64,000 bases of DNA from Halobacteria archaeon AArc-dxtr1 (GTDB lineage Archaea > Halobacteriota > Halobacteria > Halobacteriales > Natrialbaceae), in the NCBI GenBank assembly GCA_025517425.1, contig JAOPJY010000004.1, positions 1 to 64,000 of the forward strand, given 5' to 3'. The position numbers and the translations under genes were made by a program. This document shows, in pieces, positions 1 through 64,000 of this stretch. Numbering within the stretch: the stretch's first letter is position 1; the number at the start of each line of letters is the position of its first letter. The notes below the pieces were generated by a model. The model was given only the letters and a program-made list of their open reading frames with translations. It had not been told where the DNA came from and ran no database searches.

Positions 1-21
1 CCCGGTAGTGAGCGCGATTCA

Positions 22-50
22 CCGGTCGAGCGGAGCGAGACCGGCTTTTT
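22..50 (+). repeat. GC-rich stem-loop followed by a T run
   Basis: CCGGTC at 22-27 pairs perfectly with GACCGG at 39-44 around the GAGCG-rich loop at 28-38, and five T follow at 46-50. It could terminate a transcript coming from upstream of the window, or be one unit of the intergenic hairpin family also seen near 18.6 kb and 46.0 kb. Nothing else is recognisable in bases 1-62. Confidence 0.5.
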
Positions 51-62
51 GGCATCAACGGG

Positions 63-117
63 TTTTGCCGGGGGTTGAGGCTGGCGCCAAAGGCGCCAGC
101 CGATGCCCCCGGTAAAA
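63..117. repeat. Nested intergenic stem-loop element, copy A
   Basis: The outer arms TTTTGCCGGGGG (63-74) and CCCCCGGTAAAA (106-117) pair at 11 of 12 positions plus one G-T pair. Inside them GGCTGGCGCC (79-88) and GGCGCCAGCC (92-101) form a perfect 10-bp stem with an AAA loop. The layout (outer stem of T-run/GC versus GC/A-run, variable inner part) recurs at 18633-18686 and 46016-46077. Bases 118-253, up to the aminotransferase stop, show nothing further. Confidence 0.65.
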
Positions 118-253
118 GAGGTTGCTGCACTGGCCGGTGGCCCGTGGTTTGGATGCAGCCGTACAGCCGGTTCTCTAACACCTGAATCGGCCCTGCTATT
201 CGGGGTCGGCACTCGTTTGGTCGCGCGAAGCGCGGCGAGTTTTCCGACCGAAC

Positions 254-1366
254 TTACAACCCGGCGACGTCTTCGATCGCGTCGGTCAACTCTTTGATCG
301 ACTCGACGTCGTGTTCGCCCATGTGGCCGATACGGAACGTCTCCTCGCCGAGTTGCGAGCCGTAGCCGTTCGAGAAGACCATGTCGTACTCCTCGCTGAC
401 GGCGTCGATCGTCTCGGCGACGTCGATTCCCTGCGTGTTCTCGATGCAGGCGACCGTCTGGGACTCGTAGCCTTCCTCGGGGAACATCGCGAAGTGCTCG
501 TCGGCCCACTCGTGGACGTATGCCATCATCTCCCGGTGGCGCTCGTCGCGGGCCTCGTGGCTCTCTTCTAACATGTGTTTCATCTGCTTGCGGTAGGCGA
601 GCATGATCGGGATCGCAGGCGTGGAGTGGGTCTGGCCCTTCCGGTCGTAGTAGTCGAGACAGCGCTGGAAGCCGCCGTACCACGACGCGGAGTCGGTCTC
701 CAGTTCGCGGTCGTAGGCCTCATCGCTGACGACGCAGACGGCGAGGCCGGGCGGCATGGCGAATGCCTTCTGGGTCGACGTGAAGATGACGTCGATGTTG
801 TGCTCGTCGATGTCGACGTAATCTCCGCCCAGCGCGGAGACCGCGTCGACGACGAAGTAGGTGTCCGGATACTCGGCGACGACGTCACCGATCTCTTCGA
901 TCGGATTCCGGACGCCGGTGGAGCTTTCGTTCATCACGGTCGCGACCACGTCGTAGTCGGTGTCGCTTTCCTCGAGTTCTGCGCGGATGTCTTCGGGCTT
1001 GATCGCCTGGCCCCACTCGTACTCGAGGCGGTCGACGGTTTTGCCGAGGCGTTCGGCGACGTTGGCGTGGCGCTCGCTGAAGCTGCCACAGGTCGGCACG
1101 AGGATGTTCTCGTCGACGAGGTTGAGCGTCGATGCCTCCCAGAACTCCGTTCCCGACCCCGTGAGGATGATCACGTCGTTGTCGGTACCGAGGAACTCCT
1201 TCGTATCCTCGACGATGGTCGTGTAGAGGTCAGTCATCCGGTCCATCCGGTGGCCGAACATCGGCTGGCTCATCTCCGCGATGACGTCCTCGCGTACCTC
1301 CGTCGGACCCGGAATGTACAGCGTCTGCTCGGGGTAGTCGTCTCTGTATTCGCGTTTTTCGGTCAC
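254..1366 (-). CDS. Class V aminotransferase, alanine-glyoxylate/serine-pyruvate type
   Basis: This is a pyridoxal-phosphate aminotransferase of the class V (AGAT/SPT) family, 370 residues, the usual length. The N-terminal PGPTEVRE motif is typical of the family, the cofactor phosphate region is near GSGTEFWEAS, and Lys200 in FTSTQKAFAMPP is the expected Schiff-base lysine. The start chosen is GTG at 1366, because an AGGTGGT SD-like site ends 4 bases upstream; GTG at 1375 would add three residues and bury that site. Members transfer amino groups between alanine or serine and glyoxylate or pyruvate, and some act on phosphoserine. Since serA and serB lie within 13 kb, a role in serine metabolism is possible but not shown. 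The substrate cannot be read from sequence. Confidence 0.9.
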   Translation of the reverse strand: MTEKREYRDDYPEQTLYIPGPTEVREDVIAEMSQPMFGHRMDRMTDLYTTIVEDTKEFLGTDNDVIILTGSGTEFWEASTLNLVDENILVPTCGSFSERHANVAERLGKTVDRLEYEWGQAIKPEDIRAELEESDTDYDVVATVMNESSTGVRNPIEEIGDVVAEYPDTYFVVDAVSALGGDYVDIDEHNIDVIFTSTQKAFAMPPGLAVCVVSDEAYDRELETDSASWYGGFQRCLDYYDRKGQTHSTPAIPIMLAYRKQMKHMLEESHEARDERHREMMAYVHEWADEHFAMFPEEGYESQTVACIENTQGIDVAETIDAVSEEYDMVFSNGYGSQLGEETFRIGHMGEHDVESIKELTDAIEDVAGL

Positions 1367-1370
1367 GGAA

Positions 1371-1377
1371 ACCACCT
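1371..1377 (-). promoter_or_regulatory. SD site for the aminotransferase
   Basis: The minus strand reads AGGTGGT, complementary to the 3' end of archaeal 16S rRNA, 4 bases before the GTG at 1366. It decides the start over the GTG at 1375. Confidence 0.6.
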
Positions 1378-1521
1378 GATACCGGTCACTGGGTGGCGAG
1401 ACGGTATGGTACTTTTGATGCCCGTATCGGCCCGGTGGTCGGCCCGCTGATTCCAGCGGTGTTGCAACTCCGATCTGGTGTTTGTCTCAAAGAAGACAGT
1501 CCAAAAACCGCTTTGAATCCG

Positions 1522-2010
1522 TTATTCGAGTTGGATGTCGCCCTGCATCTGGCCGTGCGGGTAGCAACGGTAGTAGGCCATGTCGCTGCTGGCCTCGAAC
1601 TCGAGGAAGTCACCGTCGTCGTCGGGGTCCGTAATGACCTCTTCTTCGTCGCCGTACAGGTAGTAGTCGTCGACGAGGTCTTCGTTCTCGTCCCAGATGA
1701 TGACGTTGTGGCCGCTGCCGTCTCCCTGCGTCCAGCCGATCTCGTAGGTTTCACCCTCCTCTAAGACCAGCGTTGGGTTCGTCTCGCCAGCGATCGATTC
1801 GGGCTCGAGGCCCTCCCAGCCGCTGGTGATCCCTTCGAGCAGGATCTGCTCTCCGGGCTCGATCGCTTCGGCCTCGTCGCCGTTGTCGTCGTCGCCGTTA
1901 CCGTCGTCGTCGCCGTTGTCGTCACCACAGCCCGCAACGAGGGCGGTCGCCGCCGTCGCGCCCGTAACCTTCATAACGGTTCGTCGTGAGAACGTACTCT
2001 CTCGTGCCAT
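1522..2010 (-). CDS. Halocyanin-like blue copper lipoprotein
   Basis: A 162-residue exported cupredoxin. The N terminus has a Tat motif (SRRTVMK), a hydrophobic stretch and a lipobox ending in Cys28 (LVAGC), followed by an Asp/Gly/Asn linker, so it is probably lipid-anchored on the outer face of the membrane. The copper site of type 1 proteins is visible: His101 (GHNVIIWDE), Cys149, His152 and Met155 (YRCYPHGQM). Halocyanins carry single electrons between membrane redox complexes; the partner here is unknown, and the neighbours (aminotransferase, MFS exporter) do not suggest one. ATG 2010 is chosen over the adjacent upstream GTG because a TATA-like box lies 27 bases upstream, implying a leaderless transcript. 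Confidence 0.9.
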   Translation of the reverse strand: MARESTFSRRTVMKVTGATAATALVAGCGDDNGDDDGNGDDDNGDEAEAIEPGEQILLEGITSGWEGLEPESIAGETNPTLVLEEGETYEIGWTQGDGSGHNVIIWDENEDLVDDYYLYGDEEEVITDPDDDGDFLEFEASSDMAYYRCYPHGQMQGDIQLE

Positions 2011-2033
2011 CACGTTACGCTTCGTACTGCATA

Positions 2034-2040
2034 CATAAAA
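2034..2040 (-). promoter_or_regulatory. TATA-like box of the halocyanin gene
   Basis: TTTTATG on the minus strand is centred 27 bases before the ATG at 2010, the spacing expected for a leaderless haloarchaeal promoter. Confidence 0.55.
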
Positions 2041-2149
2041 ACCAATTCCCTCTCTCGTGGCAGAGTTACGTGTTCACATACCACTCTTCCTTCGGATCTT
2101 TTCAAAATGGCTTGCTACTTCGAAACAAATACCGTGGACAATAGCGCCC

Positions 2150-3388
2150 TCACCGAGATCCGTCGCTCGCTCGCTCACTCGTCGTCGAGTGATCGCCGAT
2201 CGACAGTTGCAGGAACGCCGGCACTGCCACGATCGCGATCGCGATTTCGAGGCCACCGACGACGAGGAAGGCGAGGCCGTAGCCGTAGGTGCTCGCGACG
2301 GTTCCACCGATCAGGAAGCCCCCGAGAAATCCCAGGCTTCCCGCGAGGTTGAACCCACCCATCGCCACCCCACGCTCGCTGTCGGCCGCCAGGTCGGTCA
2401 CCAGTGCCATCGTCGCAGGCGAGACCAGCGCTCCCAGTACGCCGACAGCGACCATCGCGGCTGCAGCCAGCGCGACGGTCGGCGCGGCGCCGACAGCGAG
2501 GATGCCGCCGCCGTAGCAGACTGAGCCGATGACGATCGGGACCGTCCGACCGACTCGATCCGAGAGCGCACCCATGGGGTACTGGAGGAGGGCAAAGGGG
2601 GCGAAAAAGCACGCCAGCAACAGCCCCGTCGTGGCCGGATCGAGGCCGAACGTGTCCTGGAAATATAACGTCCCGACGAGAGCAAAAAAGCCCGCAGTGA
2701 GCCGGTCGACGAAGCCAAAGGCGTAGGGGATCGAGAGGGCAGGGCGCCGTCTGACGCCGCGCAACACCGCCCGGGCGGTCCCGCGACTCTCGGGTGCTCG
2801 GTCGGGTACCAGCGCCACCAGCGCGCCGATGGCAACGAGCAGCCCCGCGGCGACAATCAGGGGTGCGATGGGGTCGACCTCGGTCAGCTGGCCGCCCATC
2901 GGTGCGCCGAGGGCTGCCCCGAGCCCGATCGCGATCCCTGCTGCACCCATATTCCGACCGTGTCCTCCCTCTAGATCCATCAGCATCGTAATCGTCAGGG
3001 AAAATGCGCCGATCGTCATTGCCCCCTGGAAGAACCGTAGCACGAGCACACCTTCGAAGGGAATCGTCCCGATCGCGGGAACTGCCGCCAGCGCGAGATA
3101 GCCCGCCGCACCCGCCAGCGCACCGCCGACGATGAACGGCGTCCGCCGACCCACCGCGTCGCTGGCGAGTCCCCAGAGGCCGACGACGGCGACGTAGCCG
3201 GCGAACTCGGCGACCAGGAACCACATGCTCGCATCGAGTGCGGTCGCCGCCAGCGACGCGCCCGCCTCAACGTCCGCCCCGAGCACGTCGACCAGCGTCG
3301 CGACGCCCGGATAGAGTAGCAACTGCGAGAACAGCACGGAGAAGACCACCGCCGCGAGGATGATTCGGTCTCGCGCGTTCGTGTTCAC
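2150..3388 (-). CDS. MFS transporter, drug-exporter-like
   Basis: A 412-residue major facilitator superfamily protein with about 12 hydrophobic segments. The motif A-like loop between segments 2 and 3 is present (LASDAVGRRTPFIVGG), and an equivalent loop opens the second half (GALSDRVGRTVPIVIG), a pattern common in proton-driven multidrug or sugar exporters. The reading frame stays open far upstream, across the start of metY, but that part is Arg-rich and unlike a transporter. The start chosen is GTG at 3388 (VNTNARDR), with a CCCTAAAGGG box centred 27 bases upstream. Substrate unknown. It is divergent from metY, with about 230 bases between the two starts. Confidence 0.85.
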   Translation of the reverse strand: MNTNARDRIILAAVVFSVLFSQLLLYPGVATLVDVLGADVEAGASLAATALDASMWFLVAEFAGYVAVVGLWGLASDAVGRRTPFIVGGALAGAAGYLALAAVPAIGTIPFEGVLVLRFFQGAMTIGAFSLTITMLMDLEGGHGRNMGAAGIAIGLGAALGAPMGGQLTEVDPIAPLIVAAGLLVAIGALVALVPDRAPESRGTARAVLRGVRRRPALSIPYAFGFVDRLTAGFFALVGTLYFQDTFGLDPATTGLLLACFFAPFALLQYPMGALSDRVGRTVPIVIGSVCYGGGILAVGAAPTVALAAAAMVAVGVLGALVSPATMALVTDLAADSERGVAMGGFNLAGSLGFLGGFLIGGTVASTYGYGLAFLVVGGLEIAIAIVAVPAFLQLSIGDHSTTSERASDGSR

Positions 3389-3621
3389 GCGCCGTCGGTA
3401 CGGTCCCCGACCCTTTAGGGATTCCAATTTCACCGTCGTCGATTCTGGATCGATGGTCCGGTCGTCGTCGATTCTGAACCAATAGTCCACTTGCGGGCTC
3501 GATACCGCCGAGAAGATTGTGTTCGGGGCGTTCGAGTCGGTGTTTGGGTTGTCGTGACATGACGTGCGGAATTTGCCGTTACTGCCACGCATAAGACCTC
3601 GTAGGAGTATGCGTACTAAAC

Positions 3622-4932
3622 ATGAACGACGACGCGAGCGACGGGACCGACGCGGCCGAGTCGCGGTGTCGATTCGGCACGCGCAGCGTACACGCCGGAC
3701 AGTCACCCGACCCCGAGACGGGTGCGATGGCTCCTGCGATCTACCAGACAACCTCCTACGCCTTCGACGATGCCGATACCGCAGCCGACCTCTACGCTCT
3801 GGAGCGCGAGGGGCACATCTACTCACGGATCTCGAATCCGACGGTCCGGACCCTCGAGGACCGACTCGCCTCGCTCGCGGGCGCCTCGGGCGCCGTCGCG
3901 ACCGCCGCCGGGATGGGCGCGCTCGACTCCATCGTCCTCGTCCTGGCCGAAGCCGGCGACAACGTCGTCGTCTCGACGGATACCTACGGCGGCTCTACTG
4001 CCTACTTCTCGAAGACCGCCTCCCGACGCGACATCGAGGCCCGGTTCGTCCCGACACTCGAGTACGACGCCTACGAGGAGGCGATCGACGAGGACACCGC
4101 CTTCGTCCACGTCGAGACGATCGGAAACCCCTCGCTGGTCACGCCCGACTTCGACCGCCTCGCGGAGATTGCCCACGAGAACGGCGTTCCCCTCGTCGTG
4201 GACAACACGTTCGCGACGCCCGCGCTGTGTCGCCCGCTAGAACACGGCGCCGACGTCGTCTGGGAGTCGACGACGAAGTGGCTCCACGGCTCCGGGACGA
4301 CCGTCGGCGGGGTCGTCTTAGATGGCGGGGAGTTCCCATGGGGTGAACACGGCTACGACGAAATCGCCGGCCAGAACCACGCCTACCACGACGTCGACTT
4401 CTCGCGTGACTTCGCCGACGCGCCACTGGCCGCGGCCGTCCGATACCGGTCCGTCCGTAGTCTCGGCAACCAGCAGTCACCGTTCGACGCCTGGCAGACC
4501 CTCCAGGGGCTCGAAACGCTGCCCCTGCGGATGGAGAAACACTGCGAGAACGCCGCCATCGTCGCTGACTACCTCGCGAATCATGAGGACGTTGCCTGGG
4601 TTACGCACCCGGGACTCGAAGAGCACCCGACCCACGAAACCGCCTCCCGCTATCTCGCAGACTACGGCGGCATGATCGCGTTCGGTCTGGAAGGTGGCTA
4701 CGAGGCCGGCAAGCGCTTCTGTGAGTCCGTCGAGGTCGCCCAGTTTCTCGCCAACATCGGCGACGCGAAGACGCTCGTCATCCACCCCGCGAGTACCACC
4801 CACGGCCAGCTTACCCCCGAGGAACAGGAGGAAGCCGGCGTCACGGCTGATCTGATCCGGCTCTCGGTCGGCATCGAGGATCCTGCCGACATCCTCGCGG
4901 ATCTCGAGCAGGCGATCGAGGCGGCGTCGTAG
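3622..4932 (+). CDS. metY: O-acetylhomoserine sulfhydrylase, Cys/Met metabolism PLP enzyme
   Basis: A 436-residue Cys/Met metabolism PLP-dependent enzyme. The family pattern is clear: RISNPT (residues 69-74), VVDNTFATP, and the PLP lysine Lys219 in ESTTKWLHG. The length (about 430) and the C-terminal block VIHPASTTHGQL favour O-acetylhomoserine sulfhydrylase (MetY, acetylhomoserine plus sulfide to homocysteine) over cystathionine gamma-synthase or lyase. The match with MetX encoded 3 kb downstream on the same strand supports this. The ATPase gene on the opposite strand separates the two. A weak AT-rich box (CATAAG) lies 29 bases before the ATG. Confidence 0.88.
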   Translation: MNDDASDGTDAAESRCRFGTRSVHAGQSPDPETGAMAPAIYQTTSYAFDDADTAADLYALEREGHIYSRISNPTVRTLEDRLASLAGASGAVATAAGMGALDSIVLVLAEAGDNVVVSTDTYGGSTAYFSKTASRRDIEARFVPTLEYDAYEEAIDEDTAFVHVETIGNPSLVTPDFDRLAEIAHENGVPLVVDNTFATPALCRPLEHGADVVWESTTKWLHGSGTTVGGVVLDGGEFPWGEHGYDEIAGQNHAYHDVDFSRDFADAPLAAAVRYRSVRSLGNQQSPFDAWQTLQGLETLPLRMEKHCENAAIVADYLANHEDVAWVTHPGLEEHPTHETASRYLADYGGMIAFGLEGGYEAGKRFCESVEVAQFLANIGDAKTLVIHPASTTHGQLTPEEQEEAGVTADLIRLSVGIEDPADILADLEQAIEAAS

Positions 4933-4977
4933 TTGCACTTGCCGACGCACTCGCCGTCGCCGTCCTCGGCGACCGAC

Positions 4978-7476
4978 TCACCACCACGGTTCGAGGAGGT
5001 CCTGCGAGCTGTTTGCCGCGAGGAGCCCGCCGACGACGAGCACCGCGAGCGCCGCCGTCAGCGGGGTGAACAGCCCGACCACCGCGACCGGGATCGCAAT
5101 CGCGTTGAACGCGAGGGCCAGCCGGGTGTTCCGGACGAGTCGCCGACGGGCGGCGTCCGCGAGGTCGAACGCCGTCTCCACCGCGGCGAGGTCGTCATCG
5201 GCGATCACGAGATCTGCCGCGTCGGCCGCGAGCGCGGTTGCGCTTCCGAGCGAGATGCCGAGATCCGCCGCGGCCAGCGCCGGGGCGTCGTTGGTCCCGT
5301 CGCCGACCATCGCGACCCGTCGGTTCGCGCTGAGTCGCTCGATCGCGGCCGTCTTCCCGGCGGGCGGGACCGAAGTGAACGCGTGGCTCACCACCGGGTG
5401 GCGGGCGAAGCGCTCGGTGGCCGCCTCGTCGTCGCCGGTCAGCACCACGACGTCGATCCCCCGCTCGCCCAGCCGCTCCAGGCTCTCCGCCCAGCCCGCT
5501 CGCGGCTCGTCGCCAACGACGATCACGCCCGCCGCAGTCCCGTCGCGACCGACGACGACGGGCAGTTGTCCGGCCTTGCGGGCCGCGGCCGCCTGCCCTC
5601 GGACATCCGCAGGTACCGTCCACCCCCGCTCGTCGAAGAGTGACGCCGCGCCGACCAGGACCGTCGAGCCGTCGACGATACCCTCGACGCCCGTTGCGAA
5701 ACTCCGAAACTCGCTCACCGAGCCGGCATACTCGCGGGGTTCGCCGCCGTCCGTTCGGAACTCCTCGTCGTCGGCAGCGAACGCGGCCGCGATGGCCTTC
5801 GCAGCGGGGTGGGCCGCCCGGCGCTCGAGTGCCCCAGCCTCTCGCAGCAGGGCCGCGGGCGCGTCGGCTTCGAGCACCTCCATCGTCCCCGTAGTTAGGG
5901 TTCCGGTCTTGTCGAATACCACGACGTCGACCGCACGCAGGCGCCTGAAGACGGTCTCGTCGAAGACGACGACGCCGTGCTTGAGCGCGCTTTCGAGACT
6001 CGTCGCGACCGACAGCGGTGTCGCCAGCCCGATCGCCCACGGGCAGCCCACGAGAAGTGCCGTCCCGAGCACCGCAACGGTGCCGATCGGTCCGGCACCG
6101 AGGGCGAGCGCCGCCGCGCCGGCGAGAAGCGCGGCGCCGACGACGACCGGAACGAGCCGCGCGGCGACCGCATCAGCGCGGCGCCTGACGCCGTGGTCGG
6201 CGCTCTGAAGTCGCCAGACGGCGTCTCGGAGTCGGTCGAGACTGCTCGTCGCCTCTTCTCCGGTACGGACGACGGCGGCGCCGCCGACGACGATCGCGCC
6301 GCCGACGAGTTCGTCGCCCGCTCGCTTCTCGACCGGGAGGGACTCGCCCGTGACGACCGCCTCCTCGACCGTACACCGTCCCTCGTCGAGCCGGCCATCG
6401 ACCGGGATCCGCTCGCCACGGCGGACGAGCACCCGATCGCCCGGTGACACCGCCTCGACCGGGACCTCGGCCGTCGTCCCGTCCGGCTCGTAGACGCGCG
6501 CGCTGTCGACCTGTGAGACGGTGAGGTCCGTGAGTCGACCCAGAGCCCGCCGCTTGACAGCCGCCTCGTAGAACATCGCGCCGGTCACGGTGGCGGCGAC
6601 GACTACCGTCAGGTCGAAGTAGACGTCCGTCCGGCCGGCCAGCACGGCGATCGTGCTGTAGGCGAAGGCAGTGACCACCGTGATCGAGACGAGCAGGTCC
6701 ACGTTCGGACGGCGCATCTTCAGCCCAACGTAGGCGCCCCGCAGCACCGGCATACCGGTGAAAAACAACACCACGGCGGTCACGACGAAGTAGACACGAA
6801 GGAAGAACAGTCCGCTCTCCCCCTCCGTCCCGAACGCGGCCTCGAACGGATCCAGGGCAGCGATATCGACGAGGGCGGCAAGCTGGGAAGGGTACACCAA
6901 CGTGACGTACGGGACGAGCAGGAACGTGCCAAAGAGCACCCCGGCGGCGTAGCGCATCCCGAGGGTCTCGTCGGTCCGTCGCTTTCGCACCCCCGACACC
7001 TCGCGCGCCCGGTTCGTGGCTCCCCCGCCGCCCGAGGAGTCTCTGCTCGCCCGCTTCCGGAGGTACGCCGTGTACCCCAGCGTGCTCAGCGCGTCGCGCA
7101 GCTCCCTCGGCGAGACTTGGTCGGGATCGTGTTCGATCCGGATCGTCTCCGAGACGTAACTCGCCTCGGCATCGGCGACGCCCGAGATCGCCGCGGCGAC
7201 CGCCTCCAGGAACGCCTCGCACGTCGGGGAGTGCATCCCGTCGATTCGAAGGTACGTGGTTTCCGGCTTGTCGGTTGACTGTTCGTTGCGACCGCCCCCG
7301 GAGGCGTGCACGGTCTTGGGGCTTCTCGCATCGCTCGCGTCCCCGGTAGCAGGGTCGGCGAGTGCATCGTCGACGTCCCGACACCCACTGCTACAGTAGC
7401 CGCCGTCGACGGGGTCGGTCGGGATCGGTCGGCCACAGAGGACACACCGGCTGCGGTCTACGGGATCGGTAGACAG
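4978..7476 (-). CDS. P1B-type heavy-metal ATPase with FixI/CcoI-like N terminus, CTG start
   Basis: A metal-translocating P1B ATPase, 832 residues if started at CTG 7476. The catalytic core is intact: TGES, DKTGT with phospho-Asp522, the HP dipeptide (AAHPAAK) and GDGTNDAPAL. Before it come an HMA-like domain (residues 74-140) and a Cys-x2-Cys, Cys-x3-Cys module (Cys11, Cys14, Cys28, Cys32) like the ATPase-cat_bd domain of FixI/CcoI copper exporters. The frame upstream of GTG 7311 has no ATG, GTG or TTG back to a stop, yet that stretch encodes this Cys module. A near-perfect SD (GGTGGTGATC) precedes the CTG by 4 bases. Two metal motifs are altered: HMA GMHSPTC lacks the first Cys, and the membrane motif is CPW instead of CPC. 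The metal (Cu most likely) is therefore uncertain. Confidence 0.85.
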   Translation of the reverse strand: MSTDPVDRSRCVLCGRPIPTDPVDGGYCSSGCRDVDDALADPATGDASDARSPKTVHASGGGRNEQSTDKPETTYLRIDGMHSPTCEAFLEAVAAAISGVADAEASYVSETIRIEHDPDQVSPRELRDALSTLGYTAYLRKRASRDSSGGGGATNRAREVSGVRKRRTDETLGMRYAAGVLFGTFLLVPYVTLVYPSQLAALVDIAALDPFEAAFGTEGESGLFFLRVYFVVTAVVLFFTGMPVLRGAYVGLKMRRPNVDLLVSITVVTAFAYSTIAVLAGRTDVYFDLTVVVAATVTGAMFYEAAVKRRALGRLTDLTVSQVDSARVYEPDGTTAEVPVEAVSPGDRVLVRRGERIPVDGRLDEGRCTVEEAVVTGESLPVEKRAGDELVGGAIVVGGAAVVRTGEEATSSLDRLRDAVWRLQSADHGVRRRADAVAARLVPVVVGAALLAGAAALALGAGPIGTVAVLGTALLVGCPWAIGLATPLSVATSLESALKHGVVVFDETVFRRLRAVDVVVFDKTGTLTTGTMEVLEADAPAALLREAGALERRAAHPAAKAIAAAFAADDEEFRTDGGEPREYAGSVSEFRSFATGVEGIVDGSTVLVGAASLFDERGWTVPADVRGQAAAARKAGQLPVVVGRDGTAAGVIVVGDEPRAGWAESLERLGERGIDVVVLTGDDEAATERFARHPVVSHAFTSVPPAGKTAAIERLSANRRVAMVGDGTNDAPALAAADLGISLGSATALAADAADLVIADDDLAAVETAFDLADAARRRLVRNTRLALAFNAIAIPVAVVGLFTPLTAALAVLVVGGLLAANSSQDLLEPWW

Positions 7477-7480
7477 CGTC

Positions 7481-7490
7481 GATCACCACC
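7481..7490 (-). promoter_or_regulatory. Strong SD site deciding the ATPase CTG start
   Basis: The minus strand reads GGTGGTGATC, matching 9 of 10 bases of GGAGGTGATC, the full complement of the 16S rRNA 3' end. It ends 4 bases before the CTG at 7476 and overlaps the TGA of the small upstream reading frame. Confidence 0.7.
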
Positions 7491-7626
7491 GACGCTCGAT
7501 CTCCCGTCGCTTCCACGGAATCTCGCGGGCGCGATCGGTGGTGTGGGTGCCGTCGGCGAACCGGCCGGACGCTGCTCCGTCTTTCACCGAGCGAGACTCG
7601 GTCGATCCCGGCAGTCGGGACTCCAT
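7483..7626 (-). CDS. Possible 47-residue leader protein upstream of the metal ATPase
   Basis: A short basic reading frame from ATG 7626 to TGA 7483 (MESRLPGSTES to REIERRW). It resembles nothing I know and has no Cys or His cluster for metal. Support comes from position: a TATA-like AATAAACG box is centred 28 bases upstream of its ATG, so a leaderless transcript would start at this ATG, and its stop codon overlaps the SD of the ATPase, with 6 bases between stop and CTG. This layout would give translational coupling. It may equally be untranslated 5' leader of the ATPase mRNA. Confidence 0.35.
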   Translation of the reverse strand: MESRLPGSTESRSVKDGAASGRFADGTHTTDRAREIPWKRREIERRW

Positions 7627-7650
7627 CGGCGAAAATTCGGGGTCGACGAC

Positions 7651-7658
7651 AATAAACG
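7651..7658 (-). promoter_or_regulatory. TATA-like box driving the small frame and the metal ATPase
   Basis: CGTTTATT on the minus strand is centred 28 bases before ATG 7626. The predicted transcript start is at about 7626, which gives the ATPase a leader of about 150 bases. Confidence 0.5.
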
Positions 7659-7830
7659 CCGCCCCGAATGCCTGCTCCCGACGCCTGCCGGGGAGCGGTC
7701 GAAGAGAGCGAATCTTGCCGTAACTGTGGGTTATTAGTCCACTCGAGAATATGCATGTCATACATGAATTGGGACGGAACGTCAGCGCCGGGGTGTGGGC
7801 CGAGCGCGCGCTTTGTGCCCCCGATGGTAC

Positions 7831-7837
7831 GGAGGTG
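7831..7837 (+). promoter_or_regulatory. SD site deciding the metX start
   Basis: GGAGGTG lies 6 bases before GTG 7844. It argues for that start over the in-frame ATG at 7751, which would add 31 residues not typical of MetX. The stretch 7627-7843 otherwise holds the divergent promoters of the ATPase and metX. Confidence 0.65.
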
Positions 7838-7843
7838 GGCGCT

Positions 7844-9070
7844 GTGACGACCCGAAACACCGTCGACCTCGGCCACTTTCAGTTCCTCTGTGGCGAGTCG
7901 ATCCCAACTCTCGAGGTCGCTTACGAGACCTACGGCGAGTTCACGGGCGACAACGCCGTCTTGCTCTGTCACGCGCTCACCGGGAGCGCCCACGCGGCTC
8001 GCCGCCCCGACGCTGGCGGCGAGACTGCGGGCCAGGCCCGCGCCTGGTGGGGTGACCTCGTCGGGCCCGGGAAGGCGATCGACACCACCGAGTACTTCGT
8101 CGTCTGTGCGAACGCGCCGGGCTCGTGTTACGGCACGACTGGTCCGTCGAGCACGAACCCCGAAACAGGCGAGCCCTACGGGACCGACTTCCCGCCGGTC
8201 ACCGTCGGCGACTGGACGCGCTCGCAGCGGCTCCTCCTCGACGAACTCGGCGTCGGCCGTCTCCACGCCGTCGTCGGCGGTAGCGTCGGCGGCATGAACG
8301 TCTTAGATTGGCTCCGGCGGTATCCCGACGACGTCGACCGCGCTGCCGCTGTCGCCGCGGCCGCCCGCCTCGACGCTCAGTGTCTCGCTCTTGACACCGT
8401 CGCCCGGCGGGCGATCACGTCCGATCCGAACTGGAACGGCGGCCACTACTACGGCTCGTCGGACGAGTCCGATGGTGGTTCCGGGCCCGAAGCCGGCCTC
8501 GCCCGCGCCCGCCAGATCGGCCACATTATGTACCTCTCGAAGGCGTCGATGACCCGCAAGTTCGGCCGCCGGTCGGCCGGCCGGGAAGCCGGTCGGTCGT
8601 CGCCGCCGGACGACGCGGCCGCTTTCTTCCCGTATCGGGAGGTCGAGTCCTACCTCGACTATCAGGCCGAGAAGTTCACCGACCGCTTCGACGCCAACAG
8701 CTACCTCTACATGACCCGTGCGATGGACGACTTCGACCTCTCGGCGGGCTACGAGTCAGACGCCGACGCGCTCGCGGCCTTCGAGGGCGAACTACTCGCC
8801 ATCTCCTTTACCGGCGACTGGCACTTCACCGTCGAGCAGTCAGAGCACCTCGCGGAAGCCTGCCGCGAGGCCGGCGTCGACGTCGCCCACCACGTGATCG
8901 ACTCCGACCACGGCCACGACGCCTTCCTCGTCGAACCGGAGAAGGTCGGGCCGCCGCTGTCGGCGCTGCTCGCCGACGGTCTCGAGGGCCGGTCGATCAC
9001 CGATACCGTCGAGGACGAGATCGAATCGAGTTCGTTCGCGCCGGTGCACACGAGTCTGTTCTCGGAGTGA
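7844..9070 (+). CDS. metX: Homoserine O-acetyltransferase
   Basis: MetX transfers acetyl from acetyl-CoA to homoserine, feeding the MetY sulfhydrylase encoded at 3622. The 408-residue protein has the alpha/beta-hydrolase fold signatures of the family: the early strand [11 protein letters not shown], the HALTGSAH oxyanion region, the nucleophile elbow GGSVGGMN with Ser147, and the C-terminal [10 protein letters not shown] that supplies the catalytic His (an Asp such as that of TGDW completes the triad). GTG 7844 is preferred because of the SD site just upstream and because the product then begins, like its relatives, about 20 residues before the [11 protein letters not shown] strand. A short low-complexity insert (residues 204-212) and an Arg/Gly-rich insert (236-252) are minor oddities. 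Confidence 0.9.
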
Positions 9071-9158
9071 CTGTTCGTCACCCCTCTCAAACAGTACAGT
9101 ATGCTTCAACACCTCAGTTCTAATGTAAAACATATGTATGAAATACTTTACCGAAAAG

Positions 9159-9166
9159 AATAAAAC
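9159..9166 (+). promoter_or_regulatory. TATA-like box
   Basis: AATAAAAC is centred 26-27 bases before ATG 9189, in an AT-rich stretch unlike the surrounding DNA. Confidence 0.55.
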
Positions 9167-9188
9167 ACACCTCTTTGACGTATCAGTG

Positions 9189-9926
9189 ATGCCTGAAAGC
9201 ACTCAGCGCGGACAACAGGGGGAATCACAGGTTCAACGGTACGACGAGAGACAAGTAGAACAACAGCGCTCGTTGCCAGTTAAGCAGGGGGCCGCCTTCG
9301 GGGCAGTTGCAGCGGTTGCAACGTATTTAGCACATCTGCTCTTGACGATTGTTGCGACGGCACAGGCGTCACCTACACCCGATTCCGACGGCAATCCCGT
9401 CAGCCTGGTCGCTTCCTGGGAGGCTGCCGGCTGGAGTTATCTCTCGACGTTCGGTGTTGGGTTCGGGGCCGACGGCGAGACCGCGACGGTTGGTGATGCG
9501 CCCAACCACGCCGCAGCGTTCGCTGCGCCACCTATTTCGTTGGGTACGCTGGTCCTGTTCACCGTCTCGGTCGGCGCGATAGTCGCAGCCGGCTACGCGA
9601 TCGCGAAGTACAGCGACCCCGACGATTCCGTCGAGGCAGTAAAGGCCGGTCTGACGACCGTCCCGGCGTATCTTGTCTTCGCCATCGTTATCGCCGTCGT
9701 GATGACTCACACGTACGAGGACGTGCTTGCGGCCGGACTCGTCGACAGCGTCGCGGGCCTCGACGCTGCCGATTACGAGGAAGGAGATACGGTCTCGTTC
9801 GGTGCTTCGACCACGAGTGCAGCACTCTACGCCGGCCTGCTGTTCCCGGCCGTGTTCGCGGTTGCAGGCGCACTCCTCACTGAGTGGCGAGACGCCCGTG
9901 ATCGTGTTCTCGCGAAAGTAGCCTAA
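9189..9926 (+). CDS. Haloarchaeal multi-pass membrane protein of unknown function
   Basis: A 245-residue membrane protein. A Gln/Glu-rich cytoplasmic N terminus of about 35 residues is followed by roughly four hydrophobic segments (near residues 36-60, 115-135, 153-176 and 214-235). A large loop between the first two is polar and probably extracellular. No catalytic motif is visible; proteins of this general shape are common and uncharacterised in haloarchaea. ATG 9189 is chosen because the TATA-like box lies at -27, giving a leaderless message; an in-frame ATG at 9138 is upstream of that box. It sits between metX and the convergent serB with no sign of co-transcription. Confidence 0.75.
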   Translation: MPESTQRGQQGESQVQRYDERQVEQQRSLPVKQGAAFGAVAAVATYLAHLLLTIVATAQASPTPDSDGNPVSLVASWEAAGWSYLSTFGVGFGADGETATVGDAPNHAAAFAAPPISLGTLVLFTVSVGAIVAAGYAIAKYSDPDDSVEAVKAGLTTVPAYLVFAIVIAVVMTHTYEDVLAAGLVDSVAGLDAADYEEGDTVSFGASTTSAALYAGLLFPAVFAVAGALLTEWRDARDRVLAKVA

Positions 9927-9990
9927 TTGGGATCGAACGGATACCGACGCAGCCTCGCAGTCGCGATCTTTTGGTACTGTGCCGAACGCC

Positions 9991-10647
9991 TCACGGAGCG
10001 GCTGGCTCGAGCACGTCGTCTTCGACCAGTAGTTCCCGTACCTCGGCCATCGACGTCGCGACGACGTCACACTCGGGCTCGACTGCCGGCTTGGGCTCGA
10101 ATCCGATCGCGAGGCCAGCGACCTCGAGCATCGGCAGGTCGTTGGCACCGTCGCCGATCGCGACGGTCTCTGCGAGATCGACGCCGACGTCGTCGGCGAG
10201 GTCCGCGAGCGCGTCGTCTTTGGTCCCCTCGATCAGCGGTCCCTCGGTGTCGCCGGTGAGTTCGGTTTCGCCGTCGTCCATCACCAGCCGATTCGCGACG
10301 ATGTGGTCGACGGTGACGCCCTCACGCTCGAGGGCCGCTGCCACGCCCCGTTCGAACCCACCGGTGAGAATCGCCGTCGTGACGCCGGCGTCGTTCAGCT
10401 CCGCGATCAGGTCGGCCGCCCCCTTTCGGAGCCGAACCTCGTCGAATGCGGCTGCGGCCTCCTTCGCGTCGAGCCCGGAGAGCAACGCGACGCGCTCGTA
10501 GAGGCTCTCGGCGTAGCCGATCTCGTCGTTCATCGCACGCTCTGTGATCGCGGCCATCTCGTCGGCGGCGTCACAGCGGTCGCCGAGCAGTACGGTCATC
10601 TCGGAGTCAGAAAGCGTCCCGTCGAAGTCGAAGGCGACGACTGTCAT
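9991..10647 (-). CDS. serB: Phosphoserine phosphatase
   Basis: A 218-residue HAD-superfamily hydrolase of the SerB type, which removes phosphate from O-phosphoserine in the last step of serine synthesis. The motifs are in order: DFDGT with nucleophile Asp7 and acid Asp9, TGGF (motif II region), the lysine of EGTKDDAL, and GDGANDLPM (motif III). ATG 10647 begins the protein two residues before the first strand, as expected; the open frame further upstream is Arg/Thr-rich and belongs to no known domain. serA lies 2.5 kb away on the other strand. Confidence 0.9.
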   Translation of the reverse strand: MTVVAFDFDGTLSDSEMTVLLGDRCDAADEMAAITERAMNDEIGYAESLYERVALLSGLDAKEAAAAFDEVRLRKGAADLIAELNDAGVTTAILTGGFERGVAAALEREGVTVDHIVANRLVMDDGETELTGDTEGPLIEGTKDDALADLADDVGVDLAETVAIGDGANDLPMLEVAGLAIGFEPKPAVEPECDVVATSMAEVRELLVEDDVLEPAAP

Positions 10648-10720
10648 CGCCCGGGGGTTGTTCCGGGGAGAATAAACCAGTTCATGTTTTGCTTCGCGGA
10701 CCCAGAGACCGACGGCTGCG

Positions 10721-11929
10721 CTACGACTGCTCGTCGGTCTCAGCTCGCGCGTTCTCGTCGTCGTCGCCTCCCTCGTCGAACCGGTACCGTTGCTCAACGT
10801 CCGAATCGATGCCCGGGGGACGTTCGTCTTCGTCTGGCGGCCGCTTGTCTTCGTCCGGGAGTTGTTCGCCACCCTCCTCGTCGGCGAGATACGAAATTTC
10901 GCGCTGGGGGAACGGAATCGTGATCCCCGCCTCGGCGAATCGGTCGTAGACGCCGCGGTTTAGCTGGTTGACCGCCTGCTTCTCCGTGAGTGGGTGAGAG
11001 ATGTACGCCCGAACTTCGAACACCAGCGCGGAGTCGCCGAACTCGTCGAACAGGACCCGTGGTTTCGGCGACTCGCGGATCAGGGGTGCGTCTGCACAGA
11101 CCTCGAGGACAATCTCCTCAACCCGTCGGTAGTCCGTGCCGTAGGCCGCCGTCAGCGGAACCCGTATCCGAACGTGGCGCTGTGGCGACGTTTCGTTGAC
11201 GACCTGCGAGGAGTTCAACACCGCGTTCGGCACCGAGATGAGCCGATTGTCGGTCGTCAACACCGTCGTGCTCCGGATGCCGACGTCGGTCACCGTCCCG
11301 CGCTGATCGTCTTCGACCTGGATCACGTCACCGACTTTGTACGTGTTGTCGACGTACAGCGAGACGCCCCCGATCAGGTTCGAGATGGCGTCCTGGGCGG
11401 CGAAGCCGATGACGATTCCGAGCACGCCGGCCGACGCCAGAAACGGCGTGAGTTCGATCTCCCAGACGGAGATCAACACCAGTCCGGCAGCGAGCGAGAC
11501 GCCGATCGTCCACGCGTTCTTGAAAATCGGCGCGAACTCGTAGGTTCGGTCAGCAGCCTGTGCGACCTCGATCCAGCGGTTGCCAATGCGAACCGCAGTC
11601 CGGGCCCACAGCACCGTCAGCGCTGTGACGACGAGGCCGACCACGACGAACCCTGTCCCGACGAGATCGAGGACAGCCAGACTGAGATAGATCCCGAGTA
11701 GCCCGATCGAGACCGAAATTGGCGTGTGGATCTCCTCGAAGATGGCTCGCCGAAACGACGTCGACCCCGTTTCGTTGTGTGCCAGCCATCGCTTACTCGC
11801 CCAGTAGACGAGTTTCGCGAGCAGGTACGACCCCGCGAGCAACAGCGGGACGAGCAGCCACGGCTCCTGGACCACCCATTCCACCAGCTCCGACACCGCC
11901 GATTCGAGCGCGAGGTGGCCCACGTCCAT
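10721..11929 (-). CDS. MscS-family mechanosensitive channel
   Basis: A 402-residue small-conductance mechanosensitive channel homologue. It has about four N-terminal membrane segments, then the pore-lining helix and beta domain typical of MscS (GIVIGFAAQDAISNLIGG, followed by YVDNTYKVGDVIQVE and GTVTDVGIRSTTV). The C-terminal tail of about 50 residues is very acidic and repeats DEDKRPPDEDERPP, probably disordered. Such channels release solutes when turgor rises after osmotic downshift, a key risk for halophiles. ATG 11929 is supported by a CCTATAAG box 29 bases upstream. Confidence 0.9.
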   Translation of the reverse strand: MDVGHLALESAVSELVEWVVQEPWLLVPLLLAGSYLLAKLVYWASKRWLAHNETGSTSFRRAIFEEIHTPISVSIGLLGIYLSLAVLDLVGTGFVVVGLVVTALTVLWARTAVRIGNRWIEVAQAADRTYEFAPIFKNAWTIGVSLAAGLVLISVWEIELTPFLASAGVLGIVIGFAAQDAISNLIGGVSLYVDNTYKVGDVIQVEDDQRGTVTDVGIRSTTVLTTDNRLISVPNAVLNSSQVVNETSPQRHVRIRVPLTAAYGTDYRRVEEIVLEVCADAPLIRESPKPRVLFDEFGDSALVFEVRAYISHPLTEKQAVNQLNRGVYDRFAEAGITIPFPQREISYLADEEGGEQLPDEDKRPPDEDERPPGIDSDVEQRYRFDEGGDDDENARAETDEQS

Positions 11930-11954
11930 ACGCCTCTCCGGTTGTCGGTCGTCT

Positions 11955-11962
11955 CTTATAGG
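11955..11962 (-). promoter_or_regulatory. TATA-like box of the MscS gene
   Basis: CCTATAAG on the minus strand is centred about 29 bases before ATG 11929. Confidence 0.55.
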
Positions 11963-11981
11963 TTTGATCGAACTGCCGTCC

Positions 11982-12079
11982 GCGCCGTCGACCGGAACTG
12001 AATCTGCGCCGTCGACCGGAATCGCCATTCGAACCGTCGACCGAAACCGAATTCGCGTTGTCGATCGAAATCGCCGTCC
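11982..12079. repeat. Four degenerate tandem copies of a ~25-bp unit
   Basis: Copies start at 11982, 12006, 12031 and 12055. Each carries a form of GTCGACCGGAA (third copy CCGAAA, fourth GTCGATCGAAA), followed by a short variable part. The array lies in the divergent region between the MscS gene and the EamA transporter gene, upstream of both promoters or starts. Confidence 0.6.
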
Positions 12080-12147
12080 GTAACCCTGATTCGGCTCCCC
12101 CGCCCAGTTCCGGCGATGACAGCGCGACCAGAGCCGGGTGGAGCGTC

Positions 12148-13041
12148 GTGACCGGTGCCACCGAAGCCGTCGCGCTCGCGTTGCTCACCGCCATCTTCTG
12201 GGGCCTCTCGCCGATATTCGACAAGCGCGGGATGGCCGCTGGCGGAGACCCCGTCCAGGCGTCGCTCGTCGTGGTCATCGTCGACTCCTCGCTGTACTGG
12301 CTCGCCCTCGCGGTCCTCTACGGCGGGACCACGTTCGACGGGATCACGACGGGAGCGCTCACCGTCTTCGTCTTCGCCGGCGTGATCGGCACCGCACTCG
12401 GCCGGATCGCGATCTTCGTCGGCGTCCACAAGGTGGGCGCGAGCCTCAACAGCGCGATCATGAGCACACGGCCGCTGTTCGCGACGCTGCTCGCACTGGC
12501 GTTCCTCGGCGAACCCCTCGGCCCGGTCACGGCCGCCGGCATCGTCGTCCTCGTCGCCGGTCTCTGCGTGCTGACGCTCTCCCGTGGTGGTGACCTCGCG
12601 GGCTGGGAGCCCCGCGACCTGCTGTGGCCGCTGGCTGCCGCCGCCACCTTCGCGGTCGCGAACGTCGCCCGCCGGTACGGGATGGTCGAGTTCGACATCT
12701 CGGCCCTGCAGGCCGTCGCAATAAACGAGACGGCCGGACTCGTCGCACTCGGCGCCTTCGCCCTCGCGACCCGACGCCGGCGAATTCTCACGAGTCCCCG
12801 CGAGAGCTACCGGTACTTCGCTGTGGCTGGCCTGCTCACCGCCGTCGCGATGCTCTCGCTGATGGCCGCACTGGGGCTCGAAGGTGGCCGCATCGCCGTC
12901 GTCGATCCGCTGGTGGCGACCGCCCCTTTCTTTACGCTCGTCTTCGCCGCCGTCTTCCTGCGCGATCTCGAGCGCGTCACGCGGGGCGTGATCGCCGGCG
13001 CTGCGTTGATCGTCGCCGGAGCCGTCCTGATCACCATCTGA
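12148..13041 (+). CDS. EamA/DMT-family transporter
   Basis: A 297-residue drug/metabolite transporter superfamily protein with ten hydrophobic segments arranged as two EamA repeats, the usual size. The end of the first repeat (TRPLFATLLALAFLGEP) and of the second (VATAPFFTLVFAAVFLRD) shows the typical proline-then-charged pattern. Members export amino acids, metabolites or drugs; the substrate is unknown. GTG 12148 is preferred because an SD-like GGTGGA lies about 6 bases upstream and the membrane region begins shortly after; the in-frame TTG at 12058 would add 30 residues encoded partly by the tandem repeat. Confidence 0.8.
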   Translation: MTGATEAVALALLTAIFWGLSPIFDKRGMAAGGDPVQASLVVVIVDSSLYWLALAVLYGGTTFDGITTGALTVFVFAGVIGTALGRIAIFVGVHKVGASLNSAIMSTRPLFATLLALAFLGEPLGPVTAAGIVVLVAGLCVLTLSRGGDLAGWEPRDLLWPLAAAATFAVANVARRYGMVEFDISALQAVAINETAGLVALGAFALATRRRRILTSPRESYRYFAVAGLLTAVAMLSLMAALGLEGGRIAVVDPLVATAPFFTLVFAAVFLRDLERVTRGVIAGAALIVAGAVLITI

Positions 13042-13184
13042 CCCTCCCCTCTTCTGGTCCGTCTCTCCCCGAACCGGGTTCGTGGAGGTGATTCCAGCCA
13101 CGCCGCTTGCACCCTACTGCGGTACGTTTTCCCACTCATGACTACAACGGAAGGGTTTACCCGCTCCGGACAAGTGTCTCGCTC

Positions 13185-14768
13185 ATGAAGGTCCTGGTCA
13201 CGGATCCGATCGCAGACGCCGGCCTCGCGGTGCTCGAAGACGCCGGCTACGAGGTCGAGACGGGGTACGAACTCGAGGGCGAGGCGCTCCTCGAGGCGGT
13301 CGCCGACGCCGACGGGCTGATCGTCCGCTCTGGTACGGAGGTCACCCGCGACGTGCTCGAGGCTGCCGAGGAACTTGCTATCGTCGGCCGCGCCGGCATC
13401 GGCGTCGACAACATCGACATCGACGCTGCTACTGACGAGGGTGTCATCGTCGCCAACGCCCCCGAGGGTAACGTCCGCGCGGCCGCCGAACACACCGTCG
13501 CGATGACGTTCGCGACCGCACGCTCGGTCCCGCAGGCCCACGGTCGCCTCAAAGCTGGCGAGTGGGCGAAAGGCGACTACCTCGGCACCGAACTCAACGG
13601 CAAGACGCTCGGCGTCGTCGGCCTCGGCCGCGTCGGCCAGGAGGTCGCCAAGAAGCTCGACTCGCTCGGTATGGATATCGTCGCCTACGATCCCTACATT
13701 CCCGAGGAACGTGCTGACCGCATCGGCGCCGAACTCGTCTCTCTCGAGACCTGTCTCGAGCGCGGTGACTTCGTCACCATCCACACGCCGTTGACCGCCG
13801 AAACCGAGGGGCTGATCGGCCCCGACGAGCTCGACCTGATTGGGAACGGCTACCTGGTCAACGTCGGTCGCGGTGGTATCATCCAGGAGGACGCCCTAGC
13901 TGAGAAGGTCGCCGACGGTACGGTCGCCGGTGCCGCTCTCGACGTCTTCGCCGAAGAGCCCCTGTCTGCTGACTCGCCACTGCTTGACGTCGAGGACGTC
14001 ATCCTCACGCCCCACCTCGGCGCCTCGACGGAGGCCGCTCAGGAGAACGTCGCGACCTCGACGGCCGAGCAGGTCGTCGCCGCCATCGAGGGCGAGCCGG
14101 TCGCGAACGCCCTGAACGCTCCCTCGATCGACGAGACCGCGTTCCCCCGCGTCAAACCCTACATCGAGATCGCCGAAACCGCCGGCAAGATCGCCGCTCA
14201 GCTGCTCGACGGCCGCGTCGAGCGCGTGGAAGTCTCCTACGAGGGTGACATCGCCGGCGAGGACGTCGAGTTCGTCACCGCCTCCGCCCTGAAGGGCGTC
14301 TTCGAGCCCTTAGAGTGGCCCGTCAACGCGGTCAACGCCCCCCAGATTGCCGAGGACCGCGGCGTCGACGTCACCGAATCGAAGTCCCGACAGGCTGCTG
14401 ACTTCCAGAGCCTCGTCTCCGTGACCGTCGGCAACGACGACGAGGAGATCACCGTTGACGGCACGCTCTTCGCCGACGACGACGCCCGGATCGTCCGCGT
14501 CGACGGCTACCGCGTCGACGCCATCCCTCACGGGAAGATGGTCGTCTCACGAAACACCGACGAGCCGGGCGTCATCGGCCTCATCGGCTCGGTTATGGGC
14601 AAACACGGCGTCAACATCGCGGGCATGTTCAACGCCCGTGAGACCCACGGCGGCGAAGCGCTGACCGTCTACAACGTCGACAGCCAGATCCCAGACGCCG
14701 CCCGCGAGGAGCTCCAAGAAGACGACCGGATCACCGCGGTGCAGTACATCACGCTCAACGGACAGTAG
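13185..14768 (+). CDS. serA: D-3-phosphoglycerate dehydrogenase
   Basis: SerA oxidises 3-phosphoglycerate to 3-phosphohydroxypyruvate with NAD, the first step of serine synthesis. At 527 residues this is the long form. It has an N-terminal substrate-binding part, a Rossmann domain with GVVGLGRVGQEVA and an Asp (VAYDPY) favouring NAD, catalytic Arg/Glu/His regions (NVGRGGIIQ; LTPHLGAST), an intervening ASB-type domain, and a C-terminal ACT domain (DEPGVIGLIGSVMGKHGVNI) that may bind serine for feedback. ATG 13185 is supported by a GTTTAC box 27 bases upstream and by the standard start MKVLVTDP. Confidence 0.95.
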   Translation: MKVLVTDPIADAGLAVLEDAGYEVETGYELEGEALLEAVADADGLIVRSGTEVTRDVLEAAEELAIVGRAGIGVDNIDIDAATDEGVIVANAPEGNVRAAAEHTVAMTFATARSVPQAHGRLKAGEWAKGDYLGTELNGKTLGVVGLGRVGQEVAKKLDSLGMDIVAYDPYIPEERADRIGAELVSLETCLERGDFVTIHTPLTAETEGLIGPDELDLIGNGYLVNVGRGGIIQEDALAEKVADGTVAGAALDVFAEEPLSADSPLLDVEDVILTPHLGASTEAAQENVATSTAEQVVAAIEGEPVANALNAPSIDETAFPRVKPYIEIAETAGKIAAQLLDGRVERVEVSYEGDIAGEDVEFVTASALKGVFEPLEWPVNAVNAPQIAEDRGVDVTESKSRQAADFQSLVSVTVGNDDEEITVDGTLFADDDARIVRVDGYRVDAIPHGKMVVSRNTDEPGVIGLIGSVMGKHGVNIAGMFNARETHGGEALTVYNVDSQIPDAAREELQEDDRITAVQYITLNGQ

Positions 14769-14931
14769 TCGTCTTCGGGCTGAAGGGATTCTTCTCGCGT
14801 TCTCATTGTCGTCCCAGCTTCTCATTGTTGTCCGGGAACCCTGCATCTGCAAAAAATCGGTCCGGTTACAAACAGTGGACTGAACGCCGTTTCCACGCGA
14901 TTCGAAGCCGGTGAGTGCCGAGTGACCCCGC

Positions 14932-17577
14932 TTACTCGACGTACTTCAGCTCGACGTGGCCGAGCTGTGGGTTCCACATCTCTGTCTCACCAGAGATGAC
15001 GAACCGGACCGTGTCGACGCCCTCGGAGAGCTCTGCGGCGACCAGTTCGCCGACCCAGGCGCCGGCCTCGAAGCCGTAGGGGGTCCAGTCGGCGTCGACC
15101 TCTTCCCAGCTGTCGCCGCCGTCAGTCGACTCGTAGACGTCGAGATCGCCGTCGTAATCGTCGCCGTCGAGCGAGTGGTACTCCGCGCTCAGGAACCGGA
15201 TCTCGCTTCCGACGTCGTAGACCATCTCGCCCGGATCGGTGTCTGTTCGGTTCATTCGCGACGAGTCGTAGCTCCCGTCAGGACGCTCGAAGCCCGGCGA
15301 GTTCGAGACGTCGGTGCCGAGATTGCCGGACTCTTCAGCCATCAGATCGGTTCCCTCGAGCGGATCGACGAACGTCTCGAGATCGGCTTCGCGGACCTCG
15401 ATCGCGGTGAACTTCGTGAAGTCCTCGTGGCTCGTCGACGAGATCGAGAGCGTCCGGTCGGTCACGACGACGTCCTCGACCGTCGTTGTGTACGCCTCGC
15501 CGAGTCCGACCTCCTCGATTAGATCGAGTTCCTCCTCGACGGTCTCGCCTTGGACCTCGATGTCGAAGACACGCTCGCCTTCCTCCTCGTGGAAGAGTTC
15601 GGCGTTGTGGATGACCACGTCGTAGACGCCGTTCTCGATGCCGATGTCGACGCCGAGATCGGGGCCGTGGAACTCCGTCTGATAGAGCGCGTCGTCGTCG
15701 GTATCGCCGATCTCCTCAAACTCGTCGGAGTCGTCGGCGACGCCTGCCGGCGGCTCGAACCAGTCTTCGGCCCACTCGGGCACCTCGCCGGAGGTGACGG
15801 TCACGTAGTCGATCGCTTCCGGATCGCTCCCCGGAACGAACTCGAGGTCGTCGACGACGGTTGGCAGCTCCGAACCGGGCGACCCTGGATGCCCACCCAG
15901 GTTCACACCGAACGGTGCCGAGGTCGCCGCGTCGGGGTTCTCGAGCGTGAGCGTGCCGAGGGCCTCGTAGGTCTTGTCGTCGTTGATACCGGGCAGCGTC
16001 CAGCCAAGGACGGCCTCGCGACCCTCGCCGTCGGCGTCGTTGACCTGGACGCTAAAGCGGAACGAGTCGCTCGGTCCGACCGTTTCCGGAAAGACTGACT
16101 CCCAGTCGGTGAGATCGGGCGAGTAGGGGAGGATCGACTCCCAGGGAATCGCGGCGGTGTAGACCGTCTGGTTCTCCTCGTCATTACGGTCGGTTTCGGC
16201 CTCGATCTCGTCGATTCCTTGTTCTTCCTGGCCCTCCTGCCATCGGTAGAGGTCTGCCTCACCGTCGACGTGGGCTAGGCCGTCTTCGGGGCCGTACTCG
16301 CCGTCGTAGCCGATCGCCCACTGGATGCTGTCTCCTTGCCACATGTCGCCGCCTGCGGAAGCGTCGTGTACCTCGTCGGTGACTACGACTGCAAGGTTGA
16401 GACTCTCCTCGTCGTAGCCGAGGTGAACGTCGGCCGAGAGTTCGTCGGGTTCTCGGGTCACGCCGTCTCCCTCAGGCGCGAACTCGTCGCCTTCCGGCAG
16501 CAGCGTGAACGCGGGCTCGTTGGAAACACCCTCTTGGACGTAGGGGACCTCGGCCTCGACCGGCCGAATCTCGATCCCGTTGAACATCGTGCTATCCTCG
16601 TGGCTCTCGGTCTCGATCGTGATCCACTCGTCGGTAGCCTGTACCGTGAACGTCCGCGTGACCGCGGTGAGTGCGCCGCCGGCTTCGGCGTAGGGATCGA
16701 ACTCTGAGAGAACCTCCTCGCCGTTGATCGTCACGTCGAAGACGCGCGATCCCTCGCCGCCTTCGCCCGAGCCACCGTCCTCTCCGTGCCAGGTCTCCGC
16801 CCAGTGTAGCGTCACGTTGTAGACGCCCGCGTCGACGGGAATCTCGAAGCCGATATCATCGCCCCACTGCTCGGTGCGATAGAGGTCGTCGTAGCCGGTA
16901 TTCTCGACCGCTGGGACGTCATCTTCGTCTCGAACGGCGGTGCTCGGACTTCCGAGAACAGTAACGTCGTCCGGGATCTCGTCGTCGAACATGAGTCCGT
17001 CGATATCGACGACAGGGTAGTCGCCGTCCTCGTTACCGTTGTTCAGCGCCCAAGGTGTCGCGATCGGCTCCGCCGGAATCTCGACGGTTAGCGTGGCGCT
17101 GTCCTCGTCGTCGTCGGTCGTCACCTCGTACTCGTAGTCGCCTTCGAGGTCGTCGGTGTCGACATCCAGGGACACGCTGTCATCCTCTCCCTCTCCGAGC
17201 GTGAGCTCCTGGTCGACCTCACTCTCTCCATCGAAGACGATTTCGACGGACTGCGAGACCTCTTCCTCGCCAGTGTTCTCGATCGTCGCCGTAATCGTCA
17301 CGTCCGCACCGACATTGACGGTTTCGTCGCCCGGCTCTAGATCGACGATTTCGAAGAAGGCAGGTTCCGGGTCCTCGCCGTTTCCGTTTTCGGGATCGTC
17401 GTCACCGTTTTCGGGCTGGTCGTCTCCATCGTCGTCGCCGTTCTCGTCGCCGTTCTCGTCATCGTCGCCGAGACAGCCTGCCACGCCGACGATACCTGTT
17501 ACACCGACCCCCTGCAGAAATCGTCGGCGTCGTCGGCTATCAAGTCCCCCGTCACCATCACCATTGTTCGGATCCAT
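14932..17577 (-). CDS. Secreted lipoprotein with CARDB, two malectin-like and a CBM9-like domain
   Basis: An 881-residue Tat lipoprotein: SRRRRRFLQG twin-Arg region, lipobox Cys35 (GVAGC), then an acidic Asn/Asp/Gly linker. Domains, by eye: a CARDB-like beta-sandwich (about 70-168), a malectin-like domain (172-350, with LYRTEQWG and YNVTLHWAETWHGE), a CBM9-like domain (352-575, with LNLAVVVTDEVHD and MWQGDSIQWAIG), a second malectin-like domain (575-770, with YQTEFHG and YDVVIHNAELFHEE) and a C-terminal beta domain. Such domains bind carbohydrate; no catalytic domain is seen, so it may hold polysaccharide or glycoproteins at the cell surface. An ATTTATAA box lies 29 bases before ATG 17577. 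Domain names are inferred from short motifs. Confidence 0.75.
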   Translation of the reverse strand: MDPNNGDGDGGLDSRRRRRFLQGVGVTGIVGVAGCLGDDDENGDENGDDDGDDQPENGDDDPENGNGEDPEPAFFEIVDLEPGDETVNVGADVTITATIENTGEEEVSQSVEIVFDGESEVDQELTLGEGEDDSVSLDVDTDDLEGDYEYEVTTDDDEDSATLTVEIPAEPIATPWALNNGNEDGDYPVVDIDGLMFDDEIPDDVTVLGSPSTAVRDEDDVPAVENTGYDDLYRTEQWGDDIGFEIPVDAGVYNVTLHWAETWHGEDGGSGEGGEGSRVFDVTINGEEVLSEFDPYAEAGGALTAVTRTFTVQATDEWITIETESHEDSTMFNGIEIRPVEAEVPYVQEGVSNEPAFTLLPEGDEFAPEGDGVTREPDELSADVHLGYDEESLNLAVVVTDEVHDASAGGDMWQGDSIQWAIGYDGEYGPEDGLAHVDGEADLYRWQEGQEEQGIDEIEAETDRNDEENQTVYTAAIPWESILPYSPDLTDWESVFPETVGPSDSFRFSVQVNDADGEGREAVLGWTLPGINDDKTYEALGTLTLENPDAATSAPFGVNLGGHPGSPGSELPTVVDDLEFVPGSDPEAIDYVTVTSGEVPEWAEDWFEPPAGVADDSDEFEEIGDTDDDALYQTEFHGPDLGVDIGIENGVYDVVIHNAELFHEEEGERVFDIEVQGETVEEELDLIEEVGLGEAYTTTVEDVVVTDRTLSISSTSHEDFTKFTAIEVREADLETFVDPLEGTDLMAEESGNLGTDVSNSPGFERPDGSYDSSRMNRTDTDPGEMVYDVGSEIRFLSAEYHSLDGDDYDGDLDVYESTDGGDSWEEVDADWTPYGFEAGAWVGELVAAELSEGVDTVRFVISGETEMWNPQLGHVELKYVE

Positions 17578-17602
17578 CACATGATTCAGTATTACTATGT
17601 TG

Positions 17603-17610
17603 TTATAAAT
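17603..17610 (-). promoter_or_regulatory. TATA-like box of the surface lipoprotein gene
   Basis: ATTTATAA on the minus strand is centred about 29 bases before ATG 17577, inside a markedly AT-rich segment (17581-17640). Confidence 0.55.
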
Positions 17611-17666
17611 GTGTGTGTAATTGATCAGTTTGGTGAGGTTCTCCGTTCGACCTTGCCCACTTTCGG

Positions 17667-18446
17667 TCACTCAGCAACGCCCGGCGGCGCAACGATCCGC
17701 TCGAGATGCTCTGTGGCGAACTCCTCGAGAAACGGCGTTCGGTCGCGTACCTCCTGTGGAGTGTGGCTGTCCGACCCGACCGTAAACTCGATATCGCGGT
17801 CGAGCAACACGGCGAGCAGACTCTCGTCTGGGTGAACGACTGCCATCTCGTGAAGCGCCCGGCCCGCGTTGATCTCGGGGATCGTCCGCGAGCGCTCGAA
17901 GGCGTCTGCAATGCGGTGATACTGTTCTTTGGTCGCCCGCCCCCGCAACGGCGGCGTCCGCTCGAAGAGATCTAGGTGGGCGGCGACCGCGAATAGCTCC
18001 GAGTCGACGAGCGCGATCAGCGTCTCGACGTACTCTTCGATCAGCGCGTCAAGACGGGCTGGTGACTCGTCTGCAAACTGCGAGGGCGCCTGCACGTTCC
18101 GGCCGTCTAGCTCGTGGACGCTCCCGATGGCGTACTCGAAGCCCGCAGTGTCCAGAAAGTCCTCGATCGTTCCCTCGTCGGCCGGGTGGTAGTCGACTTC
18201 GACGGCGTCGTAGATCCGGAGGTCGGTTCGCTCGCGAAAGCCTTCGATCGCCCGTCGACGGCGCTCGTAGGTGAGATCGAGGTTGAAGCCGAGCGCCGCC
18301 CGCTCGCGCTCGGGATACTCGCGCTCCGAGATGGTACAGTGGTCCGCGAAGCCGATTCCTTCGAGTCCCGCCTCCTCCGCTGCCTGCACCATTCCGTAGA
18401 GAAACTGCCCGTCAGAGTAGTTCGTGTGGGCGTGATAGTCGTGCAT
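17667..18446 (-). CDS. PHP-domain phosphoesterase, histidinol-phosphatase-like
   Basis: A 259-residue polymerase-and-histidinol-phosphatase (PHP) family metal hydrolase. The metal-binding motifs are present: HAHTNYSD at residues 5-12, the GIGFADHC block, a Glu/Asp pair in the middle (AVEVDYHP), GSVHEL, and the C-terminal GSDSHTPQ. ATG 18446 places HDYHAHTNYSD at the N terminus, as in the family. In many archaea a PHP enzyme serves as histidinol phosphatase; hisI is encoded just upstream on the opposite strand, so this protein is a reasonable candidate for that step, but other phosphoesters are possible. Confidence 0.8.
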   Translation of the reverse strand: MHDYHAHTNYSDGQFLYGMVQAAEEAGLEGIGFADHCTISEREYPERERAALGFNLDLTYERRRRAIEGFRERTDLRIYDAVEVDYHPADEGTIEDFLDTAGFEYAIGSVHELDGRNVQAPSQFADESPARLDALIEEYVETLIALVDSELFAVAAHLDLFERTPPLRGRATKEQYHRIADAFERSRTIPEINAGRALHEMAVVHPDESLLAVLLDRDIEFTVGSDSHTPQEVRDRTPFLEEFATEHLERIVAPPGVAE

Positions 18447-18564
18447 TTGCTGTGGGTTTTGGTCGCCGCGTATTAGCCTCTTGGCCACGAGTCGTAGCTT
18501 CTGACAGGTCGTCGTCGTGGGCTACTGTTACTATCAGTAGAGTCGGTTCACCACGGATGAGCAT

Positions 18565-18610
18565 CTGCGAGCGAAGCGAGCAGTTTCCCGCCGGAGCGGA
18601 CGAAGTCCGC
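18565..18610. repeat. GAGCG-rich intergenic hairpins
   Basis: CTGC/GCAG flank a GAGCGAAGCGA core (18565-18583), and GCGGAC-GAA-GTCCGC (18596-18610) is a perfect 6-bp hairpin with a T run 11 bases later. It precedes the nested element at 18633. Together they fill the space between the PHP gene and hisI. Confidence 0.5.
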
Positions 18611-18632
18611 GACGGCGGCCTTTTTAGCGTAG

Positions 18633-18686
18633 CTTTTTGCGCCGAGTGGTGAGCGAGCGCAGCGAGCGAACCCGAGGCGGAAAAAG
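18633..18686. repeat. Nested intergenic stem-loop element, copy B
   Basis: CTTTTTGCGCC (18633-18643) pairs with GGCGGAAAAAG (18676-18686) with one mismatch. The interior is the purine-rich GAGCGAGCGCAGCGAGCG stretch. It has the same T-run/A-run outer stem as 63-117 and 46016-46077. It ends 46 bases before hisI. Confidence 0.6.
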
Positions 18687-18732
18687 GTCCGTGTGCAAAA
18701 GACCTATCGCCCGGACGCTCTTCGATTCACAC

Positions 18733-19101
18733 ATGACCGAGGACGTCGCGATCGACTTCGGCGAGGACGGCCTGGTCCCCGCCGTCGCACAGGACGCCGA
18801 GACGGGCGAGGTGTTGATGCTCGCTTACGCATCCGCCGAGGCCGTCTCCCGCACCCGCGAGACCGGGCTGGCACACTACTACTCGCGAAGTCGAGAGGAA
18901 CTGTGGCAGAAGGGGAAGACGAGCGGCCACGTCCAGAACGTCCGGGAGGTACGCGTTGACTGTGACGCCGACGCGCTGTTGTACCTGGTCGACCAGGAGG
19001 GTGGTGCCTGCCACACCGGCTACCGCTCCTGTTTCTACCGGACGGTAGGCGGTGAGACCGTCGGCGAGAAGGCCTTCGATCCCGACGCAGTCTACGAGTA
19101 A
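18733..19101 (+). CDS. hisI: Phosphoribosyl-AMP cyclohydrolase
   Basis: HisI opens the purine ring of phosphoribosyl-AMP, the third step of histidine synthesis. The 122-residue protein is the single-domain form (no fused HisE). The zinc and active-site pattern is intact: [13 protein letters not shown], then [11 protein letters not shown], and the C-terminal [13 protein letters not shown] with the Cys ligands. ATG 18733 begins close to the conserved start; the frame upstream is the GAGCG element read through. The next gene begins 2 bases after the stop, so they are very likely co-transcribed. Confidence 0.93.
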
Positions 19102-19103
19102 CC

Positions 19104-20312
19104 GTGAGCGAACCAACCGGGCGAGAGGACCGCGAGCGCTCGCCGACCGGCGCCGGCCCCGACGGTGCTGGCACGCACGCACAGCCACCCGATTCGGCGG
19201 GAAGCGCGCTGGCCAGACTCGAGGCGGCCCGTGCTGAGTTCGAGCGCGCGACGCGCCGGATCGACGAGACGGTCGGTGACGTCGCGGAGGCGGCCGACGC
19301 GTACGAACAGGCCGCCGACCTCCTCGACAGCTACGTCGACCGCGCCACCGGCACCGGACGGGAGAACTTCAAAGCCTACGTCCAGCTGGAGGGACAGTTC
19401 GCGACGCTCGTCGAGAACCTTCCCGACGACTTAGCAGAGCACGAGGCGTTCGAGGCCGCTCTCGACGCCATCGACAAGCGCCGACTGACCGACTCCGACT
19501 TCGAGCGCGCCGAGGCGGCCCTCGAACCCGCCGGTCGCTACGCCGATCTGATCGACGAGCGTGAGAGTGCCCGCGACGAGCTCGCAGCTGCCCGAACCGC
19601 CGCGAGCAAGCGCCTGCGCGAACTCGACGACGAAATAGAGAACCACGAACGCCTCCTCGAGCTCGCAGACGTCGATTTCGACGCACCGGTCTCTCGCTTA
19701 CGCGAACCGATCGAAACCTACGACGAGCGAATTCGCGAGGCGTTCGAGGACTACTACTTCGCGGCCTCCGCGCGGGAGGTCTTTGCACTGCTCGAGCGCT
19801 CCCGCTGGTACCCCTTCGTCGCCTACAAGCGCCCGCCGGCGGATCTCGCGACGTACGTCCGCGAGGACTCCGCTGGCGAGTACACGATTCCAGAACTGCT
19901 CGAGTACGCCGACTACTCCCGGTCGAAGCTCGACCACTACGTTGCCGACGCCGACGAACTCAAACGCCGCGTCGCGACCCAGCAGACCTTTTTAGACGGG
20001 ATCAGCCCCGATCCCTTGACGGTCGGTTGGCCCCCCGAACCTGCGGGTGTCTTGCGCCGTCGAACCCGCGAAATTCGCCCATTCGTCGAGCGCATCGCCG
20101 ACGAGGAGACGGTAGCCGCCCTACGTACGATCCGTTCTTTGACTCGCGAAGACGACTACGCACGCCTCCAGCGTGCGGCTGCTGTTCGTGACAGCCTGAC
20201 GCCTGCAGAGCGCGAGCGGCTGGCCGACGGCGACGTCGAGACGACTCTCACGCACCTGCGCGAGGAGCGGGCTTCACTCGGCGACGCGCTCGACGAGAAC
20301 GATCCAGTCTGA
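19104..20312 (+). CDS. Conserved haloarchaeal coiled-coil protein downstream of hisI
   Basis: A 402-residue soluble, very charged protein starting at GTG, 2 bases after hisI. After a low-complexity N terminus of about 35 residues it is mainly helical with heptad-like patterns (residues 35-75 and 150-190, ARTAASKRLRELDDEIENH) and a more globular C-terminal part with WYPFVAYKRPPADLATYV. I do not recognise a catalytic motif. The tight link to hisI suggests coupled translation, but such links in haloarchaea do not always mean shared function. I think it belongs to a haloarchaea-specific family of unknown function. Confidence 0.75.
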   Translation: MSEPTGREDRERSPTGAGPDGAGTHAQPPDSAGSALARLEAARAEFERATRRIDETVGDVAEAADAYEQAADLLDSYVDRATGTGRENFKAYVQLEGQFATLVENLPDDLAEHEAFEAALDAIDKRRLTDSDFERAEAALEPAGRYADLIDERESARDELAAARTAASKRLRELDDEIENHERLLELADVDFDAPVSRLREPIETYDERIREAFEDYYFAASAREVFALLERSRWYPFVAYKRPPADLATYVREDSAGEYTIPELLEYADYSRSKLDHYVADADELKRRVATQQTFLDGISPDPLTVGWPPEPAGVLRRRTREIRPFVERIADEETVAALRTIRSLTREDDYARLQRAAAVRDSLTPAERERLADGDVETTLTHLREERASLGDALDENDPV

Positions 20313-20353
20313 CGCGCTCGACGAGGACGATCTGTGTCTCCGATACAGACCGA

Positions 20354-21718
20354 TCAGGCGTCGGCTTTCGCCGCCGCGAGAGCCTCGTACATCTCTTCGG
20401 TGAGGGCGTCTGCGCGGCCGGGATCGCGCGCCTCCGCGTAGATCCGCACGAGCGGCTCGGTCCCCGAGGGGCGGGCGAGCACCCACGCGTCGCCGTGGTC
20501 GAGCCGGTAGCCGTCTCTGGTGTTGAGTTCGGCGTCGGCCGCGTTCGCGTGATTCGCCGCCGCGTCTAACATCGCGTCGCGTTCGGCGGTCGACTCGTAG
20601 CCGACGTTTCGGCGGACGTTGGCGTAGCCGTCGTAGGGGGCGACGATCTCGCTCGCCGGGCGCTCGACGACGAGTTCGAGAAACCGGGCCGCGGTGTACG
20701 CGCCGTCTCGCGAGAGCCGGAACTCGGGGAAGAAGATGCCGCCGTTGCCTTCACCGGCGATCGGGACCCGACGATCGTTCGTCTCGAGCTCTTCGATCCG
20801 CGTGATGATGTTCGTCGAGCCGATCGGGGTCAACTCGATCTCCGCGCCGACCTCGTTGACGACGTCGACGAGCCGCTGGGAGACGTTGACCGCCGAGACG
20901 GTTGTGTCGCCGGGCTCGAGTTCGGCGGCGGCCAGTGCGGCGAACGTGGCGTCGCCCTCGATATACTCGCCGGTCTCGTCGAAGAAGATCGCTCGGTCGG
21001 CGTCGCCGTCGTGGGCGATGCCGAGATCTGCGTCCGTCGCCCTGACCAGCCGCCCGAGATCGGTCAGATTTTCCGGAACCGGCTCCGGGTCCCGACCCGG
21101 GAAGGTACCGTCGGCCTGTCCGTTGACGGTGACCACCCGACAGCCAAGCCGCCGGAAGAACTCGGGGCTGGTCAGCGAGCCCGCTCCGTGGCCCGGATCG
21201 AGTGCGACCGTCAGTTCGGCGTCGGCGATGCGCTCGCGATCGACGGCGCCGAGCAGATCCTCGACGTAGGCCTGCCGGACGCCTTCGACTGCCCGTGAGC
21301 GACCGGTCTGGTCCCAGGCGACGGTGACCGCTGTCTCGGCCAGTAACGTCTCCTCGATGTCTTCGAGGTCCGTGACCGCCAGTTCGACGCCATCGCTGCC
21401 AATGAGCTTGACCCCGTTGTACTGCGGTGGGTTGTGCGAGGCTGTGATGACGATCGTCGGCACCCCCTCGCGCTCGGCGTAGAACTGTGCGCCCGGTGTC
21501 GGCATGATTCCCAGCCGATCGACGTCCGTTCCCGTACTCACCAGCCCGCTTGCCGCCGCGTCGGCGAGCATCTTCCCCGTATACCGTGTGTCCCGGGTGA
21601 TCGCGACGCGGTCGACTCCCCAGGCGGTGCCCGCGGCCTTCGCGACCCGGAGGACGAACTCCGGCGTCAACTCTTCGTTCGCGACGCCGCGCGTCCCACT
21701 CGACCCGAACACCTTCAT
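20354..21718 (-). CDS. Phosphohexomutase, GlmM-like
   Basis: A 454-residue alpha-D-phosphohexomutase. It moves phosphate between C1 and C6 of glucosamine, mannose or glucose phosphates. Start-site motif FGSSGTRG (residues 4-11), phosphoserine loop TASHNPPQYNG, metal loop AHDGDADRA, sugar loop region GEGNGGIFFP and C-terminal phosphate loop RPSGTEPLVRIYAEA are all there, so the enzyme should be active. The archaeal GlmM type is likeliest given the length and the GEGNGG loop, but the sugar cannot be decided by eye. Haloarchaea keep several such paralogues for glycoprotein sugars. Confidence 0.88.
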   Translation of the reverse strand: MKVFGSSGTRGVANEELTPEFVLRVAKAAGTAWGVDRVAITRDTRYTGKMLADAAASGLVSTGTDVDRLGIMPTPGAQFYAEREGVPTIVITASHNPPQYNGVKLIGSDGVELAVTDLEDIEETLLAETAVTVAWDQTGRSRAVEGVRQAYVEDLLGAVDRERIADAELTVALDPGHGAGSLTSPEFFRRLGCRVVTVNGQADGTFPGRDPEPVPENLTDLGRLVRATDADLGIAHDGDADRAIFFDETGEYIEGDATFAALAAAELEPGDTTVSAVNVSQRLVDVVNEVGAEIELTPIGSTNIITRIEELETNDRRVPIAGEGNGGIFFPEFRLSRDGAYTAARFLELVVERPASEIVAPYDGYANVRRNVGYESTAERDAMLDAAANHANAADAELNTRDGYRLDHGDAWVLARPSGTEPLVRIYAEARDPGRADALTEEMYEALAAAKADA

Positions 21719-21823
21719 CGTCAGTTACTCGACCGGGAACCCTCAAAGTGATTCCGGAGCCACGCGGGGCCTGTCCTTCCAGACGACGGAACGTTTTCGA
21801 CCCCTCGCTGTCTGTCTCTGTGT

Positions 21824-22663
21824 ATGAGCACGATCGAGGAGAAGCGCGTCTACGGCGAGAGCGAGGCGCCGACCGACGCCTACGTCGCGAGCGAAACTGG
21901 TCTCGTCCGCGTCTCGGTTGCCGGCGATCTCGTCGGCGAGTTCTCACTGTGCGTTCGCCACCCCGCGCGTGACGTCGCGGCCGGCGGCGATCTCGTCGTC
22001 GCGGCGACCGACGAGGACGTTCTTGTCGCCACTCTCCCCGACGGGCCCGAAGCCTTCGAGCCGACCCAGTTCGGCCCCGCAGCGGCAGTCGGAATCCACA
22101 GGGGAACGGTGCTCGCTGCGGCACCAAACGGGCGCCTCGCCCAGCTTGTAGACGACGAGTGGGAAGGGCTGGGATTGATCCTTGACTACGAGGTGAGCGC
22201 TATCGATGGCGATCTCGTGGCAACCGACGGCGGACTGTACCGGATTCGCGACAGCCGACTCGAAGACGCTGGACTCTCTGCCGTCCGGGACGTCTCAACC
22301 GCGGCAGTTCCGCTTGCGGTCACCGCTGACGGACTCTACCGGCTCGGAAACGGCTGGATGCAGGTCCACGACGGACCGGTGGACGTCGTCGACGCGGCGC
22401 CCGCAGACCAACCGGGACGCCTGGAGCGTGCACACGCGGTTGCCGATGACGTGCTTCTCGAGTACGCAGACGGCTCGTGGACCGACCTCTCGGATGGTGA
22501 GACTGGGACGGATCTCGACGACGCTGTTGTCGGCTTCGCCTACGGCGAGACGACTTACGCAGTGACGACGGACGGCGTCTTTCTGGCGGCGACCCCGGAG
22601 GGCTGGCGCTCACGCCGACTCGGCGTTACCGGGGTGACGGGGATCGCGTGTCCCAGACGCTGA
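21824..22663 (+). CDS. Beta-propeller-like protein (HVO_0234 type)
   Basis: A 279-residue soluble protein made of repeated short strands. The recurring pattern of a Gly-Leu or Gly-Val pair followed by an aromatic or basic residue (TGLVRV, DGGLYRI, ADGLYRL, TDGVFLA) fits a single-ring beta-propeller, possibly a scaffold or binding protein. It begins MSTIEEKRVYGE, which I recall from the haloarchaeal HVO_0234 family. In other haloarchaea this family lies close to prs, as it does here (prs is 700 bases downstream). No catalytic residues or signal peptide are seen. Confidence 0.7.
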   Translation: MSTIEEKRVYGESEAPTDAYVASETGLVRVSVAGDLVGEFSLCVRHPARDVAAGGDLVVAATDEDVLVATLPDGPEAFEPTQFGPAAAVGIHRGTVLAAAPNGRLAQLVDDEWEGLGLILDYEVSAIDGDLVATDGGLYRIRDSRLEDAGLSAVRDVSTAAVPLAVTADGLYRLGNGWMQVHDGPVDVVDAAPADQPGRLERAHAVADDVLLEYADGSWTDLSDGETGTDLDDAVVGFAYGETTYAVTTDGVFLAATPEGWRSRRLGVTGVTGIACPRR

Positions 22664-22769
22664 GTCGGTCGCCGGTGCATTGTTCTCCAGGCACATATGG
22701 TGCCCCTCTGGCAGGTGTCTGACGCGCGTCTGACTGAGAGTTAACTTGGAGACGTTCCTTGTACGGCGT

Positions 22770-23315
22770 ATGACTGACCTGACACGACGCCGGGCGATGG
22801 CTATCGCCGGCGCGACGGGGATGGCCGTCGTCGCAGGCTGTTCGAGCTCGGGCGAGGAAGACGACAGCGGAACCGGCGACGATGAGGGCGATGATCAGGA
22901 GAACGGGGATCCGAACGGAGACGACGGAACCGGCGATGACGGGAACGGTGACGAGAGCAATCCCGTCTCCGGAACTGTACTCGGGGACGTTTTCATCGAA
23001 AACGTCAACGATACTGAACACTCCGTCGACGTGCTCGTCGAGTTCGGTGACGAGATCGAACACTGGTCGTCCCACGACCTCGAAGCCGGCGGCGACGGTG
23101 CAACGCTTGACCGCGACTGGACGACTGACCCCGGCGAGTTCCGCGTCACGGTCCGTCTCGATGACGACGAGTTCACGCAGGTAACCCCCGAACGCTGGAA
23201 CGATCCCGCTTGCCTAAACCTGCTGGCGCTCGTCACTCGTGACGGCGAAGTGACGCTGCTGAGTGATACCAACGGCGGCCCCTGTGGCTCAGGCGACTCC
23301 GACTTCGACGACTGA
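22770..23315 (+). CDS. Small Tat lipoprotein of unknown function
   Basis: A 181-residue exported protein. The N terminus has LTRRRAM, a hydrophobic core and a lipobox (VVAGC), then an acidic Gly/Asp/Glu/Asn linker of about 50 residues. The C-terminal 110 residues form a likely beta-sandwich (VFIENVNDTEHSVDVLVEF is the first strand), with two Cys (in DPACLNLL and GGPCGSG) that could bridge. ATG 22770 is chosen because it directly precedes the Tat motif. No enzymatic motif is visible; a surface binding or structural role is a guess. Confidence 0.75.
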   Translation: MTDLTRRRAMAIAGATGMAVVAGCSSSGEEDDSGTGDDEGDDQENGDPNGDDGTGDDGNGDESNPVSGTVLGDVFIENVNDTEHSVDVLVEFGDEIEHWSSHDLEAGGDGATLDRDWTTDPGEFRVTVRLDDDEFTQVTPERWNDPACLNLLALVTRDGEVTLLSDTNGGPCGSGDSDFDD

Positions 23316-23374
23316 ACTCCTTCTTTCGCCTCGAGAACGAAAACGGGTTGACCCCCGGGGCTGTCACACCGAGT

Positions 23375-24223
23375 ATGATCGTCAGCGGATCCGCCTCTCA
23401 GACGCTTGCTGCCGCGCTCTCGCGAACCCTCGAGGAACCGCTCGCTCCTGTCACCTACGACCGGTTTCCGGACGGCGAGACCGTCGCCGCGGTCCCGGGG
23501 TTCGACGCCGAGCGTGCGGTGATCGTCGCCTCGACCGTCTCGAACGACGCCCACGTCGAACTGCTTCAGCTTCAGGACGCCGTCCGCGAGGCCGGCGCCT
23601 CGGAGGTCGTCACTGTCCTCCCGTACATGGGCTATGCCCGCCAGGACGCCGCCTTCGAGGCCGGCCAGCCGATCTCCGCGCGGGCGGTCGCCCGCGCCGT
23701 CTCGACCGGAGCGGACCGCGTCCTCACCGTCACTCCTCACGAGGAGGCTGTCTGTGACTTCTTCGACCCGCCTGCCACCGCGGTAAACGCGGCCGGTCGT
23801 CTGGCAGAACCCCTGCCCGATGACCTCGAAGACCCGGTTTTCCTCTCGCCCGACGCGGGGGCGATCGACCTCGCTGAGACCGTCCGCGACGCCTACGGTG
23901 CGGGCGAGACAGACTATTTCGAGAAGGTTCGTCGTTCGGCCTCCGATGTCGAGATCACCCCCAGCGACGTCGACGTGACGGGTCGAGACGTGGTCGTCGC
24001 CGACGACATCATCGCGACGGGATCGACGATGAGCGAGGCCATCGCCGTCCTCACCGACCGCGATGTCGGCCGGGTGTTCGTCACCTGCGTCCACCCCTTA
24101 CTCGCGCGAAACGCCGTCACGAAGCTCTCTCGAGCCGGCGTGGTGGCGATTTACGGGACCGATACCATCGAGCGTCCAGTCAGCGCTGTCTCGGTCGCGC
24201 CCGCGCTCGAACCACACCTGTAA
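23375..24223 (+). CDS. prs: Ribose-phosphate pyrophosphokinase
   Basis: PRPP synthetase makes the phosphoribosyl donor used by histidine, purine, pyrimidine and salvage pathways, including the upp product in this window. The 282-residue protein has the family order: RFPDGE near residue 29, the ATP-binding region ending in PYMGYARQDAAF, GQPISARAVA, and the PRPP loop VVVADDIIATGSTMSEA. The length matches the short archaeal form. ATG 23375 is chosen since MIVSGSAS is the usual N terminus; the upstream in-frame GTT/GTG region is not conserved-looking. Confidence 0.93.
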   Translation: MIVSGSASQTLAAALSRTLEEPLAPVTYDRFPDGETVAAVPGFDAERAVIVASTVSNDAHVELLQLQDAVREAGASEVVTVLPYMGYARQDAAFEAGQPISARAVARAVSTGADRVLTVTPHEEAVCDFFDPPATAVNAAGRLAEPLPDDLEDPVFLSPDAGAIDLAETVRDAYGAGETDYFEKVRRSASDVEITPSDVDVTGRDVVVADDIIATGSTMSEAIAVLTDRDVGRVFVTCVHPLLARNAVTKLSRAGVVAIYGTDTIERPVSAVSVAPALEPHL

Positions 24224-24290
24224 GCGCTGGTTCAAAGCGCGACTTTACCTTGCCCACATCCCTTTGTCGATGGCCACCATCGACTGCGGT

Positions 24291-24875
24291 ATGAACCGGC
24301 GGAGCCTCCTTGCCTCCGGAATTGGCGGACTCTCACTCGCCACCGCGGGCTGTCTCGACGCCCTCGAATCCGACGAGTTCGAGCCGACGCGCGAGGCTGC
24401 CTGTTCGCACGTTCCCGACGATGCTGAGCCGGTCTCACACACCTTGCAGACTCGCTCCGCCGACCCCGGCCAGCACGTCCTCGAGGAAGCCGACGAGCCG
24501 TTCGCGATGATTCGGGACGCAGACCATCTCGAAGCCCGGTTCACCGACGAACAGATCGAGACGCTCGAGGGAGTGAGTGCGATCTTCGAGCAGACTGACT
24601 TTGCGGAGTCCGTCGTCCTCCTCTGGGAGTACGACATCCCGAACCAGTCTCGAGAGGTCGAGTTTCTCGACGTTGTCTGGAATGGGCCACAGGAGGTTAC
24701 TGCCTACGGCTGCAGACACCAGGTGAGCGAACTCGGCCCGGAAGCACACACGTCCCACACGTGTGTGGTTAGGATCGACGCACCCGAACTCACGACCGCG
24801 AATCTCACCATCCACTCGAAGTCGGCGGGCTCCGATCTGCAGGAAACGACGTATACCGACACCATCGACGAATAG
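24291..24875 (+). CDS. Small Tat lipoprotein, haloarchaeal
   Basis: A 194-residue exported lipoprotein: NRRSLLASGIGG twin-Arg region, lipobox ending AGC at about residue 20. The mature part is mixed alpha/beta with paired Cys (AACSHV early, and YGCRHQ with HTCVV late) that may form disulfides. It stops 8 bases before the stop of ileS on the opposite strand. I do not recognise the family. An in-frame ATG at 24270 would add seven residues before the Tat motif and cannot be excluded. Confidence 0.7.
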   Translation: MNRRSLLASGIGGLSLATAGCLDALESDEFEPTREAACSHVPDDAEPVSHTLQTRSADPGQHVLEEADEPFAMIRDADHLEARFTDEQIETLEGVSAIFEQTDFAESVVLLWEYDIPNQSREVEFLDVVWNGPQEVTAYGCRHQVSELGPEAHTSHTCVVRIDAPELTTANLTIHSKSAGSDLQETTYTDTIDE

Positions 24876-24882
24876 TGTTCAC

Positions 24883-27800
24883 TCAGTCCGACGCTTCTGC
24901 GGCCGCCACCGGCTCGATCGCGATCTCCATCTCGATCCCCTCAACCTCCCACTCCTTGCGGTGGCCGTCTTCGACCGTGCCGAGTTCGTCGGCGCGGACC
25001 TCCTCGCGGATGAGATCCTCGCGTTCGGCGACGAGGTCGGCGACGCGGTCGTCGGCGATCTCGAGGTCGAGTTCGATGCGGGCTTCGACGTCTAAATCGA
25101 GTTCCTTGCGCATCTCCTGGACCCGGCGGATGACCTCGCGGGCGTAGCCCTCGCTCTCGATGTCGTCGGTCAGCGAGGCATCGACGTAGGCGACGCCGCG
25201 GTCGTCGCCGTCGACGCCGAAGGCGGTCCCTGCGACGCCCTCTGGCGTCTCGGTGACGAATGAAACCATCTCCTCGGTGATTTCCTCGCCGTCCTCGAGG
25301 ACGCCCTCGACGGCGGCCTCGATCGCGTCCAGGCCCGGCTCCTCGATTCGCGCCTCGTTCAACGCGGTCATGACTTCGCCGGCGCGGCCGCCGAAGGCGG
25401 GGCCGAGCTCGCTCATATCGGCCTCGGCGCTGTAGGCGAGTTCGCCCCAGCGCTCGTCGGGGGAGACCAGCTGGATCTCCCGGGCGTTCAACCGGTCTGC
25501 CAGAAGCGACTCGTGGCGGGAGACGGCCTCGACGACGCGCTCGTCGCTGGCGGCGACGACGACCCGCGGGACGGGCCAGCGGAGCTTCCGCCCGGCCTGT
25601 TGGCGGGCGTTGGCGCCAGCCTCCTCGATCGCTCGGAGGAGCGTGACGTCGGTCTCTAGGACCTCGTCCTCCCAGTACTCGTCGACGGCGGGCCAGTCTT
25701 CCATGTGGACCGTCGGATGGGCGCTCTCGCCGGTCAGGGTGCCGTAGATCTCTTCTGAGATGAACGGGGCGTAGGGAGCCAGCAGGACGACGACCTCGCG
25801 CAGCACCCGGTAGATCGTCGCGTACGCCGCGTTCTTCGAGGCGCTGTCTTCTTCTTCCCACATACGCTCGCGGACCGCCTGAACGTAGTACCGCGAGACG
25901 TCCTCGACGACGAACTCGAGGAGGGCGTCGAGTGCACGGTCCTGGCGGAACTGCTCTAATTCCGCAGTCATCTCGGCTTTCGTCGACTGCAACCGGGCGA
26001 GCAACCACTCGTCGAGTGCCTCTAGATCGTCGTCTACAGCCTCGAGATCCGTCTCGTCCGGATCGAAGCCGTCCAAGCGCATGTACGGCAGCGGGAAGCG
26101 GAAGACGTTCCAGAGCGTGCGGAGGTCGCTCTCCATCGTCCGCATGCCATCCCACGAGAAGCGCATGTCCTCGCCCTGCGGGTTCGCCGAGAGCAGGAAC
26201 ATCCGCATCGCGTCGGCGCCGTGGCGGTCGATCGCCTCGTGGGGCTCGACGACGTTGCCGACCGACTTCGACATCTTTCGGCCGTCCTCGTCCAAGGCGT
26301 GGCCGTGCATCAGCACCTGATCGTAGGGGACCTCCCCCATCGCGGCGGTCCCCATCCCGAGCTGGGACCAGAACCAGCCCCGCGTCTGGTCGTGGGCTTC
26401 GAGGATGAAGTCGGCGGGCCAGAGCTCGTCGAACCGCGAGTCATCCTCGGGGAAGTCGAGCGTCCCCCACGACGCGACCGAGGAGTCGAGCCAGACGTCG
26501 AACACGTCGTCCACGCGGGTGTAGGTCGTGTCGCCCTCGGTGATCGTGAGCTCGTCGACGGTGTCCTTGTGGAGGTCCACCGCGGCGGGATCGACGTCTT
26601 GGTCGACCCGATCGGCCAGCTCCTCGCGGGTCGAGATGACGATCATGTCTTCGTCGTCATCTCGGTCTTCGGGCGTCCAGACGGGCAGCGGAATCCCCCA
26701 GTAACGCTGCCGGGAGACGTTCCAGTCGGGCGCCTCCTCGACGAAGTCCCGGAAGCGGTTGTCACGGGCCCACTCGGGGTACCACTGACTGTCCTCGATG
26801 TTGTCGAGCAGCTCGTCTTTGACGTCCGTGATCGTGATGAACCACTGGTCGGTGACGATCTGGATGATACCCGTATCACAGCGCCAGCAGTGCCCATAGC
26901 TGTGGTGGACCGTCTCCTCGGTCAGCAAGGCACCGTTCTCTGCGAGGTCGTTCGTAATCTCGGGGTCGGCGTCCTTGACGAACTGGTCCGCATATTTGCC
27001 GGCCTCGTCGGTGTAGACGCCGTCGCCGCCGACAGGACAGAAGACCGGAAGGCCGAGCTCGGTTCCCCGGTTGAAGTCCTCTTCACCGTGGCCGGGCGCG
27101 GAGTGGACGAGTCCGGTGCCGTCGCCGTGGGTGTCGACGTAGTCGGCGGCGTAGACCTCGTGGACGCCCTCGCCGCTGACGCCGTCGGGCACTTCTTCGG
27201 CGAGGGGGTGGTCGTAGGACCAGCCGACCAGCTCCTCGCCGGTCAGTTCTACTTCGACCTCGTAGTCGTCGTACCGGCCCGCCTTCAGGACGTCCTCGTG
27301 TTTGGCCTCGGCGAGATAGAGGAGTTCCTCCTCCCCGTCCTTTTCGGCGCGAACGCCGACGTACTCGCCCTCCTCGTCGACCGCGACGAAGGTGTTTGCC
27401 GGGATCGTCCACGGCGTCGTCGTCCAGATGACGACCGAGCCCTCCCGATCCGAGAGCTCGAATTTGACGTAGATCGAGGGGTCCTCGACGTCCTCGTACT
27501 CGACCTCGTTGTTCGCGATCGCGGTCTCACATCGGGGACACTGACTGATCGACCGGTGGCCCTTCTCGACTAAGCCGCGCTCTGCGGCCTTCGAGAAGCC
27601 CCACCAGGCGGCCTCCATGTACTCCGGACTGACGGTTCGATACGGGTTTTCCCAGTCCATCCAGACGCCGAATGACTGGAAGTCAGACTGCAGCCCCTCG
27701 AGTTGCTCGTCGGCGTAGTCTTTGCACTCCTGGATGAAGTTCTCCTCGCCGAACGCCTCGATGTCTTTCTTGTTCTCGAAGCCCAGTTTCTCCTCGACTT

Positions 27801-28089
27801 TCGTCTCGATCGGCAGCCCGTGCATGTCGTAGCCCGGCCGATCGGTAACGTCGTACCCCTGCATGCGCAGAAAGCGGATATAGACGTCTTTGAGGGACTT
27901 GTTCCAGGTGGTTCCCATGTGCGCCGACCCCGAAGTGTACGGCGGCCCGTCGACGAAGAAGTACGACTCGCCGTCCGCCCGGTGCTCGACCGTCCGCTCG
28001 TAGGCGTCGACCTCGTCCCAGTAGTCGAAGACGCGCTGTTCGAGCGCCTCGGGATCGTACTGGTCGTCGACCTCGCCGAACCTGCTCAT
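24883..28089 (-). CDS. ileS: Isoleucyl-tRNA synthetase
   Basis: IleS charges tRNA-Ile. The 1068-residue class I synthetase has the HIGH-type motif as HMGT (PPYTSGSAHMGT, about residues 50-61), the Rossmann core, the large editing insert with GTGLVHSAPGHGEEDF, the tRNA-binding WYPEWARDNRFRDFVEEAPDWN region and the KMSKS loop (DGRKMSKSVGN). The anticodon-binding and C-terminal domains are rich in Asp/Glu, a halophilic trait. The length is the full archaeal/eukaryal-like type. ATG 28089 is the natural start (MSRFGEVDDQYDPE). Confidence 0.97.
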   Translation of the reverse strand: MSRFGEVDDQYDPEALEQRVFDYWDEVDAYERTVEHRADGESYFFVDGPPYTSGSAHMGTTWNKSLKDVYIRFLRMQGYDVTDRPGYDMHGLPIETKVEEKLGFENKKDIEAFGEENFIQECKDYADEQLEGLQSDFQSFGVWMDWENPYRTVSPEYMEAAWWGFSKAAERGLVEKGHRSISQCPRCETAIANNEVEYEDVEDPSIYVKFELSDREGSVVIWTTTPWTIPANTFVAVDEEGEYVGVRAEKDGEEELLYLAEAKHEDVLKAGRYDDYEVEVELTGEELVGWSYDHPLAEEVPDGVSGEGVHEVYAADYVDTHGDGTGLVHSAPGHGEEDFNRGTELGLPVFCPVGGDGVYTDEAGKYADQFVKDADPEITNDLAENGALLTEETVHHSYGHCWRCDTGIIQIVTDQWFITITDVKDELLDNIEDSQWYPEWARDNRFRDFVEEAPDWNVSRQRYWGIPLPVWTPEDRDDDEDMIVISTREELADRVDQDVDPAAVDLHKDTVDELTITEGDTTYTRVDDVFDVWLDSSVASWGTLDFPEDDSRFDELWPADFILEAHDQTRGWFWSQLGMGTAAMGEVPYDQVLMHGHALDEDGRKMSKSVGNVVEPHEAIDRHGADAMRMFLLSANPQGEDMRFSWDGMRTMESDLRTLWNVFRFPLPYMRLDGFDPDETDLEAVDDDLEALDEWLLARLQSTKAEMTAELEQFRQDRALDALLEFVVEDVSRYYVQAVRERMWEEEDSASKNAAYATIYRVLREVVVLLAPYAPFISEEIYGTLTGESAHPTVHMEDWPAVDEYWEDEVLETDVTLLRAIEEAGANARQQAGRKLRWPVPRVVVAASDERVVEAVSRHESLLADRLNAREIQLVSPDERWGELAYSAEADMSELGPAFGGRAGEVMTALNEARIEEPGLDAIEAAVEGVLEDGEEITEEMVSFVTETPEGVAGTAFGVDGDDRGVAYVDASLTDDIESEGYAREVIRRVQEMRKELDLDVEARIELDLEIADDRVADLVAEREDLIREEVRADELGTVEDGHRKEWEVEGIEMEIAIEPVAAAEASD

Positions 28090-28212
28090 GTCCGACGTAA
28101 TTGCCCCGGACGGTAAAGAGGAATCGATATCGAGGGTCGTTCGGCGTACGGGCTCCGGGCATTTCCGTTGAACGCCACTTCTTTGCTCTGCGGCCAGAAA
28201 GCGCCTGGCACG

Positions 28213-28476
28213 ATGCTTACGGCACGCGACGCAGTCGGCGTTCTCTTCGACCTGGCGGTATTGAAACTCCTCCTCGTGGTGCTTCTCGGCCGGTGGATGA
28301 TCGCCACATCGGCTCCCATCGCGGCCGGCGTCGACAGCGCGGGGCTCCTCCCAGCCCTCTCGTCGGCCCTCGCCTCGGCTACCGTCCTGGTCGGCTACGT
28401 TCTCTACTATGGGGCCGCCCTCGCATTGCTGGTCAAACTCGTCTACGAGGCGACCGCGCTGGCCGACTCGCGCTAA
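28213..28476 (+). CDS. Small two-segment membrane protein
   Basis: An 87-residue protein starting at ATG 28213 (MLTARDAVGVLF). Two hydrophobic segments (about 10-30 and 50-78) are separated by a short Gly/Ala loop. No motif identifies a function. Its stop overlaps the stop of the convergent gene at 28473: the four bases CTAA serve TAA here and TAG on the other strand. Confidence 0.65.
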   Translation: MLTARDAVGVLFDLAVLKLLLVVLLGRWMIATSAPIAAGVDSAGLLPALSSALASATVLVGYVLYYGAALALLVKLVYEATALADSR

Positions 28477-28700
28477 CGCGAGTGGACCGTTCGAAGAACC
28501 TTCTGGTAGCCCATGGCGTAGACGCCAGCGTAGAGCATGATGGCGCCCATCGCGGCGAGCCAGAGGGCGACTGCCCCCTCACCAGTGGCGAAGTACTGGA
28601 CGCTCGCGTACTCCACAATGAGTCCGCCTGCTGTAAGCAGGGCAGCGAGGATCGTGTACAGAAGCAGCGAGACCGATTCAACGAGTATCTCCGGGGCCAT
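28473..28700 (-). CDS. Small membrane protein, convergent overlap
   Basis: A 75-residue protein with two hydrophobic segments (about 8-30 and 41-63) and a basic C-terminal tail (KVLRTVHSR). It is unrelated by eye to its convergent neighbour, although both are short two-segment proteins. Codon use and hydrophobic pattern look real; function unknown. Confidence 0.65.
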   Translation of the reverse strand: MAPEILVESVSLLLYTILAALLTAGGLIVEYASVQYFATGEGAVALWLAAMGAIMLYAGVYAMGYQKVLRTVHSR

Positions 28701-28797
28701 TGTCGACCGTAACGAACCCGACGATCCTAAACGTGTTGTCCCTCGGTGAACGACATCGCGATCGATCCGACCGAGCTATCTTGATCGAGCGCCGAAC

Positions 28798-29487
28798 GTG
28801 CTTGTGACCGGGCCGACTGACGATTCCGGAGCCGATGCCCACGACCCACGGTTTCCAGACTCGCGTCACATCCTCGACCGCGACTGCGAGCGCTGTCCTA
28901 CACTCGCCGAGGGCCGAAACTGTATCTCCTGGGGAACCGGCCCACTCGACGCCACCGTCTTCGTGATCGGCGAGGCGCCCGGCGCCGGCACCCCTGAGGC
29001 CGACCGCTGGCGCGGGGGCAACTGGACCGGGAAGGCCTACACCTCGCGACACTCGGGTCGGCGCATTCGCCGGATGATCGAGACGATCGGCTACGGCGAC
29101 GACGCCTACTACACCAACGCCGTCAAGTGCTTCCCGCCGGATCCTGACGATCCCTCCAGTAACCGAGAGCCGACCGACGAGGAGCGCACGAACTGTCGAA
29201 CCCACCTGCTCGACGAGATCGAGACGGTCTCTCCAACCGTCGTCCTCGCCACCGGCAAGCACGCGACGGCGTCCGTTCTCGCCGCCGAAGGACGATCGCT
29301 CGACGGCTTCCTCGAAACCGTCCTCGAGCCCGTCCGCTGCGAGCGACTCGACGCCTGGTTCGTGCCCATTTTGCACCCGTCTTACCAGGACGTCTGGATC
29401 GGTCGCCTCGGTTACGAGCCCGAGGAGTACCTCGCGGCGATCGGCGAGACGATCGCCGACTGCCTGGCGACGCCACTCGAGAACTGA
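28798..29487 (+). CDS. Uracil-DNA glycosylase family protein
   Basis: A 229-residue member of the family 4/5 uracil-DNA glycosylase group, which removes uracil arising from cytosine deamination. Motif A is GEAPGAGTPEAD and motif B is the HPSYQDVW block. Cysteines expected for an iron-sulfur cluster are present: CERC near residue 31, one in AVKCFPPD and one in NCRTHL. The internal RHSGRRIRRMIE stretch is a probable DNA contact. Start is GTG 28798, with a second in-frame GTG two codons later as an alternative. Whether it is type 4 or type 5 needs alignment. Confidence 0.85.
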   Translation: MLVTGPTDDSGADAHDPRFPDSRHILDRDCERCPTLAEGRNCISWGTGPLDATVFVIGEAPGAGTPEADRWRGGNWTGKAYTSRHSGRRIRRMIETIGYGDDAYYTNAVKCFPPDPDDPSSNREPTDEERTNCRTHLLDEIETVSPTVVLATGKHATASVLAAEGRSLDGFLETVLEPVRCERLDAWFVPILHPSYQDVWIGRLGYEPEEYLAAIGETIADCLATPLEN

Positions 29488-29543
29488 TTTGCGATGTCAA
29501 CTGGCGTTGATCACTACCATCTCACCGTCATGATCACTGCCAT

Positions 29544-31055
29544 CTATCCGTCACCTCGAACGCGCTCCAGTGCGTGCGCCGCGTCGAGGACGGTCGCGTC
29601 GTCGAAGCGCGACCCGACGAGCGAGAGACCGACGGGGAGCCCGTCGACCGTTCCGGCGGGTACGCTCACCGCCGGATGGCCGGTCCGGTTGAATCCCTTC
29701 GTGTTGGCGACGACGAGCTCCTCGGCCAGCCGGTCGTACTCGTCTCGCTCGGGATCGCGTTCGGGTGCGGTCCCCAGTGTGGTCGGCATGGCGAGGACGT
29801 CCACGGTCTCGAGGGCCTCGTCGTAGCGCTCGGCGAGTTCAACGGTGAGATTCATCCCGTCGGCGTAGTACCGCGAGTGGTACTCCCGGTTCGTGTAGGC
29901 GCCGACGAGCAAGGAGAGCTTGAGCGCAGCCGGGAAGTCGTCGGCCTGCGCTCGCCGGAACTTGCCGAACGACTCCACCCAGGACGTGTTGTACCACGCC
30001 TTCCACCCGTGGCCCAGCCCCTCGCCCGTTACTGCGTCGAGCAGCCCCTCTGCGGCACAGACCGAGTGGATATCCGCTGCGTCGCGGTGGATCGGCACCG
30101 AAATTTCTGTCACGGATGCCCCGGCGTCGGCGAGCTCGTCGATCGCGCCCCTGACCACGTTGAGGACGGCCTCGTCGGCCGCCGGCCGGTCGAACCCCTC
30201 CTCGAGCACGCCGATTCGAAGGTCGGTCGGGTCTCCCTCTAGACTCGCCTCGTACTGTTCTGTCGGCACGTCAGCGGGACTCCGGAGGTCGCGTTCGTTG
30301 CTGCCGGCAACGGCCGAGAGGAGCCGCGCGACGGTCTCGACGTCGGGCCCCATCGGCCCCGGATGGTCGATCGCGTGTTCGAGGCCGATACAGCCTGTGT
30401 AGGGGACGAGCCCGTACGTCGGTTTGTGGCCGACGATTCCACAGAACGAAGCCGGAATGCGCACGCTCCCGCCCTGATCGGTGCCGATGGCTGCGTCGAC
30501 GTCACCGGTCGCAACGGCAACCGCGCTGCCACCGCTCGAGCCACCGGCCAGGTGATCCCGATTTCGCGGATTCAGGATCGCTCCGAACGCGCTGTGTCCG
30601 GTCGTCGTCATCGCCATATCGTCCATGTTCGTCTTGCCGACGACGTCGGCACCTGCAGCGAGTAGCCGTGTGACGATCGTCGCGTCCACGTCGGGGACGT
30701 AGCCCTCGACCACGCGCGAACCGCAGGTCATCTCCACGCCGGCGACGCAGACGTTGTCCTTGATCGCGACGTCCAGTCCGGTGAGCTCCCCCTCGTCGGC
30801 GCCGCTCACGTGACACCGGGTGACCCACGCGTTGTGCGGATCGTCGTCGGTCGGTGCTCGCCGTCCCGAACTCCGTTCCCGAACCTCGCGGCCGCCGAGA
30901 CGAGGCTCGAGATCGTACGAGCGGACCGTCTCGAACTCGTCGACGCGGTCTTCGGCTAACTCTTCGAAGAGCGTGAGCTCCTCGTCGGTGAGATCGAGGT
31001 ACAGTTGCTCGCCGAGTTCGCGAAGGGCCATCTCGGTCGGCGGACGGATGGGCAT
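29544..31055 (-). CDS. Amidase signature family hydrolase
   Basis: A 503-residue amidase with the Ser-cisSer-Lys triad: the Lys in DVAIKDNVCVAG, and the serines in GGSSGGSAVAVA and GTDQGGSVRIPAS. The overall layout is like GatA, but haloarchaea encode GatA with partners GatB and GatC, which are absent here, so this is more likely a free-standing amidase of unknown substrate. ATG 31055 is used; a GTG two codons upstream also fits. The N-terminal 90 residues are helical and acidic. Confidence 0.85.
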   Translation of the reverse strand: MPIRPPTEMALRELGEQLYLDLTDEELTLFEELAEDRVDEFETVRSYDLEPRLGGREVRERSSGRRAPTDDDPHNAWVTRCHVSGADEGELTGLDVAIKDNVCVAGVEMTCGSRVVEGYVPDVDATIVTRLLAAGADVVGKTNMDDMAMTTTGHSAFGAILNPRNRDHLAGGSSGGSAVAVATGDVDAAIGTDQGGSVRIPASFCGIVGHKPTYGLVPYTGCIGLEHAIDHPGPMGPDVETVARLLSAVAGSNERDLRSPADVPTEQYEASLEGDPTDLRIGVLEEGFDRPAADEAVLNVVRGAIDELADAGASVTEISVPIHRDAADIHSVCAAEGLLDAVTGEGLGHGWKAWYNTSWVESFGKFRRAQADDFPAALKLSLLVGAYTNREYHSRYYADGMNLTVELAERYDEALETVDVLAMPTTLGTAPERDPERDEYDRLAEELVVANTKGFNRTGHPAVSVPAGTVDGLPVGLSLVGSRFDDATVLDAAHALERVRGDG

Positions 31056-31279
31056 GCACACTCACACACCGCGTCACGCCAAAGGAGTGTGTATCGCGAG
31101 TCGTGACTGTCACGCCGTCGTTGGGAGTCGTGGCTGTCCCGCCATCGCCGACATGGCCACGACCCGCAGGCGGTGCCACGATGACGTCGACGGAAAAACG
31201 CTGCTACTCAAAACCGGCTGGCACCTGCAGCCCCGCTCACTTCCCCGCCTTAGCTCGAACGTCAGTCGTGTCTTCGAGC

Positions 31280-32521
31280 ATGAATCGCGATCACCCGTCA
31301 CGGTCTGACGAAACGGGTAACTCTGAATCGACCGCGATGCAAAAGAGCATCGAGGTCGAGTACTGGGTGATCGACCAAGACGGCGAACTCACGTCCCCAG
31401 GCCCGCTCGTCGATCACTCCGACCAGGTCGAAGAGGAGTTCGTCGAACCCCTCTTCGAGCTGAAGACGCCACCCTGCGAGACGATCCACGGTCTGCGAAC
31501 GACGTTCGTCGACCAGCTCGACGACGTACTCTCTCGCGCGGACGAGCTCGGGAAGAAACTCGTTCCCTTCGGGACGCCGATCAACTGCGAGTCGATCGAT
31601 CGGCTGCCGGGCGAGCGGGGTCGGATCCAGAAAGCGGTCGTCGGATCGAACTTCGACTTCTCGAAGTACTGTGCGGGAACCCACGTCCACTTCGAGCAGC
31701 GAAACGTCGTCGACCAGTTGAACGCGCTGATCGCGCTCGATCCGGCGCTCGCTCTCTGTAACTCGTCGCCGTACCTGCAGGGCGAGTGGGTCGCCGACGG
31801 CGCCCGCGCGTACTGCTATCGGAAACGCGGCTACGCGGAGTTCCCGAAACACGGCCAGCTCTGGCACTACGTCGACACCGTCGCCCAGTGGCACCGCCGC
31901 CTCGAGCGCCGGTACGAGGAGTTCGAAGCGGCAGCCGCGGAGGCAGGCGTCGATGACGACGCATTTGCCGACCACTTCTCGCCAGACGACGTCGTCTGGA
32001 CGCCGGTCCGGCTCCGAACGGAGATGCCGACCGTGGAGTGGCGCGCACCCGACGCCACCCTTCCGAGTCAGCTGCTCCGACTCGTCTCGGCGCTCGACGA
32101 CGTGATGGAGGCGGTCCACCACACCAACGTTCGGATCGCGGGTGGAGAGTCGGCTCACAGCGCGGCTGACGGCGGAAGCGAGTTCGTCTCCACCCGGACG
32201 CCACATACGGCACCCGGGACGAGCTCTCCGGACCGAATCGATTCGGGAGCGGCGGGTATCTCCCCCGAGGCAATCACTCTGCCCGCCTTCGAGCCCCTGT
32301 GCGAGCTCGTCGAGGCGGCCATGCACGACGGAATGCACTCCGATCCCGTCGTCGACTATCTCGAGCGAATGGGGTTCCCGACCGCAGAGTTCCATCCACT
32401 CTCCTCACAGATCGACGGTCGGCAGTTCGTCACGAAAGCCGACGCCTGCGACCTGCGACTCGAGTACGCCGACCGACTCGAGGAGGACGTGGCGACGCTG
32501 GCCGGACGTTCCCACAGCTAA
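31280..32521 (+). CDS. gshA: Glutamate-cysteine ligase, GCS2 family
   Basis: GshA joins glutamate and cysteine to give gamma-glutamylcysteine, the main low-molecular-weight thiol of haloarchaea (known biochemistry of the group). The 413-residue protein matches the GCS2 (YbdK-like) fold: IEVEYWVIDQ starts the catalytic domain, followed by CAGTHVHFEQ (metal and ATP region), and RTEMPTVEWRAPDAT near the middle. ATG 31280 leaves 19 residues before the domain; ATG 31337 is also possible. A Ser/Thr/Gly-rich insert (residues 290-325) looks like a disordered surface loop. It lies 67 bases before the HIT gene, but that gene has its own promoter. Confidence 0.88.
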   Translation: MNRDHPSRSDETGNSESTAMQKSIEVEYWVIDQDGELTSPGPLVDHSDQVEEEFVEPLFELKTPPCETIHGLRTTFVDQLDDVLSRADELGKKLVPFGTPINCESIDRLPGERGRIQKAVVGSNFDFSKYCAGTHVHFEQRNVVDQLNALIALDPALALCNSSPYLQGEWVADGARAYCYRKRGYAEFPKHGQLWHYVDTVAQWHRRLERRYEEFEAAAAEAGVDDDAFADHFSPDDVVWTPVRLRTEMPTVEWRAPDATLPSQLLRLVSALDDVMEAVHHTNVRIAGGESAHSAADGGSEFVSTRTPHTAPGTSSPDRIDSGAAGISPEAITLPAFEPLCELVEAAMHDGMHSDPVVDYLERMGFPTAEFHPLSSQIDGRQFVTKADACDLRLEYADRLEEDVATLAGRSHS

Positions 32522-32557
32522 TCCGAGACGCGGCGTTCGACGGCGTTTTGCGGTAAG

Positions 32558-32564
32558 TTTCTTA
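32558..32564 (+). promoter_or_regulatory. TATA-like box of the HIT gene
   Basis: TTTCTTA is centred 28 bases before ATG 32589, immediately after the gshA stop. Confidence 0.5.
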
Positions 32565-32588
32565 CACCACGCCGACACACTGTGGTGT

Positions 32589-33008
32589 ATGAGCACGATC
32601 TTCAGCCAGATCGTCGATGGAGAGATTCCCGCCCGCGTCGTCTACGAGGACGAGACGACCCTCGCCTTTCTCGACGCAAACCCCCTCGCACCGGGACACA
32701 CCCTCGTCATCCCGAAAGCCGAGTACGAACGACTGAACGACGTCCCCGAGGACGAGGCCGCGGATCTCTACGCGACGATCCACCAGCTAGTCCCCGCCGT
32801 CGAGCAGGCAGTCGACGCCGATGCGACCACCGTCGCGTTCAACAACGGTGAGGCCGCCGGGCAGGAGGTTCCCCACGTTCACTGCCACATCGTCCCCCGG
32901 TTCGCCGGCGACGGCGGCGGCCCGATCCACGCCATCGCGGGCGAGACGCCCGAGTTAGCCGACGAGGAACTCGACGCCATCGCAGACGAGATCGGCGAGC
33001 GGATCTGA
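32589..33008 (+). CDS. HIT-family nucleotide hydrolase or transferase
   Basis: A 139-residue histidine-triad protein. The catalytic signature is HVHCHIVPRF (His-x-His-x-His), with the preceding NNGEAAGQEVPH block and the N-terminal FSQIVDGEIPARVVYED typical of the Hint/PKCI branch. These enzymes hydrolyse nucleoside phosphoramidates or dinucleotides. The family is near-universal, and the exact substrate cannot be predicted. The start is fixed by the promoter 28 bases upstream. Confidence 0.92.
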   Translation: MSTIFSQIVDGEIPARVVYEDETTLAFLDANPLAPGHTLVIPKAEYERLNDVPEDEAADLYATIHQLVPAVEQAVDADATTVAFNNGEAAGQEVPHVHCHIVPRFAGDGGGPIHAIAGETPELADEELDAIADEIGERI

Positions 33009-33073
33009 CGCCAATCCCCAGCGTCAGCCCCACCTGCCGCCACCGTTTTGTCGATCGAACGTGAGCCCCACCT

Positions 33074-33304
33074 ATGAATCCGATATCCAGGGATCTCGCT
33101 CTCGCCCGGGAGAATCCGGCCGCCGCCGCCCTCAATTTCGCGACTGCCGGCTGCTGCCTCCTGCTCTTTGCGGGAACGATCGCCCTTCTCGCGACCGGTC
33201 TCCCGACCGGAACCGGTCAGCCGTGGCTCGCCGTCATCGCCCTCGGCGCGCTTGTCGCCCTCCTGTGGACGGTGCTCGTTCCCCTCTATCAGCGGTGGCG
33301 GTGA
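33074..33304 (+). CDS. Small two-segment membrane protein
   Basis: A 76-residue protein from ATG 33074. After a short polar start (MNPISRDLALARENP) it has two hydrophobic helices (about 17-42 and 47-70) and ends in a basic QRWR. No function can be inferred; it sits 65 bases after the HIT gene and is convergent with pibD. Confidence 0.65.
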   Translation: MNPISRDLALARENPAAAALNFATAGCCLLLFAGTIALLATGLPTGTGQPWLAVIALGALVALLWTVLVPLYQRWR

Positions 33305-33331
33305 GCGCCATGAGTGGTCGATTTGGCGGCG

Positions 33332-34342
33332 CTAGAAGAGCAATCCTGTGAGAACGTCTCCGTAGAGCAACGCCACCACCAGTCCGAGAAACACCGGAAC
33401 CAGAAACGGCGTTCCCGGCGAGATCCACACTTCCTCCTTCTCGCTCACGAGTACCTCGAGTCCCTCCCGGAGCGTCGCGGGGGTCGTCCCGTATGCCGAC
33501 CCCTCGATATCGTCGAGAAACGCCGCCGCGCCCCAGGCGTCTTCGGTGGCGTTCGCCTCGTCGAGTCCGACTCCTGCCATGGCCGGCTCGTCGAGCTGGC
33601 CGCCGTCGGTTTCGGGGGTCGCACCGACGGCACCGTCTGTGGGCAGGTTCGGCTCCTCGGGGAGCGACGCCGGATCGCGGTAGCGATCCGGGCTCTCTCG
33701 AAGCTCAGCCAGCGTGAGGCCGCGCCACCGGAGATACATCCGGAGGGCGTCGAGGTCGAGTCCGCCGAGCGAGTGTCCCGCCCGCGTCTCGAGGAGCGTT
33801 CCGTGGGTTTCCGGGAGTCGCTCCCAGCTGACGGGCCAGCCCAGAAACATCGCCGGTGTGAGTCGTCCACGAACGCCGTTCCACGCGGCTAGTGCGATCG
33901 GAATCGCGATCCCGACCAGCACGGCATTCGTGAGGATGGTAAACGAAAACGCCTCGATGACTCCCGGAGCCAGCGGTAGCTCCACCCCGCCGACGGCGTA
34001 CCGCGGCGCCGTCGGAAACAGCAACGCGAGCGTCAGCAGCGCCCGGGCGTCGGCGCCGCCGAAGCCGCCGATCCACCAGAAGAGATACGCAAGCGGCACG
34101 ACGAACCCGAAACTCACCGCTGCCGGGAGCAGGAACTCCTCGGTCCAGGCGGCGCCGCCGGCGTTCCAGCCGAGCCAGCCGTCCCAGACGAGCAAGACGG
34201 CTCCGAGGATGCCGAGCGGAATCCAGACGCTCCGCGAGACCCGACGCGTTCTGATATCGCGAAGCGCCACCCAGGCGAAGACCGGAACCGCGACCAGTCG
34301 GAGCAGATCCGGTCCCGCCTCCACTGCGGTCGAAAGCGTCAC
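33332..34342 (-). CDS. pibD: Prepilin/preflagellin peptidase, A24 family
   Basis: PibD cleaves the class III signal peptides of archaeal pilins and archaellins at the membrane. The 336-residue protein has the two aspartates of the aspartic peptidase: Asp29 in LRDIRTRRV and Asp98 in GGADARALL, the archaeal form of the GxGD motif. Six or more hydrophobic segments flank them, and the last is at the C terminus (TPFLVPVFLGLVVALLYGD). Between segments lies a large acidic cytoplasmic region (about 180-300), as in haloarchaeal members. No pilin genes are seen in the window. Confidence 0.9.
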   Translation of the reverse strand: MTLSTAVEAGPDLLRLVAVPVFAWVALRDIRTRRVSRSVWIPLGILGAVLLVWDGWLGWNAGGAAWTEEFLLPAAVSFGFVVPLAYLFWWIGGFGGADARALLTLALLFPTAPRYAVGGVELPLAPGVIEAFSFTILTNAVLVGIAIPIALAAWNGVRGRLTPAMFLGWPVSWERLPETHGTLLETRAGHSLGGLDLDALRMYLRWRGLTLAELRESPDRYRDPASLPEEPNLPTDGAVGATPETDGGQLDEPAMAGVGLDEANATEDAWGAAAFLDDIEGSAYGTTPATLREGLEVLVSEKEEVWISPGTPFLVPVFLGLVVALLYGDVLTGLLF

Positions 34343-34473
34343 GCTGCCCTCGTTTCTGCCCCACCGGCGTTACGTTTTCGCCTCGTCGGAGTGCAGCTTC
34401 CGTTCGTCACTACACGCCGCCTTTACCGACGAAGGCGATCACACTCCTCGATCACGTATGCCCGTCCTGGCCC

Positions 34474-35541
34474 TCACTGCCAGACGCCCTCGATCCGGTC
34501 GAGAAGCGCAACGACGACGACGTGGGGGAGCGTCAACACCGCAATAGCCACCAGATAGACGCCGAGCGCGTCGCCGACGTCAGCCGGTGACTCGGGCACT
34601 GCGAGCGCGACCAACCCAATAACGATCAGCCCACCGAGAGTCAACGGTGTTGCGTCACGTGCGAACTGTCCCCACGCCCGCCGGTAGCTCCCGTCTGCGA
34701 GTGCTTGACTGGCGTTCGGATCGACCAACATCGTCCGAAGAACGTGGCGCAGCGAGTGCCAGAAACAAAAATAGAGTCCGATGGCGAGAATCGGCGGAAC
34801 GAGTGCAAAGTAGCCTGCGAGGCCAACTGTCTCGATAGCATCGATCCGCCAGCCGTCCCGGCTCTTTCCTGCCCGAACGAATCCGAGCCCGAGCGTGAGC
34901 GCGGTGAGCACTCCCAAACTGGCTCCGACGATCAGTCGCCCGGTCGTCGTGAACGCCGGTTCCAGCGCCCCAGCGCTCCCCGGATCGAACAGTGATACGA
35001 TGCTGGTCGCCACGAGGGCGTACTGCTCAGGAAAGGCGACGAGCGGAATGAGCATCGGAAATGCGCCACGGACCACGAGGGTGAGGACTCGAACGGACTG
35101 GTGTTCTGTGTGACTCGCTGCAAACAGCGACCGAAGCGTGTAGACGTCACCCTGGCCCCAGTGGACGGCGGTGAGCAGGATGAATCCCGCAAACGCTACC
35201 ACTGGCGTGACGACCCAGACGACAGCGTAGCTGCCGCCAACGATCAGGTACAGCAGCCCCACGCCGAGCATGGAGCGAACCGTCACTGCCTCGCCACTGG
35301 CTCGCGGAAGTACGAGATGATCGACGGCTCCGTGTGGCAGACCGAGGACGAGGAGACTCATCGCGAACGGAAGAATCTGCACCCACAACGGAAGCGATGC
35401 AACGGCTGTGATCGCCGTTAGGCCGAGTCCTAGCAGAACAGTTACGATCGCGCCGCCAGTCGCGACTCGACGCGCTTCTCGCCGCGCGGTGGCGCTCGAC
35501 TGTGGTGTCTGGGTTGGGTACCGGCCGAACTCACGGCCCAT
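34474..35541 (-). CDS. blh: Brp/Blh-type beta-carotene 15,15'-dioxygenase
   Basis: Blh (Brp-like) cleaves beta-carotene to two retinals, the chromophore of halorhodopsin. The 355-residue membrane protein has the iron-binding His pattern of the family: GLPHGAVDHL, HWGQGD, FWHSLRH and the C-terminal LPHVVVVALLD. About seven or more hydrophobic segments are present after a 30-residue polar start. Its start overlaps the end of crtY by 11 bases, so translation is probably coupled. Together with crtY and hop it forms the retinal cassette. Confidence 0.92.
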   Translation of the reverse strand: MGREFGRYPTQTPQSSATARREARRVATGGAIVTVLLGLGLTAITAVASLPLWVQILPFAMSLLVLGLPHGAVDHLVLPRASGEAVTVRSMLGVGLLYLIVGGSYAVVWVVTPVVAFAGFILLTAVHWGQGDVYTLRSLFAASHTEHQSVRVLTLVVRGAFPMLIPLVAFPEQYALVATSIVSLFDPGSAGALEPAFTTTGRLIVGASLGVLTALTLGLGFVRAGKSRDGWRIDAIETVGLAGYFALVPPILAIGLYFCFWHSLRHVLRTMLVDPNASQALADGSYRRAWGQFARDATPLTLGGLIVIGLVALAVPESPADVGDALGVYLVAIAVLTLPHVVVVALLDRIEGVWQ

Positions 35542-36310
35542 TCGAACTCACCGACCGGTGGACGACCGTCGTCAGCCTCGGGACGTCGTGAGCGCGATCG
35601 AGCAGCCACAGGTACAGCATGATTCCCTGGACGAGGAAGACGTTCGTCACGACGAAAAACAGGGCCTCCTCGATCGGGAGTCCGAACAGCGTTATGCCGA
35701 CGGTGTGGCTCTCTGAGATGACCCAGACGCCGAGTTCGATCGCCGTCCAGTCGACGACCCAGAGGTACAGTGTCGGAACCGCGATGGCGACCGCGACGGT
35801 CCGCCGAATCTGCCAGAGGTAGGTCCAGCCAAAGCCCCACTGGATCGCGAGGATTGGGCCCGCCCAGAGCAACAGCCACCCGAGGTAGTACGTCGCCGTC
35901 CCCTGGGTCAGATACCAGCCGACGGCGCCGATAGCCAATCCGGCCAGGACCCCCGCAATACGGTGACTACGCGGGATCCACAGCGACCGGTCGGCGATTT
36001 TGGGCACCTGAAACAGCCAGAACGCCGTCAGGATCGGCTGCAGGATGAAGAACATGTACTCCTCGATCGGCGTGTACCAGAGCCGTCCCATGACCGCACC
36101 TTCGCCATACCACCAGACTCCGGCGGGGATCAGGTGGTTTGTCCACGGGGTCGTGTAGACGACGGCGAGTACGATCATGATGGCGAGACCTGAAAGCGGC
36201 TTTGGCCCCCACCAGGCGCTCTCGCGGTGGTAGGCGAGCCAGCCGAGGACGAGGATCGGGGGCAGGATGAAGACGAGGTGTACCTGCAGGTATGTGAGTG
36301 GAACAGTCAT
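35531..36310 (-). CDS. crtY: Lycopene beta-cyclase, CrtYcd type
   Basis: CrtY converts lycopene to beta-carotene, the substrate of Blh. The 259-residue, seven-segment membrane protein is the archaeal fusion of the CrtYc and CrtYd halves: each half carries a PIEE motif (PIEEYMFF in the first, PIEEALFF in the second), and TTPWTNHL is in the first half. ATG 36310 (MTVPLTYLQVHL) gives the usual length; the upstream frame is Arg/His-rich and not membrane-like. It lies 198 bases after hop and overlaps blh. Confidence 0.92.
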   Translation of the reverse strand: MTVPLTYLQVHLVFILPPILVLGWLAYHRESAWWGPKPLSGLAIMIVLAVVYTTPWTNHLIPAGVWWYGEGAVMGRLWYTPIEEYMFFILQPILTAFWLFQVPKIADRSLWIPRSHRIAGVLAGLAIGAVGWYLTQGTATYYLGWLLLWAGPILAIQWGFGWTYLWQIRRTVAVAIAVPTLYLWVVDWTAIELGVWVISESHTVGITLFGLPIEEALFFVVTNVFLVQGIMLYLWLLDRAHDVPRLTTVVHRSVSSNGP

Positions 36311-36508
36311 GGCTACACGAGCGTGGGTGTGGTGTGTGTACTCGACCCGGGCGATACAACGGTTTCGGTTGGGCCGCACGTGCATCCTTCATCACCGGTA
36401 CTGGTCACTCGATCGTGACACGGAACAAACGTCGTGACAACTCGAACCCACACGTTCCGTCGTGGCGTGTGCCAGCGCGCCGAAACGGTGGGTACAGTCA
36501 TCACGGCG

Positions 36509-37378
36509 TTAGTCGTCGCCGGGTGTGTAGCCGGGGAGACTCGCGCCGTAGTCGGCGCCGCCGGTGATCGAATCGGGCTCTTTGATCACGTAGAACATCG
36601 CGACGAAGGTCACGATGTACTTGGTGATGATGTCGAGGACGCTGTAGCCCCACGAGGTGATGGCCACGTCGAGGAGCGCGAAGCCTTCCACGCCGAGTGC
36701 CCACAGAATTGGGTAGCCGAACCAGCCGACGACAGTGAGTATTTTCAGTGTTGTGAATAGGTCACCGGTACCGGTACGTTCGGCCTCGGCCGACCAATCG
36801 ACGAGGATAACGTAGACGATGACGAGGAAGAAGATCGAACTGATCGCGAACCACCACCAGCGCATGATCAGACTCGAGGTGGTGAGCGCGGCCGCGAGGC
36901 CAGTGATACACATCGCGATAGTAAATGCACAGGTCGTGAGGATCTTCGTCCAGTTCGAGCCAGCGATCATGCCGAGGGCGATGAGGATGAACGGCGTGGA
37001 GAATGTCCATGTGAGGTACCGCCCCCACATCGTCAGGACGCCATCCTCACCAGCAGTCACCGTGCCTTCTGCGGGATGGCCACTCGGCATCTCGATGATA
37101 CTGAGTGTAAGCCCTGATGTCAATCCCGAATAACTCGAGATCGAGACGACCGAGATCAGCATCAGCGACATCGCGATGAGCTTCGCCCGTGGGTCGGTGA
37201 GGTTCCGGCCTAGATACGCGATGCCGAGAATCGTAAATCCCGCGAGGGCGATGTTGAGGACAAACGACAGGGCGAGGACCGTGTCGTCGAAGACGTAATC
37301 GAACAGTTCTGCTTGCGTGAGTCCGTTTTCGAGCGCAATTCGTTGGATGTCGAACGCGAGTCCATTTGCTGGTGACAT
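36509..37378 (-). CDS. hop: Halorhodopsin, light-driven chloride pump
   Basis: A 289-residue seven-helix retinal protein. The helix C motif separates chloride from proton pumps: here it is Thr123, Ser127 and Ala134 in GRYLTWTFSTPFILIALG, where proton pumps have Asp, Thr, Asp. Arg120 and the Schiff-base region LDIITKY with Asp249 and Lys253 are kept. The long B-C loop (SGLTLSIIEMPSGH) is also halorhodopsin-like. It should move chloride inward under light, helping osmotic balance and membrane potential. It heads the hop, crtY, blh group. A TTTAATTT box lies 31 bases upstream of the ATG. Confidence 0.95.
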   Translation of the reverse strand: MSPANGLAFDIQRIALENGLTQAELFDYVFDDTVLALSFVLNIALAGFTILGIAYLGRNLTDPRAKLIAMSLMLISVVSISSYSGLTSGLTLSIIEMPSGHPAEGTVTAGEDGVLTMWGRYLTWTFSTPFILIALGMIAGSNWTKILTTCAFTIAMCITGLAAALTTSSLIMRWWWFAISSIFFLVIVYVILVDWSAEAERTGTGDLFTTLKILTVVGWFGYPILWALGVEGFALLDVAITSWGYSVLDIITKYIVTFVAMFYVIKEPDSITGGADYGASLPGYTPGDD

Positions 37379-37404
37379 GACTGTTTGACGATGCTACCTT
37401 CAAC

Positions 37405-37413
37405 AAATTAAAG
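37405..37413 (-). promoter_or_regulatory. TATA-like box of hop
   Basis: CTTTAATTT on the minus strand is centred about 31 bases before ATG 37378, so the leader would be only a few bases long. Confidence 0.45.
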
Positions 37414-37497
37414 TATTGTCCATACAGGTAAGGCTAGTGTCTGCATAACTGTCTTGAGACGGTGATTTTCTTCGGGTTACCCGCCTCGATTGATATA

Positions 37498-37701
37498 CTA
37501 GGTGTTTTCGGGATCGCGGTTTGCGAGCACGACCACGAGCGCTCCACCTCCGATGACCCAGAAGACGCCCAGCCCGAGCAGGACGATGTTTGCGGTGACG
37601 GCCCCGGTGACACCGATCGTGGCGCCGAACAGGACGATTGTAACGAGCATCAGTCGGTAGAACCCCTCTTGCTCGACGAACCAGCGAACGTACTCTTCCA
37701 T
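37498..37701 (-). CDS. Small membrane protein upstream of hop
   Basis: A 67-residue protein with two hydrophobic helices (about 16-36 and 39-60), preceded by an aromatic amphipathic start (MEEYVRWFVEQEGFYRLM). It resembles short haloarchaeal membrane proteins of unknown role. It is on the same strand as hop, 119 bases before it; hop has its own promoter box. Confidence 0.7.
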   Translation of the reverse strand: MEEYVRWFVEQEGFYRLMLVTIVLFGATIGVTGAVTANIVLLGLGVFWVIGGGALVVVLANRDPENT

Positions 37702-37922
37702 GTGCGACGATGGGGTCGGAGGTGTGGTAGGTATTATGCCTCACCGGGGGGTCCCAGGTGTCGACGGCACCCACACCTACCGTTCTTTGATACACTCGAA
37801 CGTCCCGTATACACAGCTTTATAACAGTTTCCGGGGTTGGCCACCCTCTCATTGTTAGGCGACACTGTTTCACATGGTCGATCACTACCAGTACGTAACC
37901 CGGACCCAACGGCGTCCGAGCG

Positions 37923-40301
37923 GTGAGTGTACCTGTGCCCACTGGACTCAAACGTGATCTTGGATTGCTTTCGACGACGGCTCTCGCTATCGGGGCGATG
38001 GTCGGTAGCGGTATTTTCATTTTACCGGCGATCGCCTACGACGCGGCGGGGCCGGCAGCCGTCCTCGCTTTCTTCTTGGCAGGGCTGCTCGTCTTGCCAG
38101 CCGCGATCAGTGCTGCCGAGATGGCGACAGCGATGCCCGAAGACGGCGGGGCATACATTTACGTCGAGCGTGGGATGGGTCCGGTGCTGGGAACTGTCGC
38201 CGGTATCGGGACTTGGCTCATGCTCTCGCTCAAGAGTTCTCTCGCGCTCGTCGGCGGCGTTCCCTACCTCGTGGTGTTGGCGCCCGAACTTGCCGACTGG
38301 ATCGTCCCCTTCGCGATTGGGCTAGCCATATTCTTTACCACCGTGAACATCGTGAGCGCCGAGGGCTCCGGCCGGATGCAGTTTCTCATCGTCGGCGTCA
38401 TGTTGCTCGTGATGGCGTTGTTCGTTGGAGGTGGTCTTTCCACCTCGACGTTCGATGGTGGACAGACCGCAGGCAGTTTTGACCTCACGAGCGACGGCTT
38501 GTTGGCGGCTATCGGGGTCGTCTTCGTCTCCTATGCAGGCGTCACGAAAGTGACTGCCGTCGCTGAAGAGGTCGAGAACCCTGGGCGAAACCTCCCACTG
38601 GCGATGGTTGGCTCCCTGCTGTTTACCACCGCCCTCTACGTCGCCGTCGTCTGGGTCGCTATCGGCGTCGCGGACCTCGATCCCGGCGCCGGCTTCGTAC
38701 CGGAAGGGGGAGAAGACACCGCGCCGATCGCGGCGGCGGCCGACGCCATCTTCGGCCAACTCGGGGTGATCGCCATCGTCCTGGCGGCCCTGCTTGCGCT
38801 CGCGTCGACGGCTAACGCCGGCCTCCTGGCAGCCTCGCGGTTCCCCTTTGCGATGGCTCGGGACGGTCTCGTTCCACCGCGCCTCGAGGACGTGAGCGAC
38901 CGATTTGCGACGCCGGTCAATGCCATCGCACTCACTGGTGCGGTGATGGTCGTTCTCGTCTCCGTTTTCCCGGTCCAGCAGATCGCCCAGTTCGGCAGTG
39001 CGTTCCAGATCCTGGTGTTCATCCTGCTCAACATCGCTATCGTCGGCTTTCGTGAGGGGACCATCGAGAATTACAACCCCGAATTCATCGCGCCCTGGTA
39101 CCCGTGGCTCCAGTTTATCGGGATCGGTGGGGGAGTGCTCGTGTTGAGCCAGATGGGACTCGTCCCCTTCCTCGGTTCGCTGCTCATCGTTGTGGGCTCG
39201 CTGGGCTGGTACGGCCTCTACGTTCGACCGCGGGTCGACCGCGAGGGAGCGGCCCGAACGGGTGTCCGTCAGAGTGTCAGCGAGGCTGCGCTCACGCGAA
39301 CCCGAGAACAGTTCGCGGCCGACCGTCGACGGGACGTCCTCGTCTCGCTGACACCTGCGACTACCGAGGCGGCCCGGACGGACCTCCTCCGTATCGCCAC
39401 TGATCTTACCCAGCTCGGTGGTGGCTCAGTGACGGTGACCTCCTTCACCGAACGACCCCACCGGGCGTTTACCGACAGCGGCCCGACCGTCACCACCAGT
39501 GAGCGCCCGGACTGGATCGAGACGGCCTCGCGTGCCCCGTGGGCTACTGAGAACTCAGACGCAGCGCCCGATCGGCGAGGGAGCAAGAGCTCCGACGACC
39601 ACTCTGGCGGTCACGATGGCTCCCTTCGAACGAGCGGTGACCAACCCATCAAGACGGCCGAACAGCCCTCGATTACCTACCGTGAAATCACGAGTGAGTC
39701 GACGCCCGAAGCTATTGTCGAATACGCCTCTTTCGAGGGCCACGATCTGCTCGTGCTCGAGCGCCGTCGCGAGGAATTACACGACCGATTTCCCACCGGC
39801 ATCACGAGCTATGTGCTCCGACACGCACCCTGTGGCGTCGTTCTCGTCGAAGATCGTGGCTTCGACGGCGCAGACGAGATAGCGGTCGTAACTACACGTG
39901 GCGCGTACGACCCGCTAAAATTGCTCGTCGCCGACGCGATCGCCGAGGAAACCGGCGCCGAGCTGACCCTCTTGCAGGCGGTGCCTGCCGACGTCACTGA
40001 CGCCCGTCGGGCCACGGTCGAAGAGTACCACACTGAGCTGACTCGGTTGCTGGCGGTGCCTGTCACCTCACGAATCATCGAGGCCGACGATCGACTTGCG
40101 GGATTAGCTCGCTTCGCTGAGACGGCAGACTTGGTGGTGACCGGAACCGAAAGCCGTGGCCTCGGTGGATTGCTCCTTGGCCGACCCGGAGATCGTCTTG
40201 TCGACGCCGTCGATGCGACGGCGATCATGGTTCAACCGGCGGACCAGCAGCGACCCGGCCTCGTCCAGCAGTACGTCCTCGACCGACTGTTCGATGGGTG
40301 A
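37923..40301 (+). CDS. APC-family amino acid permease fused to two USP-like domains
   Basis: A 792-residue protein. Residues 1-440 form an amino acid-polyamine-organocation permease with about 12 helices; the substrate loop GAMVGSGIFILPA lies in helix 1. The C-terminal 350 residues are soluble: one UspA-like domain (about 450-640, broken by a Ser/Asp-rich linker at 525-575) and a second (650-785, with the nucleotide-site pattern VVTGTESRGLGGLLLGRPGDRL). USP domains bind ATP or AMP and may gate transport in response to energy state; this fusion is common in haloarchaea. Start is GTG 37923; GTG 37935 is an alternative. A CTTTATAAC box at 37812-37820 implies a leader of about 80 bases. Confidence 0.88.
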   Translation: MSVPVPTGLKRDLGLLSTTALAIGAMVGSGIFILPAIAYDAAGPAAVLAFFLAGLLVLPAAISAAEMATAMPEDGGAYIYVERGMGPVLGTVAGIGTWLMLSLKSSLALVGGVPYLVVLAPELADWIVPFAIGLAIFFTTVNIVSAEGSGRMQFLIVGVMLLVMALFVGGGLSTSTFDGGQTAGSFDLTSDGLLAAIGVVFVSYAGVTKVTAVAEEVENPGRNLPLAMVGSLLFTTALYVAVVWVAIGVADLDPGAGFVPEGGEDTAPIAAAADAIFGQLGVIAIVLAALLALASTANAGLLAASRFPFAMARDGLVPPRLEDVSDRFATPVNAIALTGAVMVVLVSVFPVQQIAQFGSAFQILVFILLNIAIVGFREGTIENYNPEFIAPWYPWLQFIGIGGGVLVLSQMGLVPFLGSLLIVVGSLGWYGLYVRPRVDREGAARTGVRQSVSEAALTRTREQFAADRRRDVLVSLTPATTEAARTDLLRIATDLTQLGGGSVTVTSFTERPHRAFTDSGPTVTTSERPDWIETASRAPWATENSDAAPDRRGSKSSDDHSGGHDGSLRTSGDQPIKTAEQPSITYREITSESTPEAIVEYASFEGHDLLVLERRREELHDRFPTGITSYVLRHAPCGVVLVEDRGFDGADEIAVVTTRGAYDPLKLLVADAIAEETGAELTLLQAVPADVTDARRATVEEYHTELTRLLAVPVTSRIIEADDRLAGLARFAETADLVVTGTESRGLGGLLLGRPGDRLVDAVDATAIMVQPADQQRPGLVQQYVLDRLFDG

Positions 40302-40495
40302 GCCTGCCCTTTTCGTCGTTGCCCCGAGATGGCATCTCTGATCCGTGGATTTACTCACCATGCCCACTGCTATCCACAGCTGTGAACAGTGTGTTCCCGG
40401 TATAGACGTGGCTATGCGTAGCGGCTCATGGGACCGCATCGAACGCGATCCCACCGAACTAGTCTGCTCGGTAAACGAGCGTCCTACGTTGCAGT

Positions 40496-40882
40496 TTAGA
40501 TGACGCGGTTCTGAAGATAGTCGAGGTGTTTCGCGTTGTAGACGATCCTGACCTCGTCGGTCTCTGCGGAGCCGATGCAGGTCAGACGGACGTTCTTGTC
40601 TTCGACCTCTTCGTCCGAGAGGATCTGCTGCATGTCCATCTCGATCTCGCCCTCAACGACGATGGCGGCACAGTTCGCACAGGCGCCGGCGCGACACGAG
40701 AAGGGCCAGTCGTAGCCCTGGGCCTCTGCGGCCTCCAGGATGTACTCGCCTTCGGCCACGTCGAGGCTCCCGTAGTCTTCGTCGCCCAGATCTTCGTCGG
40801 CGGCCTTCTCGAAGGCCTCGGCGTCCATCTCCCATCCCTGATCGTCCACTACTTCGTAGTTGAGGTATTCTACTGTGGGCAT
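40496..40882 (-). CDS. Plant-type 2Fe-2S ferredoxin
   Basis: A 128-residue haloarchaeal ferredoxin. The cluster ligands are Cys63, Cys68, Cys71 and Cys102 (CRAGACANC and LTCIG). The acidic N-terminal insert of about 30 residues ([19 protein letters not shown]) is the known halophilic addition of this group. It carries electrons from 2-oxoacid oxidoreductases and other enzymes in the cytoplasm. ATG 40882 gives the classic start [10 protein letters not shown], with a GCTATACC box 29 bases upstream. Confidence 0.95.
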
Positions 40883-40907
40883 CAGACGGCGGTTCGTGTC
40901 CCGCACT

Positions 40908-40915
40908 GGTATAGC
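40908..40915 (-). promoter_or_regulatory. TATA-like box of the ferredoxin gene
   Basis: GCTATACC on the minus strand is centred about 29 bases before ATG 40882. Confidence 0.5.
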
Positions 40916-41108
40916 TTGCTGTTCAGTCCTACATCGTTGTTCCCACGGAATGGTGTCTTCGAGCGAAATCCGAACGGGTTCCTCAAAAAATATCTGCCTA
41001 ATTGCCGAGATTGTGGATCTCCCGAGGACTCTTCTCGCATCGTCGTGAAGCTGCGTCGACACGCGCCTCATCTCGATACGTCAGCCCGGTAGGTTCCTCC
41101 TACAGCGG

Positions 41109-42290
41109 TCACAGCCCGAATATCGGGACGAACTGAAAGGTAAGAAACGCGCCGACAGTTGAGAGAATCGGGACGACGTTCTGCATCAGAATAACCCGGG
41201 CGGTCGTCGAGGGATCGAACAGATCTGAGGCCTTCGGAATCTCCGTGACGTCCTCCTGGCCGATCTCTGGTGCCTCTTCGCCCTCCTCTTCAGCGGTGAG
41301 TGCCCCGACGGAGACCGCGGTCTCCTCGCCGCGAGCGGCATCAGAGAGCCGCGTCGTTCGAGTCGCTCGCCCCCAGCCCAGCCCAACGATCGACATGGTG
41401 GCGATAACGACGAAACTCGCCGGGATGCCAATCCAGGAGAGGCCGACGACGATGGTGGAACTGATCACGGCGACGACGACGGCCGCGGTCAGCGGCAGGT
41501 TCGTGATGTCGTTGCCGAGCGTATCGAGCGTCCGCCTGGCGATGGTAAAGGCTCCAATAGCGACCGCGACCGACCCGATGAGTATCGCCGGATTCTCCGC
41601 TAACGCGCCGCTTCCGACCAGCGGTGCGACCGCGTTTGCGATGTTGCTCGTCCCCGAACTGAACGCCATCAGGCAGCCGATGAGGATGACGACCCACGAA
41701 CCGATCCACTCGCGCCTGGAGACACCGCTCTCGATGCTCAGCCGCGGAACAGCCCCGCTTGTGTCGAATCCGACCAGCGCGTCCTCGGCTGCGTTGCCCT
41801 CGATCGCGACCCACTCGTTGATGCGCGTGTAGAAGTACCGCCCGACGACGCCGCCGACCCAGAAGCCGATGATCGGGGCAACGATCCACCAGATCGCGAT
41901 CTCCCCCATCACCGCCCAGTTGAGCTCTCCGGCTGCGAGTCCCAGCGCGGCGATCGCGCCGACGGCGGTCATCGACGTCGACGCGGGAACACCCGCTCGA
42001 TTGCCGATGAACAGCGCGCCGCCGATAAAAAAGAGGACGGCGACGTTGGCCTCGAGCGTGAAGACTGCTGTGTCGGTCACCAGTTCGGTACCGAGCGTGT
42101 GGACAACCTCGCGGCCGATCGTCCATGCGCCGACGATAAAGAAGACAGACATTAGCGCCGCGGCGATCCCCTTCGAGAGAATGTTCGCGCCGACGGCGGG
42201 GCCAAACGCCGGCCCCGTCGTCGCGCCGCCGATGTTGTAGCCGACAAAGATGGCGACCAGAATCCCGACGAGCAGCAGAATGTCGCTCAC
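41109..42290 (-). CDS. PiT-family phosphate permease, first of a pair
   Basis: A 393-residue inorganic phosphate transporter of the PiT (PHO-4) family with about 10-11 hydrophobic segments. The family signatures are both present: GANILSKGIAAALMS in the first half and SSGTSNIANAVAPLVGS in the second. A hydrophilic acidic loop (about 315-350) lies before the last helix. GTG 42290 is chosen over TTG 42299 because the product then aligns with the paralogue at 43761 from the first residue (VSDILLLVG against MVETLLLVG) and a GTTTTTAC box is centred 28 bases upstream. The paralogue lies 1.5 kb away on the same strand. Confidence 0.88.
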   Translation of the reverse strand: MSDILLLVGILVAIFVGYNIGGATTGPAFGPAVGANILSKGIAAALMSVFFIVGAWTIGREVVHTLGTELVTDTAVFTLEANVAVLFFIGGALFIGNRAGVPASTSMTAVGAIAALGLAAGELNWAVMGEIAIWWIVAPIIGFWVGGVVGRYFYTRINEWVAIEGNAAEDALVGFDTSGAVPRLSIESGVSRREWIGSWVVILIGCLMAFSSGTSNIANAVAPLVGSGALAENPAILIGSVAVAIGAFTIARRTLDTLGNDITNLPLTAAVVVAVISSTIVVGLSWIGIPASFVVIATMSIVGLGWGRATRTTRLSDAARGEETAVSVGALTAEEEGEEAPEIGQEDVTEIPKASDLFDPSTTARVILMQNVVPILSTVGAFLTFQFVPIFGL

Positions 42291-42314
42291 GTCCGTCAAT
42301 CACGTGGTTCGGAG

Positions 42315-42322
42315 GTAAAAAC
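42315..42322 (-). promoter_or_regulatory. TATA-like box of the first PiT gene
   Basis: GTTTTTAC on the minus strand is centred 28 bases before GTG 42290 and supports that start. Confidence 0.5.
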
Positions 42323-42533
42323 CTACGCGATCTACCCGTCGATCCCACCGTGAACACCGCCTGTGCCTCGCGATCCCAAGTGACTTCAACTGACTCTGCG
42401 TACTGTGGCACAGTACATGGACTCTCGACTCGCATTCGCTTCGAGGGACTTCTGCCGGCGTCCCGCTTCGGAGTCGCGATCTCAGCGTCGTCTCGTCGCC
42501 ACCGATTGCTTCGATCGACCCGTCCACCGGAAC

Positions 42534-42542
42534 GAGGGTGAT
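42534..42542 (+). promoter_or_regulatory. SD site of the repeat protein gene
   Basis: GAGGGTGAT lies 8 bases before ATG 42551 and fits the 16S rRNA complement. Confidence 0.5.
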
Positions 42543-42550
42543 GAGCGCCG

Positions 42551-43186
42551 ATGTTGAATCCGGTTCGCGTCGATGCTGCCGTCGATCTGGCCTACGGTGC
42601 GTTGATCGCCCTCTCGATCGTTCTGATCGCAACGCTGGATACCAACATCGGCCTCGCGTTCGGAATCGGTGTCTTCGCATCGTACGTCATCCACGTCGTC
42701 TGGAAGATGGCCCGATTTGATCCCAACTGGATGACCCAGGCTGTCGAGGAGACGGTGGGTCAGACCGTCGAAAAACAGGTTGGGGAGACGGTCGAGAAGA
42801 CTGTTGGGGAGACGGTTGAGAAGACGGTCGGAGAGACGGTCGAGGAGACGGTCGGAGAGACGGTCGAGGAGACGGTCGGAAAGACTGTCGAAGAACAGGT
42901 TGGCGAGACCGTCGAAGAGACGGTCGAAAAGACAGTTGGCGAAACTGTCGAAGAACAGGTTGGGGAGACCGTCGAGAAGGCGGTCGGGGAGACGGTTGAG
43001 AAGACGGTTGGCGAAACCGTCGAGGAGACGGTTGAGGAAACGGTCGGCGAGACCGTCGAAAAGCAGGTCGAAGCGGTGCAGGCCCAGATCGACGCCGTCG
43101 ACGAACGGATCGACCGTCGTCCCCGCGAGGACGAGGTCGAAGAACTCGTCGATAAGTCGGCTGACGAAGAGGGCTCGGACACCTAA
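42551..43186 (+). CDS. Membrane-anchored protein with strict 4-residue valine repeat
   Basis: A 211-residue protein. Two hydrophobic segments (about 12-29 and 33-52) anchor it. From residue 65 to 173 every fourth residue is Val: 28 valines in perfect phase, in units such as VGET and VEKT. Gly comes mostly every eight residues and Glu, Thr and Lys fill the rest. The C terminus (174-211) is a charged helix. I know of no named family for it. Period 4 is unlike the heptads of standard coiled coils. It lies divergent from one PiT gene and upstream of a convergent uspA; an SD site supports its start. Function unknown; a helical rod or signalling stalk is a guess. Confidence 0.8.
   Translation: MLNPVRVDAAVDLAYGALIALSIVLIATLDTNIGLAFGIGVFASYVIHVVWKMARFDPNWMTQAVEETVGQTVEKQVGETVEKTVGETVEKTVGETVEETVGETVEETVGKTVEEQVGETVEETVEKTVGETVEEQVGETVEKAVGETVEKTVGETVEETVEETVGETVEKQVEAVQAQIDAVDERIDRRPREDEVEELVDKSADEEGSDT
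42743..43069 (+). repeat. In-frame 12/24-bp tandem repeat
   Basis: The coding region for residues 65-173 of the membrane-anchored protein repeats in 12-base steps, often paired as 24-base units such as GAGACGGTCGAGGAGACGG. Synonymous differences between copies (GTC/GTT, GAG/GAA, ACG/ACT) show the array is not freshly expanded and that the protein pattern is under selection. Confidence 0.85.
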
Positions 43187-43261
43187 GGCGGTACCCGAAG
43201 CAGTTGACAACGCTGGTGCGTAGCGACGAAACGCGTGGCAACCGGACCCCTCGAAGACGGT

Positions 43262-43690
43262 TCAGCGAACAACCGTAACCGGGACCGGCGCTCGTTTCGT
43301 CACCGTCTCGGCGACGTTTCCGACGAGAAACCGGTGTGTCGTTCGGTCCCAGTCGGCGCCGTGGCTCCCGAGGATAATCGCGTCATAACCCTCGGCGCGG
43401 TTGACGATCTGTCGGGCCGGGTGGCCCACGCCGACGATCGTCTCGATCTCTCGATCTCGCTTCTGGGCGACGCCTCGTGCGCGCTCGAAGACCGGCTCGG
43501 CCCGCTTGGCAGCGGCGTCGCTGACGTCGTCTTCGAGGACGAGCCCCACCGCGTCGCCCATCATCATCGAGGGAACACCGACGATGTTGAGGACGGTGAC
43601 CTCGGCATCTGGATGGGCATCGAGTGCGTACGCTAAGGCGGAGGCGGCGTGCTCTGAGTCATCCATCGGGACAAGGACTCGGGTGTGCAT
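43262..43690 (-). CDS. Universal stress protein, UspA family
   Basis: A 142-residue single-domain USP. It starts VLVPMDDSEHAASAL and ends with the nucleotide-binding pattern ILGSHGADWDRTTHRFLVGNVAETV, close to the G-x2-G-x9-G-S/T consensus of ATP-binding members; the first Gly pair is present as GSHG. It lies between the two PiT permeases on their strand, 71 bases upstream of nothing cotranscribed that I can prove. It may sense energy or phosphate state for the neighbouring transporters; this is inference from position. Confidence 0.88.
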   Translation of the reverse strand: MHTRVLVPMDDSEHAASALAYALDAHPDAEVTVLNIVGVPSMMMGDAVGLVLEDDVSDAAAKRAEPVFERARGVAQKRDREIETIVGVGHPARQIVNRAEGYDAIILGSHGADWDRTTHRFLVGNVAETVTKRAPVPVTVVR

Positions 43691-43760
43691 ACCCGAGATA
43701 CGTCATCCGGGACTGTAAGTATCTGCCTTCATACGCTGCCGAGACCGAACTCCGTTCTCC

Positions 43761-44945
43761 TCAGGCGACGCCAGGAACCGCCACGAAGAAGCCGTAGGCC
43801 AGAATTGTCGACATTGACGGCCCGATAATCCACATCGAGACGTACTTGATTACCGCCCGCGGATTGAACAGGTCGCTCGCATCGATTACGTCCTCGGATT
43901 CGGCCTCCCCGATCGCCGGAGTCGGCTCGTCTTCGTTCTCTTCGGCCACGATCGCACCCAGTTCGATCTCGCGGTCCTCGGCGTCGCTGTCGCGGGTAAC
44001 TGCTTCCCGGAACGTGATCGGACGAGTTGCTCGGCCCCACCCGATTCCGACGATCGTCATCACGGTTGCCATCACGAGGCTGATCGGGATGCCGATGTAC
44101 GAGAGGGTGGTCGTGATACTCGAGGCGATCACCATAACGAACAGCGCCGCCAGCAGGGGGATATCGCTTAACTCGCCGCCAACGGAGTCCATCGTCCGTC
44201 GGGCGATAGTGAACCCACCGAGCCCGATCGCGAGCGTCGCGACGACGATCGCGACGTCAGCGTCGAGTCCGCCGGCGCCGCCAACTAGAGGCGCTGCGGC
44301 GTTCGGAACGTTGCTCGCGCCGGCGCTGAACGCCATGTAACAGCCGATCACGAGCACCATACTTGTCGTCCCGAACTCCATGCGCGTCGTGTTCGGGCCG
44401 AACGCCGGACGTGGAACCGTGCCGTTGCGATCGAGGACCAACAACGGTCCCTCAGACTTCTCGATATCGACCCGGCGGTTGACCGCTGGGTAGATGTAGC
44501 GTCCGATGATTCCACCGATCCAGAAACCGATGATCGGGGTGACGACCCACCAAGAGATGATTTCCGCGATCGTCGCGTAGTTGAGCGTGTCCGTTGCGAG
44601 GCCGAGTCCGGCGATTGCACCGACGGTGGTCATCGAGGTCGGCACTGGGACGCCGAAGATGTTCGCGACCAGCATGCCAAGACCGATAAAGAAGAGCACT
44701 GCGACGCCTGCCGTGAGCGTCAACTCGGTCGTGATGATCCCTTCGCTCAGCGTGTCCATCACGTTCCGGCCGACGGTCCACCCGCCGAGGAAGACGAAGA
44801 CCGTCATGACCGCCGCTGCCGTCGTCTTTTTGACGATACCGGCTCCGACGGATGGCCCCCACGTGATCCCAGTCGAGGAGCCCCCGATGTTGAAGCCCAC
44901 GAAGACCGAGGCCACGACCCCAACTAGCAGCAGCGTCTCCACCAT
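43761..44945 (-). CDS. PiT-family phosphate permease, second of a pair
   Basis: A 394-residue PiT-family transporter closely similar in layout to the one at 41109: same N terminus (MVETLLLVG), same motifs (SVGAGIVKKTTAAAVMT; SAGASNVPNAAAPLVGG) and the same acidic loop before the last helix (DSDAEDREIELGAIVAEENED). ATG 44945 is supported by a CCTATTTTATG box 28 bases upstream. The pair looks like an old tandem duplication with uspA and the repeat-protein gene between the copies. The substrate is presumed to be phosphate; sulfate is transported by some relatives. Confidence 0.88.
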   Translation of the reverse strand: MVETLLLVGVVASVFVGFNIGGSSTGITWGPSVGAGIVKKTTAAAVMTVFVFLGGWTVGRNVMDTLSEGIITTELTLTAGVAVLFFIGLGMLVANIFGVPVPTSMTTVGAIAGLGLATDTLNYATIAEIISWWVVTPIIGFWIGGIIGRYIYPAVNRRVDIEKSEGPLLVLDRNGTVPRPAFGPNTTRMEFGTTSMVLVIGCYMAFSAGASNVPNAAAPLVGGAGGLDADVAIVVATLAIGLGGFTIARRTMDSVGGELSDIPLLAALFVMVIASSITTTLSYIGIPISLVMATVMTIVGIGWGRATRPITFREAVTRDSDAEDREIELGAIVAEENEDEPTPAIGEAESEDVIDASDLFNPRAVIKYVSMWIIGPSMSTILAYGFFVAVPGVA

Positions 44946-44968
44946 TGGTAACCAGTACGATCGTGCGC

Positions 44969-44979
44969 ATAAAATAGGT
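44969..44979 (-). promoter_or_regulatory. TATA-like box of the second PiT gene
   Basis: CCTATTTTATG on the minus strand is centred about 28 bases before ATG 44945. Confidence 0.5.
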
Positions 44980-45080
44980 ACTGGAATATACTGATACATT
45001 ATCTGAATAATATACGTTCGAGCGACCCGATCGGCGTCGAAACCGCCGCCTTTACTCGCATTCCCCACGCTCACTCGAGT

Positions 45081-45836
45081 ATGACGCGCGAAGATACGGG
45101 TTCGGGAATCGACCACGACGCGTTCGAGGTCGTCCCGGCCGTCGACGTTCAGGATGGCGAGGTCGTCCAGCTCGTGCAGGGCGAACGTGGCACTGAGAAG
45201 ACCTACGGTGACCCCGTCGACGCGGCCCGACGATGGATCGATGCTGGCGCCGAGACCCTTCACCTCGTCGACTTAGACGGGGCGTTCGAGGGCGAGCGGG
45301 CGAACGCAGCGGCCATCGACGCGGTCGTCGAGGCGGTCGACGTCCCCACGCAACTGGGCGGGGGGATCCGCACCGCTGATGACGCCATCGACCTCCTCGA
45401 ACGCGGCGTCGACCGCGTGATCCTCGGGACGGCGGCCGTCGAGAACCCCGAAATCGTCCGCGAGGTGAGCGACACCCATCCCGACAGCGTGGTCGTCAGC
45501 CTGGACGCGAAAGACGGCGAGGTCGTCGTCGAGGGCTGGACCGAGGGTGCCGGAATCACGCCCGTCGAGGCCGCCGAACGCTACGCCGACCTCGGCGCGG
45601 CGGGGATCCTCTTTACGAACGTCGACGTCGAGGGCCAGCTCGAGGGCGTCGCGACCGAACCCGTCCGCGAGCTGGTCGAGGCCACGGATATTCCGGTGAT
45701 CGCCAGTGGCGGCGTCGCGACGCTCGAGGATCTGCGCCAACTCCAAGCGACCGGTGCGGCCGCCGCGGTCGTCGGCAGCGCGCTCTACGAGGGCCAGTTC
45801 ACGCTCGAGGAAGCGAACGACGCGGTCACGAAATAA
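45081..45836 (+). CDS. hisA: ProFAR isomerase
   Basis: HisA isomerises ProFAR to PRFAR in histidine synthesis, downstream of HisI. The 251-residue TIM barrel has the expected Asp residues: the first at the end of strand 1 (VVPAVDVQDGEVVQL) and the second in the mid-barrel (LFTNVDVEGQLEGV). The phosphate-binding GG motifs are LGGGIRT and ASGGVAT. The length is standard and ATG 45081 is unambiguous. No other his gene is adjacent. Confidence 0.95.
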   Translation: MTREDTGSGIDHDAFEVVPAVDVQDGEVVQLVQGERGTEKTYGDPVDAARRWIDAGAETLHLVDLDGAFEGERANAAAIDAVVEAVDVPTQLGGGIRTADDAIDLLERGVDRVILGTAAVENPEIVREVSDTHPDSVVVSLDAKDGEVVVEGWTEGAGITPVEAAERYADLGAAGILFTNVDVEGQLEGVATEPVRELVEATDIPVIASGGVATLEDLRQLQATGAAAAVVGSALYEGQFTLEEANDAVTK

Positions 45837-45863
45837 CTTAGCCTGAAACAGTGGCCGGGAGCG

Positions 45864-45986
45864 CGCCTCGCCGATCTGGCGAGGCGTGCGACCCGGGGGA
45901 GGGCAGGCGCAGCTACGATCTTCACCGCGAGCAGCCGTCAGGCTGCGAGCGGGCCGACGACTGATGTGAGGCGTGTTTCACACGCC
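45864..45986. repeat. Three perfect hairpins downstream of hisA
   Basis: CGCCTCGCC-GATCT-GGCGAGGCG (45864-45886, 9-bp stem), GCAGCC-GTCA-GGCTGC (45931-45946, 6-bp stem) and GGCGTG-TTTCA-CACGCC (45970-45986, 6-bp stem) follow the hisA stop. They lie between convergent hisA and trkH, so they may end both transcripts, but the number of stems is high for that. Confidence 0.6.
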
Positions 45987-46015
45987 GAACGGAAGGAGGA
46001 GTGCTTTTGGTCCAG

Positions 46016-46077
46016 CTTTTGCCGAGGGACGTCGCGAAGGCGCAACTGCGCCTTCGCGACAGACCGCAGCGCAAAAG
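46016..46077. repeat. Nested intergenic stem-loop element, copy C
   Basis: Outer arms CTTTTGC (46016-46022) and GCAAAAG (46071-46077) pair perfectly. The inner GTCGCGAAGGCGC (46031-46043) and GCGCCTTCGCGAC (46048-46060) form a perfect 13-bp stem with an AACT loop. It has the same plan as the elements at 63-117 and 18633-18686, with a different inner sequence. It ends 9 bases before the trkH stop. Confidence 0.7.
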
Positions 46078-46085
46078 GTGGGTTC

Positions 46086-47582
46086 TTAGGACTGCCAGAA
46101 CGCCGGCGTCAACAGGACGAGGACGGGGATGATCTCGATGCGGCCGACCCACATCATCACGACCATCGCGGCGCGGGTCGTGGTGGGGAACTCGCCGTAG
46201 TTGTCCATTGGGCCGGCGCTCTCGAAGGCGGGGCCGATGTTGAGAAAGATCGAGGCAGCGGCGCCGAGCGCCTCGAACTCGGTGACTGAGGCGCCGTGGC
46301 GGGCGGCATCGACGACGATCAGGACCGTCAGGGCGAAAAAGAGCACGAGCGCGAGCAGGACGTATGCGAAGATGTCCGTGATGGTGTCCTCGTCGATGAC
46401 GCTGTCGCCGAGGCGGATCGGACGGACCGCCTGTGGATGAACCGAGGTAAACAGGTTCCGCCGGAGTGCTTTTCCGATCACGAGCCAGCGCAGGCTCTTG
46501 ATCGAACAGGTCGTGCTGCCGGCCATCCCGCCAACGAACATGCACAGAAAGAGGACGTGTTTCGCGCCGGCGCTCCAGAGGTCGAAGTCCATCGAGGCGT
46601 AGCCGGTCGTCGTCACCAGCGAGGTGACGTTGAAGACTCCGTGGCGGATCGTTGGCTCCAGTCCGCGATCGAAGGAGGCGTCGGCCGCCAGAATTCCGAC
46701 GACGATGGCGCTCGCTCCCGCCAACACGGTCAGATAAAACCGGAATTCCTCGTTTCGCAGCGGTCGCTCGTAGTCGCCCTGAACCACGTAGTAGATGAGC
46801 ACGATGTTCGTCGCGCCGAGGATCATGAAGGGGATGATCGCCCACTGAACGATCGGTGCGAACGCGCCCGCGCTTTCGGCTTCGGGCGAGAAGCCGGCCG
46901 TCGCGACGCTCGTCAGCGCGTGGGAGACGGCGTTAAAGAGGTCCATGTTCGGCGCTACGCCGAGTAGGTGGAGTCCGTAGAAAACGACCGCTGCAGCGAC
47001 GGTCAGCCCGACGTACAGTCCCCAGATCAGCCGGGCGGTTTCGCCGATGTGTGGGCGCAGTTTTCGGACGTTTCTGGTCTGGGACTCTGTCTCCATCAGC
47101 TGGGCCCCACCGACCATCAGGTTCGAGAAGAGGCCGATGGCGACGACCAGGATGCCGAGGCCGCCGAGCCACTGGATCAGCTGTCGCCACAGGAGGATCG
47201 ACCGCGAGTGCTCCCCGAAGTCGTCGATGACGGTCGCACCCGTCGTCGTGATGCCGCTCATGCTCTCGAAGAGGGCGTTGACCGGTCCGGCGATCGACCC
47301 CGACCCAGCGACCACGAAGGGAATCGCACCGATGACGCCGACGCCGAGCCAGGTGAGTGCGACGGTCAGGAGCCCTTCCCGGTGGCCCATATGCGGATCC
47401 CGATCTAGTCGCTCGAGTCCGTATCCGAGCGCGGCCGTAACGAGAATCGCGACCAGAAACGGAAGGGGGTCGTCGCCGTCGAACAGTGCCAACACTAGCG
47501 GTGCTGCCAGCGGAACGGCGAGCCACTTCAGAACCGTTCCGGCCAGACTACAACTCGACCGCCAGTCGACGCGGACGCGCAT
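46086..47582 (-). CDS. trkH: TrkH-family potassium uptake subunit
   Basis: A 498-residue potassium channel-like transporter of the TrkH/KtrB family. The four pore loops that replace the TVGYG filter can be traced: SMSGITTTGATV, LTSVATAGFSPE, TSLVTTTGYASM, and a weaker fourth near EALGAAASIFLNIGPAF. Haloarchaea hold molar potassium, so uptake is central to their osmotic balance. The NAD-binding TrkA partner is not in the window. ATG 47582 begins a short basic N terminus before the first helix. Confidence 0.92.
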   Translation of the reverse strand: MRVRVDWRSSCSLAGTVLKWLAVPLAAPLVLALFDGDDPLPFLVAILVTAALGYGLERLDRDPHMGHREGLLTVALTWLGVGVIGAIPFVVAGSGSIAGPVNALFESMSGITTTGATVIDDFGEHSRSILLWRQLIQWLGGLGILVVAIGLFSNLMVGGAQLMETESQTRNVRKLRPHIGETARLIWGLYVGLTVAAAVVFYGLHLLGVAPNMDLFNAVSHALTSVATAGFSPEAESAGAFAPIVQWAIIPFMILGATNIVLIYYVVQGDYERPLRNEEFRFYLTVLAGASAIVVGILAADASFDRGLEPTIRHGVFNVTSLVTTTGYASMDFDLWSAGAKHVLFLCMFVGGMAGSTTCSIKSLRWLVIGKALRRNLFTSVHPQAVRPIRLGDSVIDEDTITDIFAYVLLALVLFFALTVLIVVDAARHGASVTEFEALGAAASIFLNIGPAFESAGPMDNYGEFPTTTRAAMVVMMWVGRIEIIPVLVLLTPAFWQS

Positions 47583-47686
47583 TCGTCACCAGTTGTGGCC
47601 GGGGGGACGATAATCCGTTCGGAACGTCTTTGGCACCGCTAGCTACCGACACCGCAGCATCCGGTCCGAGCACGGGTTGTCCGTTC

Positions 47687-47950
47687 TCACGACTGCTTGT
47701 AGCCGTGACCGACGTAGAGGGCGACGACGTTTACCGAGAGCAACACCAGAAACGCGACCAGTGTCGTCAGATCGCCCAGCCCTTGGGTGAGCAACGGGAG
47801 ATGGACGAACGGGAGGGCAATCGCCAGCCAGAACGAGAGGAACTGCGCTGGTCGCTTTAGCTTCTGGAGGTGAAACCGGCTTTCGTGCCGGTCGGCGTCG
47901 GTGGATGAGGGCGTAATCGTCTCGTTCGAGAGCGGGGAGCGGTTCGACAT
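47687..47950 (-). CDS. Small membrane protein near trkH
   Basis: An 87-residue protein with a polar N terminus (about 30 residues) and two hydrophobic helices (about 33-52 and 59-80), ending in GHGYKQS. It is upstream of trkH on the same strand with a 104-base gap. The family is not recognised. A frame opening further upstream at 47972 belongs to another phase and is not supported. Confidence 0.65.
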   Translation of the reverse strand: MSNRSPLSNETITPSSTDADRHESRFHLQKLKRPAQFLSFWLAIALPFVHLPLLTQGLGDLTTLVAFLVLLSVNVVALYVGHGYKQS

Positions 47951-48171
47951 CGATGGAATCCTCGGCTGTCACTGACTGTGTTCGCTACTATCATATAACC
48001 CACAGACGATTCTCACGGTTTTCCTCGTTTTTACCGTCCCTGTCATCTTCCGACACTACCTGAAACTCCTATAGATGGCTCTAGATGTTTTAAAACACTC
48101 TCTAAGAGACGTATCCCGGTCCGCGGACCGCGAGCGCAATCGCCTTGTACCGTCGGGTTCCTGCGTACTCC

Positions 48172-48765
48172 ATGAGCGATCGAACGGCGACGGTCACGCG
48201 CGAAACCGGCGAGACCGCGATCGAGTGTCTGGTCGCGGTCGACGGAAGCGGTGAGGCGACGGTCGAAACTGGCGTAGGATTTTTCGATCACATGCTCACG
48301 GCGCTCGCCAAGCACGGTCTCTTCGACCTCGAGATCTCCTGTGACGGCGATCTCGAGGTCGACGACCATCACACGGTCGAAGACGTTGCGATCGCCCTCG
48401 GGACCGCGCTCTCGGAGGCGCTCGGCGACCGAGCCGGCATTGTCCGCTACGCCGACCGGCGCGTTCCGCTGGACGAGGCCGTTGCGGACGTGGTCGTCGA
48501 CGTCAGTGGCCGGCCTCGATTCTACTTCGACGGGTCGTTCTCCCAAGACCGGGTCGGCGAGTTTACGAGCGACATGGCTCGCCACTTCGCGGAGTCCCTC
48601 GCGATGAACGCCGGGCTGACGCTTCACGCCTCGGTCGAAGGCGAGAACGCCCACCACGAGATCGAGGCGCTGTTCAAGGCGCTTGCCAGAGCGCTCGACG
48701 ACGCGACGCGACTCGACGACCGCCGCGAGGATGCCCCGAGCACCAAGGGGACCCTCTCGGAGTGA
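48172..48765 (+). CDS. hisB: Imidazoleglycerol-phosphate dehydratase
   Basis: HisB dehydrates imidazoleglycerol phosphate in histidine synthesis. The 197-residue protein is the single-function archaeal form without a phosphatase domain. Its manganese-binding His/Glu clusters are present: [21 protein letters not shown] in the first half, [11 protein letters not shown] and [18 protein letters not shown] in the second. ATG 48172 is the natural start. The upstream space (47951-48171) holds a GTTTTAAAAC palindrome at 48087-48096 and TCTCTAAGAGA at 48100-48110, which could be regulatory. Confidence 0.95.
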
Positions 48766-48772
48766 GCCCTGT

Positions 48773-49372
48773 TCAGACCCGCTGCAGCTGTCCGTCTATC
48801 TCTCTGAACTCCTCCTCGCTGATGGCGTAGTCGACGATCGCGTCTACTTCGTTGGGCTGCAGGTCGTAGGCACCGGCTGCCAGCGACTCGACTGCGTCTC
48901 GCTCCATCGGAAACTCTCGGTTTCGCAGGAGGCGTACGACCTTCCCGTAGGAACGAGGTGGGCGATCGGATTCGGTTGTCTCTGCCGATTGTACAGTGAC
49001 TTCGCTGCCTTCTTCGTCCTCCTCGGCGCTTTCGACGCCTTCTTCGGCATCGTCTCGCTCGACCGTTGTGGGAGCTTCGAACGCGTCTGTCGGCGCGTCC
49101 GCAGCGTCGTCGGCTCCGTCCGGTTGGTCGTCGCTATCCACGGATTCGTTTGATCCAGTAGACTCGTCGCTACTGTCGGCTCGTGGCGCGTTCTCTGCGC
49201 CGTCGAGCCGAGCGAAAAGCGGTTCCAGTAGTCCGCCGAGGCGGTTTCGACACGCCCCACAGAGCATGACGCGTCGCTGCTCGTCTTCGGTTGGCTCCAG
49301 TTCCGGCGGGACGATCTCGAACGTGCCAGCCGCCTCCCCCTCGCAGAAGTCACACCGGGTTATCGATCGCAT
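48773..49372 (-). CDS. Zinc-ribbon protein with acidic disordered middle
   Basis: A 199-residue protein. The N terminus carries two CxxC knuckles (Cys7/Cys10 and Cys38/Cys41), a likely zinc ribbon. Residues 60-135 are almost only Asp, Glu, Ser, Ala and Thr, certainly disordered. The C-terminal 60 residues form a helical domain (YGKVVRLLRNREFPMERDAVESLA). The combination suggests a nucleic-acid or protein adapter; no exact family is recognised. It is convergent with hisB, 7 bases apart. Confidence 0.75.
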   Translation of the reverse strand: MRSITRCDFCEGEAAGTFEIVPPELEPTEDEQRRVMLCGACRNRLGGLLEPLFARLDGAENAPRADSSDESTGSNESVDSDDQPDGADDAADAPTDAFEAPTTVERDDAEEGVESAEEDEEGSEVTVQSAETTESDRPPRSYGKVVRLLRNREFPMERDAVESLAAGAYDLQPNEVDAIVDYAISEEEFREIDGQLQRV

Positions 49373-49441
49373 ACGGCCCGATACTGACCGCTGGGTAAAA
49401 AACGTCCGTCAGACGATTCTCGCTGTTGGTCGACCACCGAA

Positions 49442-49449
49442 CATTATAG
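49442..49449 (+). promoter_or_regulatory. TATA-like box of the ACT regulator
   Basis: CATTATAG is centred about 30 bases before ATG 49476. Confidence 0.45.
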
Positions 49450-49475
49450 TTCGGCCCCCGTACTGCCGGCAACGA

Positions 49476-49979
49476 ATGTTCGACGATATCATGGAGAAGT
49501 TCGAGGGCTCACCGAGCCAACAGGCGGTCATCCGCCTGCTGTTAGAGCGCGGGTTCTCGGTCAACGACGAGGGTCGGGTCGTCTCGGGTGGGATCGAAAT
49601 CCCGAACACGGGTATCGCCCGCGAGATCGGCGTCGATCGACGCGTCGTCGACTCGACGACCGACGTCATCCTCGGCGATTCCGAACTGCGCCGGATCTTC
49701 CAGAACATCTCGCAGGTACCGAGTCTGATGGACCTCGCGCCGGTGCTCGATCTGACCGTCCTCGCCGTCGAGGTCGACGACGCCGAGGCGACCGGCATCG
49801 TGGCCACGGTGACGGGCCTACTCGCCGACCACGATATCTCGATTCGCCAGACGATCAGCGAGGACCCGGAGTTCACCGACGAACCCCGCCTCTACTTGAT
49901 TACGGACGACGACCTTCCCGGCGACGTGATCACCGGACTGCGAGACCTCGAATTCGTTCGCCGGATCGAACTTCAGTGA
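49476..49979 (+). CDS. HTH/ACT-domain regulator of amino acid metabolism
   Basis: A 167-residue protein. The N-terminal half looks like a winged-helix part (SPSQQAVIRLLLERGFSVND, then IAREIGVDRRVVDSTTDVIL as the recognition unit). The C-terminal half is an ACT domain (TLLADHDISIRQTI-like strand and helix order, YLITDDDLPGDVI). Archaeal proteins of this type are predicted to bind amino acids and control their metabolism. It could therefore act on the ser, met or his genes in this window, though no target site is identified. Confidence 0.82.
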   Translation: MFDDIMEKFEGSPSQQAVIRLLLERGFSVNDEGRVVSGGIEIPNTGIAREIGVDRRVVDSTTDVILGDSELRRIFQNISQVPSLMDLAPVLDLTVLAVEVDDAEATGIVATVTGLLADHDISIRQTISEDPEFTDEPRLYLITDDDLPGDVITGLRDLEFVRRIELQ

Positions 49980-50022
49980 GCCGGCAGCCCCTGTCGTCGT
50001 CGAGCCAGCGCACACTTCCACA

Positions 50023-50658
50023 GTGACCGACCCAGACACCTACCGGACGATCGCCGAGCCCGCCACCAGCCGGTTCGTCGTTCGCGGCTCCGAGTTCGTC
50101 GGCCGCGTTCGCCCCGTCGCCGACGTCGCTGCGGCCGAGGCGTTCGTCGAGGCGGTGCAGTCTGAGTACGACGACGCGACCCACAACGTCCCCGCCTACC
50201 GCGTTCGCGCCGATTCCGACGGCCAGTTCCTGCGTGCGTATCAGAGCGACGAGGGCGAACCCGCTGGATCGGCGGGGAAACCCGCGCTGAACGTCCTCGA
50301 ACAACGCGATCTCGAGAACGTCGCCGTCGTCATCACGCGCTACTACGGCGGGACGAATCTCGGCGTCGGCGGACTCGTCCGGGCGTACTCCCGGGCCGTC
50401 ACCGAGGCGATCGACGAGGCCGGCGTCGTCGAAAAGCGACCCCACGTCAGGCTCCAGTTTACCGTCGAGTACGACGACTCCGGTACCGTTCGGGGGATCT
50501 TGGAGAGCGCGGGGGTCGACTTCGACGCGGCGTACGACGCAACGGTCCGGTTCGACGTGCGCGTTCCGCGGGCCGACTCCGACGCGCTTGCGGACCGACT
50601 GCGCAGCGCCACGAGCGGGCGCGTCGACCCTGGGCCCGGAGAGACCTCTGGCGGATAA
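50023..50658 (+). CDS. IMPACT/YigZ-family protein
   Basis: A 211-residue member of the UPF0029 (YigZ/IMPACT) family, found in all domains. It starts at GTG 50023. Conserved stretches are SRFVVRGSEFVGRV, the THNVPAYRV block, DGEPAGSAGKP (here DEGEPAGSAGKP) and ITRYYGGTNLGVGGLVRAYS. In eukaryotes IMPACT modulates GCN2; the prokaryotic role is unclear, possibly nucleic-acid or translation related. It follows the ACT regulator by 43 bases and may share its transcript. Confidence 0.9.
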   Translation: MTDPDTYRTIAEPATSRFVVRGSEFVGRVRPVADVAAAEAFVEAVQSEYDDATHNVPAYRVRADSDGQFLRAYQSDEGEPAGSAGKPALNVLEQRDLENVAVVITRYYGGTNLGVGGLVRAYSRAVTEAIDEAGVVEKRPHVRLQFTVEYDDSGTVRGILESAGVDFDAAYDATVRFDVRVPRADSDALADRLRSATSGRVDPGPGETSGG

Positions 50659-50724
50659 CGAACTGACCCGCTCCCGGCACGCAACGGGAGTACACTTACC
50701 CGCCTGGACCGGCGACCAACGTGT

Positions 50725-50931
50725 ATGGATCGCAACGTCGGCGGCCTCGACCGGTTTCTCCGGTTCGTCGTGGCGATTACCCTGGTCGGCTACGGCTACC
50801 GAACCCGCTCGCGCCTCTCGGGAACGCTCGCGTTTCTCGCCGGGTTCGACCTGTTCGCGACCGCCGTCATCCAGCGCTGTCCCCTGAACGCGCTGCTCGG
50901 TATCGACACCTGTGGCGGCGGTGGCGACTGA
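50725..50931 (+). CDS. DUF2892-type small membrane protein
   Basis: A 68-residue protein. MDRNVGGLDRFLRFVVAI begins with the typical start of the DUF2892 (YgaP-like) family: a short amphipathic stretch, then two membrane helices (about 12-27 and 34-50), then CPLNALLGIDTCGGGGD with two Cys. Family members often sit next to rhodanese or sulfur genes; none is next to it here. Function unknown. Confidence 0.82.
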   Translation: MDRNVGGLDRFLRFVVAITLVGYGYRTRSRLSGTLAFLAGFDLFATAVIQRCPLNALLGIDTCGGGGD

Positions 50932-51064
50932 ACGGCTCTCGTTTTGCTACCCGGACTCCAGGGCCCATCCAACGCTCCTGTATGCACTCCTTTCCACTCG
51001 AAACCGTCTGCTATCGGTTATTTGGGCCGCCATAACGAAACCGCCAACGAGGCTGGATAGAACT

Positions 51065-52312
51065 ATGCACGGTTCCCGAGACGACGCTGTGCTGGTGCCT
51101 GGTGTCACCGCCCCGAGCAGCGTCAGTTGTTTACGATCGCTCAACCCGCGCGGCGTCCGCACTATCGTCGGCTCTGAATCTCCCACAACGCCGGCCGCTG
51201 CGTCGCGCCATTGCGACGCGTTCGTCCAGGTGCCTGACCCTGGAGCCAGCCTCTCGGCCTACGGCGACGCGCTACTGTCGGTGGCCCGACGGGAGGACGT
51301 CACAACGATCATCCCGGTTCGAGAGGAGGACGTTCACGTCCTCGCGGCGAACCGGGACGCCTTCGCGGAGATCGTCGAGACGCCGTGGCCGGATATGGAG
51401 ACACTGGGCCGCGTCCAGGATCGGGTGAAGCTGTTCGAGGCCGCCGAAGAGGCGGGTATCGAGACCCCGAAGACGGCTCCGCTCACGGAGTGGGACGACT
51501 GGTCCGACGAGACGATCATCAAGCCACGGTACACCCTCGCCTCGCCGGAGTTCCTCGGCCCGGACGCCGATCTCTCGGACATCGGGACGACGGTGTACAA
51601 CGAGCCCGGAAAGCGTCCCTCGGCGGCGGGCTATCGTGATCGCTGGGGCCACGTTCCACTCGTCCAGGAGTATCTCTCTGATCCCCGCGAGTTCGGCTTT
51701 TTCGCCCTCTACGACCACGGCGAGCCAGTCGCGACGTTCCAGCACTGCCAACAGCGCGGCTACAAGTACTGCGGCGGGCCCAGTTCCTACCGCGAGTCGG
51801 TCGATATCCCGGCCCTCGAGACCGCAGGCCGCTCCCTGCTGGACGAACTGGAGTGGCACGGGCTCGCCATGGTCGAATTCCTGCGCGATCCCGAGACGGG
51901 CGCGTTCAAACTGATGGAGATCAATCCACGGTTCTGGTCCTCGCTTCCGTTTACCGTCCGTGCCGGCGTCGACTTCCCGCGGTACTACTGGGAGCTCGCG
52001 ACCGATCAGCCGATCTCTTTTTCTGGCGAGTACGACGTGGGCATCGGCGGCCACCTCCTGCGCGGGGAGCTGTGTCACCTCCACAGCATCCTCACCGAGG
52101 AGTATCCACTCGTCGAACGTCCCTCGTTCGCCGGTGCGCTCCGGGACGTCGCCACCTCGCTCGCCCGCAACCCCCGATTCGATTACGCGACGATCGACGA
52201 TCCAGTGCCGTTCATACAGGACGGACTCAACTCCCTCCGGGCGAGCGCCGAGGGACAGCCACTCCCCAGCGTTGGCTCGCGACCGTCACCGAAACAGCAA
52301 CCGGAGCCCTAA
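51065..52312 (+). CDS. ATP-grasp ligase of unknown substrate
   Basis: A 415-residue ATP-grasp enzyme. The pre-ATP-grasp part (1-110) is Rossmann-like, with IPVREEDVHVLAANRD. The ATP-grasp core has the lysine of DETIIKPRY, the VQEYLSDPREFG loop and the metal residues of FKLMEINPRFW. Relatives join a carboxylate to an amine and are found in sugar or peptide tailoring. ATG 51065 is the first good start after an AT-poor promoter region. No co-operonic gene reveals its substrate. Confidence 0.85.
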   Translation: MHGSRDDAVLVPGVTAPSSVSCLRSLNPRGVRTIVGSESPTTPAAASRHCDAFVQVPDPGASLSAYGDALLSVARREDVTTIIPVREEDVHVLAANRDAFAEIVETPWPDMETLGRVQDRVKLFEAAEEAGIETPKTAPLTEWDDWSDETIIKPRYTLASPEFLGPDADLSDIGTTVYNEPGKRPSAAGYRDRWGHVPLVQEYLSDPREFGFFALYDHGEPVATFQHCQQRGYKYCGGPSSYRESVDIPALETAGRSLLDELEWHGLAMVEFLRDPETGAFKLMEINPRFWSSLPFTVRAGVDFPRYYWELATDQPISFSGEYDVGIGGHLLRGELCHLHSILTEEYPLVERPSFAGALRDVATSLARNPRFDYATIDDPVPFIQDGLNSLRASAEGQPLPSVGSRPSPKQQPEP

Positions 52313-52350
52313 AACAGCCGCCCCGGCTGCAATCGCACAGCTCCGGCCGA

Positions 52351-53028
52351 TCAGGTCGTTCGGAACGCCCGGTCTCCGGCGTCTCCAAGCCCCGGGACGA
52401 TGAATCCGTGGTCGTCGAGATGGCTGTCGATCGAGACTGTCAGGAGATCAGCTTCGGGACACGACTCGCCGACTCGAAGCAGTCCCTCAGGTGCGGAAAC
52501 CGCCGAGAGGACGATCAGGTTCTCCGGCTCCGGCGAGTTCTCGACGACGTGGTCTAAGACGGTACACATCGTCGAGCCGGTCGCGAGCATCGGATCGGCG
52601 ACGATTACCGTATCGTCCTCGGTGATCTCGGGAAGCTTCACGTAGTCGACCGTGATCGGGAACGAGCCGTCTTCGTCCCGGCCGGCCTCCTCGTCGCGGC
52701 TGGCGCTGATGACACCCTGTCGGGCGCGGGGGAACGCCTTCAACAGTCCCTCGACGAACGGCGTCGCTGCCCGGAGGACGTTGATGATAACGACGTCGTC
52801 GAGTCCGCGGACGCGCTCGCCCATCGTCGGCTCCAGGGGGGTCTCGATCTCGACGTACTGGGTCTCCATCCGGCCGTCGATAATCTCGTAGCCACAGATT
52901 CGACCGAGCTTAACCAGTCCCTTCCGGAAGCTGACCTGCTCGGTTTCGACGTCTCGCAGGCGCGAGAGGGTGTCTTTCGCCAGTGCGTGGGTGACGACGT
53001 AGGCGTCGTCGCGCTCGTCGATCGTCAT
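52351..53028 (-). CDS. upp: Uracil phosphoribosyltransferase
   Basis: Upp salvages uracil to UMP using PRPP (supplied by prs). The 225-residue protein has [18 protein letters not shown], the PRPP loop [14 protein letters not shown] (usually DPMLATGGT), and the C-terminal uracil-binding [16 protein letters not shown]. The length and order match archaeal Upp. ATG 53028 is chosen; the in-frame extension upstream to 53058 has no support. Confidence 0.93.
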
Positions 53029-53122
53029 ACGTCTACTCGCAGGCCCCGCATAGTTCATGCTATCGGTCCTCGTCCCACGCGTTCGATCCTCGATGCCACG
53101 CGCTCACACCTGGCAGCGAAGA

Positions 53123-53131
53123 AGTTTATAG
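53123..53131 (+). promoter_or_regulatory. TATA-like box
   Basis: AGTTTATAG lies about 35 bases before ATG 53162, implying a leader of roughly 8 bases. Confidence 0.45.
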
Positions 53132-53161
53132 CCGTTCGCGCCATAGCCCCGACCCAGTCGA

Positions 53162-53887
53162 ATGGAAGAGAGCATCTCGGGATTCAAGGTCCGCGGCGAC
53201 TGGGCGACCGTCGTCGAGCACGGCGAGCGCGTCACCCGCGCCCTGCGAGAGGCCGGTGTCCACGACCCCGATCACGACTCCGGCGCGCGATTCGCCCGCG
53301 CGTTCGACGAGTGGGAGGAATGGCGTCCCAAGGCCCACGAGACGCTCGAGGTCGACGTCAGCGAGAAGACCGCAGACCAGGCCAGCGTCGAAGAGGGCGA
53401 AGGCGAGAAGGCAGGTAAGGATCCGGACGAGGACATCAAGACGGCCGGGCAGAAGCTTTCGGAATCCTACGAGAAACTGGAAGACGACGATGCCGACGCC
53501 GCCGTCGACACCTGGAAGGAGTCGATCGACTACGTCACTCGGGCGGCCGACTCCGCCGGCCGGAAGGCGCTGCGACGGGTCGAGGACACAGTCTACCAGA
53601 ACGTGATGACCCAGCTCGCCCCCTACTACTTCGACAACGAGCTCGTCAGCGCGAACATCCAGCAGTCGACTCGAAACGGCGGCGACAACGGCGAGCGGTT
53701 CGTCTTCGAGGTAAACGTCAACGACGACGTGCTCAAAGAGGATGTCTCGGACTCACTTGCGACCTACGAGGACGAGATCGACCGCTGGCACGTCTCGACC
53801 GAAAAAGACACCGACGCCGCCGAGGCGATCGAGGGCGTCGAACCGCCGCCGGAACCCGAAGATCACTCGCGGTCGACGACGAACTGA
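53162..53887 (+). CDS. DUF5828-like conserved haloarchaeal protein
   Basis: A 241-residue soluble acidic protein. It begins MEESISGFKVRGDWATVVEHG, which I recall as the start of the DUF5828 family. The middle (80-120) is a charged linker; the second half is helical then beta (NGERFVFEVNVNDDVLKEDV). There is no signal peptide, Cys cluster or catalytic motif. Function is unknown. It is followed at 84 bases by the PiT-type permease on the same strand. Confidence 0.7.
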   Translation: MEESISGFKVRGDWATVVEHGERVTRALREAGVHDPDHDSGARFARAFDEWEEWRPKAHETLEVDVSEKTADQASVEEGEGEKAGKDPDEDIKTAGQKLSESYEKLEDDDADAAVDTWKESIDYVTRAADSAGRKALRRVEDTVYQNVMTQLAPYYFDNELVSANIQQSTRNGGDNGERFVFEVNVNDDVLKEDVSDSLATYEDEIDRWHVSTEKDTDAAEAIEGVEPPPEPEDHSRSTTN

Positions 53888-53970
53888 CGCGTTCAATTCC
53901 CGCGTTCGCCTTCCACACCGTTTCCGGGGTCGGCACACACTTGTACCACCCCGCAGTAAGGACCGGATAG

Positions 53971-55158
53971 ATGGTCGATCCCGCCACGGTCGCGACGTTT
54001 CTGGTCGCCGCCGTCGCCAGCCTCTTTATGGCGTGGGCGATTGGCGCCGGTTCCAGCGGCTCGACCCCGTTTGCGCCAGCGGTCGGCGCAAACGCGATCT
54101 CCGTCATGCGGGCGGGCTTTCTCGTCGGCATCTTCGGCTTCGCGGGAGCGGTGTTACAGGGGGCGAACGTCTCCGAGGCCGTCGGCCGCGATCTCATCGA
54201 CGGTGTCGTTCTCTCGCCGACGGCGGCCACGCTCGCGCTGACGATCGCCGCGACGCTGGTCGCGATCGGCATCTTCACCGGGTATCCGATCGCGACGGCC
54301 TTTACCGTCACCGGCGCGGTCGTCGGCGTCGGCCTTGCGATGGGGGGCGATCCGGCCTGGCCGAAGTACGCCGAGATCCTTACGCTGTGGGTGTTGACCC
54401 CCTTCGTCGGCGGCGGCCTCGCCTACGCGATCGCTCGACTGCTACGGGACGAACCGATCGCCGAGGAGGTGCTGATCGTCGGACTGGCGGCGCTCGTCGG
54501 TGCCGTCGTCGCCAACATCGAGTTCGCCGTCCTCGGCCCGACCGACGGCGGCGCCTCGATCGCCCAGACCGTCGCCGGCTGGCTGCCACTCGCGCCGATC
54601 CTCGGTATCGCCCTCGCGACTGCCCTCATGGCCGTTGCCTGGGCGACCGCGATCGGGCTCGATCTCGGAAACGGCCTCGAGCGTGGCGAGCGCCACTTTC
54701 TGTTACTGCTGGGTGCGCTCGTCGCGTTCTCCGCTGGCGGCAGCCAGGTCGGTCTCGCGATCGGACCCTTGATTCCGCTCTCGGGTGACGTCGGCCTCCC
54801 GTTGCTCGCCTTGCTGCTCGGCGGCGGCTTCGGACTCTTGCTTGGCTCCTGGACCGGTGCCCCGCGGATGATCAAGGCGATCTCCCAGGACTACTCCTCG
54901 CTGGGGCCACGTCGCTCGATCGCCGCACTCATCCCCTCGTTCGCGATCGCCCAGGTCGCCGTCCTCTACGGCATTCCGGTCTCCTTTAACGAGATTATCG
55001 TCAGTTCGATCATCGGCAGCGGGTACGCGGCTGCAGGCGGTGGCGGCGTCAGTCCTCGGAAGATGGGCTACACCGTCCTGGCGTGGATCCTCTCGCTCGT
55101 CGGCGCTGTCGTCCTCTCCTTTGCCGGCTTCGCAGCCGTCGACTGGCTGCTCGGCTGA
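53971..55158 (+). CDS. PiT-family anion permease, distant third copy
   Basis: A 395-residue PiT-family permease with about 11 hydrophobic segments. The signature repeats are FAPAVGANAISVMRAGFLVG in the first half and SAGGSQVGLAIGPLIPL in the second, where the canonical Asn-x-Ala pattern (SNVANA) is replaced by SQVGLA. It lacks the acidic loop of the pair at 41-45 kb and is clearly more distant from them than they are from each other. It may carry phosphate, sulfate or another anion. Confidence 0.85.
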   Translation: MVDPATVATFLVAAVASLFMAWAIGAGSSGSTPFAPAVGANAISVMRAGFLVGIFGFAGAVLQGANVSEAVGRDLIDGVVLSPTAATLALTIAATLVAIGIFTGYPIATAFTVTGAVVGVGLAMGGDPAWPKYAEILTLWVLTPFVGGGLAYAIARLLRDEPIAEEVLIVGLAALVGAVVANIEFAVLGPTDGGASIAQTVAGWLPLAPILGIALATALMAVAWATAIGLDLGNGLERGERHFLLLLGALVAFSAGGSQVGLAIGPLIPLSGDVGLPLLALLLGGGFGLLLGSWTGAPRMIKAISQDYSSLGPRRSIAALIPSFAIAQVAVLYGIPVSFNEIIVSSIIGSGYAAAGGGGVSPRKMGYTVLAWILSLVGAVVLSFAGFAAVDWLLG

Positions 55159-55234
55159 TGAACGCGCTTTGCTCCCTCGCGTCCGTCCCGACCGATATCG
55201 AACGCTCTTTACACCGACGGCAGTAAGGTCGACC

Positions 55235-55930
55235 ATGGACGACTCCGAACCGGTCCACTGGCGCCGGGACGCGACCACCTCCCGAACCGTTCGGCTTCTC
55301 TGGTCACTTGGCGTCGGGACCTTCTTCGCCGCGATCGGAATCATCGTCTTCTGGCGGCTCTACGATCTGGCCGGACAGATTGGCGGCCAGACCGTTCTCG
55401 CCGTCGCCCTCCTCGCGCTCATCGCCACGATTCTTGCACTCGCGGTCGTCGGCCGAACGGAAGCGGGCCTCGATCGTCTCGCAGAGCGGCTCCCGATCGA
55501 GAGCGCCTCGCCACAGGCGCTCGAACGAGTCAGAGACGCCGCGGTCGGCGCCGTGGCGATGGGTGGTGTCATTTGGGTGCTGATGATGGCCGGCCGCATC
55601 GTCTCCCAGCGTGACCTCATCGAACTCGGTGCTGGCCCGTTCACGGGGCTTGCCGCCCTGCTGATCCCGCTCGCGCTGGTCGCGCTCGTGCTCGCCTCGT
55701 TCCTTCGGTCGGTCGGTGCGTTCGACCGCGAGAGCCGCACCATCTACCTCTACGACCCGGATCAGGCAGTCGATCTCGAACACATCGAGGCCGTCTCCAT
55801 TCGGACGGTCGGCGACGCTGCCGTGCTTCGACTGCGCTACGCACAGCCCGACGGCCAGTACGTTCAGGGCCCACGGCGGATCGTCGTTCCGCAGTCGGTC
55901 GCCCGAGAGGTCGAATCGCTCGTCGGTTGA
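55235..55930 (+). CDS. Membrane protein with C-terminal beta domain
   Basis: A 231-residue protein with four hydrophobic segments (about 22-43, 52-72, 106-124 and 138-162) and a soluble C-terminal domain (170-231) that reads like a small beta-sheet (IYLYDPDQAVDLEHIEAVSI, AVLRLRYAQPDG). The protein resembles uncharacterised haloarchaeal membrane proteins. It follows the third PiT gene by 76 bases on the same strand. Function unknown. Confidence 0.72.
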   Translation: MDDSEPVHWRRDATTSRTVRLLWSLGVGTFFAAIGIIVFWRLYDLAGQIGGQTVLAVALLALIATILALAVVGRTEAGLDRLAERLPIESASPQALERVRDAAVGAVAMGGVIWVLMMAGRIVSQRDLIELGAGPFTGLAALLIPLALVALVLASFLRSVGAFDRESRTIYLYDPDQAVDLEHIEAVSIRTVGDAAVLRLRYAQPDGQYVQGPRRIVVPQSVAREVESLVG

Positions 55931-55977
55931 CCCACCATCTCCGATCTTCGCGGCTTCTCCAGACAAGCACTGGCCGA

Positions 55978-57762
55978 CTAGTTCTCCGACTCCCAGCCGA
56001 TTTCAAAACGCGCGCCTCCGTGTCTCCCTTCGGCCAGTGAGATGCTCCAACCGTGTGCGTCGGCAACTTGCTCGACGATGCTGAGTCCGAACCCGGTTCC
56101 CTCGCTCGAGCTGCTGTGGCCGGCATCGAACACCGTTGTCTGATCGCCTGCTGGTATCCCTGGTCCGTCGTCTTCGACGTAGAATCCGTCCTCGGTCTGT
56201 CCAACTGAAACCGTCACGTCGCTACCAGCGTGTTCGATCGCGTTCGAAAACAGGTTTTCGAGGAGCTGTCTGAGCCGGGTCTCGTCCGCCTCGATCCCGC
56301 CCATCGTCTCGACGATCGCTAACGTGGCCTGCTCGTGGCCGTCTGCGGCGGTCTTCCAGGCGGTGTCTGCTGCCGCCGCGAGATCGACGGCCTCTGTCGT
56401 CTCGAGATCTTGTCCCGCCTGGGCGAACTGAAGCAGGTCCTCGATGAGACACTCCATCCACGCAAGCGCATCGTCGACCGCGTCGAGGTGCTCGTTATCA
56501 CACTCGTCTCGCGCGAGCTCCAATCGCCCCTTGGCAAGTGTCAGCGGATTTTTGAGGTCGTGTGAGACGATGCTTGCGAACTCGTCCAATCGCTTGTTTT
56601 GCTGTTCGAGCGCCCGCTGGTGCTCCTCTCGATCCGTCACATCCTGTTGGAACCCGACCCAGCGTACGATCATCCCCTCTGCATCCTTGATTGGGGCGAT
56701 GCTCACTCGATTCCAGAACTGCTCGCCGTTCCGGCGGTAGTTCCGAAGCTCCACTCCCGCCGGCTCGCCTGCATCGATCCCCTCGCGCAACTTGTTGACG
56801 GGAGCCGGCTCCGTCTGTTCTCCCTGGAGAAATCGACAGTTGCGTCCGAGTGACGCCTCGCGATCGTATCCCGTCAGCGCCTCGAACTCCTCGTTGATGT
56901 ACACCATGGGGTTGTCCTCCCGCGAGGGATCACTCATTGTAATCCCGATTGGCGCTTCGTCCATCGCCTGCGTCTTGTACTCGAGGTCTCGTTCCCGCCG
57001 GCGTTCTTCCGTGCGGTCCCGAAGAATGCCGACGCTCCCCTCGAAGGACTCACCGTCGTACGGAAGCGCAGCCATATGATCTCGACACGGGATTGGCGTT
57101 CCCTCTCGCGGGTGAATCTCGATGTCGAACTGTTCGGTGGTGGTGCCGTCCTCCGAGAGGATCGACCCCAGCTTAGCCTCGGCTTTCTCGACCCCCTCTG
57201 GCGACTTCATCAGGCTCGGTGAACTCCCGAGAATAGTCTCTCTGTCGTAGCCAGTCAGCTCCGCAAACAGCTCGTTAACGAACTCAAAGCGTCCCGATTC
57301 GTCGATCACGTAGATCGGATAGCCGAGCGCTTTCAACACTGTTGCGTACCGCTTTGCGACCTCCTGGGTCTGACTCTCTTCGACCGCCTGTCCGACGCGG
57401 TTTGCGAGTCGTCGTTGCTGATCCGCCCCTCCCTTCTGAAAGTAGCCCGTGACACCTGCATTGAGCGCCTGGCTCGCAATCTCTTCGCTCCCTTTTCCGG
57501 TGTACAACACGAACGGAATCGTGACGTCGGCATCGCAGATTGCCTCGAAGAACTCGAGTCCGGTTTGTTCTGGCATGTCGTAGTCGCTGATGACGCAGTC
57601 GAACGATCCCTCGAGAAGACGGTCGAGCGCGGCTTCGGCGGACGTCTCGCTAACGACTGTCGGATTCGAAAGCTCCCGATTGAGGAATTCGGCCGTGAGC
57701 TCGAGCGTCGAGGGGTCATCGTCAACGTGTAACACTCTCGTCGAGCTGGCGACCGTATGCAT
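55978..57762 (-). CDS. Receiver-PAS-LOV-histidine kinase, likely blue-light sensor
   Basis: A 594-residue signalling protein. Order: a receiver domain (1-125; acidic pocket Asp14-16, phospho-Asp60, Lys110), a PAS domain (139-255), a LOV-type PAS domain (265-378), and a histidine kinase (dimerisation box with His401 in SHDLKNPL; N box NLFSNAIEHA; G boxes DDGPGIP and GTGFGLSIV). The LOV call rests on GRNCRFLQ with Cys309, plus Asn341, Asn351 (NYRRNGEQFWN) and Gln372 (GFQQDVT), the residues that bind flavin and form the light adduct. So it should sense blue light, though redox state is an alternative. No separate response regulator is adjacent; the receiver is N-terminal. Confidence 0.9.
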   Translation of the reverse strand: MHTVASSTRVLHVDDDPSTLELTAEFLNRELSNPTVVSETSAEAALDRLLEGSFDCVISDYDMPEQTGLEFFEAICDADVTIPFVLYTGKGSEEIASQALNAGVTGYFQKGGADQQRRLANRVGQAVEESQTQEVAKRYATVLKALGYPIYVIDESGRFEFVNELFAELTGYDRETILGSSPSLMKSPEGVEKAEAKLGSILSEDGTTTEQFDIEIHPREGTPIPCRDHMAALPYDGESFEGSVGILRDRTEERRRERDLEYKTQAMDEAPIGITMSDPSREDNPMVYINEEFEALTGYDREASLGRNCRFLQGEQTEPAPVNKLREGIDAGEPAGVELRNYRRNGEQFWNRVSIAPIKDAEGMIVRWVGFQQDVTDREEHQRALEQQNKRLDEFASIVSHDLKNPLTLAKGRLELARDECDNEHLDAVDDALAWMECLIEDLLQFAQAGQDLETTEAVDLAAAADTAWKTAADGHEQATLAIVETMGGIEADETRLRQLLENLFSNAIEHAGSDVTVSVGQTEDGFYVEDDGPGIPAGDQTTVFDAGHSSSSEGTGFGLSIVEQVADAHGWSISLAEGRHGGARFEIGWESEN

Positions 57763-57828
57763 ACGATCGAATCGAACCCGCCTTGAATAAGCGTGTCGCC
57801 CAACGAGAGCGTTCGTCGCTCCCGAATT

Positions 57829-59214
57829 TCAGGGTTCGTGGTCGGTGGTCACCTCGTCCCCGTCGCCCTCGCTACCTTCGTCGTCGCTCGTCTGTAACTG
57901 GGCTTTCATAATGCGCGTGTTCTCGACATCGACGACGGTGATCTGGACATCGTCGTAGGAAATCTCTTCGCCTTCCTCGACGAGCCGGCCGGCGCGGTTG
58001 AAAATGAAGCCAGCGATCGTCTCGAACTCCTCGCCTTCCGGGAGTTCGATATCGAGTGCCTCGTTGACGTCCTCGATGTTGACCTCACCACGAACCAGCA
58101 CCGTCTGATCGTCGACCGTCTCGATCGGCTCCTCCTCCCCGCCTTCCAAGATCTCGCCGACGATCTCTTCGATCAGGTCCTCCATCGTTACCAGCCCCTC
58201 TGTAGTGCCGAACTCGTCGATGACGATCGCCATGTGCATCCGGTTCTCACGCATCTCCGTGAGCAACTCGTCGACGTTCTTCGATTCGGGGACGTGCAGC
58301 GTCGGCTGGATGACATCCTCTAGACGGAGCTCGTCGGCGTCGGTCTCACCGTAGCTTCGGTCCCGGACAAGGTCCCTGATATGGACGATTCCGAGGACGT
58401 TGTCCAGACTCCCCTCGTAGACCGGGATCCGGGCGTGACTGCTTTGAATGCACGTTTCGATCGCCTCGTCGATGTCTGCATCCTTCGACACCGCGGTCAT
58501 ATCCAGACGCGGCGTCATCACCTCCTTGACGATCGTGTTGTTAAACCGGAAGATGCGTGTCAGCATCTCGTGTTCTTCCTCTTCTAAGACGCCCTCGCGC
58601 TCGCCGGACTCGATCATCTCCTGGATCTCGTCGCGGGTAACGTACGGTGATTCGATCGCCCCCGTCGAACCGGTGAGTTTGTTCACCTGTCGCGTGAGAT
58701 AATCGAAGAGAACGATCAGCGGGAACAGCAGGTACTCCGTCGCCTTCAGCGGCTTCGAGATCCGAACCGCCCACGACTCGGTGTTCTCGACGGCGTAGGA
58801 CTTGGGGACGCTCTCCCCGAACAGTAAGACGATGGCGGTGATCCCGAACGTCGCGAGTACGACACCAAGGAGCCCACCGAAGTGGATCGAGAGGACCGCC
58901 GTCGCGATCGAAGACATCGCGATGTTGACGATGTTGTTGCCGACGAGGATCGTCACGAGCAGCCGGTGGGGATCGTCTTTGAGCGTCTTTACTAGTGCGG
59001 CACCGTCGATCCCTTCCTCGACCATCCCCTCGAGGCGATGTTTGGGAAGATTGAACATCGCGATCTCCGACGACGAGAAGAAGCCAGAGAGCACGATGAG
59101 GACGGTAACCGCGAGCACACCCCCGACGGTGACTGTCGTCTGGTCGACGTCGATGCCGACGATCGGCACCTCGTAGGTAGCGAGGATGACCTCGAACAGC
59201 GGAGATATCGCCAT
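57829..59214 (-). CDS. CNNM/CorC-HlyC-family membrane protein
   Basis: A 461-residue protein: a DUF21 transmembrane domain (about 1-190, beginning with the small-residue SGFFSSSEIAMF motif of the family), a CBS pair (about 205-330) and a C-terminal CorC_HlyC domain (about 340-425) before an acidic tail. Relatives (CNNM, CorC/YfjD) are linked to magnesium or cobalt efflux; an older name is hemolysin-like. CBS pairs bind adenine nucleotides. ATG 59214 is chosen, with a GGTTAATC box about 29 bases upstream; GTG 59268 is the alternative. Confidence 0.9.
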   Translation of the reverse strand: MAISPLFEVILATYEVPIVGIDVDQTTVTVGGVLAVTVLIVLSGFFSSSEIAMFNLPKHRLEGMVEEGIDGAALVKTLKDDPHRLLVTILVGNNIVNIAMSSIATAVLSIHFGGLLGVVLATFGITAIVLLFGESVPKSYAVENTESWAVRISKPLKATEYLLFPLIVLFDYLTRQVNKLTGSTGAIESPYVTRDEIQEMIESGEREGVLEEEEHEMLTRIFRFNNTIVKEVMTPRLDMTAVSKDADIDEAIETCIQSSHARIPVYEGSLDNVLGIVHIRDLVRDRSYGETDADELRLEDVIQPTLHVPESKNVDELLTEMRENRMHMAIVIDEFGTTEGLVTMEDLIEEIVGEILEGGEEEPIETVDDQTVLVRGEVNIEDVNEALDIELPEGEEFETIAGFIFNRAGRLVEEGEEISYDDVQITVVDVENTRIMKAQLQTSDDEGSEGDGDEVTTDHEP

Positions 59215-59410
59215 TGATCGTCCCTTCGTTGTCACCGAGTTGATTAACCATTTGCCCTTTTTTGCCACCTCAGGCGGCCGGTCGGTCGCGTTCGTGGCGC
59301 ATCCGAGCGCAACAACGTGACGATACGATTATCCGACCGCTGGCCGAACGGTCTCGTATGGCTGTGCTCACGTATCGCTTTCACGGCCGCTCTCTGTGCG
59401 GTGATCGACT

Positions 59411-60001
59411 GTGACTGGAGCCGAACTCGATCGCGCCGGACAGGCGATTCGAGACGGTGAACTCGTCGTCTACCCTACCGAGACGGTCTACGGGTTGGCC
59501 GCCGACGCGCTCGACCCGACGGCGGTCGACCGCGTCTTCGCGGCCAAAGACCGCGATCGGGCGCAACCGATCTCGGCTGCGTTTCCCTCGGTTCCCGCTG
59601 CCGTCGAACACGTTCGGGCGACCGACCGCGAACGACGGTTTATGGCCTCGTTTCTGCCGGGCCCGGTCACCGTCCTCTGTCGCGCTCGTGACTCCGTTCC
59701 CGACGTGCTGACGGCGGGCCGGGATCGGGTTGGCGTTCGCGTTCCGGATCAGCCCCTTGCGCTGGCGCTTTGCGAACGAGCCGGGACACCGATCACGTCG
59801 ACCAGCGCAAACGTCAGCGGGAACCCGAGCGTGCGCACGGTCGCAGACCTAGATCCGGAGATCCGCGACTGCGCGTCCGTGATCGTTGACGGCGGTGAAA
59901 CCGGGGGAACGGAGAGCACCGTCGTCGACGTCTCGTCGGAGGCGATCGTTCGGCGGGGTGAACTCGCCGACGAGATCGAACGGTGGCTCGCGGAGAACTG
60001 A
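59411..60001 (+). CDS. YrdC/Sua5-domain threonylcarbamoyl-AMP synthase
   Basis: A 196-residue YrdC-domain protein. It makes threonylcarbamoyl-AMP, the precursor of the t6A base of tRNAs reading ANN codons. Conserved stretches are VVYPTETVYGLAADAL at the N terminus, the ISAAFPS variation of the KxR...P site (AKDRDRAQPIS), LPGPVTVLC, and TSTSANVSGNPS with ESTVVDVS at the end. It is the short form without the C-terminal Sua5 domain. Start GTG 59411; no ATG fits near it. Confidence 0.9.
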   Translation: MTGAELDRAGQAIRDGELVVYPTETVYGLAADALDPTAVDRVFAAKDRDRAQPISAAFPSVPAAVEHVRATDRERRFMASFLPGPVTVLCRARDSVPDVLTAGRDRVGVRVPDQPLALALCERAGTPITSTSANVSGNPSVRTVADLDPEIRDCASVIVDGGETGGTESTVVDVSSEAIVRRGELADEIERWLAEN

Positions 60002-60024
60002 CGAGCGACCCTCGAGGCTGAGTA

Positions 60025-60705
60025 CTATCGACCGCCGAGCAGTGAGCGCAGCGTTCGCGTCCGCACGCCACATTGGTCGCTGTGTGTGCAGGCCTCGCAC
60101 TTCTCCCGAGTTGCGTCCCGAGGTGGCGGTCCATCCATCTGGCGTACCGTCCGGAGTACCGAGCGATACCGGGCTCGACGGCGCGTCGTCATCCGGACAC
60201 GGCGGATCACTGCGTGAGCTGGATACTCGACCCACGCTGCGGTAACCGTCTCCTGTCGTTCCCAGGCGAGTGCCTTTGCTGTCGCCACCGCGTGGACCGA
60301 CTGTGCGTCCCAGACACCCGACTCCGGTGGCGCACCGGGCGAAACGACGACTGGTTCGAGTGGCTCTTCGAGAACTTTGTGGATGATCCCACGAGCGTGG
60401 CGTCCGGTTGCGAGAACGTTGCGAGTTGACGGCGCCCGGATCTCTGCCCACCGGTTTTGACTCTCGAGGTCGCTGCGGAGGGATTCGAGACGCGCTCGAT
60501 AGGTTTGTGGTCCGACCTCGATCGGTTCTGTCGCGAGGCTCGTCTCCGACGAATCGAGCAGATCAGGGTATCGAAACGCCAGATCGCGGACGCGTCCGAC
60601 GCGTGGCGGCGGCTCGCGGTCGTTCTGTTGCCGGTCGTAGTAGCACGCTCTCGGACAGTACGCTGCCGATCGAAGATCGCTGAACGGAACGTGCGTGCGG
60701 GACAC
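60025..60705 (-). CDS. Cas4/Dna2-like stand-alone protein
   Basis: A 226-residue protein with the Cys arrangement of Cas4-like nucleases: one Cys pair near the N terminus (AAYCPRACYYDR) and KCEACTHSDQCG near the C terminus, expected to hold a 4Fe-4S cluster. RecB-family nuclease residues are harder to see: the usual DG...E-x-K string is not obvious (WVEYPAHAVIRRV has Glu only), so it may be inactive or atypical. There is no CRISPR array or other cas gene near. Stand-alone Cas4-like proteins are widespread in haloarchaea and their role (repair, recombination) is undefined. Confidence 0.75.
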   Translation of the reverse strand: MSRTHVPFSDLRSAAYCPRACYYDRQQNDREPPPRVGRVRDLAFRYPDLLDSSETSLATEPIEVGPQTYRARLESLRSDLESQNRWAEIRAPSTRNVLATGRHARGIIHKVLEEPLEPVVVSPGAPPESGVWDAQSVHAVATAKALAWERQETVTAAWVEYPAHAVIRRVRMTTRRRARYRSVLRTVRQMDGPPPRDATREKCEACTHSDQCGVRTRTLRSLLGGR

Positions 60706-60738
60706 GCTTTCCCTGGCCCCGTCTTCGAATAAAAACCC

Positions 60739-61329
60739 TCAGAACGAGACGTCCGTCTCCATCCCGTCCGTCGCGTCGTCGAGGCCGTCCTTTCTGACGT
60801 CTGCAGCCATTCGCTTTGAGATGTCTGCGTCGGCGAGGATGCTGTCGAACTCGTCGCGGTAGCGATCGTTGGCCGCCCGGGACTCGTCTCTGGCTGTGGC
60901 GACGCGTCGGTAGCGTCTGATCGCCGCTTCGTCGACGTCGTACTCGTCTGCGAGCGCAGCGGCGTCTTCCTCGCGCTCACGGATCGCGACGAGGTCGACC
61001 TCGTCGGCATCGCGCTCGTCGATCAGGTGCAGTGCCATCCGGGCGTCGAAGACAGCCGACTCGTCCCGTTCTAGATCGGCCGCGATTTCCGCGTCACTCG
61101 CTCCCTCGTAGAAGCCAGTCGCGACCGTGGTGAGCGCGTCGTCGTCGAGGTCCGTCTCGAGGCCGTACCGGTCGCGCATTCGGGCGATGACTCCATGGAC
61201 GCGGGTTTCGACGGTCTGTTCGTCCTTCTCGAGCGAACCCCGCGTATCCTCCTGGGACTCGGTGACGGTGTCGGCGCCGTCGGTGACGCTCGTGAAGATA
61301 TCGCGGAGTTCCTCGGTTTTCTCGTTCAT
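60739..61329 (-). CDS. Cmi4-like protein (conditioned-medium-induced)
   Basis: A 196-residue acidic, helical protein. MNEKTEELRDIFTSVTDGADTV is a start I associate with the haloarchaeal proteins named conditioned medium-induced protein 4. Helix-turn-helix-like units recur (YEGASDAEIAADLERDES and ADEYDVDEAAIRRYRRV), so DNA binding is plausible, perhaps as an anti-sigma-like or transcription factor. TATTTAAG at -28 gives a leaderless start. It is divergent from katG by 311 bases. The family name comes from memory. Confidence 0.65.
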   Translation of the reverse strand: MNEKTEELRDIFTSVTDGADTVTESQEDTRGSLEKDEQTVETRVHGVIARMRDRYGLETDLDDDALTTVATGFYEGASDAEIAADLERDESAVFDARMALHLIDERDADEVDLVAIREREEDAAALADEYDVDEAAIRRYRRVATARDESRAANDRYRDEFDSILADADISKRMAADVRKDGLDDATDGMETDVSF

Positions 61330-61353
61330 GGATGGACACTGGTGCCGGGACGG

Positions 61354-61361
61354 TATTTAAG
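61354..61361 (-). promoter_or_regulatory. TATA-like box of the Cmi4-like gene
   Basis: CTTAAATA on the minus strand is centred 28 bases before ATG 61329. Confidence 0.6.
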
Positions 61362-61545
61362 CCTGTTGCCAGATAGCGTTGGGGGTGACCTCCGTACGAC
61401 ATTCGGAACGCTCACGGCGCCGGCCCACACGGCCTGCTGTGGATATATTTCTTCAATCAGGAGAACCCGCTGGCGTCTCGAATTCAGATCTGCTAACGGC
61501 ACCAGACGGCCGTTCTGAACGCGCGCTGAGCCGCGTTTGCTGATA

Positions 61546-61568
61546 AAAGTTCACGACTTGTGAATTTT
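61546..61568. promoter_or_regulatory. Palindromic candidate operator upstream of katG
   Basis: TTCAC-GACTT-GTGAA (61550-61564) is a perfect inverted repeat, and the flanking AAA and TTT extend the symmetry (8 of 9 positions over the full arm). It lies about 42 bases upstream of the katG TATA-like box. The rest of 61362-61609 shows no open gene; the stretch 61362-61545 is featureless to me. Confidence 0.45.
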
Positions 61569-61609
61569 GTTTCTCATGGCGGAAAGACATCATCGCCGAT
61601 TTAGGAAAT

Positions 61610-61617
61610 CTTAATAG
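61610..61617 (+). promoter_or_regulatory. TATA-like box of katG
   Basis: CTTAATAG is centred 27-28 bases before ATG 61641. Confidence 0.55.
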
Positions 61618-61622
61618 GATAA

Positions 61623-63824
<2,202 letters not shown>

Positions 63825-64000
63825 CTCCGACAGCGCCCTTCCCGTCCGACGAACTGTTCGATCCGTTCTTTACCGGTACAAAACGGTTCGGTGAGCTATC
63901 CTTTGCCAGATACCGATGTTGCTACCGTTTCGGTTCGCTGATTGCGCCGTTTATCACTCTGATTCGCCGCGACGTTCGTTTGCCCGTTCTTTGACGTCAT
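63825..64000. other. Tail of the window after katG
   Basis: The last 176 bases run past the katG stop with no convincing gene, hairpin or promoter. TCTTTACCGGTACAAA is the only AT-rich patch. Confidence 0.5.

Follow-up and report, generated by a model that had tools for sequence, protein, structure and literature searches.

A recurrent CTG as the probable start codon of a haloarchaeal metal P-type ATPase, six nucleotides past a short upstream reading frame

Where does translation of a metal P-type ATPase begin if its reading frame offers no ordinary start codon ahead of the metal-binding module at its N-terminus? The question is raised by a gene on contig JAOPJY010000004.1 of Halobacteria archaeon AArc-dxtr1. 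(The window denotes the whole stretch of 64,000 nucleotides that was analysed.) On the minus strand the ATPase frame runs without interruption from 7482 to 4981 (834 codons, stop at 4980-4978), and is bounded upstream by an in-frame TGA at 7485-7483. Between this TGA and GTG 7311-7309 the frame contains no ATG, GTG or TTG, as the original prediction had claimed. The third codon past the TGA is CTG (7476-7474, minus strand), from which translation yields L/M-STDPVDRSRCVLCG. The Cys pairs encoded downstream of it are C11-x2-C14 and C28-x3-C32, numbered from the CTG. The features on which the choice of the start codon turns are the following.

4978-7476, minus strand: metal P-type (P1B) ATPase, 832 amino acids plus stop (Pfam HMA, E1-E2_ATPase and Hydrolase; NCBIfam TIGR01525).
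7474-7476, minus strand: CTG, proposed ATPase start codon, 6 nt past the TGA; its homologous codon is GTG or ATG in relatives, CTG in loci L039 and L195.
7381-7446, minus strand: N-terminal C-x2-C ... C-x3-C module, lost if GTG 7311 is the start.
7309-7311, minus strand: GTG, first ordinary start codon, residue 56 from the CTG, rejected as start (weak Shine-Dalgarno pairing, position downstream of the Cys module).

Relatives were drawn from GTDB contigs, from whole genomes of the genus, the family, the class and a second family, and from plasmid records. The Cys module was present in 79 of the 80 non-redundant relatives belonging to the ATPase subfamily of the window. Among the 140 non-redundant loci with a C-x2-C/C-x3-C module, 137 had an in-frame ATG, GTG or TTG preceding it. 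The three exceptions were the window, L039 (Saliphagus infecundisoli) and L195, the last from a genome in the same family as Haloarcula, and in all three the order was TGA, two codons, CTG. In the closest relatives of L039 and L195, found on plasmids of Haloarcula, Halobaculum, Salinigranum and others, TAA or TGA was followed by two codons and then by GTG or ATG. The alignment thus placed GTG or ATG at the homologous spot, 6 nt past the stop of a short upstream open reading frame (ORF). Translation from CTG 7476 with the Cys module included, as originally predicted, is supported by these homologous starts, and the comparison makes CTG 7476 very probably the start codon of the ATPase, an assignment that we regard as well supported.

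Upstream of the CTG three further elements, all on the minus strand, were recognized.

7481-7490, minus strand: Shine-Dalgarno-like sequence GGTGGTGATC, overlapping the TGA of the upstream ORF.
7483-7626, minus strand: upstream ORF of 47 amino acids (MESRLPG...REIERRW) plus TGA, candidate leader ORF.
7651-7656, minus strand: TATA-like box TTTATT, 24 nt before ATG 7626, candidate promoter of a leaderless transcript.

The 10-base Shine-Dalgarno sequence had been predicted to lie four bases before the CTG, and both its coordinates (7490-7481) and the 4-nt gap proved correct. The 16S rRNA of this genome ends with GGATCACCTCC, so that the ideal Shine-Dalgarno sequence is GGAGGTGATC, with which GGTGGTGATC agrees at 9 of 10 positions. 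The duplex between the anti-Shine-Dalgarno sequence and the 22 nt preceding CTG 7476 was calculated at -14.7 kcal/mol, a strength reached by 0.25% of 2,000 random 22-mers taken from the window (mean -5.7 kcal/mol). For the 22 nt preceding GTG 7311 the value was -4.5 kcal/mol, and ten other start sites examined all paired with the anti-Shine-Dalgarno sequence, at -7.4 to -14.5 kcal/mol. Matches to GGAGGTGATC with at most one mismatch occur 13 times on the two strands of the 64 kb, against 6.7 expected; the presence of such a sequence is therefore unremarkable in itself, and it is its exact position that is improbable by chance.

The upstream ORF, which was absent from the original prediction, opens at ATG 7626, closes 6 nt before the CTG and shares its frame with the ATPase. 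TTTATT is one of three all-A/T hexamers on the minus strand between 7300 and 7800, and its 24-nt spacing from the ATG presumably fits a haloarchaeal promoter of a leaderless transcript; the spacing is compatible with a predicted leaderless transcript whose 5' end would lie 0-5 nt before ATG 7626. The 47-residue peptide had no match in Pfam or NCBIfam, and an Rfam search of window positions 7000-8200 returned no match. Its composition is weakly gene-like, with GC contents by codon position of about 0.64/0.66/0.77 versus 0.75/0.52/0.86 in the ATPase. The peptide is poorly conserved, and in the relatives it is under little purifying selection (pN/pS 0.67-1.05). Such low constraint fits a role in ribosome loading but also non-translation; in its own right the peptide probably matters little.

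From this arrangement we infer, with reasonable confidence, that CTG 7476 opens the second frame of a transcript starting at or just before ATG 7626, and that it is reached by reinitiation after a leaderless upstream ORF. Ribosomes would load directly on AUG 7626 of a leaderless mRNA, pass through the 47 codons of the upstream ORF and terminate at UGA 7485-7483. The Shine-Dalgarno sequence GGUGGUGAUC, which overlaps this stop, would hold the terminated ribosomes, and translation would restart at the CUG 6 nt further, with initiator methionine as residue 1. The frame, the Shine-Dalgarno sequence, the CTG, the homologous starts and the recurring upstream ORF layout (see below) are read from sequence and comparison, and it is from these that the transcript start, the leaderless translation, the reinitiation route and the N-terminal methionine are inferred.

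The distance of 6 nt between stop and start lies within the coupling distance of termination-reinitiation known from Haloferax volcanii, where coupling was kept at very short distances, dropped by approximately 60% at 13 nt (one gene pair) and was abolished at 22 nt (PMC10666635). In the same organism reinitiation was strongest where stop and start overlapped or almost touched (PMC10666635). Leaderless transcripts make up 72% of the coding transcripts of H. volcanii (PMC4983044), and reinitiation, more than de novo initiation, is the main use of haloarchaeal Shine-Dalgarno motifs (PMC6728339).

The layout recurs among the relatives. At 22 loci of the set an upstream ATG was preceded by a TATA-like box at a distance of 22-25 nt, and at 21 of them the stop of the upstream ORF (15-33 codons in the relatives) fell between -11 and +6 nt relative to the ATPase start. 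Dinucleotide shuffles that treated the loci as independent gave an expectation of about five such cases, a figure to be taken as a guide and not as a probability, since the loci are related and the search was made after the pattern had been seen. The distance from stop to start is +6 nt in the window, the Haloarcula group and L039, +3 nt in L118, -4 nt in L195 (CTGA), L055 and L124, and -11 nt in L114, L116 and L192. Taken one by one the -4 and -11 cases are weak (null probabilities 0.15-0.82); the shuffle count tells less than the fact that a change of frame leaves the stop near the start. Starts with CTG only were found at 3 of 21 loci with an upstream ORF versus 0 of 119 without one (Fisher p 0.003, relatedness ignored), and if TTG-only starts are included the counts become 5 of 21 versus 0 of 119 (p 5e-5, again with relatedness ignored). 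In L058, a metagenome-assembled genome whose promoter and ORF start closely match those of L055, the upstream ORF and the ATPase appear to form one continuous frame (1190-1310) that leads directly into the HMA domain, the Cys module being missing. Either a natural fusion or an error of assembly seems the likely cause; the locus was counted for coupling, because such a fusion is expected if the upstream ATG is a working start.

The same CTG could be reached by a simpler route, in which ribosomes bind the Shine-Dalgarno sequence directly on a leadered mRNA and the upstream ORF is dispensable. Initiation of this kind requires no upstream translation, the site is among the strongest 0.25% and suitably spaced, and the low constraint on the upstream peptide would be understandable. 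However, the short distance between stop and start recurs in several reading frames, the CTG-only and TTG-only starts are confined to loci with an upstream ORF, and haloarchaeal Shine-Dalgarno motifs serve mainly reinitiation (PMC6728339). Direct binding is therefore unlikely, though it deserves consideration.

A further possibility is that ATG, GTG or TTG is the true or ancestral codon at 7476, and that the CTG reflects a base error or the recent decay of such a start. These codons are indeed the ones used by relatives, the branch leading to the window protein is long (0.75), and the search gave no second assembly of the same strain in which the base could be compared. Nevertheless, the 834-codon frame is intact with the TGES, DKTGT and HP motifs kept, and the presence of CTG at the homologous position of two other genomes makes a lone sequencing error at 7476 unlikely. 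On balance a base error or recent mutation seems improbable. In a tree of 40 proteins the window ATPase was placed apart from L039 and L195. A single clade of the three was rejected by the AU test (p-AU 8.75e-05), and joining the window to the plasmid clade was rejected as well (p-AU 0.0021); because of the long branch of the window protein its exact placement is less sure than these tests suggest. With the same caution, a single CTG ancestor common to the three cases is rejected, and the CTG start arose at least twice.

Automatic annotation might instead start the ATPase at GTG 7311, without the Cys module. This is the first ordinary start codon, and RefSeq gives shortened forms in several relatives, but the module is present in nearly all subfamily members, the pairing before GTG 7311 is weak, and there is no all-A/T hexamer about 25 nt upstream of it; a start at this codon is very improbable. 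In eight of the nine plasmid relatives checked the RefSeq start lay inside the frame as we judged it, by 23 to 195 codons: 23 in L193, 51 in L186, L187, L189 and L190, 60 in L185, 90 in L188 and 195 in L192. In L191 the two agreed. In L188 the RefSeq call passed over an ATG at the homologous place. Automatic annotation can thus drop the metal-binding module. Finally, readthrough of UGA 7485-7483 to give one protein from ATG 7626, suggested by the frame that upstream ORF and ATPase have in common at every +6 and +3 locus, the window included, can be dismissed, since the Haloarcula GTG group has TAA as the stop, the upstream ORF of the -4 and -11 loci lies in another frame than the ATPase, and most relatives have an ordinary GTG or ATG start past the stop.

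The window protein matched the Pfam families HMA, E1-E2_ATPase and HAD hydrolase (Hydrolase). It scored 377.8 bits with NCBIfam TIGR01525 (heavy-metal P-type ATPase), above the cut-off of 346.25, and 333.3 bits with TIGR01511 (copper-translocating P1B ATPase), below the cut-off of 397. CPC-type P1B ATPases such as CopA and FixI/CcoI have CPC in the sixth membrane helix; the window has CPW at this place.

6037-6045, minus strand: Cys-Pro-Trp at the position of the transmembrane metal motif CPC (xPW in 84 of 84 aligned subfamily members, CPC in six paralogues).

In the 84 aligned haloarchaeal members the residue before PW is Ser, Cys, Thr, Ala or Gly, and the M-x-x-S-S of helix 8 of the paralogues is not kept. 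Most members carry GMHSxxC as the HMA metal motif. The substrate of the pump is therefore uncertain. A literature search for SPW in connection with P1B-ATPases found nothing. The module had been described as being of the FixI/CcoI ATPase type. The Cys spacing is present in the window and bears out a loose resemblance, but Pfam ATPase-cat_bd (PF12156) had no match in the window and gave 18.1 and 19.8 bits in relatives (cut-off 27), and the membrane motif is CPW, not CPC; the label 'FixI/CcoI type' is best restricted to a likeness of the N-terminal module.

The ATPase gene (4978-7476, minus strand) lies, as if inserted, between two genes of the opposite strand, 3622-4932 and 7751-9070, which on inspection of their sequences are candidates for an O-acetylhomoserine sulfhydrylase (metY-like) and a homoserine O-acetyltransferase (metX-like). 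Approximately 3 kb from the pump, at 1522-2013 (minus strand), a small lipoprotein-like ORF ending with YRCYPHGQMQGDIQLE is a candidate halocyanin/plastocyanin blue copper protein.

The proposed arrangement of leaderless upstream ORF and reinitiation at the CTG is a variant of known translational coupling. We suggest tentatively that haloarchaeal reinitiation after a leaderless upstream ORF relaxes the choice of start codon, so that CTG and TTG become workable for full-length proteins, and that the xPW family uses the arrangement repeatedly, perhaps for setting or regulating the level of the pump. A recurrent, homologous CTG with a candidate mechanism would allow a clear-cut test of the tolerance of reinitiating ribosomes for weaker start codons. 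The start codons named for archaea in a review are AUG, GUG and UUG (PMC7531240). The closest comparison within the same genome is L002, a paralogue of the haloarchaeal CPC type that shares the Cys module, the HMA domain and the catalytic motifs; it has CPC, GMHCATC and an ATG start, whereas the window protein has CPW, GMHSPTC and CTG. With the close or overlapping gene pairs of H. volcanii (PMC6728339, PMC10666635) the locus shares a gap of a few nucleotides between stop and start, and a Shine-Dalgarno sequence at the junction. Those pairs are annotated genes, whereas in the window the first frame would be a short leader ORF, on a transcript predicted to be leaderless, and translation would restart at a CTG. 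CTG is also listed as the start of small H. volcanii proteins detected by mass spectrometry (PMC12482152, Table 1); these are proteins of 31-70 amino acids from small RNAs of a haloarchaeon, whereas the window encodes an 832-residue pump whose CTG start has comparative support.
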